From contig LGEZ01000011.1 in the NCBI GenBank assembly GCA_001508005.1, positions 1 through 62,638 on the forward strand: 62,638 nt of DNA, read 5' to 3'. This document shows, in pieces, positions 1 through 62,638 of this stretch (positions are counted from its first letter, which is position 1; each line of letters begins with the position of its first letter). The notes beneath the pieces were generated by a model. The model worked only from the letters and a program-made list of their open reading frames with translations, was not told the origin of the DNA and ran no database searches. A program made the translations under genes and the position numbers. The stretch is from Clostridia bacterium 41_269 (GTDB lineage: Bacteria; Bacillota; DTU086).

Positions 1-151
1 GAGGCGCGAATAGGATGTGAGCGCCAGCCCCAACTGAGACAGGACGTCGAATTTGGGGCGGTCCGGTTTTGCCCATAACCCTTTGCTTAGAAATGTCCAG
101 TGCGAGTTCAGGAGTAAGAAAACTGCAGCAGAGACCCTTCGTCAACAAGTT
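1..151. repeat. Structured repeat element, copy 1 (left part missing)
   Basis: This is near-identical to bases 62384-62540 at the other end of the window; I see one missing C, one G/C change and a few changes near the tail. It keeps the inner hairpin arms GGCGC/GCGCC and CCCCAA/TTGGGG, the outer strand CTGCAGCAGAGAC and the end GTCAAC. The 5' half lies outside the window. A terminator-like hairpin follows directly, as at the other complete copy. No coding potential is evident. It could be a structured RNA or a small non-autonomous mobile element. Confidence 0.75.
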
Positions 152-152
152 A

Positions 153-173
153 AAGCCCCCAATAAGGGGGCTG
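153..173 (-). terminator. Terminator after spoIID
   Basis: The stem AGCCCCC/GGGGGCT has a five-base loop and begins about ten bases beyond the spoIID stop. The U-tract on the minus strand is short (CUUUAA), so termination may be moderate. The hairpin abuts the repeat element. Confidence 0.6.
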
Positions 174-181
174 CTTTAAGT

Positions 182-1162
182 TTAACGCCAAACCTTTTGT
201 ATCTCCACATCTTTATAGTAATACTTTATTATCTCTTCCGCACTCTTTCCATTCTCTGCCATAACCTTTGCTCCCCACTGGCTCATTCCCACACCATGAC
301 CATAACCCTTTCCTGCTGCAATCAGCCTTCCTCCACTTACTTTAAATTGGGTAAGCAGAGTTGAGCGCATAACTTCACTGCCTAAGGCAAGCCTTAGGGA
401 AGGACCACTTAAAGCTAGATTACCCACCTTTACCTTTGTCACCCTTCCCGATGGGCCCCTTTCCAAAATCTTTACTTCTCGTATGGGTCCGGGATCCCTT
501 CCCAGACTGTTTTGAATTTTCTGCCTTACTTCGCTTACTGGAAATACTGCCTTCCAAGATCTGTTTTCCGGAGGACTGCTTTTAAAACCAGGATCATTTA
601 CGCTGTGGATATAGGGTGCCTTTTCCTTTGTAAAATTTAAACCTTCCACTGCTGATGCAGCAGTTCTGCCTCCAGCATCAGCATGAAACCATCCGTTAAT
701 ATACTTTCCATTATGAGTAACCACTATCCCCCGGCTTCTGGCCACTGCCTTTCTCACATTGTCGTTTATTTTTGAGGCATCATAAGCTTGAAACTCCTGC
801 TCATCGGTGGAAGCGTCAGTGTTATATTTTTTAACTCCACCTTCTTGAATTTTTTTAAGGGTAAAAGTTCGGGCTATGATAGCCTGGGCAGCCAACGCCT
901 CAATGGGCCACGAAGTGTCCATTTCTGCAGCCACTACACCCTCTATATATTTCTCCATCTTGATTTTTTCTACTTTACCCTTTTCTTTGTTGTAAAGGGT
1001 AATGATGGGCTCCCGGGCATTTTCATCGCCTGGAGCAGGAATTCGATCCCCTTGTCGGGGAGGGCTTGAAAAGGGACTGGCACATCCCAACGCAAGGGCT
1101 GCTAAAAATATTAAGCAAAGCGCACCTGTTAAAATTTTAATTTTTTTTCCTGCTGCATCCAC
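182..1162 (-). CDS. spoIID: Stage II sporulation protein D (SpoIID/LytB family)
   Basis: 326 residues, close to Bacillus SpoIID. An N-terminal hydrophobic anchor (about residues 8-27, ending in a cysteine) leads into a SpoIID domain with the family signatures GVVAAEMD near residue 75 and GYGHGVGMSQWGA near residue 285. In the family SpoIID is a lytic transglycosylase of the engulfment complex (with SpoIIP and SpoIIM) that digests septal peptidoglycan. The GTG start at 1162 has GGGGAGG eight bases upstream. It is the last gene of the conserved block before the repeat. A vegetative LytB-type homologue is the alternative. Confidence 0.88.
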   Translation of the reverse strand: MDAAGKKIKILTGALCLIFLAALALGCASPFSSPPRQGDRIPAPGDENAREPIITLYNKEKGKVEKIKMEKYIEGVVAAEMDTSWPIEALAAQAIIARTFTLKKIQEGGVKKYNTDASTDEQEFQAYDASKINDNVRKAVARSRGIVVTHNGKYINGWFHADAGGRTAASAVEGLNFTKEKAPYIHSVNDPGFKSSPPENRSWKAVFPVSEVRQKIQNSLGRDPGPIREVKILERGPSGRVTKVKVGNLALSGPSLRLALGSEVMRSTLLTQFKVSGGRLIAAGKGYGHGVGMSQWGAKVMAENGKSAEEIIKYYYKDVEIQKVWR

Positions 1163-1232
1163 TGCATTGACCTCCCCTAGAAAATCAGCTGTGTCATTGG
1201 TTATTATTCCTGCTGGGAATTAAATATATACT

Positions 1233-1505
1233 TCAAAAAAGGGAATCCAAACTTCTTTTTTCCTTTTTGATTAATCGGTACACTTCCTCGGGATTAGATA
1301 CCGAAGCCTTTTCAGGAACAGAAAGCACTTCAACTTCTAAATAGATATCGCCTCGATCAATGGAAATAATGTCGCCCTCTTTAATCTCCGTTCCCGCTTT
1401 TGCAGTGCGGCTGTTGACTGATACTTTACCAGCACTGCAGAGTTCTTTGGCCACGGTCCTCCTTTTGATTATTCTAGATACCTTTAAAAATTTGTCCAAC
1501 CTCAT
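1233..1505 (-). CDS. rqcP: S4-domain RNA-binding protein RqcP (YabO)
   Basis: 90 residues, nearly all one S4 domain (MRLDKFLKVSRIIKRRTVAK at the start). The family binds 23S rRNA/tRNA on stalled 50S subunits and, with RqcH, supports alanine tailing in ribosome-associated quality control; older names are YabO and Hsp15-like. The ATG at 1505 follows GGAGG by nine bases. Its place between hup/mazG and spoIID matches the Bacillus yabN-yabO order. A spacer with a terminator separates it from hup. Confidence 0.9.
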   Translation of the reverse strand: MRLDKFLKVSRIIKRRTVAKELCSAGKVSVNSRTAKAGTEIKEGDIISIDRGDIYLEVEVLSVPEKASVSNPEEVYRLIKKEKRSLDSLF

Positions 1506-1539
1506 ACTAAGGATCCTCCAAAGTTTAAAAATTAAAAAA

Positions 1540-1564
1540 ATCAGGTTCTTAAAAAGAACCTGAT
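1540..1564 (-). terminator. Terminator after hup
   Basis: Eleven-base-pair stem ATCAGGTTCTT/AAGAACCTGAT with a three-base loop, followed on the minus strand by seven Ts. It is 21 bases past the hup stop. A canonical intrinsic terminator. Confidence 0.9.
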
Positions 1565-1584
1565 CTTTTCGGGAGTGGGCTTTT

Positions 1585-1860
1585 TTACTTGGAAACTGCT
1601 TCCCTTAGGGCTTTTCCTGCCTTAAAGCTGGGAACTCTGGTGGCAGGGATCTTAATTTCTTCTCCAGTGCGGGGATTTCTGCCCACCCGTGCAGCTCTTT
1701 CTTTGATTTCAAAGGTGCCAAAGCCTACCAGCTGAACCTTATCGTTTCTTGCAAGGGCTTCTTCTATACTTTTGAATATAGCATTAACGGCTTTTTCTGC
1801 GTCCTTTTTAGTCAAATCAGCTTTCTCTGCCACAGCGCTAATAAGATCCGACTTATTCAA
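1585..1860 (-). CDS. hup: HU-type DNA-binding protein
   Basis: 91 residues with the whole HU fold: an N-terminal helical part ([20 protein letters not shown]), the [22 protein letters not shown] strand and arm region, and the [13 protein letters not shown] motif at the DNA-binding arm. The nucleoid protein bends DNA as a dimer. The frame stays open further upstream, but the TTG at 1858-1860 is the right start: AGGAGGGA lies eight bases before it and HU proteins normally begin NKSDLI/NKTEL. It has its own strong terminator downstream. Confidence 0.95.
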
Positions 1861-1959
1861 AACAATCCCTCCTATCTTATGAAGTTCCATCTTTCGCGTT
1901 TTATTATTCGTTAACTTGGGAAAATCTCCTTCTTTTTGCAATTTTTTTTTAAATTTTTA

Positions 1960-3423
1960 TTAAATTTTCTTTTTGGACTCATCCCACAGTTCATCCATTT
2001 TTTCAAGGGAAGTTCCTTCAGGCTTTTTTCCTTCTTCCTTAAGCCTTTTTTCTACATAATTAAACCTTTTAATAAATTTGTTTATGGTCCTAGAAAGCGC
2101 CTCTTCAGGGTCAATTTTAAGAAAGCGGGAAAGGTTTACCACAGAAAACAAAAGATCCCCCAATTCAGATACCTGCTGTTCAAAGGAACCCATGCTTACT
2201 GCAGACTTAAGCTCTCCCAATTCCTCATCAATCTTGTCCCAAACTCCTTTAATATCAGGCCAATCAAAGCCCACTTCAGCAGCCTTTTTTTGTATTTTTT
2301 CAGCACGGAGCAGGGCGGGAAGGCTGCGAGGTACATCCAAAAAGGGCCCGTCTCTTTTTTCCTTTCTTTTAATTTTCTCCCAGTTTATATTTACCTCAGA
2401 AGCATCCTTAACCACCTGATTGCCGAAAACGTGGGGATGCCTTCTTATCAGCTTTTCTTTTATTTCCTCAATGACTTCAAAAATATTAAATTTACCCTGC
2501 TCCTCTGCCACCCGGGCATGGAAAACAATCTGCAGTAGTAAGTCTCCCAATTCTTCTTTCAATTTATTCACATCATTTTCTTCTATGGCCTCTATAACTT
2601 CGTATGTTTCCTCAATAAGATACCGCTTTAGGCTCTCGTGAGTCTGCTGCTTGTCCCAAGGACAGCCATCGGGACCCCTCAGCCTTGCAAGAATCTCAAC
2701 CAATCCTTCAAAGGAAGTGTTGAGGTTTTTCGAAGAATGATCATCATCCAAAGCAGGAACATAAAGGCTTGTCAGATGATCAATGTCCCTCAATCTGTCC
2801 AGCTCATAAAGGGGAATTTTATCAATCCTCTCTTTTCCTGCAATGCCTGCATTATGCACCACTTTAATGACGTGTTCCTCGGGATAATCCTCTATAAGGC
2901 GGAGTTTTACGTCTGAAGCAATTCTCCTGTTATAAAGCTGTACGCACAAAAGGGGAAGAGAGGGGTCTATTTTTCTGTCTATAAGCTCCAAGCAGTCCAC
3001 AACAGTAAGCCCATGAGTGGGGTCAATTTTTAATGCTGCATACACTGCCTCAAGGCAGCTTACCGCAGGAAGTATTTCCACGGTTATACTGGAGTTTTTA
3101 TTGTTCAAAAGCATCTCCACAGTTTTTTCGGCAACCATAGGATGACCGGGCACTCCATAGACTATTTCCTTTTCCCTTTCCGCTTTCTCTAGGAGCACTT
3201 CCACAATGGATTGGTATACTTCTTCAAAAGTCTCACACTGTTCGTATAAATAGTCAAAGCTTTCAAATTGAATTTTTTCTTTAATAAAATCCTCTGTAAT
3301 GGGATGCTTTGCTGTTCTTAAATAAAGCTTTGGTTTATCTTTTAATATCCTGTATGTGCCCGTGGGCAGATGATCTATCCCTCCAGGTCCCAGTCCTGCA
3401 ACAATAATTTTCCCCAATTTCAT
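1960..3423 (-). CDS. mazG: MazG-type NTP pyrophosphohydrolase with N-terminal methylase-like domain (YabN)
   Basis: About 487 residues in two parts. Residues 1-220 form a tetrapyrrole-methylase-like domain (VAGLGPGGIDHLPTGTY). Residues 240-480 hold the MazG module, with the start signature LRGPDGCPWDKQQTHESL, the metal-binding EExxE helix EETYEVIEAIEE and a second degenerate repeat (LGDLLFSVVNLSRFL). MazG enzymes hydrolyse NTPs to NMP and PPi, removing damaged nucleotides. The fused architecture is that of Bacillus YabN. A GTG one codon upstream is an alternative start. The gene follows spoVT as in Bacillus. Confidence 0.92.
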   Translation of the reverse strand: MKLGKIIVAGLGPGGIDHLPTGTYRILKDKPKLYLRTAKHPITEDFIKEKIQFESFDYLYEQCETFEEVYQSIVEVLLEKAEREKEIVYGVPGHPMVAEKTVEMLLNNKNSSITVEILPAVSCLEAVYAALKIDPTHGLTVVDCLELIDRKIDPSLPLLCVQLYNRRIASDVKLRLIEDYPEEHVIKVVHNAGIAGKERIDKIPLYELDRLRDIDHLTSLYVPALDDDHSSKNLNTSFEGLVEILARLRGPDGCPWDKQQTHESLKRYLIEETYEVIEAIEENDVNKLKEELGDLLLQIVFHARVAEEQGKFNIFEVIEEIKEKLIRRHPHVFGNQVVKDASEVNINWEKIKRKEKRDGPFLDVPRSLPALLRAEKIQKKAAEVGFDWPDIKGVWDKIDEELGELKSAVSMGSFEQQVSELGDLLFSVVNLSRFLKIDPEEALSRTINKFIKRFNYVEKRLKEEGKKPEGTSLEKMDELWDESKKKI

Positions 3424-3533
3424 CACCCATCCATTAAAACGCTAAAAACATATTACCAGCAGAAAAAATTAGAATCAAGCGATGAACCTTCTAATACGCA
3501 CCCCTTTAAATAAAAAAGCCCTAAAAATTAATT

Positions 3534-3556
3534 AGTGGCGCTTTGTCTGCGCCACT
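3534..3556 (-). terminator. Probable terminator after spoVT
   Basis: Eight-base-pair stem AGTGGCGC/GCGCCACT just past the spoVT stop; the minus-strand tail is AATTAATTTTT, a weak, broken U-tract. Confidence 0.6.
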
Positions 3557-3563
3557 TTTATTA

Positions 3564-4133
3564 TTACTGTTCCATCTGTTTAGCCAAAAAGCCAGCGGCG
3601 GTTTCTGCAAGTTTTAGTTCCATGTCGCCCATTTTCACATTTTCTTCTTTAGAACACAAAATTACAGCTCCAATGGGGTCACCCTCAGCAATGATAGGAG
3701 CCATTACTGCAGCTGTAAATTTTTTAGCAGTCTCTTCATCATCCACATCAATGGGGCAGGCTGCACCTTTTTCAATCTCGCTGGGATCGTTCACAAGAAC
3801 TGAACTGCGGCTTTCCATCACTTTTTCCACAGCGGCACTGATGGGCTTATTCAAAAATTCTTTCTTAGGTGCACCCGCTACGGCAATGATGTTATCCCGG
3901 TCAGATATGCATGCTATGTGGCCTATGGCTTCGTACAAAGAATCCACATATTCTTTCGCAAAATCTCCCAATTCTCCAATGGGGGAGTACTTTTTTAATA
4001 TTACTTCTCCTTCTCTGTCTACAAATATTTCCAATGGATCTCCTTCACGTATCCTGAGGGTCCGACGTATTTCCTTGGGAATCACTACTCGACCTAAGTC
4101 ATCAATTCTCCGTACGATTCCTGTTGCTTTCAT
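3564..4133 (-). CDS. spoVT: Stage V sporulation protein T, transcription factor
   Basis: 189 residues: an AbrB-type swapped-hairpin domain at 1-50 (MKATGIVRRIDDLGRVVIPK) and a GAF-like C-terminal domain at about 55-185. In bacilli SpoVT tunes sigma-G-dependent forespore genes. I chose ATG 4133 over the in-frame TTG at 4157 because GGAGGG lies 11 bases before it, inside the longer frame, and family members start MKATGIVRR. Its N-terminus closely resembles abrB at 54709. The mfd-prsA-spoVT-mazG order agrees with the family. Confidence 0.95.
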   Translation of the reverse strand: MKATGIVRRIDDLGRVVIPKEIRRTLRIREGDPLEIFVDREGEVILKKYSPIGELGDFAKEYVDSLYEAIGHIACISDRDNIIAVAGAPKKEFLNKPISAAVEKVMESRSSVLVNDPSEIEKGAACPIDVDDEETAKKFTAAVMAPIIAEGDPIGAVILCSKEENVKMGDMELKLAETAAGFLAKQMEQ

Positions 4134-4284
4134 TAACTGGTTTTCCCTCCTTTTCAATACGTAGCAAATAAAGCCTTAGAACTCTTCAGTGATAGTATAT
4201 AACCCACAGCATCGATTTATTCATTTTTTTCCATTGCTTATTCAAAAATATTTTGTATTTCACCACCTCTTACCTAAAGATTTC

Positions 4285-4317
4285 AAAAGCTCCCAGTACT
4301 TTCCCCTGGGAGCTTTT
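4285..4317. terminator. Bidirectional-looking terminator after prsA-like gene
   Basis: Stem AAAAGCTCCCAG/CTGGGAGCTTTT with a nine-base loop, 27 bases past the prsA-like stop. The T-run is better on the plus strand (TTTTTAATTTTT) than on the minus strand, but the only adjacent transcript that needs it comes from the minus-strand gene. Confidence 0.75.
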
Positions 4318-4344
4318 TAATTTTTAGGTATTTATAATATGCGC

Positions 4345-5313
4345 TTATTTTTTAAGCATATTCTCTATTTTTGCATCTTTTTTTATTTTATTAAAATACT
4401 TTACAAAAACATCGTTTTTCTTTTCAGAGAGGAGCCTGTCCCTTATGGTGCTTTTAAGTTCTTCATAGGAAGTCCTGCTGTCAATAACTTTAATAATGTG
4501 ATAACCATAAGTGGTGCGAACCGGTTCCTTGGAAAATTCTCCTTCCTTAAGCTTAAAAGCCCCTTCTATAAACTCTTCCATAAAAAAGGGATCTTCCCTC
4601 GTAAAGTAAATGTCTATAACTCCTCCATTTTCTTTTGTCTGGGAATCTTCAGAATAAGTCCGGGCAAGGGAACTAAAATCTGCTCCATTGTGAAGTTTAT
4701 TGATTATTTCCACAGCTTTGTTTCTTGCTTTTTCTTCCTCACTTTTGGAAGCATCGGGATCCACCGAAATCAAAATATGTGCAACTTTTATCTGCTCAAG
4801 ATCTTTCCTGTTTTTCTCGAAGTATTCCCGCAGCTCCCCATCGCTCACCTTTACATCTTTAGTCACCTTGTTGAACAAAGCATCAGCAGAAAGCTGCAGT
4901 TTAAGCTGTTTCTTAAAATCCCTTTCCGTTAAATTCTGAGCCTTAAGGAGGCTTTCAAACTCTTCGCTGCTGAAATTTTTCTTAATCTCCCTAAGGCGCC
5001 GCTGCACCTCATCATCTCCTGCTAAAACACCCTGTTTTTCAGCTTCCTGGAGAAGCAGAGTTTCGTTTATAAGTTGATTTAAAGCTTCTTCCTCTACCTT
5101 CCCCATAGCTGACTGCCCTTCTTCACTTTCAATATCAATTCCCTGACTTTCCAGCCCAGCCTTTATTTCCTCCACTTTTTTATTCAGTTCTGAAAGGGTA
5201 ATTTTTTCCCCATTAACCCTGGCAACCACTTCTCCTTCGCCGCATCCGGACAAAGTCAAAACCACAAAGGCCAAAAGCACTGTGAGCAGCAAAACCTGCT
5301 TTTTAAAATTCAT
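4345..5313 (-). CDS. PrsA/SurA-type peptidyl-prolyl isomerase lipoprotein
   Basis: 322 residues. It has a lipoprotein signal (hydrophobic stretch, then LTLSGC, Cys24), a SurA_N-like chaperone region around 30-165 and a parvulin domain around 170-285 (VAHILISVDP, then GYHIIKVID). Members act outside the membrane in folding secreted proteins. AGGAAGG precedes the ATG by nine bases. In Bacillus this slot holds yabM, so this is a lineage-specific neighbour. Lgt, which would lipidate it, is encoded at 25581. PrsA is the likely name but general foldase is all the sequence supports. Confidence 0.88.
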   Translation of the reverse strand: MNFKKQVLLLTVLLAFVVLTLSGCGEGEVVARVNGEKITLSELNKKVEEIKAGLESQGIDIESEEGQSAMGKVEEEALNQLINETLLLQEAEKQGVLAGDDEVQRRLREIKKNFSSEEFESLLKAQNLTERDFKKQLKLQLSADALFNKVTKDVKVSDGELREYFEKNRKDLEQIKVAHILISVDPDASKSEEEKARNKAVEIINKLHNGADFSSLARTYSEDSQTKENGGVIDIYFTREDPFFMEEFIEGAFKLKEGEFSKEPVRTTYGYHIIKVIDSRTSYEELKSTIRDRLLSEKKNDVFVKYFNKIKKDAKIENMLKK

Positions 5314-5424
5314 TTATCTCAACCTTCCTAAATTAAAGTTTTACAGCTAGGTTATTATACCAACAATATCTAACCTCAACAAGGGCCAAATTTTTAAAAT
5401 CAAAAGTTTTCAATCAAAAACAGT

Positions 5425-8400
5425 TCATAGTTCCCCTTGGGACCGAGCCTTTAAGCTCAATTCCCCAAGCTTTCTTAAAATCTCCTGAGCAGTTAGAAGC
5501 ACCTGAGCCTCTGACAGACCCTGTTTCCTAAGCCCTATTTCCAGTCCTCCAATGCTGGAAAACTTAAGGCGGCGGGGATAATCCTTTGCCAGAAGCATGA
5601 GAACATCCCCACGAAAATGGGAAGCTTCTTTCCTAAATTTTATCTTCAATTCATCTGCCGTTTCCTTTACCGATTTTGCCCCCATGGATTGAGCCAAAAC
5701 CCTAAGCCTTGTTATCTCAAGAAGGTTCTCCACTTCCTTTGGCAGCTTGCCAAAGCGATCTTCAAGCTCCTTTCTTAGATCTTCAATTTCCTCCTCACTA
5801 TCGATTTCCCTAAGGCGATGATATACTTCAAACTTTAAAGATGGTTCCCTTATATACCCATCGTCTATATATGCACTTATGCTCACTTCGATCTCCACTT
5901 TTTCTTCCTTTTCTTTTTCCTTTTCCTTCACCCTACCCTTCAGCCTGGCCACTTCTTCCTCCAAAAGCTGACAGTACAGATCAAACCCCACTGCCAGCAT
6001 GTGACCGTGCTGTTCCGGTCCCAAAAGGTTGCCAGCTCCCCGGATCTCCAGATCTCTCATGGCCAGCTTAAACCCCGAACCGAATTCCGTAAACTCACTA
6101 ATGGCATTAAGCCTCTTTTCTGCAATTTCACTCAAAACCTTATCCCTTTTATAGGTAAAGTAGGCATAGGCAACCCTATCGCTTCTGCCCACCCTTCCCC
6201 TAAGCTGGTAAAGCTGAGCCAATCCGAAGTTGTCCGCTTCCTCCACAATTAAGGTATTAACATTGGGAATATCAAGCCCATTTTCCACAATGGTGGTGCA
6301 TACCAAAATATCAATATCTCCTTGGATGAAATCAACCATAATCTTTTCCAGCTGCCTTTCCGGCATCTGACCGTGAGCTACACCCACCCTTGCTTCAGGC
6401 ACAAGGGACTCAAGCTCATGAGCCCTGGTTTCTAAATCCGCAACTTTGTTGTGGACATAAAATACCTGCCCTCCCCGGCTCAATTCCCGCCTAATAACAT
6501 CTTTAACAAGTTCCCTGCTGTATTCAACCACATAGGTCTGAACGGGATACCTATTTTCGGGAGGAGTATTGATAACGCTCATGTCCCTTGCACCTGCAAG
6601 GGCCATATGTAAGGTTCGGGGAATGGGGGTAGCCGTTAAAGTGAGAACATCTACCTCCCTGCGCAGATTTTTAAGCTTTTCTTTATGCGCCACCCCAAAA
6701 CGCTGCTCTTCGTCTATTATAAGGAGGCCCAGATCTTTAAACTGAACATCCTTGGAAAGCAGCCGGTGAGTCCCAATAATTATATCGATTATGCCCTTTT
6801 TGAGATTTTCCACCACTTTTTTCTGCTCACTGGGTTTTTTCAACCTGCTTAAAAACTCAATATTTACAGGAAACTGAGAAAAGCGTTCCTTAAAGGTTCG
6901 ATAATGCTGATGGGCCAGTACTGTGGTGGGCACCAGCACCGCAACCTGTTTGCCGTCGGTGACAGCTTTAAAAGCAGCCCGCATGGCAACCTCCGTTTTT
7001 CCATACCCCACATCACCTACTAACAGCCTATCCATAGGTTTGGGCTTTTCCATGTCTGCTTTAACCTCTAATATAGCTTTAAGCTGATCCGGCGTTTCTT
7101 TGTATGGAAAAGCAGCTTCAAATTCAGCCTGCCAGGGTCCATTGGGGCTGAAGGCATGACCTTTGATAATCTGCCTTTCCGCATACAGGTTCAAAAGCTC
7201 CTTTGCAAGCTCCTGAACAGACTTCCTGACCTTTTCTTTTGCCCGGGCCCATTCACTGCTGCCCAATTTATGAAGCTTGGGGGTGTGCCCTTCGGATCCA
7301 ATGTATTTCTGAATCAGCTCCACCTGATCCGTTGGGACATAAAGCCTATCCTGCCCAGCATACTGAAGGTGAAGATAATCCCTCTTTACTCCCTGAACCT
7401 CAAGGTTAACAATCCCCAAATACTTTCCTATTCCATGGTGCACATGAACCACATAATCTCCAGGTTTTATATCGGTTATATCGCTTATTCTCACTCCATC
7501 TCCAAGCTGCTGCTTGATTCTGCGCCGCTTGGGCCTTCCGAAAATTTCCCTGTCTGTAATCACTGCTATTTTTTCCTGGGGCAGCTCAAAACCAGCACTT
7601 AAAGTTCCGTAAGTTATAACCACCTGTCCTGGATAAACAGCAGCAGCCAAAGATGGAACCAAAACTGCTTCTATCCCGTTTTCCCACAGGCTCTCCTTTA
7701 TGCGAATACCCCGATCCTTTGATGACGTCATTATGACCTGAGCATAGCCCGAACTCTTCCATTCAGCAAGCTGTTTGACCAGGAGCTTGGCCCTGCTCTG
7801 AAATTCAGGGAGAGTCCTTCCATGAAAGCTCACAGATGAAGAAACTTCAAAGAGACTGCTTCTTTTGGGAAGCAGAGAAAAATATACCTTTCGATTGTTC
7901 TTTATAAATTTTTTAATTTCAGAAAAGCCCAGAATAAGTTCCCTCTGTCTCGAAAGTACGGCTCCTTCTAAAAGGAGGTTTTCAAAGCTCATTAAAAGAT
8001 CCTTTTCTCTTACTTCTGCTTCTTTCTCAATCTGAAGGGGTTCATCAATAAACACCACCGGCTCATCCTTAAAATAATCCAGAAGGGTATAGGGCCTATC
8101 TGTCAAATAAGGCATATATCTCTCCAGGCTTTCCCCTAAAAAACCTTCCCCAATCTTCTCTAAAAACTCTCCCACTGTCCTGTTGAGCTTGTTTAAAGCG
8201 CTCCTCTTCCCCTTTTTGATCAATATCTCCTTTGTAGAATCCCAATCTTTTTTAATTTTCTCTATTCCTTTTTCCAAAAGATCTAAATTTTCTGAAAAGG
8301 GAAACTCCACAGCAGGGGGGATGGTTATTTCCGAAAGGTATTCCCTTGACAACTGGGACTCGGCATCAAAACTCCTAATGGTCTCTATTTCATCATCAAA

Positions 8401-9000
8401 AAAATCAATTCTGCACGGGCTGTTTTCCGTAACGGGGAAAATATCGAGAAGTCCTCCCCTAGCTGCAAACTGCCCTGGAATTTCTACAACATCAACCCTT
8501 TCATAGCCCACTGCCACAAGACGCTTTAATAGTTCATCGCGATCCCAAACATCTCCCTTTTTCAGACGGATAAAAGCCTCCATCAACAGAAAGGGCGAAG
8601 GAAGCCTGCGGGAAAGAGCCTCATAGGTAGTTACAATAAACTGGATTCTACCCTCCATAACTCCCTTTAGAACAGCAATCCTCTGGGATATAATTTCCCT
8701 GCTTAAAGCATACATTTCCACGGGAAGAACTTCTCTGGCGGGAAATACTGCCGCCCTTTTAGGGGAAAGCAGCAGAGAGATGTCGTTTTTAATTTCCTGA
8801 GCTCTATCCTCACTGGTGGTAATGATCACCACGGCTTTATCCAAAAAACCGCCGCAAAGACCCATAAAAAGATGCTTTTGTGCCCTTTCAAGGCCGTAAA
8901 CAGCTGCGTCTTTTCCCAGTTCCAAATCCCTGCACAGCTGCTGATACTGTTCAGATTTTTCAAGCATTTTGATTAAACCCAAATGCCGCAAGCCCTTCAC
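5425..9000 (-). CDS. mfd: Transcription-repair coupling factor
   Basis: 1191 residues, near Bacillus Mfd. Order: UvrB-homologous N-terminal region, CarD/RNA-polymerase-interaction domain (near [18 protein letters not shown]), a RecG-like superfamily 2 translocase with Walker [12 protein letters not shown] (~residue 660) and DEEQ box (~760), and a C-terminal TRCF domain. It removes stalled RNA polymerase from lesions and recruits UvrA. The frame extends to 9102, but GTG at 9000 has AGGAG seven bases upstream and avoids overlap with the membrane gene at 9041. Confidence 0.96.
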
Positions 9001-9040
9001 CTTTATTCTCCTCACAAAAAATAATTCTTGTAAAAAGTTC

Positions 9041-9430
9041 TCAGCGGGTGTAGACCCCCGCCACCATTCTATTCCACAGGATGTGAAGAAAAGCAGCTCC
9101 AATAATGGACAGCATTAGGCTTTTGGTTGTATTAATTAGAATCACGGTAAGGATGCCCAAAAAGCAGTGGGATAAAAAACTTACCATAGCTCCTAAACCA
9201 GCCCTTTTGCCGCTGGAAGTAAACACTTCGTAGACAGATTCCGCTATTCCGAAAGTTATATGGGACAAAAGAATAGAAGTGCCCATCAAAACAGGTATAA
9301 GGCTTTTAAACCCCTCTTCAAAAATAGGTATTACAGTTGTTAAAGCAATATTACCAAACATTCTAATCATTGCCTTATTCAGCAGGAAAGAAGCAGCCGC
9401 AGCAATAAGACCCGCAGCAACAGCGTCCAT
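9041..9430 (-). CDS. Small membrane protein with PrsW/CPBP-like motifs
   Basis: 129 residues, almost all hydrophobic, about four membrane segments. Conserved-looking polar groups fall inside them: EEGFK near residue 38, HITFGIAE near 57, SHC near 86 and HILWN near 115. This EE..K / FG..E / H / H..N order resembles PrsW-type and CPBP intramembrane metalloproteases, but the protein is much shorter than typical PrsW. It sits 4 bases from the pth stop and 40 from the mfd start, hence likely one operon. The protease assignment is my inference. Confidence 0.6.
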   Translation of the reverse strand: MDAVAAGLIAAAASFLLNKAMIRMFGNIALTTVIPIFEEGFKSLIPVLMGTSILLSHITFGIAESVYEVFTSSGKRAGLGAMVSFLSHCFLGILTVILINTTKSLMLSIIGAAFLHILWNRMVAGVYTR

Positions 9431-9434
9431 TTTA

Positions 9435-10040
9435 CTACTTCTCCGTTTCCTGAACTGTTTTTTCGTTGAAATCAGCTTCCCAAACGTTAAACTTATTCAT
9501 TGCCATTTCAGCACCCTCTTTCAGAATGCTTTTAACTGCAAGCCCTGCCCTTTCCACAGCATTTTCTACAATTTCCCATTCTTCACCAGAAAAACTGCTC
9601 AGCACATAATCCGAAGGATCAACTCCTGCGGGGGGCCTTCCAATACCTATTTTTATGCGGCAGAAATACTGGGTTCCCAGATTCTCTATTATGGACTTTA
9701 TTCCTCTGTGTCCTCCATAACTTCCTTTAAGTCTTATACGTATCCTTCCCAGTTCCAAATCCATATCATCGTGAATAACTATCAAATCTTCGGGAGAAAG
9801 TTTAAAATATTCAATCAGTTCAGAAACCGCAGCACCGCTGCGGTTCATATAGCACTGGGGCTTGGCAAGGATCAACTTTTCCCCCTTAAAAAAAACTTCA
9901 GCGATGAAGCTTAATCCGAATTTTCTTTCTACCTTTACCCCAAGGGATTCTCCCAGCATGTCCACAGCCATAAAGCCCACATTATGCCTGGTTTTTTCAT
10001 ATCGCGGACCAGGGTTGCCAAGCCCAACCACAAGTTTCAT
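9435..10040 (-). CDS. pth: Peptidyl-tRNA hydrolase
   Basis: 201 residues, a single Pth domain. It opens with the signature MKLVVGLGNPGPRYEKTRHN, giving the catalytic asparagine and His; PQCYMNRSG and VIHDDMDL (catalytic Asp) follow, then GSYGGHRGIKSI. It frees tRNA from peptidyl-tRNAs dropped by ribosomes. The start has GAGGTGGG upstream. In Bacillus the same gene (spoVC) lies between ctc and mfd. The last ~15 residues are a charged extension. Confidence 0.96.
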   Translation of the reverse strand: MKLVVGLGNPGPRYEKTRHNVGFMAVDMLGESLGVKVERKFGLSFIAEVFFKGEKLILAKPQCYMNRSGAAVSELIEYFKLSPEDLIVIHDDMDLELGRIRIRLKGSYGGHRGIKSIIENLGTQYFCRIKIGIGRPPAGVDPSDYVLSSFSGEEWEIVENAVERAGLAVKSILKEGAEMAMNKFNVWEADFNEKTVQETEK

Positions 10041-10083
10041 TTCAGACCCACCTCTTTAAAGTTTTAAAACAGCTCAAAATAAA

Positions 10084-10106
10084 AGGTGCTCCCCATTGGA
10101 ACACCT
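10084..10106 (-). terminator. Terminator after ctc
   Basis: Stem AGGTGCTCC/GGAACACCT (one wobble) with a five-base loop, minus-strand tail TTTATTTTG. It separates ctc from pth. Confidence 0.7.
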
Positions 10107-10139
10107 AAAATATCTTTTTCAGATTTGACCCCATTTTTT

Positions 10140-10790
10140 CTACTCCTCTTCAGGGGCTCTCTCTTCAGATTCTTCTGCTTTCTTTTCAACTTCCCCTTCC
10201 GCTGTTTCTTCTGCCTCTTCCTCCAATTCTTCTTCAGCAACAGTTACAGCAACTATGGTTGCAATTACAGTATCAGGATCGTTCAATATTTGAATATCTT
10301 CACTTACCTTAAGATCTCCCACAGTTATGCTGTCTCCGATACCCAAACCTGATATATCCACTTCAATGTGCTCGGGAATCTTAGTGGGAAGGCATCTGAT
10401 CTCCAGTTCCCTAAGAAACTGCTGCAGTACTCCTCCCTCTTTGATTCCAGGAGATTCTCCAACAAACACAACGGGAACTTCTGTTTCCAGCTCTTCCTTC
10501 AGGGAAACCTGATAAAAATCCACATGGAGTATTTCACCCTTAACGGGACCGCGCTGTATTTCCCTAATTAAAGTCATATACTCCTTATCATTAACCTTAA
10601 GTTTAATCAGCGCCCTTTCCCCGGCTTGGTTGATGATCCTCTCCAGATCCCTGGTCTGCACCTGAAGCGGGAGCGTTTCTACCTCCGGTCCATAAAGAAC
10701 GCTGGGAAGCATACCTTCCCTGCGGATTTTCTTTGCATATTCTTTTCCCGTTTTTTCGCGAACTTTAGCTTCTAAAGCTAACGCTTCCAT
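10140..10790 (-). CDS. ctc: Ribosomal protein bL25 / general stress protein Ctc
   Basis: 216 residues. A bL25 domain (about 1-90, binding 5S rRNA in the family) is joined to a TL5-type beta domain (about 95-185), then an acidic glutamate-rich tail of about 35 residues. The in-frame sequence back to 10919 is not family-like; ATG 10790 has GGGGAG ten bases upstream and begins MEALALEAKVREKTGK, as expected. It lies between prs and pth as in Bacillus, but here a plus-strand PRC-barrel gene is inserted between prs and ctc. Confidence 0.93.
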   Translation of the reverse strand: MEALALEAKVREKTGKEYAKKIRREGMLPSVLYGPEVETLPLQVQTRDLERIINQAGERALIKLKVNDKEYMTLIREIQRGPVKGEILHVDFYQVSLKEELETEVPVVFVGESPGIKEGGVLQQFLRELEIRCLPTKIPEHIEVDISGLGIGDSITVGDLKVSEDIQILNDPDTVIATIVAVTVAEEELEEEAEETAEGEVEKKAEESEERAPEEE

Positions 10791-10918
10791 TTCAAAAGCA
10801 CTCCCCTTCCTCTTGTTCCTAAGTATATCCCTAATTTTAGCATAATAAACTTTTCTTGTGAATAATATCCTTTTAGAAGATATAGAGTCTTCCATTAGTC
10901 CCTTAGGAGGTGACCGCA

Positions 10919-11618
10919 TTGTTGAAAAGATTAAGAAGCATACTGTCCATGCCCATTTTCAGCCTCGAAGAAGGCCAGCAGATAGGAAAAGTACGGGGTT
11001 TAGTAGTAGATCCCGAAACCTTTTCCGTTGCAGCAATTGTTACTGATAAACAGAGCTGGTTTGGAGATTATAAAATCATTCCCTATGAGAATGTGGTCAG
11101 CATTGGAGAACATGCCCTTACCATTGACAAAAAAAACCCATCTGGAAAAACCATCCAACATACCCCCAATATCCAAACTTATGAAAAAGAAGGTTCCCCT
11201 CATGGGGGGCAAAGTAATTTCAGAATCCGGCACCCTTCTGGGCATTGTTGAGGAGTTTACTTTTGATACTGAAACAGGAGAAATCAAAAGCATTGAGGTT
11301 TCAGGGAAATTCATTGAGAGCCTCTTTAAAGGGAAAATGTCTATTCCAGCCTCATCGGTAATAACCATCGGAACCGATGCCATCATAGTAAGCACAGATG
11401 CTCAAAAAAATCTCAAAAAACTAGACAGCCCCTTTAAGAAAAGTCTTAAATCCCTAAAATCCTCAAGCCAGAAACTTTTAAGAAGTACTAAGGAAAAAAC
11501 CAAAAAATGGAGCGACTCCCTCAACAATTCCCTGGAAAAGTTTACTGGAAGCAGCGGAAATGAAGCAGAAAACCTAAGCCCCCAAAACGAAAGTAATGAC
11601 CATCAAAATGAATCGTAA
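10919..11618 (+). pseudogene. PRC-barrel domain protein, interrupted by one-base homopolymer indel
   Basis: Two overlapping frames join into one protein with two PRC-barrel domains. The first frame starts at TTG 10919 (AGGAGG eight bases before) and gives a barrel to about 11128; the second runs from there to 11618, with the second barrel (GGKVISESGTLLGIVEEF) and a Lys/Ser-rich tail. The switch falls at an A8 run (11129-11136): with seven As the reading is ALTIDKKTHLEKPSNIP. This could be a sequencing indel, a real mutation or slippage. It points opposite to its neighbours. Function unknown; such proteins are often ribosome- or envelope-associated. Confidence 0.75.
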
Positions 11619-11662
11619 AATTATAGAAGAAAAAAATGAAAAATTCTTTTAAATAAATTTTT

Positions 11663-12616
11663 TTAATCAAAGAGCTCGCTTACGGAAAGATCTTTATGAA
11701 CACGCATTATGGCTTCTCCCAGCAGGGGAGCTACTGAAAGAACTTTAATTTTATCGATTTTTTTCTCTTCAGAAAGGGGTATGGTGTTGGTAACCAGCAC
11801 TTCTTTAATACACGAATTCTTTATGCGCTCCACCGCAGGCCCTGAAAGCACTGGATGGGTGCAGCATGCATAAACTTCCTTGGCACCATGTTCCATAACA
11901 GCCTGAGCACCCAGGGTAATGGTTCCCGCCGTGTCGATCATGTCATCAGTTATGATCACTGTTTTCCCTTTTACATCCCCTATAAGATGCATTATTTTGG
12001 CTTCATTGGGAGAGGGCCTGCGCTTTTCCAGAATAGCTATGTCAATTTCTGAACCCACTCTCTCTGCAAGTTCCCTAGCCCTAGTAACTCCCCCAAGGTC
12101 CGGGGATACCACAACCACATCCGTTAGATTTTTTTTCCTATAGTAATCTGCTAAAATCTTAGATCCTAAAAGATGGTCCACAGGGATGTCAAAGAAACCC
12201 TGGATTGCTCCTGCGTGGAGGTCCATAGCAATTACCCGCCTTGCACCCGCTGCCATAATCAAATTGGCAACCAGCTTTGCTGATATGGGATCCCTGGCTC
12301 TGGTTTTTCTTTCCTGCCTTGCATATCCATAATAGGGAATAACAGCTGTTATCCTTCTGGCAGAAGCCCTCCTCAGCGCATCTATCATAATAAGCAGTTC
12401 CATAAGATTTTCGTTAACCGGTGGGCACGTGGGCTGTATAACAAAGGCATCACAGCCCCTAACGCTTTCCCCTATGGTAAGGCTTATTTCTCCATCGCTG
12501 AACCTTCCCACTTTAGCTAATCCAAGGGGCACTCCGAGATAATCAGAAATTTCCTGTGCCAGCTGAGGGTTTGCGTTTCCCGTAAATATCTTCAGCTTGC
12601 TGTTGTTAATGTTCAT
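11663..12616 (-). CDS. prs: Ribose-phosphate pyrophosphokinase
   Basis: 317 residues, full length for class I PRPP synthetase. Visible signatures: [15 protein letters not shown] at the N-terminus, FSDGE, the ATP/ribose-phosphate loop [19 protein letters not shown], and the PRPP-binding [13 protein letters not shown]. It makes PRPP from ribose-5-phosphate and ATP for nucleotides, His and Trp. It follows glmU in the same direction, the order seen in Bacillus (glmU-prs-ctc). GGGAGG lies 11 bases before the ATG. Confidence 0.97.
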
Positions 12617-12732
12617 TTTTGTTATTACCTCCCGTCCCCCCGTTATCCATTTGTTCCATATGCTCTATGGAACACCCTCAATTTTTTTCGCCCTTTTACG
12701 GCATAATCCTTTATAAAATGAGGATTTTTTTC

Positions 12733-14109
12733 TTAGTCGTCATCTTTCTTTTTCTTCTTTCTAACCCAGCCTTCGATATTTTTCTGCTTTTCCCGAGCAA
12801 TGGCAAGGGCTTCCTTCGGAACATCTCTGGTTATGGTTGATCCTGCAGCCACAAAAGCCCTTTTTCCGATCTTCACCGGAGCCACGAGGCTAGTGTTGCT
12901 GCCGATAAAAGCTCCTTCGTCAATAAAAGTTTTCCACTTTCTTTCTCCATCATAATTGCACGTTATGGTGCCAGCTCCTATATTCACATTTTCCTCAATC
13001 TCCGCATCCCCCACATAGGAAAGATGGGGCACCTTGCTTCCTTCACCAATTTTTGATTTCTTTATTTCCACAAAATCTCCCACTTTTACATAATCCTTAA
13101 GCACCGTCTCCGGCCTTATATGGGCAAAGGGACCCACTTTGCAGTGGGAACCGATCCTGCTTTCCAGAACCACTGAATTCCTTATCACCGTATCTCTTCC
13201 CACCACACAGTCCACTATGGTGGTAAAGGGACCAATTCGGCAGTCCTCTCCTATTTCTGTATTTCCTTCTATAATGGTAAAGGGATAAATTACGGTATCA
13301 GGAGCTATCACAACGCCGGAATCAATTTTTGTGGTTTCGGGATCTAAAATGGTAACCCCGGAAAGCATAAGCTCCTCATTTTTCCGCAGCCTCATGATGC
13401 GGTCTGCTTCAGCCAGCTGAATGCGGTCATTTATTCCCATTATCTCTGTGGGATCTTCTGTCATTAAGGCGGAAACTTTCTTTCCTTCATCAAAAAATAT
13501 CCCTATTACATCCGTTAAATAGTACTCACCCTGTGCATTTTGGGTATCGATTTTCTCAAGGGCTTCAAAAAGCTCCCTTCTGCTGAAAACATAGGTCCCC
13601 GAATTTACCTCTTTAATTTCCAGCTCCTTTGGAGAAGCATCCCGATGCTCCACAATACCCCTGACATTTCCAGCATCATCCCTGATAATCCTTCCGTACC
13701 CTTCAGGGTTGGGAATCTCTGCCGTTAGTACTGTGGCATAGCTTTTATTTTCAACGTGATAATCTATGAGCTTTTTCAGAGTTTCCGGCTTTATTAAGGG
13801 CGCATCCCCGCACAGCACCAGCACATGTTCCACAGAGGGCTTTAAAGCATCCCTGCACTGATAAAGGGCATGTCCTGTGCCCAGCTGCTGCTCCTGAACC
13901 ACATAGGAAATATCTTCAAACTCATCCAGGACCATATCTCTGCCGTGTCCCAAAACCACGAGTATATCATTAACTCCAGCTTTTTCAGCAGCTTCAAGGA
14001 CATGCTGGAGCATGGGCTTCCCTCCAACGGGGTGTAGAACCTTTGGGTATTTGGAACGCATGCGTTTTCCCAAACCCGCAGCTAAAATTACCCCTGCAAT
14101 CTCCCCCAC
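12733..14109 (-). CDS. glmU: Bifunctional GlmU (UDP-GlcNAc pyrophosphorylase / glucosamine-1-phosphate acetyltransferase)
   Basis: 458 residues. The N-terminal uridylyltransferase has the LAAGLGKRMRSKYPKVLHP loop; the C-terminal half is a left-handed beta helix of hexapeptide repeats with the acetyltransferase site (around SYVGDAEIEENVNIGAG). It makes UDP-GlcNAc for peptidoglycan. The frame reaches ATG 14145, but GTG 14109 has a clear AAGGGGG eight bases upstream and gives the usual length, so I prefer it. The lysine-rich C-terminus is unusually charged. Confidence 0.95.
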   Translation of the reverse strand: MGEIAGVILAAGLGKRMRSKYPKVLHPVGGKPMLQHVLEAAEKAGVNDILVVLGHGRDMVLDEFEDISYVVQEQQLGTGHALYQCRDALKPSVEHVLVLCGDAPLIKPETLKKLIDYHVENKSYATVLTAEIPNPEGYGRIIRDDAGNVRGIVEHRDASPKELEIKEVNSGTYVFSRRELFEALEKIDTQNAQGEYYLTDVIGIFFDEGKKVSALMTEDPTEIMGINDRIQLAEADRIMRLRKNEELMLSGVTILDPETTKIDSGVVIAPDTVIYPFTIIEGNTEIGEDCRIGPFTTIVDCVVGRDTVIRNSVVLESRIGSHCKVGPFAHIRPETVLKDYVKVGDFVEIKKSKIGEGSKVPHLSYVGDAEIEENVNIGAGTITCNYDGERKWKTFIDEGAFIGSNTSLVAPVKIGKRAFVAAGSTITRDVPKEALAIAREKQKNIEGWVRKKKKKDDD

Positions 14110-14182
14110 GGCACTTACCCCCTTTTTTCCCCTGTTTTTATCCATTTATTTAAACATGCAAAAAAGAATGAAGCAGGTAACC

Positions 14183-14950
14183 TCATAAGGTCGTTAGCAG
14201 AACCTGCTCCACCAATTCAAGGTCGCTGGGTTTATCAATGTCCATACCTATTTCGGGATAATTGCACTGCACTGCCATTCCCTTTATTTCAAGGAGTTGG
14301 GAAAATTTCTCTTCCGCTTCCCTTAAGGTAAGCTTCCCCATAAGATATTTTATAATAAAGCTGAAGCCTATGAGCCTGCAGAGGGCTAGAGGACTTTTTC
14401 TAAGAGCTATTAGCTTTTCCGCTATTTCCACCCTGGGCTCAATGATTTCAGGCCTCACCAGGAAGACATTTCCCCCTGTAAAGGTTCCTTCCACCAACCG
14501 CACGTAGGTTCTGTGTGCTCCAGGAAATTTGCTCTCACTTACCCTCTTCTCTATAATGGGATAGTATAAATCTGCTTCCCCTTTTTTAATACAGGTTTCA
14601 ATGAAATCTGTTAGGGCATCGGGACTTATCAAAGGAATGTCGCTGCTGGCAATCACAACATACTCCGTAAATCCCACTGCCCTAACCCCGTTGAGGACAG
14701 ACTTCACAGCGGTGCTTCCTGCTTCCACCAGCTCAACCCTGGAGGATTGGGCATACTTTTTTTCAAGATCCTTTACGGGTCCCACTAAAGCAATTCTATC
14801 AATGAACTTAGTTTTTTCCAGAGCTTTAACAACATATTCCACCATCAGGTGTTCTCCAATGGGTATCAGCGCTTCGCTTTCCACACCGGTATGTTTCCTA
14901 AGCTTCTTCGATGTGCTGCCGCCAGCAAGTACCACTGCATTTATTATCAT
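14183..14950 (-). CDS. MobA/GlmU-like nucleotidyltransferase of unknown substrate
   Basis: 255 residues. The N-terminus has a nucleotidyltransferase loop (NAVVLAGGSTSKKLRK), and VVIASSDIPLISPDAL around residue 110 resembles the metal-binding Asp region. There is no hexapeptide domain. The start is ATG 14950, with AAAGGGG upstream. It lies between a GntR-type gene and glmU on the same strand and is co-oriented with ispE. A molybdenum-cofactor, sugar or lipid-head-group transferase are all possible; the sequence does not decide. Confidence 0.75.
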   Translation of the reverse strand: MIINAVVLAGGSTSKKLRKHTGVESEALIPIGEHLMVEYVVKALEKTKFIDRIALVGPVKDLEKKYAQSSRVELVEAGSTAVKSVLNGVRAVGFTEYVVIASSDIPLISPDALTDFIETCIKKGEADLYYPIIEKRVSESKFPGAHRTYVRLVEGTFTGGNVFLVRPEIIEPRVEIAEKLIALRKSPLALCRLIGFSFIIKYLMGKLTLREAEEKFSQLLEIKGMAVQCNYPEIGMDIDKPSDLELVEQVLLTTL

Positions 14951-14964
14951 AGCAGGTACCCCTT

Positions 14965-15693
14965 TCAAGGATTTTTAAATTCCGCTGCATCCTTCGGCGG
15001 TTCCCCGTGAAACTCTGGGTGATCCTTTAAAGCCTCCATCATGCTGTTTTCCGCATTCTCAATGTGTTCCTGAGCCAGAGCCTTGGCAAGGGAGCTATCC
15101 CCCTGGGAAATGGCTTTTACCAGCCTTTCATGCTCATCAAGGGTCTGCTTAATACGGCCTGGATAGGATAAAGTGGTGCTTCTGAAACGCTGGATCTGCT
15201 CTCTCAGCTTATTTATCAGCTGAACAAGTCTGGCATTTCTGCTGGCTTTATATATGAGATCGTGAAGCTCCGTATCGCTCTGGACCACTTTTTCAAAATC
15301 CCCTTCTCGGGAAGCCTCTGCTACTTTCTCCAAACAGCGGTACAGCTCTTCTATCTCAGACTCCGTTATTCTTTTTGCAGCCAGCTCTGCAGCCAAAGAT
15401 TCCAATGCTGCCCTTATTTCGAAAACATCTGCGATATCCTTTATGGTAATTCCTGCAACATATGCCCCCTTACGGGGTATCATAACCACCAAGCCTTCCA
15501 GCTCAAGCTTTCTTATGGCTTCTCTGATGGGAGTTCTGCTCACCCCTAAATCCTCTGCCAGCTGCAGTTCCATGAGCCTTTCTCCGGGCTTCAAGGTGCC
15601 GTTTATTATGGCTTCCCTTAAGGCTTCAAAAACAATATCCCTTAAGGGCTTGTATTCATCAATTTTTATGGGCGACAGTCTTCTCTCTCCCAT
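14965..15693 (-). CDS. GntR family regulator, FadR/FCD subfamily
   Basis: 242 residues: a winged-helix N-terminus (about 10-80, PGERLMELQLAEDLGVSRTP) and an all-helical FCD domain (about 90-225) with the histidines expected to bind a metal (ELHDL, DEHERL, QEHIENA). The family senses organic acids or other small ligands and represses neighbours. It starts inside the 3' end of ispE (28-base overlap), so it is probably co-transcribed. In Bacillus the gene after ispE is purR, a different family. Its ligand is unknown. Confidence 0.9.
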   Translation of the reverse strand: MGERRLSPIKIDEYKPLRDIVFEALREAIINGTLKPGERLMELQLAEDLGVSRTPIREAIRKLELEGLVVMIPRKGAYVAGITIKDIADVFEIRAALESLAAELAAKRITESEIEELYRCLEKVAEASREGDFEKVVQSDTELHDLIYKASRNARLVQLINKLREQIQRFRSTTLSYPGRIKQTLDEHERLVKAISQGDSSLAKALAQEHIENAENSMMEALKDHPEFHGEPPKDAAEFKNP

Positions 15694-16601
15694 ATTTTCC
15701 CCCCTTTACTCCTATTTATAATTATACTTCCATAATTGACAGTGCGGGCGATATAAATTTTCCATGGATAATTAAACTTTAACAATCTCTGCCGTATTCT
15801 AAACACTTCTTCCCTGCTGGAAACCACGCCGCAGACTGTGGGACCGCTGCCGCACATAAGCACCTTCCTACAGCCCTCCCCGCTCAAAACCTCCATAATA
15901 TCTTTAACCTGGGGATACAGGGAAGCCGTTACCCCCTCCAGCATATTTACCATATGGGGCGCAGCACTGATCAGATCATTCCTGTATAGGGCCGTAAGAA
16001 GCTGCCCATGGCTGGGCCGGATTTTTATATCCTTTTCCATTGAATCAAACTTTTCATAAATCTCCTTTGTGGAAACTCCAAAGGAGGGCTTAACCAGCAC
16101 AAACCACAATGTGGGAATGGGGGAAAGCTTTTTAAGCTTTTCTCCAATTCCCTGAGCCAAAGCCGTGCCTCCCCTTATAAAAAAGGGCACATCAGCTCCC
16201 ACATCCTTCGCCAAGTCAGCGAATTCCTCCTCTGAAAGTCCCCCTTTCCACAGAAGGTTCAATGCCCGCAGCACCGCTGCAGCATCGGAACTTCCTCCAC
16301 CGAGACCCGCAGCAGATGGTATGCCTTTTTCAATACTTATCCAAGCTCCTTTTTTTATCCCCAAAACCTTCTTAAGCCTATCCGCAGCCTTGTATGCTAG
16401 ATTATCCCTGCCCCCAGGAACCCCAGGACAGCTGCATTCCACAAATATGCCGTCGGGCTCAGTTTTAACCCTTATCCTGTCGCAGAGGCTTATGGACTGC
16501 ATAACGGAAACTATATTATGATACCCGTCTTCCCTCTTTGAAAGAATTTCAAGGGTCAAATTAATTTTAGCATAAGCCTGAACCAAAATCTCTCTTTTCA
16601 T
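15666..16601 (-). CDS. ispE: 4-diphosphocytidyl-2-C-methyl-D-erythritol kinase
   Basis: 311 residues of GHMP-kinase type. The family motifs are AYAKINLTLEILSKREDGYH at the N-terminus, PSAAGLGGGSSDAAA (ATP loop, around residue 95) and a C-terminal MCGSGPTVCG. It phosphorylates CDP-methylerythritol in the non-mevalonate isoprenoid pathway. I start it at ATG 16601, just after GGGAGG. It heads a run ispE-gntR-nucleotidyltransferase-glmU; the Bacillus partners veg and sspF are separated from it here by the 16.8-26.6 kb insertion, and I find no sspF. Confidence 0.95.
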   Translation of the reverse strand: MKREILVQAYAKINLTLEILSKREDGYHNIVSVMQSISLCDRIRVKTEPDGIFVECSCPGVPGGRDNLAYKAADRLKKVLGIKKGAWISIEKGIPSAAGLGGGSSDAAAVLRALNLLWKGGLSEEEFADLAKDVGADVPFFIRGGTALAQGIGEKLKKLSPIPTLWFVLVKPSFGVSTKEIYEKFDSMEKDIKIRPSHGQLLTALYRNDLISAAPHMVNMLEGVTASLYPQVKDIMEVLSGEGCRKVLMCGSGPTVCGVVSSREEVFRIRQRLLKFNYPWKIYIARTVNYGSIIINRSKGGKIWEREDCRP

Positions 16602-16853
16602 ACTGCCTCCCACAGCAGATTTTTAATATATAAAAATAAATACTGATAAAAATAAATTAAATATTGAGCCTGCTTTTCCCTTTATTGAAAAAATTTCTCC
16701 TTTTTATGTTTCATTTTCCCCATTTCCTGCCAAATTATTTTGTTTTTTTTAATTTCCAGTCTATTAAAACCTACCTAAAAAATACCTCAAAATGCTGGTT
16801 AAAAAAACAAAAATTATCAATAACTTTATAAGTTATAAGAGGGAGGTTGTTTG

Positions 16854-18245
16854 ATGAAAAAAATTTATAACCCCACTCTAAAATTTATTATTTCCGCATT
16901 TCTTTTTATTCTCTTATGCCTCATACAGACATATCCAAGCGCCTCCGCTCAGACTCATTCGGGAATAAATGGTGGGAAACCAGCTTTTCATACCCTTAAG
17001 GGGTGTCTTTGAGGAGCTGAATTTTAATGTGGTTTGGAATGGAACCGACAAAACCATTACCATTAAAAGCACCGAAGGAAAAGAAATAAAGCTCCAGGTG
17101 GGCAGCAGAAAAGTTTACGTTTCCGGAAACAGCACAAACCTTCAAAACCCCCCTCATTAAAAACGGTATTTGTATATGTGCCCTTGCGCTTCACCACAGA
17201 AACCCTTGGAGCCCAAATAAATTGGGACCCAACCACCTATAATGGCAAAAATATTCTGGTGCAGGCCCAAAGCAACGCAAAAAGGGGAAGCATATCTAAC
17301 TATACCCGAACGGTAAACGGTATCACCGCCAGAGTAGTCGAAATTCCTCCGGGAACAGCAAAGGCAGATGTGGTTTTAGGGCAAAACAGTGTGGGAGGAT
17401 TGGAAAACTTGGCACCCATGGCATCCCGATCCGGTGCCGTTGCTGCAATTAACGGAACCTTCTTTGAAGCCTACGGCGGAATATCGGAGCCCTAGGGTAC
17501 CCTGATAAAAAACGGTAAACTCATTCACGTGTGAAACACAGGCACCATCGTGGGCATAACCCAGTCTGGACAGGTAAAGATGGCTCCCCTAAGAATCAGT
17601 ATTGAAGGAGCAGTAAATGACTCCTACAGCTGGCCCAACAACTGGTATGCATACGGGTTCAACCGCACTTCCAGCAGAACGGGAGCATACATCTACACTC
17701 CCGAAAGGGGAAGCCGAATAGGTTTCAGTAGCAGAATTTCCATAGTGGTTTCTCAGGGGAAAGTAGTCCGCATTGCAGAAGGTGAAAATGTAACGATTCC
17801 AAATGACGGCTATGTCATCAACTTCACCGGAGCAGAAAAGGATCTCGCCCAAAGATTCAGCGTGGGAGACAAGGTAAGCTACAGGGTCGTGTTCAAAAAC
17901 ACAGGGGGAGAAAGCTGGGATAATGTGGTAACGGCAGTGGGAGCAGGGCCCCATCTGGTAACAAAGGGTGTAATCACAGTTAATCCCACGGGAGAAGGAT
18001 TTACAAGTGCCAAAATACTCAGCATATCCGGAGCCCGCAGCGCCATTGGGGTAAAAAGAGACGGCACCATTCTCCTGGTGACTGTGCCAGGGACTACCAT
18101 AAGACAGCTTGCCAATATCATGCAGAAACTGGGAGCATATGACGCCATGAACCTCGATGGGGGAGCTTCGTCGGGACTTTGGCTAAAAGGCAAATACATA
18201 ACACGACCGGGAAGGCTTCTGAGCAATGCCCTGATTTTTATATAA
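16854..18245 (+). pseudogene. Decayed secreted protein: copper-amine-oxidase-like stalk plus phosphodiester-glycosidase domain
   Basis: Fragments in successive frames give a signal peptide (ATG 16854 to TGA 17010-17012), a copper-amine-oxidase-N-like domain (16969-17150) and a NAGPA-type glycosidase domain (17157-18245, ending MNLDGGASSGLWLKG...LLSNALIF). Lesions: a frame change with apparent loss of sequence near 16970, a frame change at the C6 run 17148-17153, and in-frame TAG 17493-17495 and TGA 17532-17534 inside otherwise continuous homology. The start has GGGAGG upstream. Multiple independent lesions argue for a true pseudogene. Confidence 0.85.
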
Positions 18246-18340
18246 ATTTTTTTTATTTTTTACTTTCAAATAAAAGGATTTCAAAATATACAAATGTAAT
18301 TTACCAAAATAAAAAATATTCTAAAATGGGGGAATAAAAT

Positions 18341-18625
18341 TTGAACAATATAAAAGTCACCAACTTTATGGAAGTATGCGTAAAGGAATTCTTGGACGAC
18401 GTTTTAAAAAAGTATCCAGACGTCTGCCAATGCGACCAGTGCCGTTCGGACATTGCAGCCCTTGCGTTAAACAATCTACCGCCCAAATACACCACAACGG
18501 ACCTGGGACAAATCTACTCAAAAATAGAGCTGTTGGACAGTCAGCACAGAACTGATATCTATAAAGCAGTAACCCAGGCAGTAGAATGCGTTCGCAAAAA
18601 TCCCCGCCATGAAATTAAAAAATAA
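18341..18625 (+). CDS. comFB: ComFB-like late competence protein
   Basis: 94 residues matching the ComFB family: MEVCVKEFLDDVLKKYPDVC near the N-terminus, then CQCDQCRSDIAALALNNLPPKY with paired cysteines that could bind zinc. The Bacillus gene lies in the comF operon; the molecular role is not settled, and some homologues bind cyclic dinucleotides. Start TTG 18341 has a GGGGG box eight bases upstream. No comFA or comFC is nearby. Confidence 0.9.
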   Translation: MNNIKVTNFMEVCVKEFLDDVLKKYPDVCQCDQCRSDIAALALNNLPPKYTTTDLGQIYSKIELLDSQHRTDIYKAVTQAVECVRKNPRHEIKK

Positions 18626-18638
18626 AAATTATATTTTT

Positions 18639-18736
18639 AAAACCTTCCTTCGGGCATTGCAGGACCCCCATGCATAAAATATTACGGCGCTGAAATTTCA
18701 GGGGATCTCCAATGTGCTGTGAAGGGAGGTTTTTTG
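18639..18736 (+). promoter_or_regulatory. Long imperfect hairpin covering the ldt ribosome binding site
   Basis: The arm AAAACCTTCCTTC (18639 onward) can pair with GAAGGGAGGTTTT (to ~18733); further inward GCATTG pairs with CAATGTGC and ACCCC with GGGG. The 3' arm contains the GGGAGG used by the L,D-transpeptidase start at 18739 and is followed by a T-rich tail. It may serve as the comFB terminator, as a translational control hairpin, or both. No known riboswitch core is recognised. Confidence 0.55.
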
Positions 18737-18738
18737 TT

Positions 18739-19086
18739 TTGGTTAAAATCACCATCCACCTTTCCCAAAGACGCCTGTATTTTTACAAAAACGAAAGCCT
18801 CATAAATTCCTACCCCGTAGCTGTGGGAAAACCCTCCACTCCCACACCCCCAGGAAAATGGAAGATAATAAACAAAGTCATCAATCCAGGAGGAACATTA
18901 GGCACCCGATGGATGGGTCTTAACATTCCCGCTGACGACGGAGCTTACGGCATACACGGAACCAACCAGCCGTGGTCCATTGGAAAAGCTGTTTCCAACG
19001 GCTGCATAAGGATGTTCAACAAAGACATTGAAGAAATCTTTCCCATAACCCCCGTGGGCACAAAGGTTTACATATACGAAAAATAA
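18739..19086 (+). CDS. L,D-transpeptidase (YkuD domain)
   Basis: 115 residues from TTG 18739, which has GGGAGG nine bases upstream; an in-frame ATG at 18712 lacks a good site. The whole protein is one YkuD domain with the catalytic block GIHGTNQPWSIGKAVSNGCIRM (His and Cys). The family makes 3-3 crosslinks in peptidoglycan. There is no signal peptide or LysM, unlike Bacillus YkuD, so how it reaches the wall is unclear; several short clostridial homologues look the same. Confidence 0.88.
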   Translation: MVKITIHLSQRRLYFYKNESLINSYPVAVGKPSTPTPPGKWKIINKVINPGGTLGTRWMGLNIPADDGAYGIHGTNQPWSIGKAVSNGCIRMFNKDIEEIFPITPVGTKVYIYEK

Positions 19087-19186
19087 TTAAAAATAAACAT
19101 CCTTTTTTACCAAAAACATTCAAAATTTAAATTCTAATGCTGGGGAAAAATAAAAAAAAACAATTTAAGAAAGGAGCTGTATCTTA

Positions 19187-19435
19187 GTGGCCAATCAAAA
19201 TATCATGTGCACCGTTAGCAGCTGTCATTACTGGACCCAGGGAAACCGCTGCAACGCAGATCAGATCCTTGTAACTTCTGATGCTATGGCGCAAAAGCAG
19301 CCGGACAGCATTGATGCCCCACGAGCCGAAGCCCTTCAAACAGTTTCTGCAAATTCCAGCATGGAAACCTGCTGCAAAACATTTGTACACAAAAATTCCG
19401 ACAAAACTAATGCTGACGGCATCAAAAAACAGTAA
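19187..19435 (+). CDS. DUF1540 cysteine-rich small protein
   Basis: 82 residues. The N-terminal part MCTVSSCHYWTQGNRCNAD with CTVxxC...C spacing is the DUF1540 signature; two more cysteines (TCCKTF) occur near residue 63. Metal binding is likely; function unknown. The GTG start has AAGGAG 11 bases before it. It is found in many spore-forming clostridia. Confidence 0.85.
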   Translation: MANQNIMCTVSSCHYWTQGNRCNADQILVTSDAMAQKQPDSIDAPRAEALQTVSANSSMETCCKTFVHKNSDKTNADGIKKQ

Positions 19436-19450
19436 TTAATACCTTCCTTA

Positions 19451-19472
19451 TCGGGGCAGGTGCCTGCCCCGA
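19451..19472. repeat. Perfect GC-rich inverted repeat after DUF1540 gene
   Basis: Ten-base arms TCGGGGCAGG and CCTGCCCCGA separated by TG. It lies 15 bases past the DUF1540 stop. There is no following T-run, so it is a stable hairpin without a classical terminator tail. Confidence 0.7.
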
Positions 19473-19522
19473 ACCATACCACCCTTATCCCCCCCCTTCA
19501 ATTCCCCAAAGCTCTTCAAAAT

Positions 19523-19578
19523 TATACATTCTGCGCATTTATTTAATTTTTATCAAAAATTTTGGTATACATTCTGCG
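19523..19578 (+). repeat. 13-bp direct repeats upstream of hcp
   Basis: TATACATTCTGCG occurs exactly at 19523-19535 and 19566-19578, 43 bases apart (about four helical turns), in an AT-rich tract upstream of the hcp operator. It could be paired protein sites or an upstream promoter element. Confidence 0.5.
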
Positions 19579-19669
19579 AAATTATTTTCTTCTTTCCCGT
19601 TAAGTTTAAAATTAGGGTACAGGCATTCCAGAAAAATCTACTGAAATCCCCAAAAAAATCACTCTCCAA

Positions 19670-19687
19670 CTGTGACGCCAATCACAG
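19670..19687 (+). promoter_or_regulatory. CRP/FNR-type operator of hcp (HcpR candidate)
   Basis: CTGTGACGCCAATCACAG contains the perfect TGTGA-N6-TCACA palindrome. A plausible -10 (TACAAT, 19708-19713) puts the start of transcription near 19720, so the site centre (19678.5) falls at about -41.5, the class II activator position. CRP/FNR-family HcpR proteins are known to control hcp in anaerobes with such sites. The regulator gene is not in the window. Confidence 0.75.
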
Positions 19688-19767
19688 ATTTTTTCCTTCA
19701 TTAACCATACAATTATCCCCAGAAAAACCTTTAAAAAAGAAAATAATTAAAGGGGAGGTTTGTTTTT

Positions 19768-21390
19768 ATGTTCTGCTATCAGTGTGAAGAAACGGCAAAG
19801 AGGCAGGGATGTACTGTAGCTGGTGTCTGCGGTAAAGATCAGGACACAGCGGTGCTGCAGGATCTCCTTATATTTCAGCTTAAGGGGATAGGACTTCTGG
19901 CAGAAGAAGCAAGAAAGTCGGGTATTGATACTAAGGAAGTGGACACCTTTGTGGTAGATGCCCTCTTTGCCACCCTAACCAACGTAAACTTTGATTCCCA
20001 GAGAATCGCTGAATTCATCTATGAAGCCCAGAAGGTAAAAGAAAATCTGCTGCAGAAGGAAGTAAAGGCTGCTTTAGACAACCCTGCTGTCCAGTGGAAG
20101 CCCGAAGGAGATATGGAAGCTCTCATAGCCAAGGGCCAGGAAGTGGGCGTTCAGAGTGAAGTTTTCGGACCTGAAACCGAAGACACATTGGCTTTAAAGG
20201 AACTAATCACCTATGGATTAAAAGGAATATCAGCCTATGCCCACCATGCTCAGGTACTGGGATACACTGACGATGATATATACAAATTTATTGAAGAAAC
20301 CTTAGCTGCTACAACCAGAAGAAAAGAAGTGCAGGAATTGGTGGAACTTGCCCTAAAAGTGGGAGAATACAACCTCAAAACCATGGAGCTTCTGGACAAA
20401 GCCCACAACGAAACCTTTGGAAGCCCTGAGCCCACGCCCCTATCCTTGGGAGTAAAGAAAGGCCCTGCAATTCTAGTCAGCGGCCACGACCTTCTGGATC
20501 TTTATAAGCTTTTGGAGCAGACTCAGGACAAGGGAATCAATATATACACCCACAGCGAAATGCTTCCCGCCCACGGCTATCCAGGACTTAAGAAATTTAA
20601 GCACCTGGTGGGGAACTTTGGCGGCGCATGGCAGGATCAGCAGAAGGACTTTGCTCAATTCCCGGGAGCAATCCTTATGACCACCAACTGCATCCAAAGA
20701 CCCCTAAACAGCTATAAGGACAACATCTTCACCACCGGAGTGGTGGGTTGGCCCGGTGTCAAACACATAGGACCGGACAAAGACTTCACACCCGTTATTG
20801 AAAGAGCATTAGAACTAGGCGGTTTCCCAGAAGACAGGGAAGGAAAAACAATTCTGACAGGCTTTGGGCACAAAGCGGTTCTAAGCGTTGCGGACAAAGT
20901 AATCGAAGGAGTAAAATCCGGAAGGATACGCCACTTCTTCCTCATCGGAGGCTGCGACGGCCGCAAACCAGAAAGGAACTACTACACAGAACTGGCTAAA
21001 ATTATACCCGATGACTGCGTTATTTTAACCCTTGCATGCGGTAAGTACCGCATCAACAACCTCGACCTGGGGAACATCGGAGACCTGCCCAGACTTCTGG
21101 ACGTGGGACAGTGCAACGATGCATACTCCGCAATTAAAATCGCCGTAGCCCTGGCTGAAGCATTCAACTGCGGCGTAAACGATCTGCCCCTGTCCCTGGT
21201 GCTGTCATGGTATGAGCAGAAAGCCGTTGCCATCCTTCTGACCCTGCTGCACCTGGGAATAAAAGACATGCGTCTGGGTCCATCCCTTCCAGCATTCGTA
21301 ACACCAAACGTACTAAAGGTTCTCGTAGACAACTTCCAGCTGAAGCCCATAACTACACCCCAGGAAGACCTAAAGGCTATCTTGGGTTAA
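19768..21390 (+). CDS. hcp: Hybrid cluster protein (hydroxylamine / NO reductase)
   Basis: 540 residues, typical length. Four N-terminal cysteines (CYQC, then CTVAGVC; residues 3-21) bind the cubane cluster; hybrid-cluster ligands follow in order: His/Glu around HSEMLPAHG, cysteines in TTNCIQRP, IGGCDGRK, LACGKYR and GQCNDAYS. Hcp acts in the cytoplasm on NO and hydroxylamine during nitrosative stress. It is probably monocistronic: it has its own operator and -10 upstream and a strong terminator downstream. No hcr partner is present, as is common in strict anaerobes. Confidence 0.97.
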   Translation: MFCYQCEETAKRQGCTVAGVCGKDQDTAVLQDLLIFQLKGIGLLAEEARKSGIDTKEVDTFVVDALFATLTNVNFDSQRIAEFIYEAQKVKENLLQKEVKAALDNPAVQWKPEGDMEALIAKGQEVGVQSEVFGPETEDTLALKELITYGLKGISAYAHHAQVLGYTDDDIYKFIEETLAATTRRKEVQELVELALKVGEYNLKTMELLDKAHNETFGSPEPTPLSLGVKKGPAILVSGHDLLDLYKLLEQTQDKGINIYTHSEMLPAHGYPGLKKFKHLVGNFGGAWQDQQKDFAQFPGAILMTTNCIQRPLNSYKDNIFTTGVVGWPGVKHIGPDKDFTPVIERALELGGFPEDREGKTILTGFGHKAVLSVADKVIEGVKSGRIRHFFLIGGCDGRKPERNYYTELAKIIPDDCVILTLACGKYRINNLDLGNIGDLPRLLDVGQCNDAYSAIKIAVALAEAFNCGVNDLPLSLVLSWYEQKAVAILLTLLHLGIKDMRLGPSLPAFVTPNVLKVLVDNFQLKPITTPQEDLKAILG

Positions 21391-21403
21391 AATAAACCAC
21401 CCC

Positions 21404-21437
21404 AAATGGGAGCACCAACTCTTTGGTGCTCCCATTT
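21404..21437 (+). terminator. Terminator after hcp
   Basis: Fifteen-base-pair perfect stem (AAATGGGAGCACCAA arm) with loop CTCT, ending in TTT AATTT. It starts 14 bases past the hcp stop. Confidence 0.85.
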
Positions 21438-21526
21438 AATTTCCACCCTGCAGAGCACATCATTTATTGCAAACTTCTCTTTCCTACGGATAAAATAATA
21501 TTAACCCCCCACCAAGAGGTGCCCAA

Positions 21527-22114
21527 ATGTTTAAAGCCAGAATAATAACTGCCGACAGCGATCCTGACCACCGGAAAAGGCTAAAAAGCATCCTTACAAA
21601 GGCTGGCTACGCCGTTCTGTACGAAGCCAAGAACGGTCTCCAGGCTCTCAAAGCGGTGCAGCAGCTTTCCCCAGATCTGGCCATCATAGACACCAACCTC
21701 GAAGTCTACAGCGGCTTATACGTGGCAAAAATGCTTGCTGAAACAGATCAGGTTCCGGTAATCCTCATAAGCGGATACACCGATCAGAAAACTTACCGAG
21801 AAGTAGCAGGATCCCTTGCCTATGCCCACCTTATAAAACCAGTGGACGAAGCAAACCTTTTTGCAGCTATCGAAATAACATTTGCCAACTACCAGAGGGT
21901 CCTGGGCTTAAAAAAGGAAATCAAAAAGCTCCAGCAGGAAATACAGGCGAGGAAGCTCATAGAAAAAGCAAAGGGGCTTCTGATGAAATATCAGGGGTTG
22001 TCAGAAAGCGAAGCCTACAACAAAATACGCACCGAAAGCATGAACAGGCACACCAGCATGGCAAGAATAGCGGACACCATAATATCCTACTACGAAATAA
22101 TGGAAAAGGAATAA
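21527..22114 (+). CDS. Response regulator with ANTAR RNA-binding output
   Basis: 195 residues. A receiver domain (5-118) has the acidic pocket D10/D12, phospho-acceptor D55 (IIDTNLEV) and K104 (LIKPVDE). A coiled coil (122-140) leads to an ANTAR domain (about 140-192: KAKGLLMKYQGLSESEAYNKIR). ANTAR proteins bind paired hexaloop hairpins in nascent RNA and prevent termination, often at nitrogen genes. No histidine kinase is adjacent. A candidate target leader lies 1.8 kb downstream before the FMN glutamate synthase. Confidence 0.93.
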   Translation: MFKARIITADSDPDHRKRLKSILTKAGYAVLYEAKNGLQALKAVQQLSPDLAIIDTNLEVYSGLYVAKMLAETDQVPVILISGYTDQKTYREVAGSLAYAHLIKPVDEANLFAAIEITFANYQRVLGLKKEIKKLQQEIQARKLIEKAKGLLMKYQGLSESEAYNKIRTESMNRHTSMARIADTIISYYEIMEKE

Positions 22115-22192
22115 ATTCTTTCCCAAGCTTGACAAAAAAGCCGCAAATCACGCAGCACTTAATAATGACCATACCATTAAATATCCAATTAT

Positions 22193-23131
22193 TTATAGTT
22201 TTTTGATGTACTTATCAAACACTCTTTTAAATCTAATTAACTTTTCCACAATCCAATCCTGTATTTCTTCCAGTTTCTGCTCGTCTTCATCAATACTTCC
22301 ATCCCTGTATACCCCCACTCTGCTGGATTGAGTGTTGTCCAATCTTTCCCAGCTTAATAAAAATCCAAGTTCCTTTTCAATTTCATCTTTCTGATTATAA
22401 AGCCGATCAAAATACAGCTTGTTGTTATCCCTATCACCGGTATCAATAATAACTTCCACGCCAACTCTGTTGTTTATCTTAAATGAAGCAGTATGGGAAA
22501 AACCTGTGCGGCCAGCACCTATACTGCACCAGTTCTGAGGTTGACCTTTCTTTGCATTTGTAACATTGGGAGCTTTTTCTCTAAGTTTCGCCAGCAAAGC
22601 TGTCCAAAATTCCTGATAAGCTTCACCTCTTGTACTTATGACTTTTTTTTGTCTGGCAATGCTTTTCTGCCATTCATTGGGTTTAGAAACCACTTCAAAC
22701 AAAGGGGCCGGCTTTGAACTTTCTATTTTTATGAGTTTAATCTCAATACCAAAAAAAGCTTGGTCCTCCCCTGTATTTTCATTAAGCCAGTCTAGAGCTT
22801 GACGGTGTTCTTCCCGAAACTGGGGGGAAATCCAAATCACTATTTCTGCTTCACGACCAGCAGTATAAGTAATCAGCTGTCCCAAGTGAGCATGATCAGT
22901 GGGCTCAAGCTGATTTTCAATAATTACCGTGCGCCCTGACCCCAGTTCTTTCCCCACAAGATCTACAAAAAAGGAACCTACTTCACCTTCCCTTTCCACT
23001 ATTTCAATATCAAGCCCAAGTACCTGATTCAACAGGCTGATATTTTCTTTCAACCATGGAGTAAAGTCTTTGGCTTCATTGTTCCAAATCTCACGAACAT
23101 CCACTTCAGTAATCGTACTTAGCTCAACCAT
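22193..23131 (-). CDS. DUF4268 protein, probable PD-(D/E)XK-like nuclease fold
   Basis: 312 residues. The N-terminal half contains GSFFVDLVGKELGSGRTVIIENQ, where Asp and the E-N-Q strand look like a degenerate restriction-endonuclease-like core; the C-terminal half is the DUF4268 domain (about 180-310). Such proteins occur as solitary genes near mobile or defence loci. It opposes its neighbours and lies between the ANTAR gene and a GIY-YIG gene. Function unproven. Confidence 0.75.
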   Translation of the reverse strand: MVELSTITEVDVREIWNNEAKDFTPWLKENISLLNQVLGLDIEIVEREGEVGSFFVDLVGKELGSGRTVIIENQLEPTDHAHLGQLITYTAGREAEIVIWISPQFREEHRQALDWLNENTGEDQAFFGIEIKLIKIESSKPAPLFEVVSKPNEWQKSIARQKKVISTRGEAYQEFWTALLAKLREKAPNVTNAKKGQPQNWCSIGAGRTGFSHTASFKINNRVGVEVIIDTGDRDNNKLYFDRLYNQKDEIEKELGFLLSWERLDNTQSSRVGVYRDGSIDEDEQKLEEIQDWIVEKLIRFKRVFDKYIKKL

Positions 23132-23318
23132 TTATTTCTTCTCACCTCTTTAAAACAGCATCCTTAAAACAGCATAAGAATAGTATTATACTTTAATAAA
23201 AATATTTACTCTTCCTGCCTCTAGGTATATTTGTTTTTGCAGATAACTCTGGTTTTTATAGCTGCGCCCCTTGGTTAAACTAAAATAATTTAACAAATGG
23301 GGGGAGGGGAAGGCATAA

Positions 23319-23759
23319 GTGACTTTCGAAGAAGTTCTTTTAAAATATAAACAGTGCTTTCGTAATCAGGGTACATTCGATTTAAAAAAAGAGGAAAAAA
23401 TAAGCAGTCGTGTAAGAGAAGCAAAAGTACCTAACAAGCCGGGCGTTTATTTGATTTACGCTCTTAAAAAAACAAATTGCGAATTAATCTACATAGGTAG
23501 AGCAGGAACAATGCTAAGGGACGGGTCTTTTAAAAAACAGGGACTTTTTGAAAGACTAAAAGCAAAACAAAAAGGCATTTCTAGAAATAAGTATTTTCAG
23601 GAGCAGATGAAAAAGCTCGGTATCGAAACCCTTATTTTTGAGTGGTTTGTTACTTTTGACGAGTATACCAAAGTAATTCCAGCAAAAGCTGAAGCAGAGC
23701 TACTTCAGGCTTACTTTGAAAATTATAACGTACTACCTCTTTGGAATAACTGTATATAG
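23319..23759 (+). CDS. GIY-YIG-type nuclease-like protein
   Basis: 146 residues. PGVYLIYALKKTNCELIYIGRAG (residues ~40-62, shown in part) has the GVY...YIG signature, followed by an FERLKAKQ Arg and a late Glu (AEAELLQAYF) suited to the catalytic role. GTG start with GGAGGGGAAGG just upstream. The family includes homing, repair and restriction nucleases; no companion methylase is present. With the divergent DUF4268 gene it looks like a small acquired pair. Confidence 0.7.
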   Translation: MTFEEVLLKYKQCFRNQGTFDLKKEEKISSRVREAKVPNKPGVYLIYALKKTNCELIYIGRAGTMLRDGSFKKQGLFERLKAKQKGISRNKYFQEQMKKLGIETLIFEWFVTFDEYTKVIPAKAEAELLQAYFENYNVLPLWNNCI

Positions 23760-23807
23760 TCATCACTTATGATTTTTATTTGTATACAATATACATTTTT
23801 TTGATTA

Positions 23808-23836
23808 TTGCACTAAAGATTTATTTTCTATATACT
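23808..23836 (+). promoter_or_regulatory. Sigma-A-type promoter of the glutamate synthase gene
   Basis: TTGCAC (23808-23813), 17 bases, TATACT (23831-23836). Transcription would start near 23843 and leave a leader of about 120 bases that contains a terminator. A second weaker pair, TTGTCA-18-TATAAA (23836-23865), overlaps it. Confidence 0.65.
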
Positions 23837-23870
23837 TGTCAAATAGGGGAAGTATAAATTATAAAGTACA

Positions 23871-23936
23871 GGGCAACGGTGCCCATTAAGCGCAGCAGCA
23901 GTATTCAGGCTGTGCTTAGTGGGCATTTTTGCTTTT
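23871..23936 (+). promoter_or_regulatory. Leader hairpin plus overlapping terminator (candidate ANTAR antitermination site)
   Basis: Hairpin one is GGGC-AACGGT-GCCC (23871-23884), a six-base loop with A at position 1 and G at position 4. Its 3' arm is also the 5' base of a terminator: TGCCCATTAAGCGCAGC (from 23880) with GCTGTGCTTAGTGGGCA (to 23925), then ATTTTTGCTTTT. The two folds exclude each other. Hexaloops with A1 and G4 are the known ANTAR recognition feature. A clean second hexaloop hairpin is not obvious, so the assignment is tentative. Confidence 0.55.
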
Positions 23937-23965
23937 ATAAAAATCTTTTAAAGGAGGTTTTTCAA

Positions 23966-25543
23966 TTGACGTTCAGCAAGCCCAATCGTTCTGACGCAAC
24001 ATTAACCTCAAACAGAACCCCTAAGTCTGTCTGTCCATTCAGCGGTATGTGCACCACTTGTATTGAAGACTGCCCCGGCCTGTGCGAAATAGGCAAGTCT
24101 GCGTTCAGGGGCAAGGAGGTTATTTATCCCCAACCTTTCGGTCATATAACTGCGGGTGCTGAAAAGGACTATCCCATTGACTATTCCCACTTCAATATTA
24201 TGGGAACTACTGTGGGAGCCCATGGCATAGAAGCAGACAGCGATAAGGCAATTTTCCCCAATGTTTCTGTGGAAAGGGAAATTGGAGCAGAAAACAAAAT
24301 TAAAGTTAAACTCCCCATTGTCATTGCAGGAATGGGTTCCACAAATATTGCCCACAATCACTGGGATTCTTTAGGTGCCGGAGCAGCCATTTCAGGAGTC
24401 ATTCTTACCATTGGAGAAAATATTGTGGGAATGGACCCCAATTCAGTAATTAAAAATGGACAGGTAGTTAAGTCACCCAACTTGGAATACAGGGTTCGCA
24501 GCTTCACAGATTTTTATGAAGGATACGGCGCTATAGTTCTTCAGGGAAATGTTGAGGATACTCGGCTGGGTGTTCAGGAATACGCCATCCAGGAGCTAGG
24601 CGTAGAAGCAGTGGAAATAAAATGGGGACAGGGAGCAAAGGATATAGGCGGAGAAGTTAAGCTGAACACCTTGGAAAGGGCTCTTCAGCTTAAAGAAAGG
24701 GGATATATAGTTCTCCCCGATCCCGAAGATCCCCATGTTCAGGAAGCATATAAGAATGGAGCCTTCAAAGAGTTTGAACGCCATTCCAGAGTCGGCATGG
24801 TAGATGAAGAAAGTTTCCATAAGCGGGTTGAGGAATTGAGAAAAGCTGGAGCAAAATACGTTTTCCTGAAAACCGGTGCATACAGGCCTGCTGACCTTGC
24901 CCGAGCATTGAAGTATGCTTCCGATGCAAAGATCGACCTCCTCACCGTTGACGGTGCAGGCGGAGGTACGGGAATGAGCCCATGGAGAATGATGAATGAA
25001 TGGGGAGTACCCATGGTTGAGCTTCATTCCCTGCTGTATCAGTACTGCGAAAAGCTGGCAGCCAAAGGCAAATTTGTACCTGATATAGCTGTGGCTGGAG
25101 GTTTCGTTTTGGAAGATCAGATTTTCAAGGGATTAGCACTAGGAGCTCCGTACTTCAAGCTAATAGGAATGGCTAGGGCACCATTAACAGCAGCCTTCGT
25201 AGGTAGAAATATTAAAAACGCTGTTGAAAAAGGTACCCTTCCCAAACACTACAGCCAGTATGGGAACACCATTGAACAGATATTCATCACAGCAGCTGAA
25301 CTGAAGAGCAAGTACGGCAGCGACTTCGATAAGATACCAGGGGGAGCGTTGGGCATCTATACCTACTTTGAGCGCATTAAACATGGACTGCAGCAGCTGA
25401 TGTGCGGCGCAAGGAAGTTCACCCTGGATCACATCACCAGAGATGATATAGCTGCTTTGACCAGGGAAGCAGCAGAAGTAAGCGGCATTAAATATATTAT
25501 GGATCTTGATAAAGAAGAAGCAGAAAAAATTCTCGAAGGTTAA
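23966..25543 (+). CDS. FMN-binding glutamate synthase family protein
   Basis: 525 residues from TTG 23966 (AAAGGAGG eight bases before); the frame is open further upstream but only across the leader hairpin. A cysteine-rich N-terminus (CPFSGMCTTCIEDCPGLC, residues ~22-39) may carry an Fe-S cluster. The rest is a GltB-like FMN barrel with LTVDGAGGGTGMSP and GALGIYTYFERIKHGLQQLMCG. It corresponds to the synthase domain alone, without the amidotransferase part. It likely makes glutamate or acts as a related FMN oxidoreductase; probably under leader control. Confidence 0.88.
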   Translation: MTFSKPNRSDATLTSNRTPKSVCPFSGMCTTCIEDCPGLCEIGKSAFRGKEVIYPQPFGHITAGAEKDYPIDYSHFNIMGTTVGAHGIEADSDKAIFPNVSVEREIGAENKIKVKLPIVIAGMGSTNIAHNHWDSLGAGAAISGVILTIGENIVGMDPNSVIKNGQVVKSPNLEYRVRSFTDFYEGYGAIVLQGNVEDTRLGVQEYAIQELGVEAVEIKWGQGAKDIGGEVKLNTLERALQLKERGYIVLPDPEDPHVQEAYKNGAFKEFERHSRVGMVDEESFHKRVEELRKAGAKYVFLKTGAYRPADLARALKYASDAKIDLLTVDGAGGGTGMSPWRMMNEWGVPMVELHSLLYQYCEKLAAKGKFVPDIAVAGGFVLEDQIFKGLALGAPYFKLIGMARAPLTAAFVGRNIKNAVEKGTLPKHYSQYGNTIEQIFITAAELKSKYGSDFDKIPGGALGIYTYFERIKHGLQQLMCGARKFTLDHITRDDIAALTREAAEVSGIKYIMDLDKEEAEKILEG

Positions 25544-25545
25544 AA

Positions 25546-25569
25546 AAGGGGGCTTATAACAGCCCCCTT
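25546..25569. terminator. Shared terminator between glutamate synthase and lgt
   Basis: Stem AAGGGGGCT/AGCCCCCTT, loop of six, between convergent genes. T-runs exist on both strands (TTATTTAAT on plus; TTTTTT on minus). Confidence 0.85.
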
Positions 25570-25580
25570 ATTTAATATAA

Positions 25581-26348
25581 TTATTCGGTTTTTCTCATCC
25601 GCCGGCGCCGTATGATTAAAAAAACCGAAGCAGCCACAGCAGCTGCGCTCACAACCTGCGCAGCCCTAAAGGGACCCAGCATGAGGCTGTCTGTCCTAAA
25701 TCCCTCTATAAAAAAGCGCCCCACAGAATAAAGAGCAAGGTAGATCAAAAACACTTCACCGTTTTTTAAAAATTTCTGCCGACCCAAAATTAAAAGAACA
25801 ACAAAAACAGCTAGGTTCCAAAGGGATTCATACAGAAAAGTAGGATGATAGTACTGCCCATCTATAAACATGCCCTTCTGTATAAACTGAGGAAATCTGC
25901 TGATGAATTCCCTGCTCACAGGACCCCCATGAGCTTCCTGGTTGAAAAAGTTACCCCATCTGCCTATGGCCTGACCCAAAATTATACCTGGAGACATTAC
26001 ATCTGCCGTTTTCCAAAAATCAAGACCTTTTTTTCGAATATAAATATATCCCGCTGCCAGTCCTCCAATGAGGCCGCCATGTATTGCCAGGCCTCCGTGC
26101 CAAACGGCAGGTATCTCATAAAGGTTTGCGCTGTAGTAATCCCAATTGAAAGCCACATAATACAGCCTAGCACCCACAAAAGCAACGGGAACGCAGATAA
26201 GCACAAGGTTTAAAATATGATCGGGATCAATATTTTTTCTTTTTGCCTCAAAAAAAGCAATAAGCGTTCCCACAGCAACTGCCGTACCCATAAGGATGCC
26301 GTACCATCTGACCGCAAAAGGTCCCAATTTAAACGCAATAGGATCCAT
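25581..26348 (-). CDS. lgt: Prolipoprotein diacylglyceryl transferase
   Basis: 255 residues, seven or so membrane segments. Signature HGGLAIHGGLIGG (residues ~84-96) and GRWGNFFNQEAHGGP (~130-144, catalytic Arg/Asn region). It transfers diacylglycerol from phosphatidylglycerol to the lipobox cysteine of prolipoproteins such as the PrsA-like protein here. AGGAAAGGG precedes ATG 26348. The C-terminus is strongly basic (RRRRMRK). Confidence 0.97.
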   Translation of the reverse strand: MDPIAFKLGPFAVRWYGILMGTAVAVGTLIAFFEAKRKNIDPDHILNLVLICVPVAFVGARLYYVAFNWDYYSANLYEIPAVWHGGLAIHGGLIGGLAAGYIYIRKKGLDFWKTADVMSPGIILGQAIGRWGNFFNQEAHGGPVSREFISRFPQFIQKGMFIDGQYYHPTFLYESLWNLAVFVVLLILGRQKFLKNGEVFLIYLALYSVGRFFIEGFRTDSLMLGPFRAAQVVSAAAVAASVFLIIRRRRMRKTE

Positions 26349-26388
26349 CTACTTCCCTTTCCTCCGCTGTATTTAACCATCTTTCCAT

Positions 26389-26550
26389 TTACGATTCTGC
26401 TTTTATCCGCATATATTCTACCACAAGCCTATCAAGCTCCCTGCTTTTATTATACACTTCCCTATCTTTTAAATTATTTTTCTTCGTCACCAGCTCAGCC
26501 AGCTCTTTCTTTTTTACTCTCAGTATTCTCTCCAATTCGTCTCTTTTCAT
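26389..26550 (-). CDS. Spo0E-like aspartyl-phosphate phosphatase
   Basis: 53 residues forming two helices, with the family signature SRELDRLVVEYM at 36-47 (S-x-x-LD core). Spo0E proteins dephosphorylate Spo0A~P and so delay sporulation. The ATG at 26550 follows a run of eight Gs, a strong Shine-Dalgarno. It lies 41 bases from the start of lgt, same strand, so lgt may be co-transcribed after it. Short but convincing. Confidence 0.85.
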   Translation of the reverse strand: MKRDELERILRVKKKELAELVTKKNNLKDREVYNKSRELDRLVVEYMRIKAES

Positions 26551-26689
26551 AAATCCCCCCCCTAACATAAGCCCCTTCCCCCTTATGGTATTATCTTTCT
26601 AATTTTTTTGTTAATTTCTTACTAACACAATAATTGCTTTTGCTTCGACGCAAATTAAAGTTTTCCTTTTGGCATAAATTAATAAAAAT

Positions 26690-26712
26690 ACTGCGGATTT
26701 ACACTCCGCAGT
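26690..26712 (-). terminator. Terminator after SPOCS-LysM gene
   Basis: Stem ACTGCGGA/TCCGCAGT with a seven-base loop; minus-strand tail ATTTTTATTAATTT. 48 bases past the stop. Confidence 0.8.
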
Positions 26713-26759
26713 TTATCGATTTTATACAAAAACCTATTTATTCTAATTTTATAGGCAGT

Positions 26760-28511
26760 CTACCCCTTGGCTCCCTTTATGGTGCAGGGAATGCGTATCT
26801 TCTGACCTATCTGAAGGTTGTTGGGATCTATTCCTGGATTCAGTTTCATTATGGCTTCAACAGTGGTGTTATATCGCTTTGCTATCTTCCACAAGGTGTC
26901 GCCCCGCTGGACTATCACAATCTTAATTGGGTATTCTGATTCCTCTTCTTCCTCCTCTTCCTCCTGATCAGGTTTTTCTTCCCTTACATCCACTACCACT
27001 TCCATCTGAAGAGTCTCAGTAACTTTTGCAAATACGCTTAAAACAGCAGTTTGTGTTACGGGATAATCTTCGGGATCGTATTCGCCGTCTTTAAAGGCAC
27101 CGCATATCCAATGTGGAAAATCAGGCACTTCGTGATCTACATACTCCACGTCCACATTTACATGGAAATTCTGGTCCTTTTGTGCTCCAGGGACATCCAC
27201 AAAGGTAGTAAAGTCTTCTTCCACACTCTTTTCGAATACTGCTTCTGAACAGAGGTCAACGTAAAAAATCTGCTTTTTGAGAACTCCATCAACTATTACT
27301 TTATCGTCTATAACTTTGGTTTCCCTGCGGTTTATTTTAACATCAGTTATTGTTTCCACAATTTTCTTAACAGGTCTGTCGAAAATGATTTCATCCCTTA
27401 AATTAACCTGGCGTTCATTTTCCCCAACAACCCCTTGAACTTTAAGGAGATCCTTAACAACTTCTAGATTTTCACCCTCAACATCCACCACTACTTCAAG
27501 CTGCAGTTCTTCCGTAACCTTTACAAATACATCAAGAATAGCTGTCTGCTTTGCTTCTCTGAAGCCTTCTTTTCTGCTGCCCTTTTTCAAATCAATGTCC
27601 ACAAATTCAACATCCACATCCACACGAACAGTCTGATCTTCCATGGCTCCAAGAATATCCACAGATACGGTGAAGGGCTCATCAACGCTGGTCTCAAACA
27701 CTTTGTTGGTTTCGGCTTCAACAAACAGTATCTGCTTATGAAGTGTTCCTTCAACTATTACTTTATCGGGTATGATTTTTGCTTCCACATCCCTTACCTC
27801 AGCTATAACTTCCTTTACCTTTTTTGCCCGTCTGTTATTGGGAAATTCTATTTCACGTACAACTTCCACCTGCTTATTGGCTTCTCCGACAACACTTTCA
27901 ACTTTCAGCAGTTCCTTTTCAACTTCAATATCCTGCCTTTTAGAAATTACGTCCACTACAACTTCCATTTGAACAACCTCAAAGACTTTAACAAAAATCT
28001 CAAGAACGACTATCTGACGCCAGACATCCCTTACCTTGTCATCATGCCCATCATCATGATCATGATGTCCTCTATCATGATAATGTTCCTTATGCTTGTG
28101 CTTATCTTTATCATCCTTATCTTTTTTAATGTCTTCTAAATTTACATATTCTACCCTAACCTCAACATCCGCCTCAAAATCCTCCCGTGCCCCTGGGACA
28201 TCAACAAATTCAGTAAATTTTTCTTCAACAGTTTTTTCAAAAACTTCCCCTTCTTTGTAGTAAACGTCTTCTACCTTTTTATCTTCTCCTGCCACAAAAA
28301 ATATCTGCTTGTGAATGGTACCGCTAACTATAACCTTATCTTGTATAACTTCTGTTTCTATATCCCTAACATCAGCATCAACTTCCCAAATTTTCTTAAC
28401 TTTTACTGGAAACTTTACATCGCTTTTAATCTCAGTCTGCTTTACCTTTTCACCTACGACATTTTCAACCCTAAGAAGCTTCTTTTTTAGCTTTATTTTT
28501 TTACCAGACAT
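26760..28511 (-). CDS. SPOCS (DUF3794) repeat protein with C-terminal LysM
   Basis: 583 residues: three tandem SPOCS/DUF3794 units (starting near 8, 205 and 355; each repeats LLxVxxVVGE, VIVxGxLHKQI and MEVVVDV-like strands), an acidic linker (EEEEEEES, ~520) and a LysM domain (~530-577, RGDTLWKIAKRYNTT). Clostridial relatives are linked to the spore surface or cortex. Unit one carries a His/Asp/Lys-rich insert (~134-164). No signal peptide, which fits assembly from the mother-cell cytoplasm. It is near veg and lgt. Confidence 0.88.
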   Translation of the reverse strand: MSGKKIKLKKKLLRVENVVGEKVKQTEIKSDVKFPVKVKKIWEVDADVRDIETEVIQDKVIVSGTIHKQIFFVAGEDKKVEDVYYKEGEVFEKTVEEKFTEFVDVPGAREDFEADVEVRVEYVNLEDIKKDKDDKDKHKHKEHYHDRGHHDHDDGHDDKVRDVWRQIVVLEIFVKVFEVVQMEVVVDVISKRQDIEVEKELLKVESVVGEANKQVEVVREIEFPNNRRAKKVKEVIAEVRDVEAKIIPDKVIVEGTLHKQILFVEAETNKVFETSVDEPFTVSVDILGAMEDQTVRVDVDVEFVDIDLKKGSRKEGFREAKQTAILDVFVKVTEELQLEVVVDVEGENLEVVKDLLKVQGVVGENERQVNLRDEIIFDRPVKKIVETITDVKINRRETKVIDDKVIVDGVLKKQIFYVDLCSEAVFEKSVEEDFTTFVDVPGAQKDQNFHVNVDVEYVDHEVPDFPHWICGAFKDGEYDPEDYPVTQTAVLSVFAKVTETLQMEVVVDVREEKPDQEEEEEEEESEYPIKIVIVQRGDTLWKIAKRYNTTVEAIMKLNPGIDPNNLQIGQKIRIPCTIKGAKG

Positions 28512-28677
28512 ATAAAACTACGAGCCTCCTTCCTCCTTTTAAACTTAAGTTAAATAGGCTTCCTTTTCTGCACGTGCTTCATCTAAGCTCATTACATTTT
28601 ATGTTTCAAAAAATATTTGTGGCACAGATTTTTATAAATATGTTATAGCTGCCAATATTTTCTTATTAACCAAATAA

Positions 28678-28711
28678 AATACCCCTTTTGCTGTATAAAA
28701 GGGGTATTTTT
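28678..28711. terminator. Second terminator downstream of veg
   Basis: ACCCCTTTT (loop GCTGTAT) AAAAGGGGT flanked by AATA/TATT, with T-runs on both sides. It stands behind the first veg terminator in the minus direction. Confidence 0.7.
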
Positions 28712-28745
28712 AACTAATATAGGAAGGGAATATAAAAACAAAAAT

Positions 28746-28767
28746 GCTGCCGACTTCAGCCGGCAGC
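28746..28767 (-). terminator. Terminator after veg
   Basis: Stem GCTGCCG/CGGCAGC (extended by the inner CTTCAG region), minus-strand tail ATTTTTGTTTTTATA, seven bases past the veg stop. Confidence 0.88.
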
Positions 28768-28773
28768 CTCAAA

Positions 28774-29058
28774 TTATTCTTCTTTACTACTTGTTTCTAC
28801 CTTGCTGTCTTTTTCCTCTTCAAACAGCGTCAGCTTAACAGTTTCCGTAAGAACATCGGAATAACTAAAAGAAACGCGTCGCACTGTGCTTTTCTTTTCA
28901 TCAAGTTTTACAACAAATATACTAGGGTAGGTTTTTTCCAGTATACCCACCTGTTCGACAATTTTTTTGCGTCCCTTATTAGCTCTAAGTTTTATCCTCT
29001 TTCCAACATGACTATCTAAATCCCGCTTAATTTCTGCTAAAACATTTTTTTGGGGCAA
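28774..29058 (-). CDS. veg: Veg family protein
   Basis: 94 residues. The core VGKRIKLRANKGRKKIVEQVGILEKTYPSIFVVK is the conserved Veg block (part shown, residues ~18-51). In Bacillus Veg affects biofilm matrix genes and germination. The start is TTG 29058 with GAAGGTGA upstream. Bacillus order is yabG-veg; here the 11-kb carbamoyl cluster has come between the two. Confidence 0.93.
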   Translation of the reverse strand: MPQKNVLAEIKRDLDSHVGKRIKLRANKGRKKIVEQVGILEKTYPSIFVVKLDEKKSTVRRVSFSYSDVLTETVKLTLFEEEKDSKVETSSKEE

Positions 29059-29224
29059 AAAATCACCTTCTTTCCCTATTCTATTTGATGTTAACTCATT
29101 TTTTGCATTTTGTCAAGCCCATAGCCCATTTAGGTTTACAGTTTCCTGGGAATATTTTTCAAAATATTTTAAATAGTCTAAAAATATGCCCCACACCTAT
29201 TTCCCCGCTGCCTTTGTCTTTTTT

Positions 29225-30178
29225 CTAGTCTTCAACAATTATAGTTCCTGCCTGCTCCCTTAAAGCATCCGAAATATTTTCAAAGTCAGTTATAATTGCT
29301 TTTCCTCCACTTTCCTCTACAAATTCTACGGATGCTTCTATTTTCGGCAGCATACTTCCAGCTGCAAAACAGCCGTCCTCTATATATTTCCTGGCTTCGG
29401 ATACTGTTATCCGATCCAAAGGTTTTTGCTGGGGTGTTCCAAAATTCAGATAAACTTTAGGAACCCCTGTGAGCAGGACTAAATAGTCTGCTTTAAGATC
29501 CGCTGCAAGTCTTTGGGAAGCCCTATCTTTGTCTATAACTGCTTCCACTCCTCTTAATTGGCCGTTTTCTTCAACTACTGGTATGCCGCCTCCTCCCAAC
29601 GCTATTACAATAAAATCGTTTTTCACCAATTCTTTAATAGCCTTTACTCCTATAATTTCGATGGGTTTAGGAGACGGAACCACCCTTCGCCATCCCCGTC
29701 CGCTGTCTTCTTTCATAACAACATTGGGGTTTTCTTCCATCATTTTTTTGGCCTGTTCTTCGCTGTAAAAAGGACCAATGGGCTTGGTGGGATTGGAAAA
29801 AGCTTCATCATTTAAATCCACTTTGGTTTGAGTAATAAGGGCAGCCACTTCCCTCTTTACAAGGGCTTGGTTCAGCACATTGATCAGCTGCTGCTGAACA
29901 GCATATCCCAGTACCCCTTGGGTATTAGCACCACAGGCATCCAGAGGAAGAGGAGGAAGAACATCCTTTGCCATTTCATTTTTAATTAGCGCAAAACCCA
30001 CCTGAGGACCGTTACCATGGGTAATGACCATTCTATAGCCCCTTTTAATGGGATCAACAAGGGCTCTACAGGCTTTTCTAATATTGTCCAGCTGCTCTTG
30101 GAAGTTTCCTTTTCCTTTCTCAGGGGTAATGGCATTGCCGCCAAAGGCAATTACTACAGTTTTCTTATGATCAGCCAT
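29225..30178 (-). CDS. arcC: Carbamate kinase
   Basis: 317 residues, full amino-acid-kinase fold: IAFGGNAI at the N-terminus, THGNGPQVG (~53), the Cys-containing PLDACGANTQG (~78), LGGGGIPV (~200) and a late FxxGSMLPKIEA. It converts carbamoyl phosphate and ADP to ATP, CO2 and ammonia. The ATG is eight bases inside the DUF2877 stop, so translation is coupled. It closes the pathway started by AllFGH; in E. coli the equivalent position is AllK. Confidence 0.96.
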   Translation of the reverse strand: MADHKKTVVIAFGGNAITPEKGKGNFQEQLDNIRKACRALVDPIKRGYRMVITHGNGPQVGFALIKNEMAKDVLPPLPLDACGANTQGVLGYAVQQQLINVLNQALVKREVAALITQTKVDLNDEAFSNPTKPIGPFYSEEQAKKMMEENPNVVMKEDSGRGWRRVVPSPKPIEIIGVKAIKELVKNDFIVIALGGGGIPVVEENGQLRGVEAVIDKDRASQRLAADLKADYLVLLTGVPKVYLNFGTPQQKPLDRITVSEARKYIEDGCFAAGSMLPKIEASVEFVEESGGKAIITDFENISDALREQAGTIIVED

Positions 30179-30929
30179 TTCCTATCCTCCCATCCAAAAG
30201 AATTTTGCACCCCCGGACTATACCCGCAAGAAGATATTTCCCAGATGAAGCTCCGATCTTGAATAAATACTGTGCAGATCTTAAGGCATTGCCGCTGTTT
30301 GAATAAACGGCATCTATTACTTCCGTGATGTACAATGCACCTTCCCCTCGAGAGGCATACCAAAGCATTGTTTGGGAAACGGCATTGGTCTGAGAGCATT
30401 TTTCCTCAACCAAAAACTGAAGCTTTTGAAGAAAGGAGGCAAGCTCATCCTTTTCCTGATTTCCCCTAACATAAGCTGCTATAACTCCTGCAGCAAAGTC
30501 ATCCCCCGAGGGTGTAAGCCCTTCTCCCTTACCTATTAATTCATCAAGAGAAGAGGTGAGCAGAAGCATATCTTTCTTTTTCAATCCTTCAATTAGTCCC
30601 TCTGCACTGGGGCTTAATATTTCTATAAGATCTGGCACGGTGGTGTTAAGCCAGCACAGCAGGTTATTAAATTCCCTGCTGCCAAAATCATAGTTTGTCC
30701 GAGGAGGGGTCCAATCTTTTATAGGGGAAATACCAAATTTAAAACTGTTGATGGTTAAAACGGGTGGAGAAAAAACCACAGGGCTTTCTGTTTTTAAACT
30801 GCTGTCAAATCCATCTATGTCAGCTAAGAGGGAATTTGGCCCCATGGCTTTTTCTTCCACAACTAAGCTGAGTAGAGGTTTTTGGGGGTCCGATTTTAGA
30901 TTTACTACTTTTTTAAAGACACTGTGCAC
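30171..30929 (-). CDS. allH: Oxamate carbamoyltransferase subunit AllH (DUF2877/YlbF)
   Basis: 252 residues from GTG 30929, with the family core GKGEGLTPSGDDFAAG (~145-160). The family usually has about 25 more N-terminal residues before the VHSVF motif. Here they exist in frame upstream (AWGRDFKHRIKREKFW before the GTG) but no start codon precedes them in this frame. GTG 31014, with a good AAGGTG site, would read through if the T8 run 30992-30999 had seven Ts. So the true gene is probably 30171-31014 with an assembly indel. Confidence 0.82.
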   Translation of the reverse strand: MHSVFKKVVNLKSDPQKPLLSLVVEEKAMGPNSLLADIDGFDSSLKTESPVVFSPPVLTINSFKFGISPIKDWTPPRTNYDFGSREFNNLLCWLNTTVPDLIEILSPSAEGLIEGLKKKDMLLLTSSLDELIGKGEGLTPSGDDFAAGVIAAYVRGNQEKDELASFLQKLQFLVEEKCSQTNAVSQTMLWYASRGEGALYITEVIDAVYSNSGNALRSAQYLFKIGASSGKYLLAGIVRGCKILLDGRIGNG

Positions 30930-31049
30930 CCAAAATTTTTCTCTTTTAATGCGATGCTTAAAGTCTCTGCCCCAGGCTCTGACTGAAATAATTTTTTTTG
31001 CCGCTTCTGCTCACCCTCTCACCTTCTTTAAAACTTTAAAACAGCAAAA

Positions 31050-32609
31050 CTAATTTTCTTCTGCCAGCTCCCAATCTTCTAGATCTGTTGTAACGTTCTC
31101 TTCGCTTCTATAGTAAGCCATTGCATAGCAGAGTACAGCAATCATTAAATAACCCACTGCCGGATAGAGAGCTACGCCGATGCCCAATTCTGAAGCATGA
31201 ATCACGCCAAAGAAGCAGCATACAGCTCCAAAGAGGCTGTAGTAAGCAGCTTTTTTGAAATCACGGTCGATTATATAGGCAGTTATTGCTCCCAAAATCA
31301 TACCTACCAAAATTGCGCCAGCTCCTAATACGGACATTCCCTTATAAATCACACCTGCATTGCTCAGTACATCATAGCCTATTTCAGCAGCGCTGGTCCC
31401 TGCTGCAGATAGAGCATTATCAATTTGGTTTTGTAGATAGTTGGCAATCCACGGAATTAGAGCCAGAATGATTGCCGGTGCATGGCGCTTTGGTGTAGCA
31501 TTAAAGGACTGAGACCCAATAACCATGGCGATATAAACCAGAATAGGCAGAATAGCTACTAGCGGAATAATTGAAAGCATTAATGGCAAAAGACCGAGTA
31601 TTCCGATGATTATTACAGCTGCACCTGTGGCAAGGGAATAACCTACTCTGGCACCTACACTCTTCCAGCCCGGATGACCTATATAGATAATGGTGGGGAA
31701 TGGACTTCCCAGCAGAGCACCTAGGAGTGTGCCAAGGCCTGGAACCAGCATGCTTTCCTGAGTATTATATTTGCCCCCAGCTGCTTCGGCACTCTCGACA
31801 TTGTTTAAACTTTCTAGAAAATCATAAATTGCCAGTGGTATGGCTGAAGCAATAAAGGGACCAATCAATTTCATACCATTTATAATTGGCTCAATACCTA
31901 TAATGGGATAGGTAACAGAAAAACCTTTAAGAGCTTCTGTTATTTCTTCGGGTTTCATATATCCAGTAGCCCAACCAATTACAGTACCTACAATAATAGC
32001 CATAAGACCCGCTGGAATGTTAAAGGGGAAAGATTTACGGGCAAACCAACCTATAATAACGATGCCCAAACATATTAATCCAATGTGCGGAGCTTCCCAA
32101 ACCTGCATTGCTGGAGACATTGCAATGAATGTTAGGGCTACACCTGCCAATGTTCCAAGCATAGCGGCTCTTGGGGTAACTTTACGAATATAGCTTCCCA
32201 CAAAGGCTCCAGCAATCTCCACTATGGCATGAACGAAGTTCCAGGCTACACCTACGGACCAAGCTGTGATCCAATTTTTTGTGGAAACATAAACAGGAAG
32301 CATTACAGCAAAGGAACAGATAAAGTAATGGGGTACGCTCAATCCGTAAGGCATTGCTGTTACATCATCTCGACCTTCTTTTATGGAGAGCTTTTTGGCC
32401 TGCCAAGCTAGGTAGAGGTTGCCCAGGCCAACCGACAGTACTACTGCTGGAACAATTCTTTTGTACACAAGATCTGGAGGCATTTTTATGGAAATAACCA
32501 GGAGTCCAATGGCAGTTAATATATTAGTAAGGCTGTTGGTGAACAGTCCAAAAAATCCGTTTATATCCCCTTTAACCCACCAGGGAACAATTCTTCTTTC
32601 AGAAGACAT
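31050..32609 (-). CDS. NCS2/AzgA-like permease, paralogue 1
   Basis: 519 residues, about twelve to fourteen membrane segments. It resembles xanthine/uracil-type NCS2 carriers and has WWVKGDINGFFGLFTNSLTN at the N-terminus and TPRAAMLGTLAG and SLNNVESAEAAGGKYNTQES in the middle (part shown). Nearly the same landmarks occur in the permease at 33574. Likely proton- or cation-coupled uptake of a ureide, amide or purine-like compound. A possible internal promoter lies upstream at 32645-32673. Confidence 0.85.
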   Translation of the reverse strand: MSSERRIVPWWVKGDINGFFGLFTNSLTNILTAIGLLVISIKMPPDLVYKRIVPAVVLSVGLGNLYLAWQAKKLSIKEGRDDVTAMPYGLSVPHYFICSFAVMLPVYVSTKNWITAWSVGVAWNFVHAIVEIAGAFVGSYIRKVTPRAAMLGTLAGVALTFIAMSPAMQVWEAPHIGLICLGIVIIGWFARKSFPFNIPAGLMAIIVGTVIGWATGYMKPEEITEALKGFSVTYPIIGIEPIINGMKLIGPFIASAIPLAIYDFLESLNNVESAEAAGGKYNTQESMLVPGLGTLLGALLGSPFPTIIYIGHPGWKSVGARVGYSLATGAAVIIIGILGLLPLMLSIIPLVAILPILVYIAMVIGSQSFNATPKRHAPAIILALIPWIANYLQNQIDNALSAAGTSAAEIGYDVLSNAGVIYKGMSVLGAGAILVGMILGAITAYIIDRDFKKAAYYSLFGAVCCFFGVIHASELGIGVALYPAVGYLMIAVLCYAMAYYRSEENVTTDLEDWELAEEN

Positions 32610-32644
32610 CCCAGCATACCTCGCTTTCTGATAAATATTTGTAT

Positions 32645-32673
32645 ATTGTATCTATGAAACATAGAGGGTAAAA
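32645..32673 (-). promoter_or_regulatory. Internal promoter with palindrome before permease 1
   Basis: On the minus strand TTTTAC (32668-32673), 17 bases, TACAAT (32645-32650). The spacer holds the palindrome TCTATGAAACATAGA (32651-32665). This could be an operator letting permease 1, allH and arcC be expressed separately. Confidence 0.45.
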
Positions 32674-32742
32674 TTATATAAAACAAATCCACTTATCTCA
32701 TCAACTTCCATTTATTATTTTTTTAAATCATTCTCATGAGGG

Positions 32743-32844
32743 GGCCGGAGGTAGGCAGGCTGTGTTTTAAAAGGGCTGTCCCTTCCCAAGTTTATTGAAC
32801 TGGCATGATTTTTTATCCTGGGCACAGCCTGCCTGAGGTCCGGC
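32743..32844 (-). repeat. Long hairpin in the 247-base gap between hydrolase and permease 1
   Basis: Arms of about 21 bases (32743-32764, containing AGGCAGGCTGTG, and 32823-32844, containing CACAGCCTGCCT) enclose about 58 bases with a smaller AAGGGCTGTCCCTT hairpin. No clear T-run follows. It may be an mRNA processing or attenuation structure, or a degraded repeat; I do not recognise a riboswitch. Confidence 0.55.
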
Positions 32845-32856
32845 ATTAGAGGTTTA

Positions 32857-33540
32857 TCAAGCTTTTTTTGCTTCTTTTAAAGCTTTGAGCAGTTTTTCGG
32901 AATCAGAAACCCAACCAAAAATGCCGCCCTGCTGATAGGTCATTCTGACAGCAGCTTTATGATCTTCGGGGTCAAAGGCTGCTGAGCAGTCTTCCAGAAG
33001 CAGGCATTCGTATCCTCTGTCGTTTGCTTCACGAATTGTCGTATGGACACATACATGAGTAGTTACTCCAGTTACTATCAAACTCTTAATGCCTTTATTG
33101 CGCAAAATCAGGTCCAAATCTGTTTGGTAAAAGGATCCTTTACCTGGCTTATCAATAATGGGCTCATTGGGCAGAGGTTTTAATTCATCTACAATGTCAT
33201 GACCGTATTCCCCACGGATTAAAATCCTTCCCATGGGCCCTTCATCACCAATGCCCGCACCTTGCCTTCTGCTGCGGTTTAATTTGGTAGCAGGGCAGTC
33301 TGAAAGATCCGGACGATGTCCTTCACGGGTATGGATTACATACATTCCTGCTTCACGAGCTGCTTCCAGTACTTTTTGAAGGGGAGCAATTACTTTGCGG
33401 GTGAGGGTGATGTCATTTCCCAGCTTTTCACCAAAGCCGCCTGGAGCACAAAAGTCGCGCTGCATATCAATAATCAGCAGTGCAGTACTCTCCAGTTCAA
33501 ACTCAAAAGGATAAGGAAGGGCTTCAACTTTAATGGTCAT
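32857..33540 (-). CDS. Isochorismatase-family cysteine hydrolase (biuret/ureide amidohydrolase-like)
   Basis: 227 residues. Catalytic triad visible: Asp25 in IIDMQRDF, Lys near 131 in DKPGKGSFYQTDL, Cys near 165 in GVTTHVCVHTTIREANDRG. That last block resembles biuret hydrolase and ureidoacrylate hydrolase (RutB) more than true isochorismatases. It probably cuts a C-N amide or ureido bond to feed a carbamoylated acid to AllFGH. AAGGAGGAG precedes the ATG. It lies between the two permeases. Substrate not determinable from sequence. Confidence 0.85.
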   Translation of the reverse strand: MTIKVEALPYPFEFELESTALLIIDMQRDFCAPGGFGEKLGNDITLTRKVIAPLQKVLEAAREAGMYVIHTREGHRPDLSDCPATKLNRSRRQGAGIGDEGPMGRILIRGEYGHDIVDELKPLPNEPIIDKPGKGSFYQTDLDLILRNKGIKSLIVTGVTTHVCVHTTIREANDRGYECLLLEDCSAAFDPEDHKAAVRMTYQQGGIFGWVSDSEKLLKALKEAKKA

Positions 33541-33573
33541 TATTTAATCTCCTCCTTCTAAGTGAAATTAATT

Positions 33574-35133
33574 TTAAAATCTCAAAAACAAGGCAGGTTG
33601 ATTTTTTAAGCCCTTACACCCCCCCTCTTCTTTATGCTGAAATGGCATAATCAGGAATATAACTGCCATTAAAAGGTAGCCCACTGCTGGAAGCATTGCA
33701 GCACCAAAGCCAATATTTGCAGCGTGAATTATTCCAAAGTAGGACATAACCGCACCGGCAAGAGCTGTATACATTGCTTCACGATATCTGCTGTCAATTA
33801 TGAAAGCAGTTATTGCAGCCAGAAGCATTCCCACGATTATTGCGCCTGCACCAAGAATTTCCATACCCTTATAAATCACATCCGCCTGCATTAATTTTTC
33901 ATAACCAATAGTTTGGGCACTGGTTCCTGCAGCACTTAAAGCATTATCTACTAGAGATTTAGCCCAGTTTGCCAGCCACGGTATTATTCCCATAATAACT
34001 GCAGGTGCATGTCTGCTGGGTGTTGCTTGAAACGCTTGGGCTCCTATTGCCAGACCAATATATAGAAGCAAAGGCACAAGAGTTACAAGGGGTATGATGG
34101 ATAAAAGCAGAGGTATAATACCTGTAAAGCATATAAGCACAATGCATATTCCGCTGGCCAAAGAATAACCTATACGAGCTCCTACTTTCTTCCACCCTGC
34201 ATGTCCAATGTAGATAGCAATGGGGAATGGGCTGCCTAAAAAGCTTCCCACAAGAGAACTTAAACCGTCCACCAGCATAGCTTCCCGGGTATTGTAGTTG
34301 TCCCCTGCTGCGCTGGCACTCTCAAGGTTATCCATACTTTCAAGGAAGTTGTAAATTCCTAAAGGTATTGCTGAAGCTATATAAGGTCCTATAAGGCCAA
34401 AACCTTCAATCAGTGAAGAGATGGATGGCACCGGCCAGCTTACATGAACGCTAGATGCTGCTTGCGAAACAGCTTGGGGCTGCATATAGCCTGTAACCCA
34501 ACCTAGAGCAGTACCCGCTATAATAGCTAAAAGACCTGCGGGAATATTTCCCGGCATTCTCTGCCCACCCACAAATCCAATTAATATTATTGTTAGGCTC
34601 ACAAAAGCTATATAAGGTACTTCCCAACTCTGCATTGCAGGGCGCATGGATATTAAGCAGATGGATACCCCTGCCAGCGTCCCCAGCATTGCAGCTCTGG
34701 GAGTAATACTGCGCAGCCATGGGCCGATAAATGCTCCTAATATTGCAACAATTGCTTCAATAAAGCACCACGCTAATCCCACCTGCCATGCCAAAACCGC
34801 ATCCTTTGTCTTCATATAGACGGGCCCCATAATCATAAACACAATTATGAACATATGGGGCACACTAACACCAGAAGGCAGTGAAGTAACATCATCCCGC
34901 TTTTCATCGCGGCTGAGTCGTGCTCCCATCCAGAAGTAATAGAGAGCGTTTAGGAAAATCGTCAATCCCAAAGCCGGCATTATTCTGCCGTAAACAATTT
35001 CTTCAGGCATTTTAAGACCTTGAATTAAAATTCCGGCCAAAACCATTAAATTGGTAATATTGTTGGTAAAAAGCCCGAAGAAGCCGTTCCAATCTCCCTT
35101 TACCCACCATTTAACACCGTTGAAACTGCTCAT
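33574..35133 (-). CDS. NCS2/AzgA-like permease, paralogue 2
   Basis: 519 residues, paralogous to 31050-32609 along its whole length: VKWWVKGDWNGFFGLFTNNIT at the start (part shown), TPRAAMLGTLAGVSIC, and SMDNLESASAAGDNYNTREA. It ends differently (basic tail KGLKNQPALFLRF). AAGGGAAGGGG lies before ATG 35133. Two carriers may serve two substrates, or import and product export. Confidence 0.85.
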   Translation of the reverse strand: MSSFNGVKWWVKGDWNGFFGLFTNNITNLMVLAGILIQGLKMPEEIVYGRIMPALGLTIFLNALYYFWMGARLSRDEKRDDVTSLPSGVSVPHMFIIVFMIMGPVYMKTKDAVLAWQVGLAWCFIEAIVAILGAFIGPWLRSITPRAAMLGTLAGVSICLISMRPAMQSWEVPYIAFVSLTIILIGFVGGQRMPGNIPAGLLAIIAGTALGWVTGYMQPQAVSQAASSVHVSWPVPSISSLIEGFGLIGPYIASAIPLGIYNFLESMDNLESASAAGDNYNTREAMLVDGLSSLVGSFLGSPFPIAIYIGHAGWKKVGARIGYSLASGICIVLICFTGIIPLLLSIIPLVTLVPLLLYIGLAIGAQAFQATPSRHAPAVIMGIIPWLANWAKSLVDNALSAAGTSAQTIGYEKLMQADVIYKGMEILGAGAIIVGMLLAAITAFIIDSRYREAMYTALAGAVMSYFGIIHAANIGFGAAMLPAVGYLLMAVIFLIMPFQHKEEGGCKGLKNQPALFLRF

Positions 35134-35237
35134 TTCGAACCCCTTCCCTTTTATTTAATTTTTAGGATGTGGTTTTAAACCGGGTAATTTACACCCACAG
35201 AATACTTCGTTCGGTCCTGCGATCATTACTTTTTTGT

Positions 35238-36653
35238 TTATTCACAAGTTACCTCAGCAAAACGGCTTATGGCTGCTTTAAAGCACTCCATAGGAGCCCT
35301 CACTAAACCAGCACCTACCTGTCCAATTCCTGCTTCCCGATGAGCTATGCCTGTATTAATAATGGGACTGGTACCAGTTTCAACTACTTTTACAAGATCT
35401 ATTCCCACAGGTGTGGGCTGAAAGTCCAATAGGGGTATGGTATACGCTGGATTGACAGCCATAGTAATGTCGTACATTTCCTTTGTATAGTTAACAGCAT
35501 CTCCCACTGTACCCCCTACGAACTGAACAATTGCTGGAGCTGCTGCCATAGCAAAACCGCCTAGTCCACATGTTTCTGTAATTGCGCTGTCTCCTAGGTC
35601 AGGATTTGCATCGCTGTCGCTGAATCCTGGGAAATAAAGTCCGCTCACATGAGGTGCCGGTGCTGTAAACCACTCATCACCAAGCCCGCTCACCCTTATA
35701 CCAAACTCTACTCCGTTTCTGCACATAGCAGTAACAAGGGTACTGCCTTCTATGCCGTGGGCAGCATCAAGCACTGCTTTGCAGGCAGCCATGGAAATAT
35801 TGAGATAAAAGTGATCGTTGGAAACAAGAAATTCCACAACTTCTTTTAGTTCGCTGTCTTCACACACTTTCAAAAGTGCAGGGAGAATGGCTTTTATAAA
35901 TAGGGATGTTGCAGCTGTATTTCTGTTGTGGCACTCATCACCCATCTGCAGAGCTTTTGCTGTTATAGAAACAATATCTACACCGTCAAGCTCATTAACT
36001 GCCCTGCTCAAAGCTGGTGCCAAAACATCGCGCATCCAATTAAGCCTTTGAATAACATCCGAAGAATAGGCGCCAAAACGCAGGACCTTTCCTAAACCTT
36101 CGTTAAGGTTGGAATATGCTTTGTTTTCTCCAGCTTCATTTTTCACAACAAAGATAGGCATTGATGCTGAAATTATACCCGCCATGGGGCCAACTGCACC
36201 ATATTCATGGCATGGGGCAAACTTAATTTCTCCAGAAGCTGCAAGTTCTTCTGCTTTTTGGGGAGTGTCTGCCATTCCCTCATATATAAGAGCTCCTATT
36301 ACAGCCCCCCGCATGGGTCCGCACATTCTATCCCAGCTGATGGGAGGACCCGCATGAAGAATTAAATTTGGTTCAAATCCTGGGATTGCTTCTTTTGCAG
36401 GTTTTATATCCACCAGTTTAGGCCGAGCTTGAAGCATTCTGCTTACAGCCTGCTCATTTACCCTTTTTATATACTCATCTTTTTCCCAAAGAATGGACAG
36501 AATCTTAATCATTTCGGGGTCACCATTGGCAGGCGGCTTCCAGTCTAAATGAACATTGGGAACCCCGAGCGAAGTAAGATTTTCAGCAAAGGAATCCAAA
36601 CCTACATTGATAACCTTCACAGGCCCTTTTAAAAGATCTCTAGCCGTAGCCAA
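35238..36653 (-). CDS. allG: Oxamate carbamoyltransferase subunit AllG (DUF1116/YlbE)
   Basis: 471 residues, a complete DUF1116 protein: PNVHLDWKPPANGDPEMIKI near residue 33, GPPISWDRMCGPMRGAVIGA near 117, GDECHNRNTAATSLF near 238 and a GTVGDAVNYTKEMY block near 380 (partial quotes). E. coli AllG acts with AllF and AllH as oxamate carbamoyltransferase. Start TTG 36653 lies three bases after the allF stop, with AAGGGGGTG inside the allF end, so translation is coupled. Confidence 0.92.
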   Translation of the reverse strand: MATARDLLKGPVKVINVGLDSFAENLTSLGVPNVHLDWKPPANGDPEMIKILSILWEKDEYIKRVNEQAVSRMLQARPKLVDIKPAKEAIPGFEPNLILHAGPPISWDRMCGPMRGAVIGALIYEGMADTPQKAEELAASGEIKFAPCHEYGAVGPMAGIISASMPIFVVKNEAGENKAYSNLNEGLGKVLRFGAYSSDVIQRLNWMRDVLAPALSRAVNELDGVDIVSITAKALQMGDECHNRNTAATSLFIKAILPALLKVCEDSELKEVVEFLVSNDHFYLNISMAACKAVLDAAHGIEGSTLVTAMCRNGVEFGIRVSGLGDEWFTAPAPHVSGLYFPGFSDSDANPDLGDSAITETCGLGGFAMAAAPAIVQFVGGTVGDAVNYTKEMYDITMAVNPAYTIPLLDFQPTPVGIDLVKVVETGTSPIINTGIAHREAGIGQVGAGLVRAPMECFKAAISRFAEVTCE

Positions 36654-36656
36654 TTA

Positions 36657-38222
36657 CTACACCCCCTTACTCTCGAGCTGTTTGATTATTCTTCCTGCTA
36701 CCCGTGCTGCCTCAGCATTGGACGGAAGAACCATAATACCTGCTTTTTCAAGGGTTTCAACCTGGGCGCTAAGAGGCTGAGGATCTCCTTCCGTACCGCA
36801 GACAAAGGCAATAACTGCGGCATTATTATTGGGATAGGCCTCTCTGGCTTCCATAACAGCACGAGCCAGCTCTCCTGCAGGGTCTGGATGACTGCCGTAT
36901 CCCGTAACTACATCGCGGAGAATTACTGCAACCTCTGGATCTTTGTATTCCTGCAGCAGGCGTTCATTTCGGGGAAGGGGGTCAATCATTGGGTGTGGAC
37001 GTCCTCGGGTAAATTCATCATCGCCAAGGTCAATGATGGTATGGGCTTTGCTCTGCTGCGAGGAGGGGAGTCTTAATTCTGGCTTTAAGGGAATATTGGA
37101 ATAAATATCTCCTATGATGTTTCCCAATACCAGCATAGCTTCATCTGCCAGAGTTCCTCCGGTAAACAGGCCTCGCAAGTACTGCTGTTCAGGACGCATA
37201 TTCCTTACTGTTTCTGAAACCAGTTCAGAATAATCTCCCCAGAAATTTGCCGGTATAGTTAAAGGCTCTTCGCCGTTAGCTAAAGCTACAGCTTTATACG
37301 CTGCATCCTCAATGGTAGCTGCATATACAGCCCATGAAGAAAGAGAACCACTCAAATCCTCCTTTAAGATGCAAACAACAACAGGTTTTCTGCATTTTCT
37401 AACTCTCTCAAGTATTTTAGGGGTTGTCTGGGAACCCGCGGGCTTTGATACAAGGAGTATAACTTCCGTAGAGGGATCTTCTTCCAAAAGATCTATTCCC
37501 ATAAGCATCATTCGTCCTCCAACGGCACCGGATAAGTCCCTTCCTCCGGTGCCGATGGCATGGGAAATACCTGCTCCTAAGCGTTCGATCAAAACTGTGG
37601 CTTCCTGAATTCCTGTACCCGATGCTCCTACAATTCCTATTTTCCCACGCTCAACCACATTTGCGAAGGCAAGGGGTACTCCATCAATTATTGCTGTACC
37701 GCAATCTGGCCCCATCACAAGAAGTCCCTTTTGGCATCCTAATTCTTTCAGCCTAACTTCATCTTCCAAACTCACATTGTCGCTGAAAAGATGCACATTA
37801 AGGCCCATATTCAAAGCTTTAACTGCCTCAGCTGCGGCATAGGTTCCTGGTACTGAAATAAGAGCCAGATTTGCTCCAGGAAGAACTTCTACTCCTCTCT
37901 GTATTGTTTTGGGCAGCTTCTGTTTTTCTGTTTTTCCTTCTTCCACATTAAAAGTCTCCAGAAGCTTTTCAGCAGCTTTTAATGCCTTTTCTGCATGCTC
38001 TTCTTCGTCTGCCGCCACAACAATTACAAGATCATTGGCATTGGCTTCGGCAACTTCAGACACAAGAAGCCCTGCATCCTTTAAAACTGCTTTATTCATG
38101 TCTGTTGCCATTACCACTGAAGCCTGGCTGATCCCTTCCATTTCCTGTATCTCAGCAGTCAGCTTCATCAATTTCACTGAATCCTGATACATATTGGGCT
38201 TTATCAACCAGCGAACAACCAT
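36657..38222 (-). CDS. allF: Oxamate carbamoyltransferase subunit AllF (FdrA)
   Basis: 521 residues, FdrA family, related to the succinyl-CoA synthetase/ATP-citrate-lyase fold. Visible: VMGPDCGTAIIDGVPLAFAN (~170), IGIVGASGTGIQEA (~195) and GTGGRDLSGAVGG (~220), then a second half with TIIDLGDDEFTRGRPHPMID (~400). In E. coli it forms AllFGH, which interconverts oxalurate plus phosphate and oxamate plus carbamoyl phosphate. First gene of the operon; GAAAGAGGTG before the ATG; palindromes upstream. Confidence 0.92.
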   Translation of the reverse strand: MVVRWLIKPNMYQDSVKLMKLTAEIQEMEGISQASVVMATDMNKAVLKDAGLLVSEVAEANANDLVIVVAADEEEHAEKALKAAEKLLETFNVEEGKTEKQKLPKTIQRGVEVLPGANLALISVPGTYAAAEAVKALNMGLNVHLFSDNVSLEDEVRLKELGCQKGLLVMGPDCGTAIIDGVPLAFANVVERGKIGIVGASGTGIQEATVLIERLGAGISHAIGTGGRDLSGAVGGRMMLMGIDLLEEDPSTEVILLVSKPAGSQTTPKILERVRKCRKPVVVCILKEDLSGSLSSWAVYAATIEDAAYKAVALANGEEPLTIPANFWGDYSELVSETVRNMRPEQQYLRGLFTGGTLADEAMLVLGNIIGDIYSNIPLKPELRLPSSQQSKAHTIIDLGDDEFTRGRPHPMIDPLPRNERLLQEYKDPEVAVILRDVVTGYGSHPDPAGELARAVMEAREAYPNNNAAVIAFVCGTEGDPQPLSAQVETLEKAGIMVLPSNAEAARVAGRIIKQLESKGV

Positions 38223-38260
38223 AAATTTTTCACCTCTTTCAACAAGGCAGAAGTTTAAGG

Positions 38261-38326
38261 ATGTGCGCGCACATCATGATCCCAACTAAAACATTCAAAA
38301 CACTTTTTACCCTAGTTGAAGGGTAA
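38261..38326 (-). promoter_or_regulatory. Two palindromes upstream of allF (PucR operator candidates)
   Basis: ATGTGCGCGCACAT (38261-38274) is a perfect 14-base palindrome, and TTACCCTAGTTGAAGGGTAA (38307-38326) has seven-base arms around six bases. Both lie in the 245-base gap between pucR and allF, where the operon promoter must be. Which one a regulator binds is unknown. Confidence 0.5.
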
Positions 38327-38429
38327 CATTTTATGTGCATACTGCTCTATATAAGCTTGATACGAATACGTTCCTCATACTTTTATCAATTTTCTACAAA
38401 TATGTTTCCCTAAATAACCAAAAAAAAAA

Positions 38430-38447
38430 CTGCCGCTTAAGCGGCAG
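38430..38447 (-). terminator. Terminator after pucR
   Basis: Self-complementary CTGCCGCTTAAGCGGCAG followed on the minus strand by a run of nine Ts. It separates pucR from the allF operon. Confidence 0.92.
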
Positions 38448-38467
38448 CCCGAACTTTTAAACTATCG

Positions 38468-40120
38468 TTATTCCTTCATGTGGAAAATTTTTAGAGCTAG
38501 CTGAAGGCTGAGACAATCATCAGGAGACTTCAGATTAAGCCCTGTTATCTGCTGAATCCTATTTACCCTGTATCTAATGGTGTTGTAATGAATGAATAAC
38601 TGATCCGCTGTTTTCTGCAGATTCATTTCGTTGGCAAAAAGCGCTTCAAGGGTCTCCACAAGCTCTCCATTGTGCTTCTTATCATAAGAAACCAGCCGTC
38701 CCAATATATCTTCATAAAACTTGTCTATCTCCTTCATATCAGAAGTAAGGAGAATTCGATATACCCCCAGGTCATCAAAGTGGAAAACCTTTTTTGAGCC
38801 AGGAGTACAGCTTCCTACCTTAAGCGCTTTTTGAGCCTGTTTAATCCCTTCAACTATATTTAAAGGGTCCTCTATATAGCGGCTTATCCCAGCAACAGCC
38901 TGCCAATTGAGTGCCTTCTCCAGCTCTTTAACACATGATTCTGCCAAAACTTCAGAATTCATCCTAAACTGTTGTGTATCGCTGTTATTCTTAAACGCAT
39001 GGAGGATCATAAGCTGACTTCCCCTTTCAACTATGGCAGATCCTGGGGAAATCAGTTTAACTACTCTGGAAACCGTATCAAGCATTTTAAGCCTTTTCTG
39101 CCTTGCCTGCACCGGATCCTGACTGTACAGCTGTTGAAGATCGCTGCTCTCAAACAAAATAACAGAAAAACCGTTGGCAAGCTCCCAACCAAACCTTTCA
39201 GCCAAAACCACAGCATCTTCTTTGGAAGAAATTTTTCCATCTATGATATCTTCAATGAAGTTCCGCTTAAATCTAGATTCTACATCAAATACAGCATGCT
39301 GTTTGCTTATTTCCAGAGCAATAGCTGTTACGGCTTGATCTATTCCTACCATTTCTCGTTCCGACAAATGCTTCACAGGTTCCCAGATGATAAGGTAGCC
39401 GTATACTTCATCCTCTACGGTAACTGGACGGCACACAGCACTAATACCACCGGTATCGAATGTGAGCTTTCTTCCTTCTCTTTTTTTGTATACCGCAGCC
39501 AGCTGTCTGCTGTCTTTAGCCAGCTCGGATAAAAGCCGGTTTTTAGTAACCCCGAAATCCTTGGGCGTTAAGCAGGAAGATATTTTTCTAAACTCGGGAT
39601 CGTGAATGGAAACGGGACAGCCCAGAAGTCTGGCCAAAGCCATTGATATTCCGTTTAAGCCACCACCGTGAAGTATAATTTCTGTAAGCGCATTGTTGAT
39701 TTTTTCGTTTCGTTGTAAAATCGCAGCTTGGCGGTTGAGAATCTCTGTCAATATGGGATTAATAATTTCATTAAAGGACGAATGTTTTGGTAGTTTAATA
39801 AGGGGAAAATCATACTGCTCTGCCTGTTCAATCATAATTTTTGGGATTTCGGGTATATATCGCTCAGGCTTAATGGCCAAAGCCGACAGGCCCTGCTGAT
39901 TTAATTTGGGAATTAATTTTTCCAAAGCCTTTTGATTATCCTTTAAGGGATAAGCAGTAGTAAGAAGAAGCTCATTGGGTTTAATAAATTTCTCAATATC
40001 AGGCACTTCCATAATATTAACGGAATGAATTACACGGTCTATTCCTTTTTTACCACCCACAAGAACTGCCCCTTCCATTTGAGGCAGCTCCATAGCTTCC
40101 CTTACGGTAATCCCAAACAT
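38468..40120 (-). CDS. pucR: PucR family transcriptional regulator
   Basis: 550 residues: N-terminal PucR domain (1-125, ITVREAMELPQMEGAVLVGG), a middle GGDEF-like CdaR region (~280-420), and a C-terminal helix-turn-helix (~490-545, ADQLFIHYNTIRYRVNRIQQI, partly quoted). PucR proteins activate purine/ureide catabolic genes in response to pathway metabolites. It is just upstream of, and co-directional with, the allF operon but separately terminated. AGGAGGTG before the ATG. Confidence 0.93.
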   Translation of the reverse strand: MFGITVREAMELPQMEGAVLVGGKKGIDRVIHSVNIMEVPDIEKFIKPNELLLTTAYPLKDNQKALEKLIPKLNQQGLSALAIKPERYIPEIPKIMIEQAEQYDFPLIKLPKHSSFNEIINPILTEILNRQAAILQRNEKINNALTEIILHGGGLNGISMALARLLGCPVSIHDPEFRKISSCLTPKDFGVTKNRLLSELAKDSRQLAAVYKKREGRKLTFDTGGISAVCRPVTVEDEVYGYLIIWEPVKHLSEREMVGIDQAVTAIALEISKQHAVFDVESRFKRNFIEDIIDGKISSKEDAVVLAERFGWELANGFSVILFESSDLQQLYSQDPVQARQKRLKMLDTVSRVVKLISPGSAIVERGSQLMILHAFKNNSDTQQFRMNSEVLAESCVKELEKALNWQAVAGISRYIEDPLNIVEGIKQAQKALKVGSCTPGSKKVFHFDDLGVYRILLTSDMKEIDKFYEDILGRLVSYDKKHNGELVETLEALFANEMNLQKTADQLFIHYNTIRYRVNRIQQITGLNLKSPDDCLSLQLALKIFHMKE

Positions 40121-40278
40121 TCCCTTTCACCTCCTAAATAAAAAGAAAAGGAAAAATTATACACCTGTCCCATTAGAAAAGAAAACCTTAAGCTTCTTGT
40201 TATTTTTGCTTCAGGCCTGTCCATTTATTATACAATACTTGTCAATTTTCTGCCCCCAAGAATGGAGGCAGGCATGAC

Positions 40279-41142
40279 TCAAGTAGCTTTAGGATATCCC
40301 CATCGAAACTGACCATGGGTCTCAATGCCCCCTATACCATCTTCCCCTGTAATAGAATTTTTTGCAACGTCTTCAACATTTAAAACCTCATCAAAATAAG
40401 TGTATGCAATTTTTTCCACAACAAAAACAGGGTCGTAAGCATGAATTAGAACTCTCTTGGGCGAACTCGCAAAATTAGCCCCTGCTTCAAGGATTGCTTC
40501 AAAATGGGATTGGCAAGCTCCAGCAAAAATAATCAGATCATCTCTGCTGGGTTTAAGCTGGCGTGCAGCCTTAACCGCCTCAACAAAATATTTTGAACTT
40601 CTATAGTTATTCAGATCCAAAATATTCTCAGCATTTTTTTTCAAGCCATCATGCCCCGTAAGAACAAGTATACCTGCATTATGCTGCAGCAGTATATCTT
40701 TCACTCTTTGGGGCTGCTCTTTCTCAGGGACATAAAACCCCACTGCATCCACATTAAGCTGCATATAGTTTCTCATGCATTTATTCAGATATTCTTTATC
40801 CCCATCAATGTGGATAACTCTGCCCGGCACTTCAAAAAACAGCATTTTTTTTTCTTCTTTATCCCCAAAATTTAAAAATCTTCTTTGATGTTCCCTATCA
40901 GCAGCAGCCATCCTTATTTTGGCCCTGTATTTTTCAAGGAACCTGTTTTTGTATTCCAAAATCTCAATGGGCTCCTTAACTTCTAAATCCCATAAAGGAG
41001 CATCAGCTTCTAACCTCATGTCCAGGCCCCTGAGAAGGGCGTATTTTTCATTTGCTATTTCGTAAATCCTTTCTACCCTAAATAAAATATCGCTCCCATA
41101 AGATTTTCTTCCAACAATATCCCCCGGCCTTATTTCTCCCAT
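40279..41142 (-). CDS. yabG: Sporulation-specific protease YabG
   Basis: 287 residues, close to Bacillus YabG (290). Landmarks: RPGDIVGRKSYGSDILFRV at the N-terminus, VLTGHDGLKKNA near 160, FAGACQSHFEAILEAGANFASSP near 205 (partial). YabG is a cysteine protease made in the mother cell that processes coat and (in Clostridium) germination proteins. GGGAGG precedes ATG 41142. It is the left boundary of the conserved ksgA-side block. Confidence 0.95.
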   Translation of the reverse strand: MGEIRPGDIVGRKSYGSDILFRVERIYEIANEKYALLRGLDMRLEADAPLWDLEVKEPIEILEYKNRFLEKYRAKIRMAAADREHQRRFLNFGDKEEKKMLFFEVPGRVIHIDGDKEYLNKCMRNYMQLNVDAVGFYVPEKEQPQRVKDILLQHNAGILVLTGHDGLKKNAENILDLNNYRSSKYFVEAVKAARQLKPSRDDLIIFAGACQSHFEAILEAGANFASSPKRVLIHAYDPVFVVEKIAYTYFDEVLNVEDVAKNSITGEDGIGGIETHGQFRWGYPKAT

Positions 41143-41370
41143 TTTTCCTCCCTCATTCCTGCAACTTCTTTATACATCATATGCTTAGGCATACCATTGT
41201 GCCCGTGCTGCAAAACCCCTATAACAACTTCCTGAATTACCATAAATTGCCTAATATTGGCTTTTAATATATCCTTTGGAAATATATTGATTTTTAGGAG
41301 TCATTCTACTAATGAACAGGCTTGGGCATTGTATTATAATTGCCATATCAGGTAAAGGGAGGGGATTTTT

Positions 41371-42135
41371 TTGAAGAGAGTGGTTTTCGCTGTCCTCCTA
41401 GCCTTCGCGCTAATAGCTGTACCTTTTGCCGCAGCAGGCAGCGCAGCCACTTACACAGTTCAGCCGGGGGATACGCTTTACTTAATTGGGAAAAAATTTA
41501 ACATAAGCTATACAGAAATACAGAAAGCAAACAATTTAAAATCATCATACATATATCCTGGACAAGTTCTAACCATACCTGAAAAATCAGGACAGAATGC
41601 AGGATATTTTCTATACACCGTTAAACGAGGAGACACATTATTTTTAATCGGTCAAAGATTTGGTGTTAATTATAGAGACATAATGAGCTTTAACGGAATC
41701 TGGAGTTCCACTATATATCCTGGGCAGGTTCTAAAAATCCCTACCACAAGGAATGCAACAGCATCCAGAGGATTGTCCCTTTCCTGGAGAGATATTGAAC
41801 TGATGGCTAGAGTTGTCAGCGCTGAAGCCAAGGGTGAGCCCTTTGTAGGACAGGTTGCAGTGGCCGCAGTAATTTTAAACAGACTTAAAAGCCCCCTATT
41901 CCCAAACACTATTCCCGGTATAATTTATCAACCATGGGCATTTACCGCAGTATACGATGGACAGATCAACGCTCCACCGACCAGCTCAGCTTATGAAGCA
42001 GTGGCAGCTGCATTAAGAGGATGGGACCCAACAGGAGGAGCTTTATACTACTGGAATCCAGCAAAGGCAACCAATACGTGGGTATGGACCAGACAAATTA
42101 CAGCTGTAATAGGAAACCATATTTTTGCAAGATAG
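41371..42135 (+). CDS. LysM cell wall hydrolase (SleB/CwlJ type)
   Basis: 254 residues: signal peptide (1-25, ending AGSAA), LysM one (~27-70, QPGDTLYLIGKKFN), LysM two (~80-125), and a hydrolase_2 domain (~145-254) with the presumed catalytic Glu in RVVSAEAKGEP near residue 152. SleB-type enzymes are lytic transglycosylases that degrade spore cortex at germination. Start TTG 41371 with AAAGGGAGGGG upstream. It diverges from yabG. Confidence 0.92.
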   Translation: MKRVVFAVLLAFALIAVPFAAAGSAATYTVQPGDTLYLIGKKFNISYTEIQKANNLKSSYIYPGQVLTIPEKSGQNAGYFLYTVKRGDTLFLIGQRFGVNYRDIMSFNGIWSSTIYPGQVLKIPTTRNATASRGLSLSWRDIELMARVVSAEAKGEPFVGQVAVAAVILNRLKSPLFPNTIPGIIYQPWAFTAVYDGQINAPPTSSAYEAVAAALRGWDPTGGALYYWNPAKATNTWVWTRQITAVIGNHIFAR

Positions 42136-42221
42136 GTGATTGTTAATCTTTTCCTCCGGCTGATTTAAAACAGCTGATAAAGCTCAAAACAAACTCAAAA
42201 GACCCCCAATAAATACCTGAA

Positions 42222-42259
42222 AAGTAAAAGGCTTCCCTAAAATGGGGAGCCTTTTACTT
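42222..42259. terminator. Terminator between LysM hydrolase and the ykuK side
   Basis: Stem of about 15 pairs (AAGTAAAAGGCT with AGCCTTTTACTT, plus CCC/GGG inside) between convergent genes. Confidence 0.8.
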
Positions 42260-42271
42260 ATTTAACACTTC

Positions 42272-42388
42272 TTATTTAGACTTTTCATCTCTATTCTTTC
42301 TGCATTCCTCACGCATTTTTTCCGCAACCTGAAAAAACAGCTTGCGAAGTTCCCTTCTATCAATCTCACTTTTCTGTTTTTCAGGCAT
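42272..42388 (-). CDS. Small charged protein of unknown function
   Basis: 38 residues (MPEKQKSEIDRRELRKLFFQ...), nearly all helical and charged. GGAGG lies seven bases before ATG 42388; an in-frame ATG two codons earlier also exists. It follows ykuK on the same strand and ends before the shared terminator. I recognise no family. The strong ribosome site is the main support. Confidence 0.45.
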   Translation of the reverse strand: MPEKQKSEIDRRELRKLFFQVAEKMREECRKNRDEKSK

Positions 42389-42448
42389 CCCCATTCCTCC
42401 ATCAGGCAGTTTTTCTTACATTATTTACCTTCAGGAGGTTTTTTATAC

Positions 42449-42925
42449 CTATTTTGTGTGTTTATCCGCTACCTTAGTAGCCCCGCAGGACTCCGGCTTA
42501 ATCTTAGCATCAAAACCGCTTCCCACAACCATTCCTACGATTTCCTTAATAAGCTCTTTAGTTCTACCGTTTGCGCCAATATCCAAGTGGATCTCTACAT
42601 TAAGTTCTGAATGTCCATTTTCAGACAGTTTTCTTGCAACCTTACTGGCACAGTCAAGACTTAGTGCTGCTTCAAAGAAGATTTTCTGTCTTAAGCTGCT
42701 TACCTTTCTTTGACTATTTTTTCTGTAATAATAGCGCGCTCCCTTACCTATCTGGTGAATAATTATTGCCGTAACAAAACAGGTTTCCTCTTCATCCCTT
42801 GTATGGGAGTCCGTTCCTATAATTACGTTGTAGCTTGCTTCGGGATTGCTTTCTATGAAATCAATTATATCCTTGAACATCTGTTCTTCGCTTAAGACAC
42901 CTTTGCTGGGACTTACAAACTTCAC
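42449..42925 (-). CDS. ykuK: RNase H-like YkuK family protein (DUF458)
   Basis: 158 residues. VIIGTDSHTR near residue 37 holds the first acidic residue of an RNase-H-like core; NVEIHLDIGANGRTKELI near 115 is the second signature (DIG). The Bacillus protein is uncharacterised. GTG start with GAGATG upstream. It begins 18 bases after ksgA, so the two are one operon. Confidence 0.88.
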   Translation of the reverse strand: MKFVSPSKGVLSEEQMFKDIIDFIESNPEASYNVIIGTDSHTRDEEETCFVTAIIIHQIGKGARYYYRKNSQRKVSSLRQKIFFEAALSLDCASKVARKLSENGHSELNVEIHLDIGANGRTKELIKEIVGMVVGSGFDAKIKPESCGATKVADKHTK

Positions 42926-42943
42926 TTTAAAACATCTCGCTTT

Positions 42944-43825
42944 CTAATTTCTTAATTTTTCCTTCAAAAACTCCACTGCACAGTTTGTTATGGCAGCAAA
43001 GTCACTAAGATCCAATGCTTCTCCCCTCATCATGGGATCAATTCCTGCAAGCTTTAATATATGAGCCGTATCCTTTTTATTCCAATTTTCTACGGATTTT
43101 TCAAGGGCATTTAGAATAGTTTTTCTTCGCTGATTAAAAGCTGCCCTAACTATTTTAAAAAACAGATCCTCATCTAAAACCATGACGGAAGGCCTGCTCA
43201 GCATTTTAAAGCGGACCACTGTGGAATCCACTTCCGGTGGGGGAAAGAAATTTCTTCTGGAAACATTAAAAATGATCTCGGGTTCTGAGTAGTAACGACA
43301 TAATACAGTAAGGGAACCGTATTCCTTGGTTCCAGGCTGTGCCATGATCCTTTCTGCCACTTCTTTCTGCATCATAAGAGTCGCTGCCGATATTTGCTGA
43401 TAACTGCCGAATAGCTTAATGAGTATGGGAGAGGTCACGTAATAGGGAAGATTCCCCACAACCTTAATTTTTCTGCCGGGAGAAAAGTGTTTTTCATGAA
43501 GCTCAGCCAGATCCTGATCTAAAAAATCCCCTTCAACCACCGTAAGCTGATCTGAATTTTCAAACATTTCAATAAGCACAGCAGTAAGCCTAGGATCAAT
43601 TTCAACGGCTACAACTCTGCAGGACCTAGCCAGCAGAAATTCCGTTAATGAGCCGATCCCGGGACCTATTTCTAAAACTTCATCCCCTGCATCACAGGTA
43701 GCTTCAGCAATGCCCTCCGCTATCCTGGGATCGACCAAAAAATTCTGCCCCCACCTTTTATTAAGCTTAATATTGTATTTTTTCAATATTTCCCTTGTTT
43801 TGCTTGGCGAAGCAATTTTATACAT
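42944..43825 (-). CDS. ksgA: 16S rRNA dimethyladenosine transferase KsgA/RsmA
   Basis: 293 residues: KRWGQNFLVDPRIAEGIAEA at the N-terminus, SAM-binding VLEIGPGIGSLTEFL (~50), VVAVEIDPRL (~75) and the NLPYYVTSPI catalytic motif (~127). It dimethylates two adjacent adenines near the 3' end of 16S rRNA in small-subunit assembly. In Bacillus rnmV lies just upstream; here that position is occupied by the restriction island at 44-49 kb. Confidence 0.96.
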   Translation of the reverse strand: MYKIASPSKTREILKKYNIKLNKRWGQNFLVDPRIAEGIAEATCDAGDEVLEIGPGIGSLTEFLLARSCRVVAVEIDPRLTAVLIEMFENSDQLTVVEGDFLDQDLAELHEKHFSPGRKIKVVGNLPYYVTSPILIKLFGSYQQISAATLMMQKEVAERIMAQPGTKEYGSLTVLCRYYSEPEIIFNVSRRNFFPPPEVDSTVVRFKMLSRPSVMVLDEDLFFKIVRAAFNQRRKTILNALEKSVENWNKKDTAHILKLAGIDPMMRGEALDLSDFAAITNCAVEFLKEKLRN

Positions 43826-44071
43826 GGATTTTAACCTGCTTTCTCAACTTCAATTATATAATAAAAAGCTCCTTTTTACAAAGAACCTTAAAATGAATAG
43901 AGCTGGACTGCAAATACTAAAGCGAATAAGATCCATTACTGTTTATTTATAAAAAATAAAAAGTTAAAATTAATTTTAAGCCGGCTTAGTATTGCTGCTC
44001 TACTCTTTTCGATTGGCCACTTATGATGTCTTGAACGAGCAAACGGGGAACAGGAAAAGTTCTTATGATTT

Positions 44072-45871
44072 TTATAATTTTTGAAAATACTCTTTAATTT
44101 TCTTAGCCATAAGCTTTCTTCTTTCTTCAAGAAATGCTGGATAATCCTCAGCAAGATCATTAAAAACGGCAGGAGGTATGCAGTTCATTTCCAAATTCTC
44201 ATAAAGCTCATCCAAGTCCTTTATAGCTCCATACTTTAAACTGCCTGTTCTGCACTGCTCCAAAAGTTCACTGAAATATATTTTAGGCGGTTTATTTCCA
44301 ATGGCTATATTTATCTCACTCTGAGCCTTAACATAATTGGCAAGCTGGTTATACATTCCTCTGGTGTTAAAACCTATTTTCTTTAAATAATTTTTAGGGA
44401 AAATATGATGGAAATCACCTTTAATAGTTATAAGATCAGATACTTTTATATCTTTTGACAAAAAACCTTTGTCTCCCATGTAAACTTGAGCTGCTAAGAA
44501 TACATGAAATACAGGACTGCTTACTACTGATGTATTGAGTTGTTGTGGTAGTAAATTGTACCAGTATGAATCAGATAATTCAGCATCTAAAACATTCAAG
44601 ATATACTGCTCAGGATCGTACTCATATATCCTTCTAATATCATAATCAAACTGACTTTCTGGGGATGCAGAATATCTGCTTTTTAAAACAGACATCACAT
44701 ACCACTTTCTTACAAGTTGTTCAATTTTTGGATTAGGCACTTTCTTTTCCTTCAAAGTCAGGTATAATACATAGGCAAAATTTACAGCGTTTTGAGAACT
44801 AACCATGGAATTATCAATAAAGCCCGCTGATCTTAAAATCATAATAAATTTTTTGAAGTTATTTTTATTCATAAAATCCATTATACCTTCCCTTAATTTA
44901 TCAAAAGAATCCTTTACAATTTCCTCTTTATACTGCCGGGTTTTAAAATCCCTACCGGAAAGAAGGGCAACTAAATCCTCTAATTTTCCCCGTTTAAATT
45001 TTGATGTAAATGAAACTCTCAGCATATCTGTATGTGACGGGTCATACAAATCATCTTTATCGTTCTTAAGCCATTCCATTTTTTTAAAATAATCAGAATT
45101 AACAAATTCCTCATCATTTTTCGCTAGCTGTGAATAAAATTCTGGTTTCACAGAAAGATGGCAGAAATAATCTATAGCTTTACGCAGCATATTTCCGCCA
45201 TATTTCTTATCCGCAGCAATTTTCGACATAGCAAAATCAGCTTGGCTAAGCACTACGCCAGAAGAATTTATTCTAATAAATATTTCGGTTACTTCATTGA
45301 TATCAAGATCAGAATCTAGTTCTATCAAGCCCATAGGAATATTAACAATATTTTTTAACGTTTCTATGCTCTCAAATATATCTTCTTTCTTTACATCAGT
45401 ATTTAATGAACAATAATTTTCTACTGCATTATAAATGCTGAATTCAGGAGAAAAAACCAATGATATATCTTTTATCCATCTTTTATCCTTTTGTATAGCT
45501 GAATTTAATACTTCAAATTTTTTTTCTATGGGATTAAAAGAAATTACAATTCTTTTCTTTTTAAAATTAGAATCTACTATTTCTTTACCCAAAATTGCAG
45601 CCATAAGAGCAGTAATCCTCTGCTGTCCATCGATTATTATCTTTTTCCCTTTTGAAATTGTCCCATCTTTTAATCTAACGCTTGGATTCTGCCAAATTAT
45701 CAAATAGCCTACAGGATATCCTTGGTATAAAGAATCTATTAGATCTCTAACTTTAGAGGCATTCCATACAAAGGGACGCTGTATTTCAGGAATTGCAATT
45801 TCTTCAGAATTTATCAACGAAAGAATATTTTGTATCGGATACTGATTAACTACAAATTTTTGAACAATCAT
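44072..45871 (-). CDS. GmrSD-like DUF262 protein with HNH-type C-terminus
   Basis: 599 residues. The DUF262 domain (1-230) has IPEIQRPFVWNASKVRDLI near 28 and the nucleotide-handling motif IIDGQQR near 80. The C-terminal part has FHHIFPKNYLKK near 488, a His-containing HNH/DUF1524-like site. Such fusions are type IV, modification-dependent endonucleases. ATG 45871 is preferred to the adjacent TTG (AGGGGG upstream). It diverges from mcrB. The region is visibly AT-rich, which suggests transfer. Confidence 0.85.
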   Translation of the reverse strand: MIVQKFVVNQYPIQNILSLINSEEIAIPEIQRPFVWNASKVRDLIDSLYQGYPVGYLIIWQNPSVRLKDGTISKGKKIIIDGQQRITALMAAILGKEIVDSNFKKKRIVISFNPIEKKFEVLNSAIQKDKRWIKDISLVFSPEFSIYNAVENYCSLNTDVKKEDIFESIETLKNIVNIPMGLIELDSDLDINEVTEIFIRINSSGVVLSQADFAMSKIAADKKYGGNMLRKAIDYFCHLSVKPEFYSQLAKNDEEFVNSDYFKKMEWLKNDKDDLYDPSHTDMLRVSFTSKFKRGKLEDLVALLSGRDFKTRQYKEEIVKDSFDKLREGIMDFMNKNNFKKFIMILRSAGFIDNSMVSSQNAVNFAYVLYLTLKEKKVPNPKIEQLVRKWYVMSVLKSRYSASPESQFDYDIRRIYEYDPEQYILNVLDAELSDSYWYNLLPQQLNTSVVSSPVFHVFLAAQVYMGDKGFLSKDIKVSDLITIKGDFHHIFPKNYLKKIGFNTRGMYNQLANYVKAQSEINIAIGNKPPKIYFSELLEQCRTGSLKYGAIKDLDELYENLEMNCIPPAVFNDLAEDYPAFLEERRKLMAKKIKEYFQKL

Positions 45872-46056
45872 CAATCGGCCCCCTGAAAAATATTTTGCTT
45901 TTCAATTTCTTCTTAATATTTTTTAAAAGTCCTTTTATGTTTCCAACATAAAATATCATATAATTTTCCACTAAGATTAAAAAAGGAAATTTTTATTTTT
46001 AAAGGAAATAAATTATAAATCATTAAAGAAGGGAACATAAAAGAGGGGACTGCAAA

Positions 46057-47586
46057 ATGTTTATTCCAAAACATATAAATTTTGCCAAAGAAATTTTAGA
46101 AGCTATTAAAAATAAAGATGCTGATAATAGTTTAGAAGCTACTAAAAAGCTTTTTGAAGAAGTTTTTGGCAAGCGTTTTTCAGAAGAAATCGATAAAAAT
46201 GGTGTTTTAAGATACAAATCGTTAACAGGGCCCGAAGATAATATTCATTACTGGGGTCTATTATATGAAGGAGCTACCCCAAGTGGAGTATACGAAAACT
46301 TTTCATTGGTAGTATTTCCGGATAATACAGAAGATCCTACCCAATTGCTTTTATGCTATGGCATTGGCACTGGCGGAGTTACTGACGACGCTGAAATATT
46401 AGGAACCCCATGGGTAAAAAGATGCATTAAGCTTCTATTGAAGTTTATTAAAAAAGAGAATTGGAATACAGAAGACACTGAAGTTTTTATTAAAGATGAT
46501 ATTACTGATGAATATACTGAGATCCCAAATTCTATAAAAAGTAAATTAGGAAACTTTAGTGTTTACCATGATTTATGGAGAAGGTATGGAAAATATTTAC
46601 CTTCCGTTTGCGTAATAAATACAAATGATAATGGGGCTAAAGCTTTTCTTGCTCATTTAATTTTATATGGAAAAATAAGAAATTGGCCTTTCAAAAAAAA
46701 TTTTGAGAACATTTGGAATAACGAAGTACTACCAAATTTAATTAATCTGTGGAAAACTTATCCCCCTACAGAAGAATTATCGGAGTATTTATTAGAAAGA
46801 AAATATCTTATATTACAAGGACCTCCGGGAACAGGAAAAACTTATTTAGCTCAAAACATTGCTCAGCATCTTATGGCTAATTCAAAAATAACTGGGTATA
46901 AAATAATACAATTTCATGCTTCCATATCCTATGAAGATTTTGTTTTGGGAATTAAACCAGATACCAGTAGTAAAGATCAGTTAATTTTTAAAGAACAAAA
47001 AGGTCCTTTACTGGAAAGTATTGAAGAAGCTAAAAAATCAAAAGATCAGGGTAAAGGATACTTACTTATTATAGACGAAATAAACAGAGGTGATTTAGCA
47101 AAAATTTTAGGTGAAGCAATTTTCCTCTTTGAACCCAATGAAGAAAGAAAAATTAATTTGCGTTCAGGAGAAGAAATATCTATGCCTAACAATCTTTATA
47201 TAATTGGAACAATGAATACTGCCGATCGTACCATTGCAATTTTAGATTTTGCCATCCGAAGAAGATTTTCATTCATTGATGTTTGGCCCAATTGGGAAAA
47301 ACTGAAAGATATTTTAGATAATTTAGGAGTAGATATTGACACTAAAAAAACTGCTTCAGATAATTTCAATAATATCCAAAATATATTTTTTTACTATGCC
47401 ACTGATGAAGAGCAGCATTTACAGCCAGGGCATACGTATTTTATAGCTAAAACAAAAAAGGAAATATATAACAAACTAAAGTATGAAATTGCACCATTGC
47501 TTCAAGAATATATAAACGAAGGTAGGCTGCCCCTGGCTAAAAATGAAATTTTAGCATTTATAGAGAGTGTAAAAAATGAAGGGTAA
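46057..47586 (+). CDS. mcrB: McrB-type GTPase of modification-dependent restriction
   Basis: 509 residues. Residues 1-235 are an unassigned, probably DNA-sensing domain (notable GGVTDDAEILGTPWVKR). The AAA+ domain follows: Walker A GPPGTGKT (~255), Walker B LLIIDEINRGD (~338), GTMNTADRTIAILDFAIRRRF (~384, McrB sensor signature, partly quoted). GTP hydrolysis drives DNA translocation and activates McrC. AGAGGGG upstream; it overlaps mcrC by 11 bases. Confidence 0.92.
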   Translation: MFIPKHINFAKEILEAIKNKDADNSLEATKKLFEEVFGKRFSEEIDKNGVLRYKSLTGPEDNIHYWGLLYEGATPSGVYENFSLVVFPDNTEDPTQLLLCYGIGTGGVTDDAEILGTPWVKRCIKLLLKFIKKENWNTEDTEVFIKDDITDEYTEIPNSIKSKLGNFSVYHDLWRRYGKYLPSVCVINTNDNGAKAFLAHLILYGKIRNWPFKKNFENIWNNEVLPNLINLWKTYPPTEELSEYLLERKYLILQGPPGTGKTYLAQNIAQHLMANSKITGYKIIQFHASISYEDFVLGIKPDTSSKDQLIFKEQKGPLLESIEEAKKSKDQGKGYLLIIDEINRGDLAKILGEAIFLFEPNEERKINLRSGEEISMPNNLYIIGTMNTADRTIAILDFAIRRRFSFIDVWPNWEKLKDILDNLGVDIDTKKTASDNFNNIQNIFFYYATDEEQHLQPGHTYFIAKTKKEIYNKLKYEIAPLLQEYINEGRLPLAKNEILAFIESVKNEG

Positions 47587-48972
47587 GGTAAAAATTACAT
47601 TAACAGAATTTGGAGACGAAAAAACCATTCCCTTAGAGGAGTTTAAAGATTGGTTCCCTTCAGGAAGATTTGATAAGAGATACCCAGATGAATATTTAAG
47701 AAAATGGTTAAAAATAAATAACACATATCTTGACAAATTAAATATTACTTACAGGTGGGATGAAGAAAAGAAAAGCTTATCCCTTATACCAGGAAATAAA
47801 ATTGGCCTAGTACCTTTAAAAAATCCTTATGGAAGAAATGTCTATGGGAGTATCGAAGTAAAACCTAGATTGGGATGGATAAATTTATATGAAATTTTCG
47901 ATCTTATAGATTGGAAATACCAACCAACTTTTTTAAAAAATGAAGAGCCAATTTTAAGTAATGGAGTTTTTCCTAAATGGATAAAGGCTATTGATACATT
48001 AGAAGCTATTAATCAAGCTTTAAATCTATATATGAAAGGAATGAATAATAAACAAGTAATTATAAATGAACCTAAGGGTATAATTAATTGGTATGATTAC
48101 TCCATAAAAAGTCTTCCTTACGGAAAATACAATGAATTTTACAGCTTTATTACGGATTATTCCATTGACTTAGAAGTTCATCGCCAATTTAAAGGAATTG
48201 TAAGCTTAATACATGGAGATATTTTCCATAGTAAAGTTCCTTTAAAAATCAAAAATAAAGCTAAAGAACTAGTTACTAAAGCTGAAAAGAAGCTCGAGAA
48301 AACATAAAAGAGGAAAAACCAGATATAAAACGCCTAAAAAGAATAAATATTCCATGTTTTTACCGGAACGTGTATGAAAGGGCTATTAAACTCTGCATAG
48401 AATATTTAGTCCAGAATAAATTCTCATTGGCTTTTGGCAATTTCTATGGCTTACCTTGGTTCTTGGAAATGGACAGATTATTTGAATACTGGGTAGAGCA
48501 TTGGACTTTTATTTTTGCTAAAAAAATTGGAGCACGATTCTATTCAGATATAAGAAAAAATTCCAAATTAAGATTTTATAATTTAGGCAATTGGAAAAGT
48601 TTAAGTTTACTAAAACCAGACATAATAATCGAAAAAGAAAACAAAACACTTATAATAGATGTGAAATACAAAAAACACCTTACGTACCTACAATATGGGA
48701 GAAATCAAACCTCAGCAATTCTTGAAGAACACCGGCATGACCTTCACCAGCTTCTATCATATATGAGTAGTTCCATTAATGAAAAAAGGATAGGTTGCTT
48801 AATATACCCCAAATTTCATTACAATGTTCCAAACCAATTTGCTACTTTGATAAATTATACTAATATACGTGCCAATGTAGACGTTATCCTATGGGGTATA
48901 TCATTTCAGCCTGAGGAGTTATTAACATCTCTTGAATATATTTGGTATGAAAAATATGCTTCCTTTTCCTAA
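47576..48972 (+). pseudogene. mcrC: McrC nuclease subunit, split by a one-base frameshift
   Basis: The first frame (47576-48307, 243 aa) has the N-terminal McrC region; the second frame (continuous from about 48301 to 48972) has the nuclease part with PDIIIEKENKTLIIDVKYK, the PD-(D/E)XK site. Adding one A in the AAAA at 48299-48302 would join them as EKNIKEEKPDIKRL. The homology runs unbroken across the junction, so it is a single-base loss: either an assembly indel or a recent mutation that would inactivate McrBC. Confidence 0.8.
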
Positions 48973-48984
48973 TGCAAAAATAAT

Positions 48985-49014
48985 AAAAAAGCAGGGCTTT
49001 ATCCCTGCTTTTTT
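48985..49014. terminator. Bidirectional terminator between mcrC and yabE-1
   Basis: Stem AAAAAAGCAGGG/CCCTGCTTTTTT with loop CTTTAT between convergent genes; T-runs on both strands. Confidence 0.9.
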
Positions 49015-49021
49015 TCCTTTT

Positions 49022-49990
49022 TCATTCCAAAATGTATACCTTTACCCTTTTTCGACCCCATCTTAAGGCAGCGTCTTTGCTTTCAAAGAAAACGTCTATT
49101 CTGCCGCCTTTGATGCTGCTACCCACATCCTGGGCTATGCCGTATCCATAACCCTCTATGTAAAGCCTTGTGCCCAAGGGAATAACAGAAGGATCCACTG
49201 CCACAGTTCCTTTCCTGGGCCTCTTTCCCGTTGCAGTATTCCATCCTGTATGGGTGTAAGCAGTGGCAACCATATTAAGCACTTTACTATATCTGTAAGT
49301 GCTTCCGCCTCTGGAAAGGGTATTAAGGGTACCCACTGCTATAATCTTATCCACAGGTTGTTTTAAAACTTTTACCTTTAACAATTCCCTTTTTATTACT
49401 TTTCCATTTGCAACCATTATTCTGTAAGTAAGTTCTTTAACGCCCTTTGCTCCTTCCCTTACCACACGAGTTTTACCCTTACGAAGGAGCCTATCTTCTT
49501 TTTTTATAGTTTTAAAGGGCACCGTTTCTTTAACTGCTACTTTCTTAGTTACAACATTTGTCACATAAATGTTTGTTTCCTCATCTATCAAAGTATTCAA
49601 CTTAGGTTTAACTATCATATCTGAACCAGGTTCTATACCGGCATTTTTAAGTATATCCTTTACTTTTGTTTCAGCTGTTTTTATGGTTTTGAATTTTTTT
49701 CCATCTACTATTATATCCACTTTAAAGCCCCGGGTTATAACTACTTTGGTTCCATCCTTTAAAGGTTTATCAAGTCCTGGGCTTACCCTATCTCCAGGAT
49801 TGAGGGTTATTCCTTCCTGCTTTAAAAGTTCCTTAACGCTTCCCGCAAATGTGGAAACCTCAAACCTCTTACCGTCATATTCAATTTCTACATTCTTATG
49901 AGCTACAGTAAACCCCACAACTATAAAACAAAAAACCAAAAGTGCCGCCACAAGGAGTTTAAAATTGGCGGACTCCTTTGAAACAAACAT
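49022..49990 (-). CDS. yabE: YabE-like G5/3D-domain protein, paralogue 1
   Basis: 322 residues: membrane anchor (~10-30), two DUF348 units, a G5 domain (~155-225) and a C-terminal 3D domain (~240-322) with PSVIPLGTRLYIEGYGYG and the catalytic aspartates in AQDVG and RIDVFFES. Family members resemble lytic transglycosylases and resuscitation factors. GGGGGG before the ATG. Adjacent and paralogous to the gene at 50147; Bacillus has one copy here. Confidence 0.92.
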   Translation of the reverse strand: MFVSKESANFKLLVAALLVFCFIVVGFTVAHKNVEIEYDGKRFEVSTFAGSVKELLKQEGITLNPGDRVSPGLDKPLKDGTKVVITRGFKVDIIVDGKKFKTIKTAETKVKDILKNAGIEPGSDMIVKPKLNTLIDEETNIYVTNVVTKKVAVKETVPFKTIKKEDRLLRKGKTRVVREGAKGVKELTYRIMVANGKVIKRELLKVKVLKQPVDKIIAVGTLNTLSRGGSTYRYSKVLNMVATAYTHTGWNTATGKRPRKGTVAVDPSVIPLGTRLYIEGYGYGIAQDVGSSIKGGRIDVFFESKDAALRWGRKRVKVYILE

Positions 49991-50146
49991 GGGGGTTATC
50001 CCCCCTTTTCAATTGAAAGAAAGTAAATTTAAAATAAAAAATAATTAAAATCGTCTCTTAGAAGTTCGCCATAAAAATTAAATTTCCTTTTTTTTTAGGT
50101 TAATTTTTTTAGTCTTTCTTTTAGCTTCCTTATATTTCCTTTAACC

Positions 50147-51142
50147 TTATATTTCCTTTAATATAATCACCTGAACTTTTTTACGTCCCCATTCCAGTGC
50201 CTGCTTTTTGCTTTCAAAGAAAACGTCAAGTCTTGCTCCTTTAATTCCCCCACCTGTATCCAAAGCTGTACCGTATCCATATCCTTCAACGTAAAGTTTA
50301 GTGCCCAGGGGTATTACCCGTGGATCCACAGCTATGGTTCCCCTTGTTGGCATATCCCCAGTGGCAGTGGGGTTTCCTGTATGGGTATAAGCAGAAACAA
50401 TCATGGTCATTTTCTTTACAGCTATGTACCTTTCACCCCTGCTTACAAAAACCCCACTCCTATCTCCCACAGCAACAATTCTGGGAACTGGGTTTTTTAT
50501 GATCTCTGTTTTGATTTTTTCACGGCCTATTTCTTTTCCATTTTTATAAGTAATGCGGACTTTTGTTTCCTTTAATCCTTTACTGCCTTCTTGAACAATA
50601 CGCCTGCTTCCTGGTGTTAAATGATAATCCTTTATTTCCTTTGTTTTATAGGGAATTTCCTCCGTTAGAGTTATAACTTTCATATCCTGACGAATAATTT
50701 TAATGTAGGGCATACTTCCGTCTTTAGGATGTAAATTAGCTTTTATCTCATCCCCTTGAGAAAGAACTATCCCTTCTTTGACTAAAACTTCAAGAACGGA
50801 AGGTACTTCAACCCTTATAATTTTTTTCTTGTTTCCATCTATAACAGCAACGGGCACTAATTTTTTTACCACTATTTTACCACCGTCGTGAACAATGCTG
50901 TCCGAAGAAGGCTCAACAATATATTGAGGTCCCAATTTTATTCCTTCTTTTTTAAGGACTTTTTCCACTGTTCTGCAGTGCGTAGTAACATATCTTGTTT
51001 CTCCGTTAATGTTTAGGGTTATCCCCTTTGCGGTGGCAGTATAGATAATAAACAACATTGTAAAAATTAAAACAGCTAACAGAGAAACAAAAAAATTTTT
51101 TTTCTTTGTCAGCGTCTCACCGTCAGAGGTATAAGTATCCAA
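50147..51142 (-). CDS. yabE: YabE-like G5/3D-domain protein, paralogue 2
   Basis: 331 residues with the same plan as its neighbour: anchor (~20-38), DUF348 units, G5 domain, and a 3D domain with PRVIPLGTKLYVEGYGYG, ALDTG and RLDVFFES. An in-frame ATG at 51163 has no ribosome site, while TTG 51142 has GGTGAGG four bases before it, so I prefer the TTG. It lies between tatD and paralogue 1. Tandem duplication is the simple explanation. Confidence 0.9.
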   Translation of the reverse strand: MDTYTSDGETLTKKKNFFVSLLAVLIFTMLFIIYTATAKGITLNINGETRYVTTHCRTVEKVLKKEGIKLGPQYIVEPSSDSIVHDGGKIVVKKLVPVAVIDGNKKKIIRVEVPSVLEVLVKEGIVLSQGDEIKANLHPKDGSMPYIKIIRQDMKVITLTEEIPYKTKEIKDYHLTPGSRRIVQEGSKGLKETKVRITYKNGKEIGREKIKTEIIKNPVPRIVAVGDRSGVFVSRGERYIAVKKMTMIVSAYTHTGNPTATGDMPTRGTIAVDPRVIPLGTKLYVEGYGYGTALDTGGGIKGARLDVFFESKKQALEWGRKKVQVIILKEI

Positions 51143-51255
51143 TTTCCTCACCCTTAGAATCATATTCAGGGTTATCCAAATTATTGCCCGGAAATTAAAT
51201 TTTTTATACCCTTTTCAGGCAAGACTGCTATAATTAACCATAAAAGGGCAAAAAA

Positions 51256-51290
51256 AGAGGGGCTGCTTTTCGCTTTTCAGCAGCCCCTCT
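51256..51290 (-). terminator. Terminator after tatD
   Basis: Stem AGAGGGGCTGCT/AGCAGCCCCTCT, eleven-base loop; minus-strand tail of seven Ts. It closes metG-tatD. Confidence 0.92.
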
Positions 51291-51301
51291 CTTTTATGAT
51301 G

Positions 51302-52069
51302 CTAAATTCTAAAAAGCTTTTTTGCATTAAGGGTAGTACGATAAGAAAACTCTTCTAAATCATCTCCCCGCAGTTCCGCTGCAAACTTAGCCGTGTATTT
51401 TACATTTGCCGGCTCATTGCGCCTGCCCCGAAGGGGCTCTGGACTAAGATAAGGGCAGTCCGTTTCAAGAACTATCATATCAGTGGGAGCCCTTTTAACC
51501 ACTTCCTGAAGTGCAGCAGATTTTTTAAAGGTAACGGTGCCCCCTATACCGATCAAAAAGTTCAGGTCAAAGCACTCCTTTGCCATTTTCCAGTCACCTG
51601 GAAAACAGTGCATTATGCCGCCCACATCCTGTGCTCCTTCTTCCTTTATTATTTTCAGCACATCTCTGTGGGCATCCCGATCATGAATTATTATGGGGAG
51701 TCCCAGTTCCTTAGCCAACACAATCTGCATGCGGAATGCTTCTTTTTGCTGATTTTCTGGAGAAAAATTTCGGTAATAATCCAGTCCTATTTCTCCCACA
51801 GCAACAACTTTTTCCTTCTCCGCAAGCTTTTTCATCAGGTCATAGATTTCTTCATCAAATTTTTGGGCATCATGGGGGTGGACCCCCACACTGGCATAAA
51901 TCCAGCTGTGTTTTTGGGACAGATCTACAGACCGTAGAGAAGATTCCACATCCACTCCAACATTTACAATATACTTAATACCGGCTTTCCTGCTTCTTTC
52001 CAGAACTTCACTCAAATCTTTTTTAAATTCAGGAAAATCCAAATGGGCATGGGTATCAAAAAGTTCCAA
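51302..52069 (-). CDS. tatD: TatD family metal-dependent hydrolase
   Basis: 255 residues: DTHAHLD (residues 4-10, metal-binding HxH), VAVGEIGLDYYR (~90, catalytic Glu), IIHDRDAHRDV (~126), GIMHCF (~153) and ETDCPYL (~203). A DNase/exonuclease or RNA-repair enzyme. TTG start; its ribosome site AAGGTGA is inside the last codons of metG, so translation is coupled. Same place as Bacillus yabD. Confidence 0.95.
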   Translation of the reverse strand: MELFDTHAHLDFPEFKKDLSEVLERSRKAGIKYIVNVGVDVESSLRSVDLSQKHSWIYASVGVHPHDAQKFDEEIYDLMKKLAEKEKVVAVGEIGLDYYRNFSPENQQKEAFRMQIVLAKELGLPIIIHDRDAHRDVLKIIKEEGAQDVGGIMHCFPGDWKMAKECFDLNFLIGIGGTVTFKKSAALQEVVKRAPTDMIVLETDCPYLSPEPLRGRRNEPANVKYTAKFAAELRGDDLEEFSYRTTLNAKKLFRI

Positions 52070-52071
52070 TT

Positions 52072-54018
52072 TTATTTCACCTTCGCTCCTACAGGAATAT
52101 CCTTATCTAAAGTTATTACTCCCAGTTTATCACCCTTTGAAGCTGCAAGAATCATTCCCTGAGAAGTAATCCCTCTGATTTTCGCAGGCTTCAAATTGGC
52201 CACTATAACAACCTTCTTACCCACCACTTCATCAGGCTTATAATACTCAGCAATTCCAGCCACCACTGTCTTTTTTTCCGTTCCCAGATCCACTTCAAGT
52301 TTAAGGAGTTTATCAGCATTTTCCACTTTTTCAGCTTTAAGAACCTCAGCCACCCTAAGATCAACTCTTGAAAATTCATCTATGGTTATCTCATTTTCAA
52401 TCTTTTTGTCAACATCATCTTTTTCCTTTTCCCCTTGGGCCCCTTCAGAAGCCTGCTGTTCCTGTATTTCCAATTTCTTTAAATCAATCCTGGGGAAAAT
52501 GGGTTCCCCTCGGTTAATGCGCACCCCTGATGGCAGTGCTCCCCATTTTTCAATGCTTTCCCAGGTATGGACATGGGTTTCATTTTCAATCCCCAGCTGC
52601 ATATAAACCTTAGGTGGAAGTCCCGGCATAAAAGGTGTGCACATAACGGTACAGAATCTAAGGGCTTCCACCATGTAATACAGCACCGTTTCAAGCCTTG
52701 ATCTTTTTGAGGAATCCCGGGCAAGGGCCCAGGGTGCAGTTTCTTCAATATATTTATTAGTACGGTTTACAAGCTTCCATATTTCCCCAACAGCATTGCT
52801 CAGTTCAAATTCCTCCATGAGATTTTCCACATTACTTACTGTTTTTTGAGCAAATTCCCTTAATTCCCTGTCAATGGGTTCTTCTGCTGAAGGCGCAGGA
52901 ATAAGCCCTCCGTTAAACTTATCGATCATAGCAGTGGTGCGGGAAACAAGGTTGCCAAAATCATTGGCAAGATCAGTATTTATTCTTTCTACAAGGGCTT
53001 CCTCTGAATAATATCCATCAGCACCTGTGGGAATTTCCCTAATCAAATAATACCGAATGGCATCAACGCCATATTTGTCAATTAGCTCCATGGGGTCCAC
53101 TACATTGCCCTTGGACTTGGACATTTTTCCTTCAGCCAACAGCAGCCATCCATGACCAAATACTTTTTTGGGAAGCTCCAGCCCCACAGACATTAATATG
53201 GCAGGCCAGATGATTGTATGGAACCTTACTATATCCTTCCCAACCAGATGCAGGTCTGCGGGCCAGTATTTTTCAAATTTTTCATCCCCGCTTCCATATC
53301 CAAGGGCAGAAATATAGTTAGTTAGCGCATCGATCCACACATATATAACATGTTTTTCATCAAAGGGTACGGGGATACCCCAGCTGAAGGTGGTTCGGGA
53401 AACACAGAGATCCTCCAGTCCGCTCTCAATAAAACTTATCATCTCATTCCTTCTGGAAGGAGGCTGTATAAAATCAGGATTGTTTTTGATATGTTCCAGC
53501 AGTCGATCCTGGTATTTACTCATCCTGAAAAAGTAGCTTTCTTCTTTTAACAGCTCTACAGGCCGTCCGCAGTCAGGACAGCATTTATCTTCAAGCTGCT
53601 TTTCCGTCCAGAAAGTTTCGCAAGGTGTGCAGTACCAGCCTTCATACTCTGCTTTGTATATGTCTCCTTTATCATACATTTTCTGGAAGATATCTTGAAC
53701 AACTTTTTTGTGCCTTTCCTCGGTGGTGCGTATAAAGTCATCGTTGGATATTTGAAGCTTTTCCCAAAGGAGCTTAAATCCTGCTACTATTTCATCCACA
53801 TACTCCTTTGGAGTTTTTCCCACGGATTTGGCCTTTCTTTCAATTTTCTGTCCGTGCTCATCCGCACCAGTTAAAAACCAAACATCATATCCCCGCATCC
53901 TTTTATATCTAGCCATGCTGTCAGCTGCCACTGTGGTGTATGCATGTCCTATGTGCAGTTTATCGCTGGGATAGTAGATGGGAGTTGTAATATAATACGT
54001 CTTCTTATTTTCAGCCAT
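52072..54018 (-). CDS. metG: Methionyl-tRNA synthetase
   Basis: 648 residues. Class I motifs: [17 protein letters not shown] (HIGH) and KMSKSKGN (~298). The zinc knuckle [21 protein letters not shown] (~127-147, partial quote) is of the MetG1/Bacillus type. A C-terminal tRNA-binding EMAP-like domain (~545-648) is linked through an acidic stretch. Preceded by a T-box leader, so expression rises when Met-tRNA is uncharged. AGGAGG before the ATG. Confidence 0.97.
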
Positions 54019-54105
54019 CCCAATTCCTCCTCAGCTTTTTATTGTATTTTGGCTTCAACGGCTCGGCCTTATGCCGCAGGCAGTAGTTGTTTTATACTCC
54101 CAATA

Positions 54106-54425
54106 ACAAAAAACTCACCCCAGCAAGGGGCGAGAGAATAGACCACGCGGTACCACCCTTTTTTACCCCATCCTCACGGAAAAGGGCCTTATCGGGTGCT
54201 CTAAAAAAGCACCATCGTTTTTAACGCAAACAACGGGTGCCGCTTACTCGTTCAAGAATGAACTTTAAGCAGCCCAGCTCCGGGACCATGTTCGCCCCCT
54301 CAGCTGTACGGGCTCCCACCAACCCCGCTCGCTATACAACAGCCGGTGGAGGTTACTCCCTTCCCTTCACAGCTTTTAGCCTTATTTACTTTTATCTTAA
54401 AATTTTCCTTAAATTTTTTGCTTCG
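54106..54425 (-). ncRNA. T-box leader of metG
   Basis: On the minus strand the T-box core GGGTGGTACCGCG (near 54146-54158) precedes the terminator stem CTCGCCCC/GGGGTGAG plus TTTTTTG (54134-54106). The likely specifier is ATG within GAACATGGTCC (54287-54289), which fits methionine. Stem I lies between about 54270 and 54390. Uncharged tRNA-Met would stabilise the antiterminator. The leader starts near 54425. Confidence 0.93.
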
Positions 54426-54431
54426 GCTTCG

Positions 54432-54461
54432 ATTATATACAAGTTTTTCTTTTAATGTCAA
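54432..54461 (-). promoter_or_regulatory. Sigma-A promoter of the metG T-box transcript
   Basis: Minus strand TTGACA (54456-54461), 18 bases, TATAAT (54432-54437). Both hexamers are consensus. Transcription would begin near 54425. Confidence 0.9.
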
Positions 54462-54480
54462 GCATATGAAGCTTTTGAAA

Positions 54481-54578
54481 GTTTTAAATATATAATAGTT
54501 TATATAATTTAGGGGGAGGTGACGCACACAGGGGAACCGACTTTGATGTTTTAAATATATAATAGTTTATATAATTTA
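54481..54578. repeat. 31-bp perfect direct repeats flanking a GC-rich 36-base insert
   Basis: The 31 bases at 54481-54511 (start GTTTTAAATATATAATAG) recur exactly at 54548-54578. Between them, 54512-54547 is GC-rich and contains GTGACGCACACAGGGGAACC, reminiscent of REP-like elements seen in many clostridia. It lies between metG's promoter and abrB's promoter. Confidence 0.85.
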
Positions 54579-54613
54579 AATATAAAACATTTATATAATT
54601 TAAATATAAAACA
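54566..54613. repeat. 24-bp perfect tandem repeat, two units
   Basis: The 24 bases at 54566-54589 (TTTATATAATTTAAATATAA...) are repeated exactly at 54590-54613, overlapping the end of the second 31-bp repeat. The tract is almost pure A/T and sits some 95 bases before the abrB start. Confidence 0.85.
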
Positions 54614-54708
54614 AAATTTTTAAAAAAAGTTGACTTTTAATGGCAAACTTGGTACCATTTAGTTGACACGATACTTGTCGAAATTTGGCGAAAGGAGAGG
54701 AAAAAGAG

Positions 54709-54972
54709 ATGATCAAATCAACGGGTATTGTCCGCAAAGTGGACGAGCTCGGGAGGGTTGTCATTCCTATCGAACTAAGGCGTACCTTAGGTATTGAAGA
54801 AAAGGACGCCCTGGAAATATATGTAGACAGGGAATCGATAATCCTCAAAAAATACGAGCCCGCCTGCATATTCTGCGGCAACGCAGAAAACATCCAGCAC
54901 TTTAAAGGCAAAAACGTCTGCCGCGAATGTGCTCTAGCAATGGCAAGCCAGGCTGAAAGCCAGGCAAGCTAA
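54709..54972 (+). CDS. abrB: AbrB-family transition-state regulator with zinc-binding tail
   Basis: 87 residues: AbrB swapped-hairpin domain (1-50, IKSTGIVRKVDELGRVVIPI) and a C-terminal CIFCGNAENIQHFKGKNVCREC part (~53-75, partly quoted) with two CxxC pairs that could bind zinc. AbrB proteins repress post-exponential genes. Start ATG 54709, with GGAGAGG upstream. A promoter TTGACT-17-TACCAT begins at about 54630. It is divergent from metG and convergent with rsmI, as in Bacillus. Confidence 0.93.
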   Translation: MIKSTGIVRKVDELGRVVIPIELRRTLGIEEKDALEIYVDRESIILKKYEPACIFCGNAENIQHFKGKNVCRECALAMASQAESQAS

Positions 54973-55014
54973 ATTTTAAAAATTAGAGAGAAAAAGAAAT
55001 ATAAATAAATATAA

Positions 55015-55055
55015 AAAGCAGAAGGGCCTCCTAAAAAAGGAGGTCTTTCTGCTTT
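55015..55055. terminator. Bidirectional terminator between abrB and rsmI
   Basis: Arms AAAGCAGAAGGGCCTCCT and AGGAGGTCTTTCTGCTTT (one mismatch/wobble region) with a short A-rich loop, between convergent genes. Confidence 0.88.
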
Positions 55056-55061
55056 AAATTT

Positions 55062-55925
55062 TCAATTGCTGTTTTCTTCATTTAGTTCGTCCTCGGTCAC
55101 GTATTTATAAACATCTCCCTTGGGCAGCCCCCTAAGCCTTGCCGCTTCTTTTACGGCTTCAGCTTTTGTATATCCCTTCTTTACCAAGAGTTTCACGTGT
55201 TCCTTTACCCCTAAAAACTGCCACTCTTCAATTTCACCAGTCTGATCCTGTTCTTTAGCCCCCTCCACTACAAGCACGTATTCCCCCCTAGCTCCTTTTT
55301 CCCTTACAGCAGCCAGAAGCTCTCCCAGGTTTCCCCTTAAAATTTCCTCATAAATTTTGGTCAGTTCTCTGGCCAAAACTGCTCTGCGGTCATTAAAAAT
55401 TTCCTTCATATCCTCTAGGGTTTCTTCAAGACGGTGAGGGGATTCATAAAAAATTAAAGTTCGGGGCTCATTCTTTAAATTTTCAAGAATCTGTCTGCGC
55501 TGGCTTCTCTTTCGGGGTAGAAAACCTTCAAAGGCAAACCTGTCCATGGGCAGGCCCGAGACCACTAGGCCGCTTATAAGGGCAGAAGGACCAGGGATAA
55601 CTGTGATTTTAATACCGTGGTTTACCGCTTCCCGTATGAGCTCATAGCCGGGGTCGGAAATACCGGGAGTTCCTGCCTCTGAGATCAGCGCTATGTTTCT
55701 GCCTTCTAACAGAAGTTCTATTATTTTTGGAGCTTTATTTTTTTCATTGTGTTCATGATAGCTGGTAACAGGGGTATTTATTTCATAGTGATTTAAAAGC
55801 TTTTTTGCTGTCCTGGTATCTTCTGCGGCAATAAGATCTACTTCCTTAAAGACCCTTAACGCCCTTAAGGTTATATCCTCCATATTCCCTATGGGGGTGG
55901 AACATATGTAAAGAGTCCCGCTCAT
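55062..55925 (-). CDS. rsmI: 16S rRNA 2'-O-methyltransferase RsmI
   Basis: 287 residues: TLYICSTPIGNMEDITLRAL at the N-terminus, AEDTRTAKKLLNHY (~35), ISEAGTPGISDPG (~80), and a C-terminal winged-helix-like portion. It methylates the ribose of C1402 of 16S rRNA with SAM. The ATG overlaps the trmN6 stop (ATGA), so translation is coupled. Same place as Bacillus yabC. Confidence 0.96.
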   Translation of the reverse strand: MSGTLYICSTPIGNMEDITLRALRVFKEVDLIAAEDTRTAKKLLNHYEINTPVTSYHEHNEKNKAPKIIELLLEGRNIALISEAGTPGISDPGYELIREAVNHGIKITVIPGPSALISGLVVSGLPMDRFAFEGFLPRKRSQRRQILENLKNEPRTLIFYESPHRLEETLEDMKEIFNDRRAVLARELTKIYEEILRGNLGELLAAVREKGARGEYVLVVEGAKEQDQTGEIEEWQFLGVKEHVKLLVKKGYTKAEAVKEAARLRGLPKGDVYKYVTEDELNEENSN

Positions 55926-56671
55926 TGCCCCTTCTCTCCATAATACATTTCTTCCACTTCTTGGGTATATTTTCCGTTTTCCTTAAGCACTACCAGGGGA
56001 GGAAAAACTTTCATTCCGGGAAGGCTGTTTTTTACAAATTCGATTAATACCATATGGGCTTCCCGACCAGCTTTGGGATGAACAAAGCGCATCCCCTTGG
56101 GCTCCAAATCATATTTTCTACCCAAACAGCATAAATCTCCCAAACGTTGGGGACGGTGAATCATAAACATGCTTCCCCTGCCCTTTAGTATTCTGTTTGC
56201 TGCGTAGAAAATGTCTTCAAGGCTGCAGAGGATCTCCTGTTTTGCTAAAGCAATGCTCCTGTTGGGGCTTACAAGTCCCCCATCTTTGGGAATATAAGGA
56301 GGATTTGTTACCACTGTATCCGCACAATTGGGTTTTAAGTAATCTGTAATTCTTCTCAAATCACCGTGAATAATTTGCACTGAATTTTCCAGACCGTTCA
56401 GTTCTACACTTCTCTTAGCCATATCCGCAAGTTCTTCCTGAATCTCAATGCCCACAAAGGCTGCTCGGGGATAAAGAGCACTCAAAAGAATGGGCAGAAT
56501 TCCGCTTCCCGTACCTAAATCCACAACCATGGCATCTTCTTTGGAAAGCTTAACAAAATGAGCCAGAAGCACCGCATCCGTAGAAAATCTATAGGCATCT
56601 TTTTTTTGGATAATTTTAAGATTATTTCTCTGAAGATCTTCCAGCTTTTCTCCTTCCCTAAGAATGCTCAT
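55922..56671 (-). CDS. trmN6: tRNA (adenine-N6)-methyltransferase, TrmN6-type (YabB)
   Basis: 249 residues. [16 protein letters not shown] (~47) is the SAM-binding loop and [12 protein letters not shown] (~120) the N6-adenine-type catalytic motif. Family members modify the tRNA anticodon region (A37) . It overlaps yabA by 14 bases and rsmI by four. The Bacillus yazA gene normally found between yabB and yabC is absent. Confidence 0.9.
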
Positions 56672-56948
56672 GAGCGGATTTTCCCCTTTTTAGAAAGCTC
56701 AGGCAGAATAAGCAGTCTCCCCCGTCCCGCCGATGTCCAAAATTAATGGGGCAGACATGAAAACCCTCTTCATATAAGTTAACCAAATTGTCATGTCCTC
56801 CCATCCCCTGCTGCTCTCTAAAAAGCTTTGCCCTAAGCTGCTGATTTTCCTCTTCCAGGGCATAGACATACATTTTAAGCCTGCGTATTTCCTCCAGCAG
56901 ACTGCGCACATTATCTTCCAGTTTAATCAGAAGCTCCGTGTTTTTCAT
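56658..56948 (-). CDS. yabA: Replication initiation control protein YabA
   Basis: 96 residues: N-terminal leucine-zipper coiled coil (~5-55), then a C-terminal zinc motif [19 protein letters not shown] (~67-85). YabA binds DnaA and DnaN and limits re-initiation of replication. The frame extends to 56975, but ATG 56948 starts MKNTELL with GGGG upstream, giving a sensible length. It overlaps the end of ricT by 26 bases. Confidence 0.92.
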
Positions 56949-57753
56949 CCTGATTCCCCTTCTTCTTAACTTCATCTAAAGAAAAAGTTTTTGGCTGTCC
57001 CTCGCTGAATGTGACCTGAACCTTTTCCCTTAACACATCCATGGCTGTAACGGTCCCTTCCCCCAAGGGTGTTATAACTACAGACCCCAAAGGGGGAAAC
57101 TTTTCTTTAGCCTCTTCGTAAACTTCATTTTCAAATTTCAAACAGCACATAAGCCTCCCGCACAGCCCTGATATTTTGCTGGGGTTCAGGGAAAGATTCT
57201 GCTCTTTTGCCATTCTGATGGACACGGGCTCAAAATCGCCCAAAAAGGTTGCGCAGCAGACAACACGACCGCAGCAGCCTATACCCCCCAGCATTTTTGC
57301 TTCATCCCTTACCCCAATCTGCCTCAATTCAATGCGGGTTTTAAAAATTGCAGCTAAATCCTTCACCAGCTGGCGGAAATCAACCCTACCCTCAGCAGTA
57401 AAATAAAAAATAATTTTGCTGACATCGAAGGTGTATTCTACATCCACCAGCTTCATGGGTAGGTTGTGCTCCTGAATCTTCTGCAGGCAGATTTCAAAAG
57501 CTTTCTTCTCTTCCTCTTTATTTTTTTTAACCTTTTCCATATCCTCTTTTGTTGCCTTCCTTACCACACTTTTTAAAGTATCGCCCAATTTTTCCTCTGG
57601 AACATCTTTAGGACCCACAACTACTTCTCCAAACTCAAGCCCCCTAACAGTTTCCACAATTACTTTATCCCCGGGCTTGAGATCCAAATCTCCAAAACTG
57701 AAATAATATATTTTACCTGCTTCTTTAAACCTAACTCCAACTACCCGTGGCAT
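56923..57753 (-). CDS. ricT: RicT/YaaT, PSP1-domain regulator of RNase Y complex
   Basis: 276 residues. The PSP1 domain spans roughly 50-150; [12 protein letters not shown] (~165) and GLCGRLMCC (~205) supply Cys clusters that in the family help bind Fe-S with RicA and RicF. It affects sporulation phosphorelay and mRNA maturation. Start ATG 57753 with AAGGAGGG, nine or so bases upstream; it overlaps holB by 23 bases. RicA and RicF are not in the window. Confidence 0.95.
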
Positions 57754-58726
57754 AATTTCCCTCCTTGAGGATCCTGACCTGTTCATTAATATCCATAAGC
57801 AGTGTATCCAAAACTAGCTGCTTGTTGGCATTGTCGTCAAGATCCTTTTTTGCCTTAATAACCCGATCTATGATAATACAGAGGGTTTCTACATCCAAAA
57901 ATAAAGACTCGTCCTCCTTTTGCTTTCCATTTTCTGTTATCTTTTTTAAGAGCAGGCTCCTATAACTGGAAAGAATTATTTCAAGGGTCAAGGCAACGTC
58001 GAAATTCGAACCCAAATCCAGTGCAAACTCCAGAACCCTCCCTGGAGAAACAGGCAGGGATTCCATAAAATCCACAATCATTTTTCTCTGAGCTTCCAGT
58101 TTCTCATCCTCAACAAGTTCCAATGCTCGTCCCACACTGCCGTGGGCAATGGATGCCGCAGCAGCTATTTTTTCTTCAGAATACCCCTTTTCCCTTAAAA
58201 TTTCTTCCACAACTCCCTGGGGTATTCTGGTAAAAGGGATAATCTGGCTTCTGGATACAATGGTGGGCAGCACCATATCTATATTATCAGCCACCAGAAT
58301 AAAGCATGTCCTCTGGGGAGGTTCTTCCAGCACTTTAAGGAGACTGTTGGACGCTTCCTGAGTCATATTATGAGCTTTATCTATAATAATAAATCTAAAG
58401 TGATTTCCTTCTATTTTAAATGTTAAAAAGGACTTAAGCTGGCGAACCTGTCCTATGCCCAGGGTGCTTCCCTGGGGCTCAACTATCCTCAAATAGGGGT
58501 AATTACCCCTTTCTATTTTCCTGCAGGTGGCACAGCTGCCGCAGGCCCAAAGGCCGCGGGGGGTCTGACATAAAACAGAAGCAGCAAAGAGCACAGCCGT
58601 GCTCATTTTTCCCACACCCTGGGGACCGCAGAATAAATAGCAGTGGCCCAATTCCCTGCTCTTTAATATTTTCTCTAAAAAAAACACTGCTCGGTTCTGG
58701 GATCTAATCTGCTTCAGCATCCCCAT
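57731..58726 (-). CDS. holB: DNA polymerase III delta-prime subunit
   Basis: 331 residues: clamp-loader AAA domain with P-loop-like GPQGVGKMSTA (~34), zinc module (ACGSCATC, ~60), IIIDKAHNMTQEASNSLLKVLEEPP (~110-135, partly quoted) and SRSQ (~160). It forms part of the clamp loader with DnaX and HolA. It overlaps tmk by 23 bases; the Bacillus order tmk-(yaaQ,yaaR)-holB is kept but yaaQ and yaaR are missing. Confidence 0.94.
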   Translation of the reverse strand: MGMLKQIRSQNRAVFFLEKILKSRELGHCYLFCGPQGVGKMSTAVLFAASVLCQTPRGLWACGSCATCRKIERGNYPYLRIVEPQGSTLGIGQVRQLKSFLTFKIEGNHFRFIIIDKAHNMTQEASNSLLKVLEEPPQRTCFILVADNIDMVLPTIVSRSQIIPFTRIPQGVVEEILREKGYSEEKIAAAASIAHGSVGRALELVEDEKLEAQRKMIVDFMESLPVSPGRVLEFALDLGSNFDVALTLEIILSSYRSLLLKKITENGKQKEDESLFLDVETLCIIIDRVIKAKKDLDDNANKQLVLDTLLMDINEQVRILKEGNYATGSWS

Positions 58727-59357
58727 CCCAGCCCTTCAAAAATTCATCCACAGCACTAATGGCAGCTTCAGCTACGCTTTCCAATGGACGTGAAGCGTCG
58801 ATCAGCTTCACTCTGTGGGGGTTATTCCTTGCCACTGCAAGATATCCTTCCCTTACTGCTTTATGAAACTCAAGGCTTTCCCTTTCAATTCTATCAAAAT
58901 CTCCCCTTTTTTTCCTTTTAAAACCTTCTTCAATGGGCAGATCAAAGAGAAGGGTAAGATCTGGAATTAGGCCTCCCGAAGCAAGAATATTAATCTGCTC
59001 CACAAAATTAATATCCAAACCCCGGGCATATGCCTGGTAAGCTAAACTGGAATCTATAAATCGGTCGCATAAAACAATTTTCCCATTTTTCAGAGCAGGA
59101 TAAATTACTTCTTCCACATGCTGGGCACGGTCCGCCCCGTACAAAAGCATCTCTGCCTTTGGCGCAATAAAAAGCCCCCTATTCAATAGGATATCCCGCA
59201 CCAGTTTTCCCAGCTCTGTTCCCCCGGGTTCCCATGTTAGAATAGTTTCATATCCCTTTTTTAAAAGCCATTTGTATACTATTTCTGCTTGGGTGCTTTT
59301 TCCGGAACCTTCCGGACCTTCAAAGGATATCAGCAATCCCCTGTGGTTTTTCCCCAC
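58704..59357 (-). CDS. tmk: Thymidylate kinase
   Basis: 217 residues: P-loop FEGPEGSGKSTQA (~13-25), LTWEPGGTELG (~40), DRFIDSSLAYQ (~97). It phosphorylates dTMP to dTDP. GTG start with GGAGTG upstream. First essential gene after the yaaO-like decarboxylase, five bases away, so probably one operon through to rsmI. Confidence 0.96.
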   Translation of the reverse strand: MGKNHRGLLISFEGPEGSGKSTQAEIVYKWLLKKGYETILTWEPGGTELGKLVRDILLNRGLFIAPKAEMLLYGADRAQHVEEVIYPALKNGKIVLCDRFIDSSLAYQAYARGLDINFVEQINILASGGLIPDLTLLFDLPIEEGFKRKKRGDFDRIERESLEFHKAVREGYLAVARNNPHRVKLIDASRPLESVAEAAISAVDEFLKGWDGDAEAD

Positions 59358-59362
59358 TTAAA

Positions 59363-60802
59363 TCAACACTCCAGTATTTCTATTTCGGGAACTTTTACCA
59401 TATCCAGCCCCTGTATATGGCAGCCCTCATTTATGCTTACCGAAAGATATTCCACAATGGATTCTGAAATCCTCTCCCCAGGTAGCAGAATGGGAATACC
59501 TGGAGGATAAGGAACTATCATTTCACCGCAAACTTCTCCGCAGCTCTGGGATAGAGGAATTTTCCTTCTTCTGCGGTAAAAATACGCCTCTCGAGGGGTA
59601 AGGATCATCTGGGGAAGCTCATCAAAATAGTAAACTGACCCCTTTTTTATTTTATACGAATTGATACTCTCTTTTATTTCCTGCCTTAAACGAGTTGAAA
59701 GGTCCCTTAGTGCTTCAGCAGTTTTCTTTACTGTTTTTAAAGAATCTCCCACAGAAACCATCAAAAGCACAAAGCTTTCTCCTTCCAGTTCTGGATATAT
59801 TCCATACTCTTCCCTTAAAATATGTCCAAGAAACCGGCCCCCCACATCCTGGTGTCCAAGAATTATCTTTGTGGGATCATATAATTCCTTGGGTTCATAG
59901 CAGTAAAATCCTGGGGTTTTTCCAATTTCCTCACGCAAAAACAGAGCTGCGTCTACCGCTTTTTTGACCAAATCCCCATCAGCTAAATCCAAACACATGG
60001 CATTAATAGAAGCCATAAGAATGTATGATGGGCTGGTTGTTTGGAGAAGAGAAAGAAACCTCTTGACATCCTCAGGCTTCACCCTCCCGCTTCCCAGGTG
60101 CAGAAGCCCCGTTTGGGTAAGGGAGCCCAGGGTTTTATGGGTCCCGTGAACCACAATATCTCCACCTGCTTCCAGGGAAGATGGAGGAAGTCTTGGATCA
60201 AACTTAAAATGCGATCCATGGGCTTCATCTACTATAACAGCGGCACCGCTGCGGTGGGCCTCTTCTATTATCCCCATATCTGCAGCTGTCCCATAATATG
60301 TGGGATGAACCATCAAAAAAACTTTTGGGGAATTATCTTTAAAAAGCTTCTGCACTTTTTCCAAACGAGGCCCTAAGGGTATCCCCATCTCCTTATCATA
60401 GGAAATAGGATAGTACAAGGGTTTTGCCCCTGACAGCACCAACCCTTCAAATATGGAGCGGTGGAGATTTCTCGATACTGCTGCTTCATCTCCTTCCCCA
60501 CATAGGGCCATTATGGCACTCTGAATTCCCACAGTGCAGCCGTTTACTAAGAAGAAGGATGCCTTTGCCCCAAAACACTGGGCTGCAAATTTCTGTGCTT
60601 TATCTATTATTCCCGAAGGGGAATGAAGGTCATCCAAACCTGGAATTTCAGTAAAATCCAGCTCTCCAATTCTGCACTGAAGAACTTGAGAAAGTCTTTG
60701 GCCCACATTAAAACTGCGCTTATGGCCGGGTATATGCATGGGAAGATGATCCTTTTTTTTAATTTCCATTAATTTATCCAGGAGGGAGCTTTCTCTATAC
60801 AT
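59363..60802 (-). CDS. Orn/Lys/Arg decarboxylase-family PLP enzyme (YaaO-like)
   Basis: 479 residues: PMHIPGHKRSF at the N-terminus, VIVDEAHGSHFKF (~192), the PLP lysine in VHGTHKTLGSLTQTG (~215-229), and a C-terminal decarboxylase domain (PYPPGIPILLPGE). Substrate may be arginine, lysine or ornithine; homologues named SpeA make agmatine. No wing domain typical of inducible enterobacterial forms. It heads the tmk-holB operon as in Bacillus. Confidence 0.88.
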   Translation of the reverse strand: MYRESSLLDKLMEIKKKDHLPMHIPGHKRSFNVGQRLSQVLQCRIGELDFTEIPGLDDLHSPSGIIDKAQKFAAQCFGAKASFFLVNGCTVGIQSAIMALCGEGDEAAVSRNLHRSIFEGLVLSGAKPLYYPISYDKEMGIPLGPRLEKVQKLFKDNSPKVFLMVHPTYYGTAADMGIIEEAHRSGAAVIVDEAHGSHFKFDPRLPPSSLEAGGDIVVHGTHKTLGSLTQTGLLHLGSGRVKPEDVKRFLSLLQTTSPSYILMASINAMCLDLADGDLVKKAVDAALFLREEIGKTPGFYCYEPKELYDPTKIILGHQDVGGRFLGHILREEYGIYPELEGESFVLLMVSVGDSLKTVKKTAEALRDLSTRLRQEIKESINSYKIKKGSVYYFDELPQMILTPREAYFYRRRRKIPLSQSCGEVCGEMIVPYPPGIPILLPGERISESIVEYLSVSINEGCHIQGLDMVKVPEIEILEC

Positions 60803-60893
60803 TTACTCTCCTCACAACAATACAGAAGTGGTTTTTTGTAGATCATATTCTATCACATATAGCTACCCCTTACCATGATGCTTCCCATAAACA

Positions 60894-60918
60894 AAAAGCA
60901 CCTAACAAAGGTGCTTTT
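60894..60918 (-). terminator. Terminator after gin
   Basis: Stem AAAAGCACC/GGTGCTTTT, seven-base loop; minus-strand tail TTTTTGTTTA. The repeat fragment abuts it at 60920. Confidence 0.8.
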
Positions 60919-60919
60919 A

Positions 60920-60978
60920 GAATGTCGACAAGCCCTCTATTTTACCAGGCCTCTGCTGCGGTTTGCAAAACGATTTAT
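60920..60978. repeat. Fragment of the structured repeat element (left end only)
   Basis: It starts GAATGTCGACAAGCCCTC, then CTCTGCTGCGGTTTGC and AAACGA, aligning with 62274-62333 and then diverging. Like the full copy it begins straight after a terminator hairpin. The matching right arm is absent, so it is a remnant. Confidence 0.75.
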
Positions 60979-60989
60979 GATTAGCTTCA

Positions 60990-61184
60990 CTATTTAAACC
61001 AAACCTTCTTCATTTTATTGAAATAATAACAGTAATCCTTATCAGATGTTTTAAGCCCAATTATTACTTTCTCACATTTAAAGCACAAAAATTTTTTCCC
61101 AATGAAAATTCCTTCTTTAAAGCCCTTACGGGGTGTGGTTTCACAAACTATACATTTTGGAAGTACATTGTCTCCTGTTTCCAT
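60990..61184 (-). CDS. csfB: Sigma-G inhibitor Gin (CsfB)
   Basis: 64 residues, with CIVCETTPRKGFKEGIFIG (~10-28) and FLCFKCEKVI (~33): two CxxC pairs that form the Gin zinc site. It holds sigma-G (and late sigma-E) inactive until engulfment is complete. An upstream GTG at 61205 is in frame; I prefer ATG 61184 preceded by GGAGTGA. It lies near the yaaO-like gene as in Bacillus. Confidence 0.9.
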   Translation of the reverse strand: METGDNVLPKCIVCETTPRKGFKEGIFIGKKFLCFKCEKVIIGLKTSDKDYCYYFNKMKKVWFK

Positions 61185-61388
61185 CAAAACATCACTCCGA
61201 TACACTCTTACTAAAACTTATAATATGCAGCTGATGGTGAAGGCGACCTTACAAACATCTTCAAAAACTTGTCCCTATAAACATTATCCACTGATTTATC
61301 CTTAATTATATCTATTTTTACCCATTTTAAACTTTATTTATAATTAAATTACAATTAATTTGCAATTGCCCGTTTTAGTGTCTCAATA

Positions 61389-62167
61389 TCATTTCTTCCT
61401 TTGTACCCCATTTATATCCACATACCAGTCATCTTTTATCAGAAGATCGGAAACGGGAACTATGGAATATCCCTGCTGCTGAAGCTGAGGGATAATCATT
61501 TCCAGCGCTTCCGGTGTATGTTTGCCGTCGTTGTGCATAAGAATTATGGCTCCCTTATCCACCTGATCTATAACCCTTTGGGCTATTTGTTCCGCCGAAT
61601 ACTCCTCCTTCCAGTCAAGGGAATCCACACTCCACTGTACAGGAATCAATTCTATTTCCATAACCGTTTCTATTACAGTATTGTTGTAATCCCCAAAGGG
61701 AGGTCTAAAGAGTTTGGCATTATACCCTGTTACCTTTTTAACCAAGTCACGATTGCTTTGTAGTTCCTTTTTCATTTCGTCCACAGAAAGCTGAGTAAAA
61801 TGGGGATGAGTAGCAGAATGAAGCCCTATTTCATGTCCCCTTTTGACAATTTCTTTAGCCATCTGGGGATAATCTTCCAACCATATATTCACCAAAAAAA
61901 TGTCGTTTTAACCTTATACTTATCCAAAATGTCCAGAATTTTTTCGGTTTTTTCAGCTCCCCAGCACGCATCCAATGAAAGAGCAACTTTCTTTTCATCA
62001 GTATCAACGCTGTAAATAGGTTTTAAATCATTTTCTCCCATCACGGAAGCGATAAAATTTTTTCCAATTTGAAAAGGAAAAAAATTTACCAATAAAACTG
62101 CAAATAATGCAAGAGCAACAACAGCTAAAACAATTTTAGCCTTTCCCCTTAAAGAAATTACGATCAA
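61389..62167 (-). pseudogene. PdaB-like polysaccharide deacetylase, interrupted by one-base homopolymer indel
   Basis: Two frames: 61889-62167 gives an anchor (~10-28) and the start of a NodB domain (VALSLDACWG, ~60); 61389-61895 gives the rest (HEIGLHSATHP, FRPPFGDYN, AIILMHNDG). They meet at an A7 run (61894-61900); with eight the reading would be KTTFFLVNIWLEDYP. An assembly indel is likely. The family acts on peptidoglycan in spore cortex formation. TTG start with GGGGAG upstream. Confidence 0.82.
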
Positions 62168-62245
62168 AATAATCTCCCCTTTACCGGAAACAAAAATTTT
62201 TATAATTTTTATTCCCGGCAGGGGAAGACTATTACAAAAATAAAA

Positions 62246-62271
62246 AGGCTCCTCTTTTTCGGAGGAGCCTT
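62246..62271 (-). terminator. Terminator on the left of the structured element
   Basis: Stem AGGCTCCTC/GAGGAGCCT-type (minor offset), minus-strand tail TTTTTATTTTTG. It shares its stem sequence with the hairpin at 62537-62565 on the other side of the element. It would end transcripts entering from the 5S rRNA side. Confidence 0.82.
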
Positions 62272-62273
62272 CA

Positions 62274-62529
62274 GAATGTCGACAAACCCTCTTAAGTAAA
62301 TCTTAATAGGTCTCTGCTGCAGTTTGCGAAACGACTTAACAAGCGCTGGCTAACAGCTCTTGGCAAAGCGTAAGGCAAAACCGGGAGGCGCGAATAGGAT
62401 GTGAGCGCCAGCCCCAACCTGAGACAGGACGTCGAATTTGGGGCGGTCCGCTTTTGCCCATAACCCTTTGCTTAGAAATGTCCAGTGCGAGTTCAGGAGT
62501 AAGAAAACTGCAGCAGAGACTTTTTGTCA
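62274..62529. ncRNA. Structured repeat element, complete copy (candidate RNA or MITE-like element)
   Basis: Nested complementary pairs: GACAAA (62281)/TTTGTC (62523); GTCTCTGCTGCAGTTT (62310-62325)/its exact complement (62505-62520); GCGCTGG (62343)/CCAGTGC (62482); GCAAAG (62363)/CTTTGC (62466); GGCAAAA (62374)/TTTTGCC (62452); ACCG (62380)/CGGT (62444). Inside lie two hairpins, GGCGC/GCGCC and CCCCAA/TTGGGG. That is a long rod ending in a junction. No ORF. Strand of any transcript is unknown; it is flanked by terminators on both sides. Confidence 0.7.
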
Positions 62530-62536
62530 ACAAGCT

Positions 62537-62565
62537 AAAGGCTCCTCTAAAATAGAGGAGCCTTT
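62537..62565. terminator. Terminator between 5S rRNA and the structured element
   Basis: Thirteen-base-pair stem AAAGGCTCCTCTA/TAGAGGAGCCTTT with loop AAA. It follows the 5S rRNA on the minus strand (short tail) and has five Ts on the plus strand. Confidence 0.75.
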
Positions 62566-62577
62566 TTAAAAGGGTTC

Positions 62578-62638
62578 TGGCAGCGACCTACTCTCCCAGG
62601 GGCTCTCGCCCCAAGTACCATCGGCGCTGGAGGGCTTA
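62578..62638 (-). rRNA. rrf: 5S ribosomal RNA, 3' part
   Basis: The reverse complement reads GGTACTTGGGGCGAGAGCCCC, then TGGGAGAGTAGGTCGCTGCC, the conserved 3' half of 5S rRNA (partly quoted). The 5' half lies beyond the window. This marks the 3' end of an rRNA operon. Confidence 0.93.

Follow-up and report, generated by a model that had tools for sequence, protein, structure and literature searches.

We identified in Clostridia bacterium 41_269 an operon in which the three subunits of an AllFGH-type transcarbamylase and a carbamate kinase are encoded together with a TrtA-like ureide hydrolase and two permeases. We propose that this operon carries triuret through 1-carboxybiuret to an AllFGH-catalysed phosphorolysis and so to ATP, with oxalurate an unlikely substrate, a reading to which we give a probability of roughly 0.55. 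The eight genes occupy positions 29225-40120 of the window (the whole 62,638-nucleotide stretch of DNA that was analysed), all on the minus strand and separated by short gaps, with an 8-base overlap between carbamate kinase and allH:

38468..40120, minus strand: PucR-family regulator (PF07905 118 bits, PF13556, PF17853)
38427..38450, minus strand: terminator-like hairpin between pucR and allF (10-pair stem and T-run)
36657..38222, minus strand: allF, fdrA-type transcarbamylase subunit (PRK06091 516 bits, cut-off 433)
35238..36653, minus strand: allG, DUF1116-type subunit (PF06545 334 bits)
33574..35133, minus strand: permease A, SLC23/26 (NCS2) fold (AlphaFold and Foldseek)
32857..33540, minus strand: cysteine hydrolase, isochorismatase-type, BiuH/TrtA family (PF00857 167 bits)
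31050..32609, minus strand: permease B, paralogue of permease A (56% identity)
30171..30929, minus strand: allH, DUF2877-type subunit (PF11392 68 bits, cut-off 25)
29225..30178, minus strand: carbamate kinase (TIGR00746 408 bits, cut-off 358)
28746..28767, minus strand: terminator-like hairpin 3' of carbamate kinase (9-pair stem and T-run)

All eight genes reported by the first-pass annotation, which was made from the sequence without database searches, are present, and AllF, AllG, AllH and the carbamate kinase each score above the curated cut-offs of their families. The hairpin between pucR and allF suggests that pucR may have its own transcript. Both hairpins are to be read with caution, as promoter and terminator scans of the region found neither kind of site more frequent than in shuffled sequence. 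An Rfam search for a riboswitch 5' of the operon returned chance-level matches only. The same operon is found in unrelated organisms (L078, L106 Peptoclostridium, L113, L116 and L119), and its neighbourhood is therefore not due to chance; relative to the L078 copies, the window PucR is 79% and permease B 89% identical.

The cluster had been described as lacking allantoin genes, and a search of the whole genome (G000, 95.5% complete) bears this out. The best allantoinase match reaches 225 bits, below the 358 cut-off, and neither AllC (allantoate amidohydrolase) nor the Ldh_2/AllD family (ureidoglycolate dehydrogenase) has any match, so that the allantoin degradation pathway is absent. The AtzD/AtzEF pathway of cyanuric acid mineralisation is likewise absent from G000: no AtzD/cyanuric acid hydrolase (CAH) lies above cut-off, and the best match to full-length allophanate hydrolase is 208 bits against a cut-off of 511 and covers the amidase part only. 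Nothing in the genome scores above the urease cut-off. The lack of allantoin genes, urease and AtzF supports a route through 1-carboxybiuret. The earlier suggestion that a different ureide is fermented for ATP largely stands as a prediction from genes, given the missing allantoin pathway and the pairing of AllFGH and kinase with a ureide hydrolase.

That hydrolase had been called biuret/RutB-like. Its membership of the BiuH/TrtA family is confirmed, whereas RutB (ureidoacrylate amidohydrolase), and with it a pyrimidine pathway, was rejected at 136 bits against TIGR03614, far under the cut-off of 378. Its best named match is the NCBIfam BiuH equivalog NF050097, at 322 bits and below the cut-off of 370, which the BiuH-type protein of a BiuH/TrtA/AtzF operon (L110) passes with 421. 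The catalytic D, K, K and C and the substrate-binding Q (DKKCQ) are conserved; this pattern does not discriminate for BiuH because TrtA has the same one. At six specificity positions, where TrtA carries F35, N41, A134, E160, Y187 and I205 (PMC7948467), the window hydrolase has F, N, S, H, F and I, that is, three TrtA letters (F35, N41, I205), one BiuH letter (S134, where its close relatives have A) and two that belong to neither (E160H, Y187F). A W counts, with F, N and I, among the specificity residues that resemble TrtA. In the hydrolase tree it falls on the TrtA side (66 rows, SH-aLRT 94), within a 13-row subclade (90) that is separate from the clade holding the assayed TrtA enzyme. On these sequence features the enzyme appears TrtA-like and is neither RutB nor a BiuH equivalog. 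Rather than the carbamoylated acid suggested at first pass, its more likely product is a carboxylated ureide, formed from an uncharged one: 1-carboxybiuret, or allophanate.

Allophanate would be the product if the hydrolase were a biuret hydrolase, in which case AllFGH would convert allophanate and phosphate to carbamoyl phosphate and carbamate. Overall identity is slightly nearer BiuH (59% and 58% to two characterised enzymes) than Herbaspirillum TrtA (53%), which counts against the 1-carboxybiuret route, as BiuH being the best named match favours biuret; a BiuH-type hydrolase also occurs with CAH and AllF at L103, and related operons carry allophanate-hydrolase C-terminal domains. We nevertheless consider this alternative unlikely, in view of the missed BiuH cut-off, the residues and tree position described above, and three Paenibacillus loci (L120, L121 and L152) in which a hydrolase of the window type adjoins a BiuH-type one. 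As leading model, allophanate supplied by BiuH was demoted by the specificity residues together with the Moorella-type genomes considered below, which pair CAH with AllFGH and have no BiuH.

The substitutions E160H and Y187F, which fit neither TrtA nor BiuH, also count against 1-carboxybiuret. They largely co-vary in the 13-sequence subclade and alter the pocket close to the substrate's distal end, and one could imagine that this H/F variant acts outside the biuret/triuret series, for instance on oxamate, the product that AllFGH forms from oxalurate. The same operon logic is seen, however, with hydrolases that retain all six TrtA residues (L107, L109, L118, L127, L130 and L156), and members of the variant subclade sit by a BiuH-type hydrolase in BiuH/TrtA-type pairs, making an off-series substrate very improbable.

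The first-pass annotation took the formation of carbamoyl phosphate from oxalurate by AllFGH as established. This holds for E. coli (PMC11326118), whose complex is the sole characterised member and as such speaks against 1-carboxybiuret; its extension to the window is doubtful. The window AllF is 39% identical to E. coli AllF and 74% to the homologue beside CAH at L069; for AllG the figures are 50% and 72%. In the combined AllF and AllG tree, with which the separate trees agree, the window and L078 (TrtA-type) group with four CAH-linked loci (support 100/100), and L106 (TrtA-type) groups with G163, which has CAH and BiuH (100/99). The L069 cluster further encodes a partial orthologue of the window PucR (65% over 281 aa). 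Its CAH differs from the solved 6BUM protein solely at positions engineered into that construct and is therefore the wild-type enzyme of M. thermoacetica, so that the closest AllF/AllG relatives beyond the window's own type adjoin a gene identical to that of a proven CAH, whose product is carboxybiuret (PMC6557486). 1-Carboxybiuret is the product common to TrtA and CAH (PMC7948467). CAH-family genes occur in 12 of 399 genomes of the phylum, and ten of the 12 hold AllG, against 59/399 overall (Fisher p = 1e-7); in nine genomes of the phylum CAH lies in or adjoining the AllFGH cluster. No BiuH orthologue was found in the Moorella-type CAH-AllFGH genomes, and AllFGH of that clade must therefore work without BiuH. 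Barbiturate/ureidomalonate was set aside as the Moorella substrate, that CAH being proven on cyanuric acid and inhibited by barbiturate (PMC6557486).

With a half-life of about 20 min, carboxybiuret decarboxylates spontaneously to biuret (PMC7948467), and AllFGH might conceivably split the biuret so formed into carbamoyl phosphate and urea, which would suit both the CAH and the TrtA front ends. The known AllFGH substrate, though, has a terminal carboxylate and biuret has none, BiuH would compete within the L103 operon, and the window genome is without urease, although urea could be excreted. We regard this possibility as quite remote.

Among loci picked by likeness to the window, and phylogenetically non-independent, AllFG lies near 14 of 32 with a TrtA-type enzyme as only hydrolase and near 2 of 48 with a BiuH-type one (p = 2e-5). 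Loci with AllFG tend to lack the alternative modules BiuH, AtzE and AtzF, and the reverse (5/16 vs 44/55, p = 5e-4). An allophanate-hydrolase C-terminal domain (AH_C), free or kinase-fused, is present at 7/16 of the named AllFG loci but at 1/64 of the remainder; fusions with carbamate kinase were seen in three loci besides that of the window, and such a fusion occurs in mycobacteria. At L127 and L130 the module is accompanied by a divergent full AtzF, which would be expected were allophanate a product. One AllFGH operon (L103/L082) has its BiuH-type hydrolase beside CAH, an arrangement that suits allophanate as well as carboxybiuret and so weighs against the latter. The phylum-wide test of the hydrolase taken alone is a small one: it occurs with AllG in three of four cases (p = 0.01), one of the three being the window itself.

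These patterns bear on a further alternative, that two pathways share one operon, with AllFGH acting on imported oxalurate as in E. coli, where it is a proven oxamate carbamoyltransferase (PMC11326118), and the hydrolase salvaging nitrogen from biuret or triuret. This is how biuH/trtA with allFGHK has been read in nitrifiers (PMC12625717). For the window we find it improbable. It accounts neither for the recurrence, on one AllFG lineage, of two unrelated enzymes that share a product, nor for the tendency of AllFG and BiuH/AtzE/AtzF to exclude each other in part, the kinase-AH_C fusions or the lack of any known allophanate-consuming enzyme in the window genome.

In gut-type genomes the 'other' AllFG loci have a different context, with molybdenum hydroxylases and PF04199 cyclases. 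A cassette also occurs on many E. coli plasmids, several from poultry.

Permeases A and B had been described as two paralogous NCS2-like carriers. Their paralogy is evident from their identity to each other. Neither matches a Pfam family above cut-off, even when matches to E<5 are listed, nor any NCBIfam family. Modelled with AlphaFold (pLDDT 90), permease A matches UraA, UapA, SVCT1 and SLC26 structures in Foldseek (best E ~2e-7, TM 0.5-0.6), so that 'NCS2-like' is valid at the level of the UraA-type fold. Of 71 loci, 36 have a permease A homologue beside a TrtA-type hydrolase.

In the triuret route that we favour, the SLC23-fold permeases would import a ureide, either linear or cyclic and here most likely triuret, and the TrtA-type hydrolase would strip one terminal amide as ammonia to give 1-carboxybiuret (H2N-CO-NH-CO-NH-COO-). 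This close chemical analogue of oxalurate would react with phosphate on AllFGH to yield carbamoyl phosphate and allophanate, after which carbamate kinase would transfer the phosphate to ADP, forming ATP and carbamate (NH3 and CO2). In relatives such as Moorella, CAH would supply the same 1-carboxybiuret. Allophanate may undergo a second phosphorolysis, lose CO2 to give urea or, where present, be taken by AtzF. What we observe is gene content, protein families, specificity residues, phylogeny, the repeated swap of CAH and TrtA as front end and the absence of rival pathways; every substrate, the AllFGH reaction included, and the direction of transport are inferred. More broadly, the chances seem to us evenly balanced that non-enterobacterial AllFGH-type complexes include a carbamoyltransferase for 1-carboxybiuret and possibly for allophanate, through which cyanuric acid and triuret would yield ATP to anaerobes with CAH or TrtA.

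The cyanuric acid hydrolase of Moorella is a commercial product, and the literature surveyed offered no explanation of what Moorella does with its product. If the proposal is true, AllFGH, with one known substrate so far, gains a second one of wider ecological reach, and ATP could be made by fermenting by-products of s-triazines and urea fertiliser. A nitrogen compound of the pollutant type would then have a new route that yields energy, alongside AtzEF and BiuH-AtzF, in which hydrolysis of the same bonds brings no energy gain. It would also give a reason for allFGHK in ammonia-oxidising archaea, comammox bacteria and mycobacteria, and for the E. coli plasmid cassette.

The proposed system resembles several known ones. 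The E. coli allFGHK genes, for oxamic transcarbamylase and a catabolic carbamate kinase (PMC11326118), encode the same three subunits and kinase and lead from carbamoyl phosphate to ATP. They adjoin allECD and use oxalurate, whereas the window copy, at 39-50% AllF/AllG identity, has a TrtA-type hydrolase and no allantoin genes. The arginine deiminase, agmatine and YgeW routes also convert a ureide and phosphate to carbamoyl phosphate for carbamate kinase, but with OTC-fold transcarbamylases to which AllFGH is unrelated in sequence (PMC11326118). With TrtA-BiuH-AtzF operons (PMC7948467) the window has the hydrolase family in common, and three of the six TrtA specificity letters; in place of BiuH and AtzF, which lose the energy by hydrolysis, it has AllFGH and carbamate kinase and would conserve it. 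The CAH cluster of Moorella thermoacetica matches in AllF (74%), AllG (72%), a related PucR and carbamate kinase, and differs in its CAH front end, its transporters and a genome without a BiuH/TrtA orthologue. Similar in gene content are the nitrifier neighbourhoods published in 2025, where biuH/trtA and allFGHK are co-located as in the window and were read as two separate pathways, one for biuret/triuret and one for oxalurate (PMC12625717). For the window, which belongs to a different phylum, we propose a single pathway, and our reading adds to that work the CAH swap, the kinase-AH_C fusion and the residue evidence.

The operon encodes the three subunits of an AllFGH transcarbamylase together with a hydrolase and two paralogous permeases, and its gene identities were confirmed by curated family matches and scores in family profile searches.

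29225-40120, minus strand: pucR, allF, allG, permease A, hydrolase, permease B, allH and carbamate kinase, eight genes in this order
33574-35133: permease A, UraA/SLC23-SLC26 fold in its AlphaFold model (structure search)
31050-32609: permease B, SLC23/26-fold permease family

Neither permease matches a curated family among the Pfam and NCBIfam models; the family to which they belong, also without such a model, is large and widespread next to hydrolases of the triuret hydrolase (TrtA) type. Positions 26760-28511 of the window encode a protein of 583 aa which, assessed by eye, ends in a LysM domain and has repeated domains resembling SPOCS/DUF3794. Operons of the same type, sometimes in changed order, were found at other loci (L078, L113, L116, L117, L119) and on a Peptoclostridium acidaminophilum plasmid (L106). 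Across the 1.67 Mb genome to which the window belongs, which is 95.5% complete, no allantoinase, AllC or AllD-family dehydrogenase scores above cut-off, so the main observation of the first-pass annotation, an AllFGH cluster without allantoin genes, is valid genome-wide within that completeness. Allophanate hydrolase, urease and cyanuric acid hydrolase (CAH) are likewise absent above cut-off in this 95.5% complete genome.

The hydrolase belongs to the biuret hydrolase (BiuH)/TrtA branch of isochorismatase-like hydrolases, with 59% identity to Rhizobium BiuH, 58% to Rhodococcus BiuH and 53% to Herbaspirillum TrtA, and misses the BiuH equivalog cut-off (322 against 370 bits). TrtA converts triuret to 1-carboxybiuret and NH3, BiuH converts biuret to allophanate and NH3, and six positions distinguish the two; the A134S change is neutral in TrtA (PMC7948467). 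At three of the six, the window's hydrolase has the TrtA letter (F35, N41, I205), and at one the BiuH letter (A134S), where close relatives have A. The other two pocket positions (E160H, Y187F) match neither enzyme, making the exact substrate tentative. W209, identified in our alignment beyond the published six, is a further TrtA-side letter, and in the tree the protein falls on the TrtA side, within a subclade.

Among 80 named loci of the nearest hydrolase relatives, picked by similarity and not independent by descent, AllFG lies near 14 of 32 TrtA-type-only loci versus 2 of 48 with a BiuH-type hydrolase (p = 2e-5), and BiuH, AtzE or allophanate hydrolase (AtzF) is rarer in TrtA-type loci with AllFG (5/16 versus 44/55; p = 5e-4). 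This distribution defines three alternative downstream modules for TrtA-type hydrolases: BiuH with AtzF, AtzE with AtzF, or AllFGH with carbamate kinase.

E. coli plasmids (L107, L108) and Photobacterium (L109) carry a cassette of TrtA-type hydrolase, AllH, AllF, AllG, carbamate kinase, a free allophanate-hydrolase C-terminal domain (AH_C) and a CodB-like permease, accompanied by a LysR regulator. Its hydrolase has all six TrtA residues and is matched by 90 Escherichia plasmid records, many of those among the matches listed being from poultry. Very divergent AllG homologues (L122:6786, L158:8536) lie near a TrtA-type hydrolase and permease with no recognisable AllF. Another AllFGH operon has, between its homologue of permease A and its carbamate kinase, an ankyrin/TPR-repeat protein (L093:12327-13592) reminiscent of E. 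coli YahD, which is encoded in the yah cluster. In gut-type genomes (L044-L066), AllFGH adjoins genes for molybdenum hydroxylase subunits, for a PF04199 cyclase and for UraA-type carriers, which would provide it with a further kind of front end.

The AH_C domain of the E. coli plasmids is a "hypothetical" protein beside AllFGH (PF21986, 143.5 bits). At three loci the domain is instead fused to carbamate kinase, in a gene that follows those for a TrtA-type hydrolase, AllF and AllG:

L145:13563-14978: carbamate kinase-AH_C fusion, Mycobacterium
L154:12651-14063: carbamate kinase-AH_C fusion, Mycobacterium
L179:3970-5313: carbamate kinase-AH_C fusion, Hyphomicrobiales

Free or fused, AH_C occurs in 7 of 16 AllFG loci of the named set versus 1 of 64 others, which links the module with chemistry of the allophanate type; AH_C is missing from the window's operon. 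From its role in allophanate hydrolase, the domain likely serves to remove CO2 from an N-carboxy group.

AtzD-family (CAH) genes are present in 12 of the 399 genomes of the phylum sample; AllG accompanies them in 10 of the 12, versus 59/399 overall (p = 1e-7), and in nine genomes of this sample CAH lies inside or adjoining the AllFGH cluster. Every difference between the CAH of locus L069 and the solved 6BUM protein, an engineered construct of Moorella thermoacetica CAH (PMC6557486), is an engineered position, identifying the L069 gene as the wild-type M. thermoacetica CAH. No BiuH orthologue was found in these Moorella-type genomes. In the AllF+AllG tree, with which the single-gene AllF and AllG trees are in accord, the window and L078 group with four Moorella-type loci (support 100/100), and the Peptoclostridium plasmid locus groups with genome G163 (100/99), whose operon contains both CAH and a BiuH-type hydrolase and is taken to continue across a contig break between allF and allG because the orientations match. 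1-Carboxybiuret is the product common to CAH and TrtA, two proteins without relationship to each other (PMC7948467), and the main reason for proposing it as the AllFGH substrate is that these two enzymes have replaced each other repeatedly within one AllFG lineage.

The CAH-BiuH-AllHF operon of G163 also encodes an amidohydrolase-family protein (L103:3995-5191), a candidate deaminase of the ammelide/ammeline type upstream of cyanuric acid. At L087, L092 and L096, an AtzD-family gene adjoins AllF and two adjacent AllG copies; it may encode a barbiturase or another ring-opening enzyme that supplies AllFGH. Both L087 and L092 also have genes resembling AllB/AllC in the vicinity. Genome G209 has two AllFG clusters (L083, L095), one with CAH and the other with PucR and a permease A homologue; this second cluster branches as sister to the clade that unites the window and Moorella.

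We propose that triuret would be imported via the permeases and that the hydrolase, judging from its residues and tree position, would yield 1-carboxybiuret. AllFGH would convert this with Pi to carbamoyl phosphate and allophanate, and carbamate kinase, whose activity is established for the family, would yield ATP. Allophanate might undergo a second phosphorolysis, decarboxylate spontaneously to urea, or be exported, perhaps through the second permease. In chemical terms, 1-carboxybiuret differs from oxalurate by an additional NH that precedes the carboxylate. We give a confidence of 0.55 to 1-carboxybiuret as the AllFGH substrate here; a carboxylated ureide of the biuret series, or biuret itself, is a probable substrate, rather than the oxalurate of the E. 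coli enzyme. The earlier suggestion that the cluster ferments another ureide for ATP appears right in outline, its substrate now being a specific, testable proposal.

Among open-licence papers, to which our search was confined and which hence give no proof of absence, we found no proposal of a pathway joining carboxybiuret or biuret hydrolase to carbamoyl phosphate, carbamoyltransferase or carbamate kinase. AllFGH has been described as an oxamic transcarbamylase (PMC11326118), and in nitrifiers biuH/trtA are co-located with allFGHK, where AllFGHK was read as oxalurate degradation (PMC12625717).

Follow-up and report, generated by a model that had tools for sequence, protein, structure and literature searches.

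A repeat in a Clostridia bacterium that is very probably a terminator-targeting MITE of the IS1182 type with a TwoAYGGAY-like body

The window, that is the whole stretch of 62,638 nucleotides analysed here (contig LGEZ01000011.1 of Clostridia bacterium 41_269, assembly GCA_001508005.1), closes with a 5S rRNA gene. Directly downstream of this gene lies a complete copy of a short repeat, at a site which looks like an rRNA operon terminator (Table 1). A preliminary description, made from the letters of the window, had placed the element at 62274-62529; we found it there, with true limits a few bases wider. A second copy at the start of the window (described as 1-151) and a left-end remnant (described as 60920-60978) were recovered as well. 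The complete copy starts with CAG and finishes with CTA, and other copies read CAG...CTG. It contains a single ORF of 65 codons, a length of chance size, which we did not count as a gene.

Table 1. Coordinates of the features in the window.
Feature	Position	Strand	Remarks
Right part of another copy, truncated by the contig end	1..152	+	its terminator hairpin then at about 153-177
Left-end remnant of a copy	60918..60977	+	preceded by terminator hairpin 60895-60917
Duplicated terminator hairpin, left side, AAGGCTCCTCTTTTTCGGAGGAGCCTT	62245..62271	.	27 bp, of which 21 match the right-hand hairpin
Complete MITE	62272..62537	+ (strand of the TwoAYGGAY model)	266 bp; basis: TIRs, flanking hairpin duplication, about 25 genome copies
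Left TIR, CAGAATGTCGACAAA	62272..62286	+	basis: pattern counts given in the text
Perfect 16-bp stem, 5' arm	62310..62325	+	
Rfam RF01731 (TwoAYGGAY) match, full model	62336..62495	+	43.7 bits (gathering 43)
First apical hairpin loop, AATAGGATGTGAG	62393..62405	+	GGA loop, CsrA-site-like
Second apical hairpin loop, GACAGGACGTC	62423..62433	+	GGA loop, CsrA-site-like
Perfect 16-bp stem, 3' arm	62505..62520	+	
Right TIR, reads TTTGTCAACAAGCTA on +	62523..62537	-	one mismatch to the TIR pattern
Duplicated terminator hairpin, right side, AAGGCTCCTCTAAAATAGAGGAGCCTT	62538..62564	.	
5S rRNA gene	62575..62638	-	3' end adjoins the right hairpin copy

The inverted ends of the element follow the pattern CAGNNTGTNNACAAA. 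We counted this pattern and its reversed control in four genomes and obtained 27 versus 3 in the home genome, and 20 versus 0, 41 versus 2 and 115 versus 1 in the others, the last two being distant Bacillota genomes. Both the nested fold and the perfect 16-bp outer stem of the preliminary description held. The minimum free energy of the element was -108.7 kcal/mol, compared with -72.6 +/- 4.3 for shuffled sequences (z = -8.4). The complementary strand was nearly as stable (-108.0, z = -7.3); therefore the fold alone is no proof of an RNA, and a long imperfect inverted repeat describes it.

The element had also been described as abutting terminator hairpins. The hairpins do adjoin it, and the relation goes further than abutment, as one hairpin is duplicated, with a copy on each side. 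In the window pair the stem is conserved and the loop differs between the left and right copies. We observed that most copies were flanked on both sides by the same terminator hairpin and that the hairpins varied from copy to copy. A direct flank duplication was detected in 48 of 53 elements with both ends (12-35 bp, median 23, 90% identical). It was a single closed hairpin in 43 of these 48, compared with 2.8% of windows taken at random from those loci, and its length tracked the span of the hairpin (Spearman 0.86). The T-tract after the right copy or the A-tract before the left copy was kept in 43/48.

By BLAST, the home assembly (1.67 Mb) contains approximately 25 copies, and there are further copies in the congener (G001) and in G002, which represents a second genus of the same family. 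Several contigs begin or stop within a copy, the contig of the window among them. In the home genome one copy (L010) sits between two ACTGCTTCTTAGGAAGCAGTTT-type hairpins, and at the orthologous place the congener has one uninterrupted terminator, AACTGCTTCTTAGGAAGCAGCTTTTTTTT, with its T-tract. This is an exact empty site of the kind that the preliminary description had proposed to look for in relatives. At other sites the element was present in both species. The element is thus a MITE: it is short and noncoding, has TIRs, duplicates its target, occurs in many copies and is missing from an empty site. In the genome G113 the same ends, with the same hairpin duplication, enclose an unrelated body of 142 bp.

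Stationary structured RNA genes could also become numerous, amplified by recombination rather than transposition, and the strong fold and the TwoAYGGAY match would suit such genes. However, each site duplicates a different hairpin, an empty site exists, and the same ends carry unrelated bodies in other genomes. The empty site and the duplications refute amplification of stationary genes, and we give it practically no credence.

Further MITE families with the same ends and hairpin duplication are shorter (L119, L122, L128 in G113 with 142 bp, and L127 in G120 with 116 bp). A still shorter element, in Thermoactinomyces sp. DSM 45892 (L160:2537-2595), has 59 bp and is made up of just the two inverted repeats with a terminator-like hairpin between them; the hairpins on its left and right flanks differ. 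For 25 of 31 copies in the home genome and the congener (L001-L049), the gene on the right points toward the element. G120 had another pattern, the upstream gene pointing at the element in 14/20. Such bias may reflect which transposon end joins which side of the terminator; since the two patterns differ, an argument for an RNA cannot rest on orientation. A 6S RNA gene (114.5 bits) lies near one copy (L002:2335-2520, minus strand).

We searched for autonomous elements with the same ends. Plasmid NZ_CP085391.1 of Cytobacillus firmus carries a complete IS with the same TIRs, and an exact 35-bp hairpin is duplicated around it. Its transposase matches NF033551 (IS1182) with 444 bits against a cut-off of 270. 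The same combination of ends, hairpin duplication and IS1182-family transposase was detected in Peribacillus, in Sutcliffiella, in ISEfa7 of Enterococcus faecium and in a Streptococcus suis phage. In the clostridial genome G178 an IS1182 transposase ends at CAGAGTGTTGACAAA beside a terminator, where one end was seen. The suggestion that the repeat is a MITE targeting terminators was therefore strongly supported by what we observed, namely the TIRs, the hairpin duplication, the copy number, the empty site, and the IS1182 transposases of relatives with the same ends. We conclude, with a probability of nearly nine in ten, that it is a non-autonomous DNA transposon which depends on an IS1182-family DDE transposase acting in trans, and that terminator palindromes are its targets.

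Three results count against this conclusion. A transposase of the NF033551 (IS1182) type was not found in the assemblies of the home genome (G000) or the congener (G001). Two plasmid IS (L302 and L304) have unlike hairpins on their two sides, which means that duplication is not universal or was lost later, and IS1272 deletes its hairpin. As to the first of these, further ends bearing this TIR occur in the home assembly. Each has an inner terminator of its own and breaks off approximately 88 bases in, at a contig end, and two pairs of these contigs have one terminator in common. Ends arranged in this way are what a multi-copy IS collapsed in a short-read assembly would leave. We infer that only the ends of the IS were assembled and that its IS1182 transposase is present in the home genome. 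Similar broken ends lie next to terminators in many Bacillota genomes. No intact IS was found in 44 genome contigs bearing one IS end, because assemblies break inside the repeat, and it was plasmid records that gave the complete IS. A scan of viral contigs yielded only matches with no adjacent terminator. The autonomous IS ends in L155, L182, L198 and L301 carry their own terminators, and some of them consist of the terminal repeat and an internal inverted copy.

A transposase of the IS1202 family was considered as another mobiliser. Elements of this subgroup have TGT...ACA ends and target duplications of 16-28 bp, and their specificity is described as unknown (PMC10132070); the TIR of our element includes TGT and its duplications are similarly long (PMC10132070). 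The length of the target duplication fits, but the transposase and the ends do not. There was no match to NF033594 (transpos_ISNCY_2) in the home genome or its three closest relatives, such transposases in other genomes have different ends, and in the complete IS whose ends do match, the transposase is of the IS1182 family. The IS1202 family is largely refuted as mobiliser and we regard it as highly improbable. Group IIC introns, which also occur at terminators, were dismissed by reasoning, since they make no target duplication.

For the IS1182-type transposon we propose the following mechanism. An IS1182-family DDE transposase would recognise the ends CAGNNTGTNNACAAA and act in trans on the MITE; it would be supplied by the home genome's own unassembled IS, with CAGACTGTCGACAAA ends. 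The 3' ends of the transposon would be joined to the two 5' feet of the hairpin extruded as a cruciform, and repair would then duplicate the entire stem-loop. Of the two tracts, the A-tract would remain beside the left hairpin and the T-tract beside the right one. As the tracts are divided between the copies, transcription arriving from either side would pass the near hairpin, which lacks a tract, run across the element and end at the far terminator, which is intact. One intact terminator per direction would thereby remain, insertion would be nearly harmless, and host promoters would transcribe the element. Its body would be a TwoAYGGAY-type foldback captured between IS1182-type ends in the home family and in G120, and probably in G161.

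No match at the Rfam gathering score was found in the window for raiA, ROOL, GOLLD or HEARO, and matches to mir-392 and to leader models, far under their gathering scores, were disregarded. The match to TwoAYGGAY was stronger in other copies (51.8, 69.7 and 65.2 bits) and reached 73.6 in the congener. The loops of the window copy are AUAGGAU and ACAGGAC, and some congener copies have AUGGAC. TwoAYGGAY matches were identified in 26 of 200 sampled Bacillota genomes, often ten or more apiece. IS1182-type ends were found on the copies of the home family and G120, and probably G161, and were absent in most of the other genomes, where some copies have different inverted outer arms. The TwoAYGGAY sequence has therefore multiplied in more than one way. 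In G178 the copies have different outer inverted arms and no IS1182-type ends, and one of them (L230, G178:C8:74502-75461) is seemingly nested within the arms of another.

The structured RNA that the preliminary description had considered thus has a basis in the match of the body to RF01731, while its single copies decay. The body might be a functional RNA with two CsrA-binding sites, a sponge, riding on MITEs, and insertion at terminators would place such an RNA in 3' untranslated regions, transcribed and cleanly terminated. TwoAYGGAY was put forward as a CsrA-binding RNA in the RMfam paper (PMC4333381), and GGA is present in both loops as well. We detected csrA in 25 of 26 genomes bearing the element and in 111 of 174 without it (Fisher test with kinship ignored, p = 0.0005), but this co-occurrence could come from shared ancestry, and one genome with ten copies (G182, 94% complete) had no detected csrA. 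G182 was the sole sampled genome with TwoAYGGAY matches of which this was true. Of 25 genomes compared, 23 had the TwoAYGGAY strand as the more stable of the two strands, by -9.6 kcal/mol on average, although outside the home family copies were mostly gathered with a strand-specific model, which is itself a selection. The difference between the strands suggests long-term selection at the RNA level. Wobble asymmetry by columns was weak. As for covariation, we counted 58 double-changed cells, compared with 29 +/- 5 in shuffles, but the number of covarying pairs was reached in 80 of 500 shuffles.

Copies at two orthologous fixed sites speak against a working sponge. Their identity was 79% and 74%, which does not exceed that of the flanking genes, and the changed pairs were broken in one or both genomes in 19/26 and 29/39 cases, respectively. 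Fixed orthologous copies thus decay like neutral DNA. Within a genome the GGA loops showed scarcely higher conservation than the remaining unpaired bases, and there was no consistent strand preference relative to genes. We consider it rather unlikely that the body is a functional sponge. The simplest account that we infer is a structured RNA under selection in the long run, the mobile copies of which are mostly dead on arrival, as SINEs are.

Targeting of palindromes by IS1182 relatives is known already. We found neither duplication of the whole hairpin at many sites nor TwoAYGGAY as the cargo of a MITE in the searchable literature, outside which lie most subscription journals and ISfinder; the link between TwoAYGGAY and MITEs appears to be new. 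Duplication of an entire target stem-loop is documented here at many independent sites, and in searchable papers it was previously a drawing of a model. It explains how such elements can fill the terminators of a genome and not abolish termination. Part of TwoAYGGAY, which Rfam lists as a cis-regulatory family and to which no function is assigned, is reclassified as mobile DNA, which affects the counts and functional guesses built on its hits. If the RNA binds CsrA, Bacillota gain a candidate CsrA sponge. That a candidate CsrA-titrating RNA has become the cargo of terminator-seeking mobile elements is a long shot on the present data. Were it true, new copies would be 3'-UTR RNAs driven by host promoters and cleanly ended by the duplicated terminator, and a post-transcriptional regulator would spread through a genome in this way, with no genes broken.

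We compared the element with known systems. Like Rfam RF01731, it has a long stem topped by two apical hairpins with GGA, and full-length matches above the gathering score were obtained for the window and for many copies; Rfam and the discovery paper present RF01731 as a candidate RNA, whereas in our element the sequence forms the body of a mobile repeat. The loops in the window, AUAGGAUG and ACAGGACG, are one base longer than AYGGAY, and several congener copies have CAUGGACG. Sponge RNAs of the CsrB/RsmY type likewise carry GGA in hairpin loops, and csrA is present in the genome, but the candidate described here has just two sites and is multi-copy mobile DNA. The ISMac2 MITEs of Methanosarcina acetivorans (PMC3852290) are also short non-autonomous derivatives of the IS1182 family; unlike for our element, terminator duplication is not described for them in the passage on them in that paper. 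The element also resembles the IS1182 family itself (ISEfa7, IS1272). The transposase of its autonomous relatives is IS1182 (NF033551), and palindromes and terminators serve as targets according to reports on IS1272 and statements about some other IS1182 members (PMC4923244, PMC5678879). With IS1272, the stem-loop is deleted or replaced and no duplication arises (PMC4923244, PMC5678879), whereas here the entire stem-loop is doubled. Duplication of the whole stem-loop had been drawn only as pathway b of the model in PMC5678879, and our hairpin-duplication data fit this pathway.
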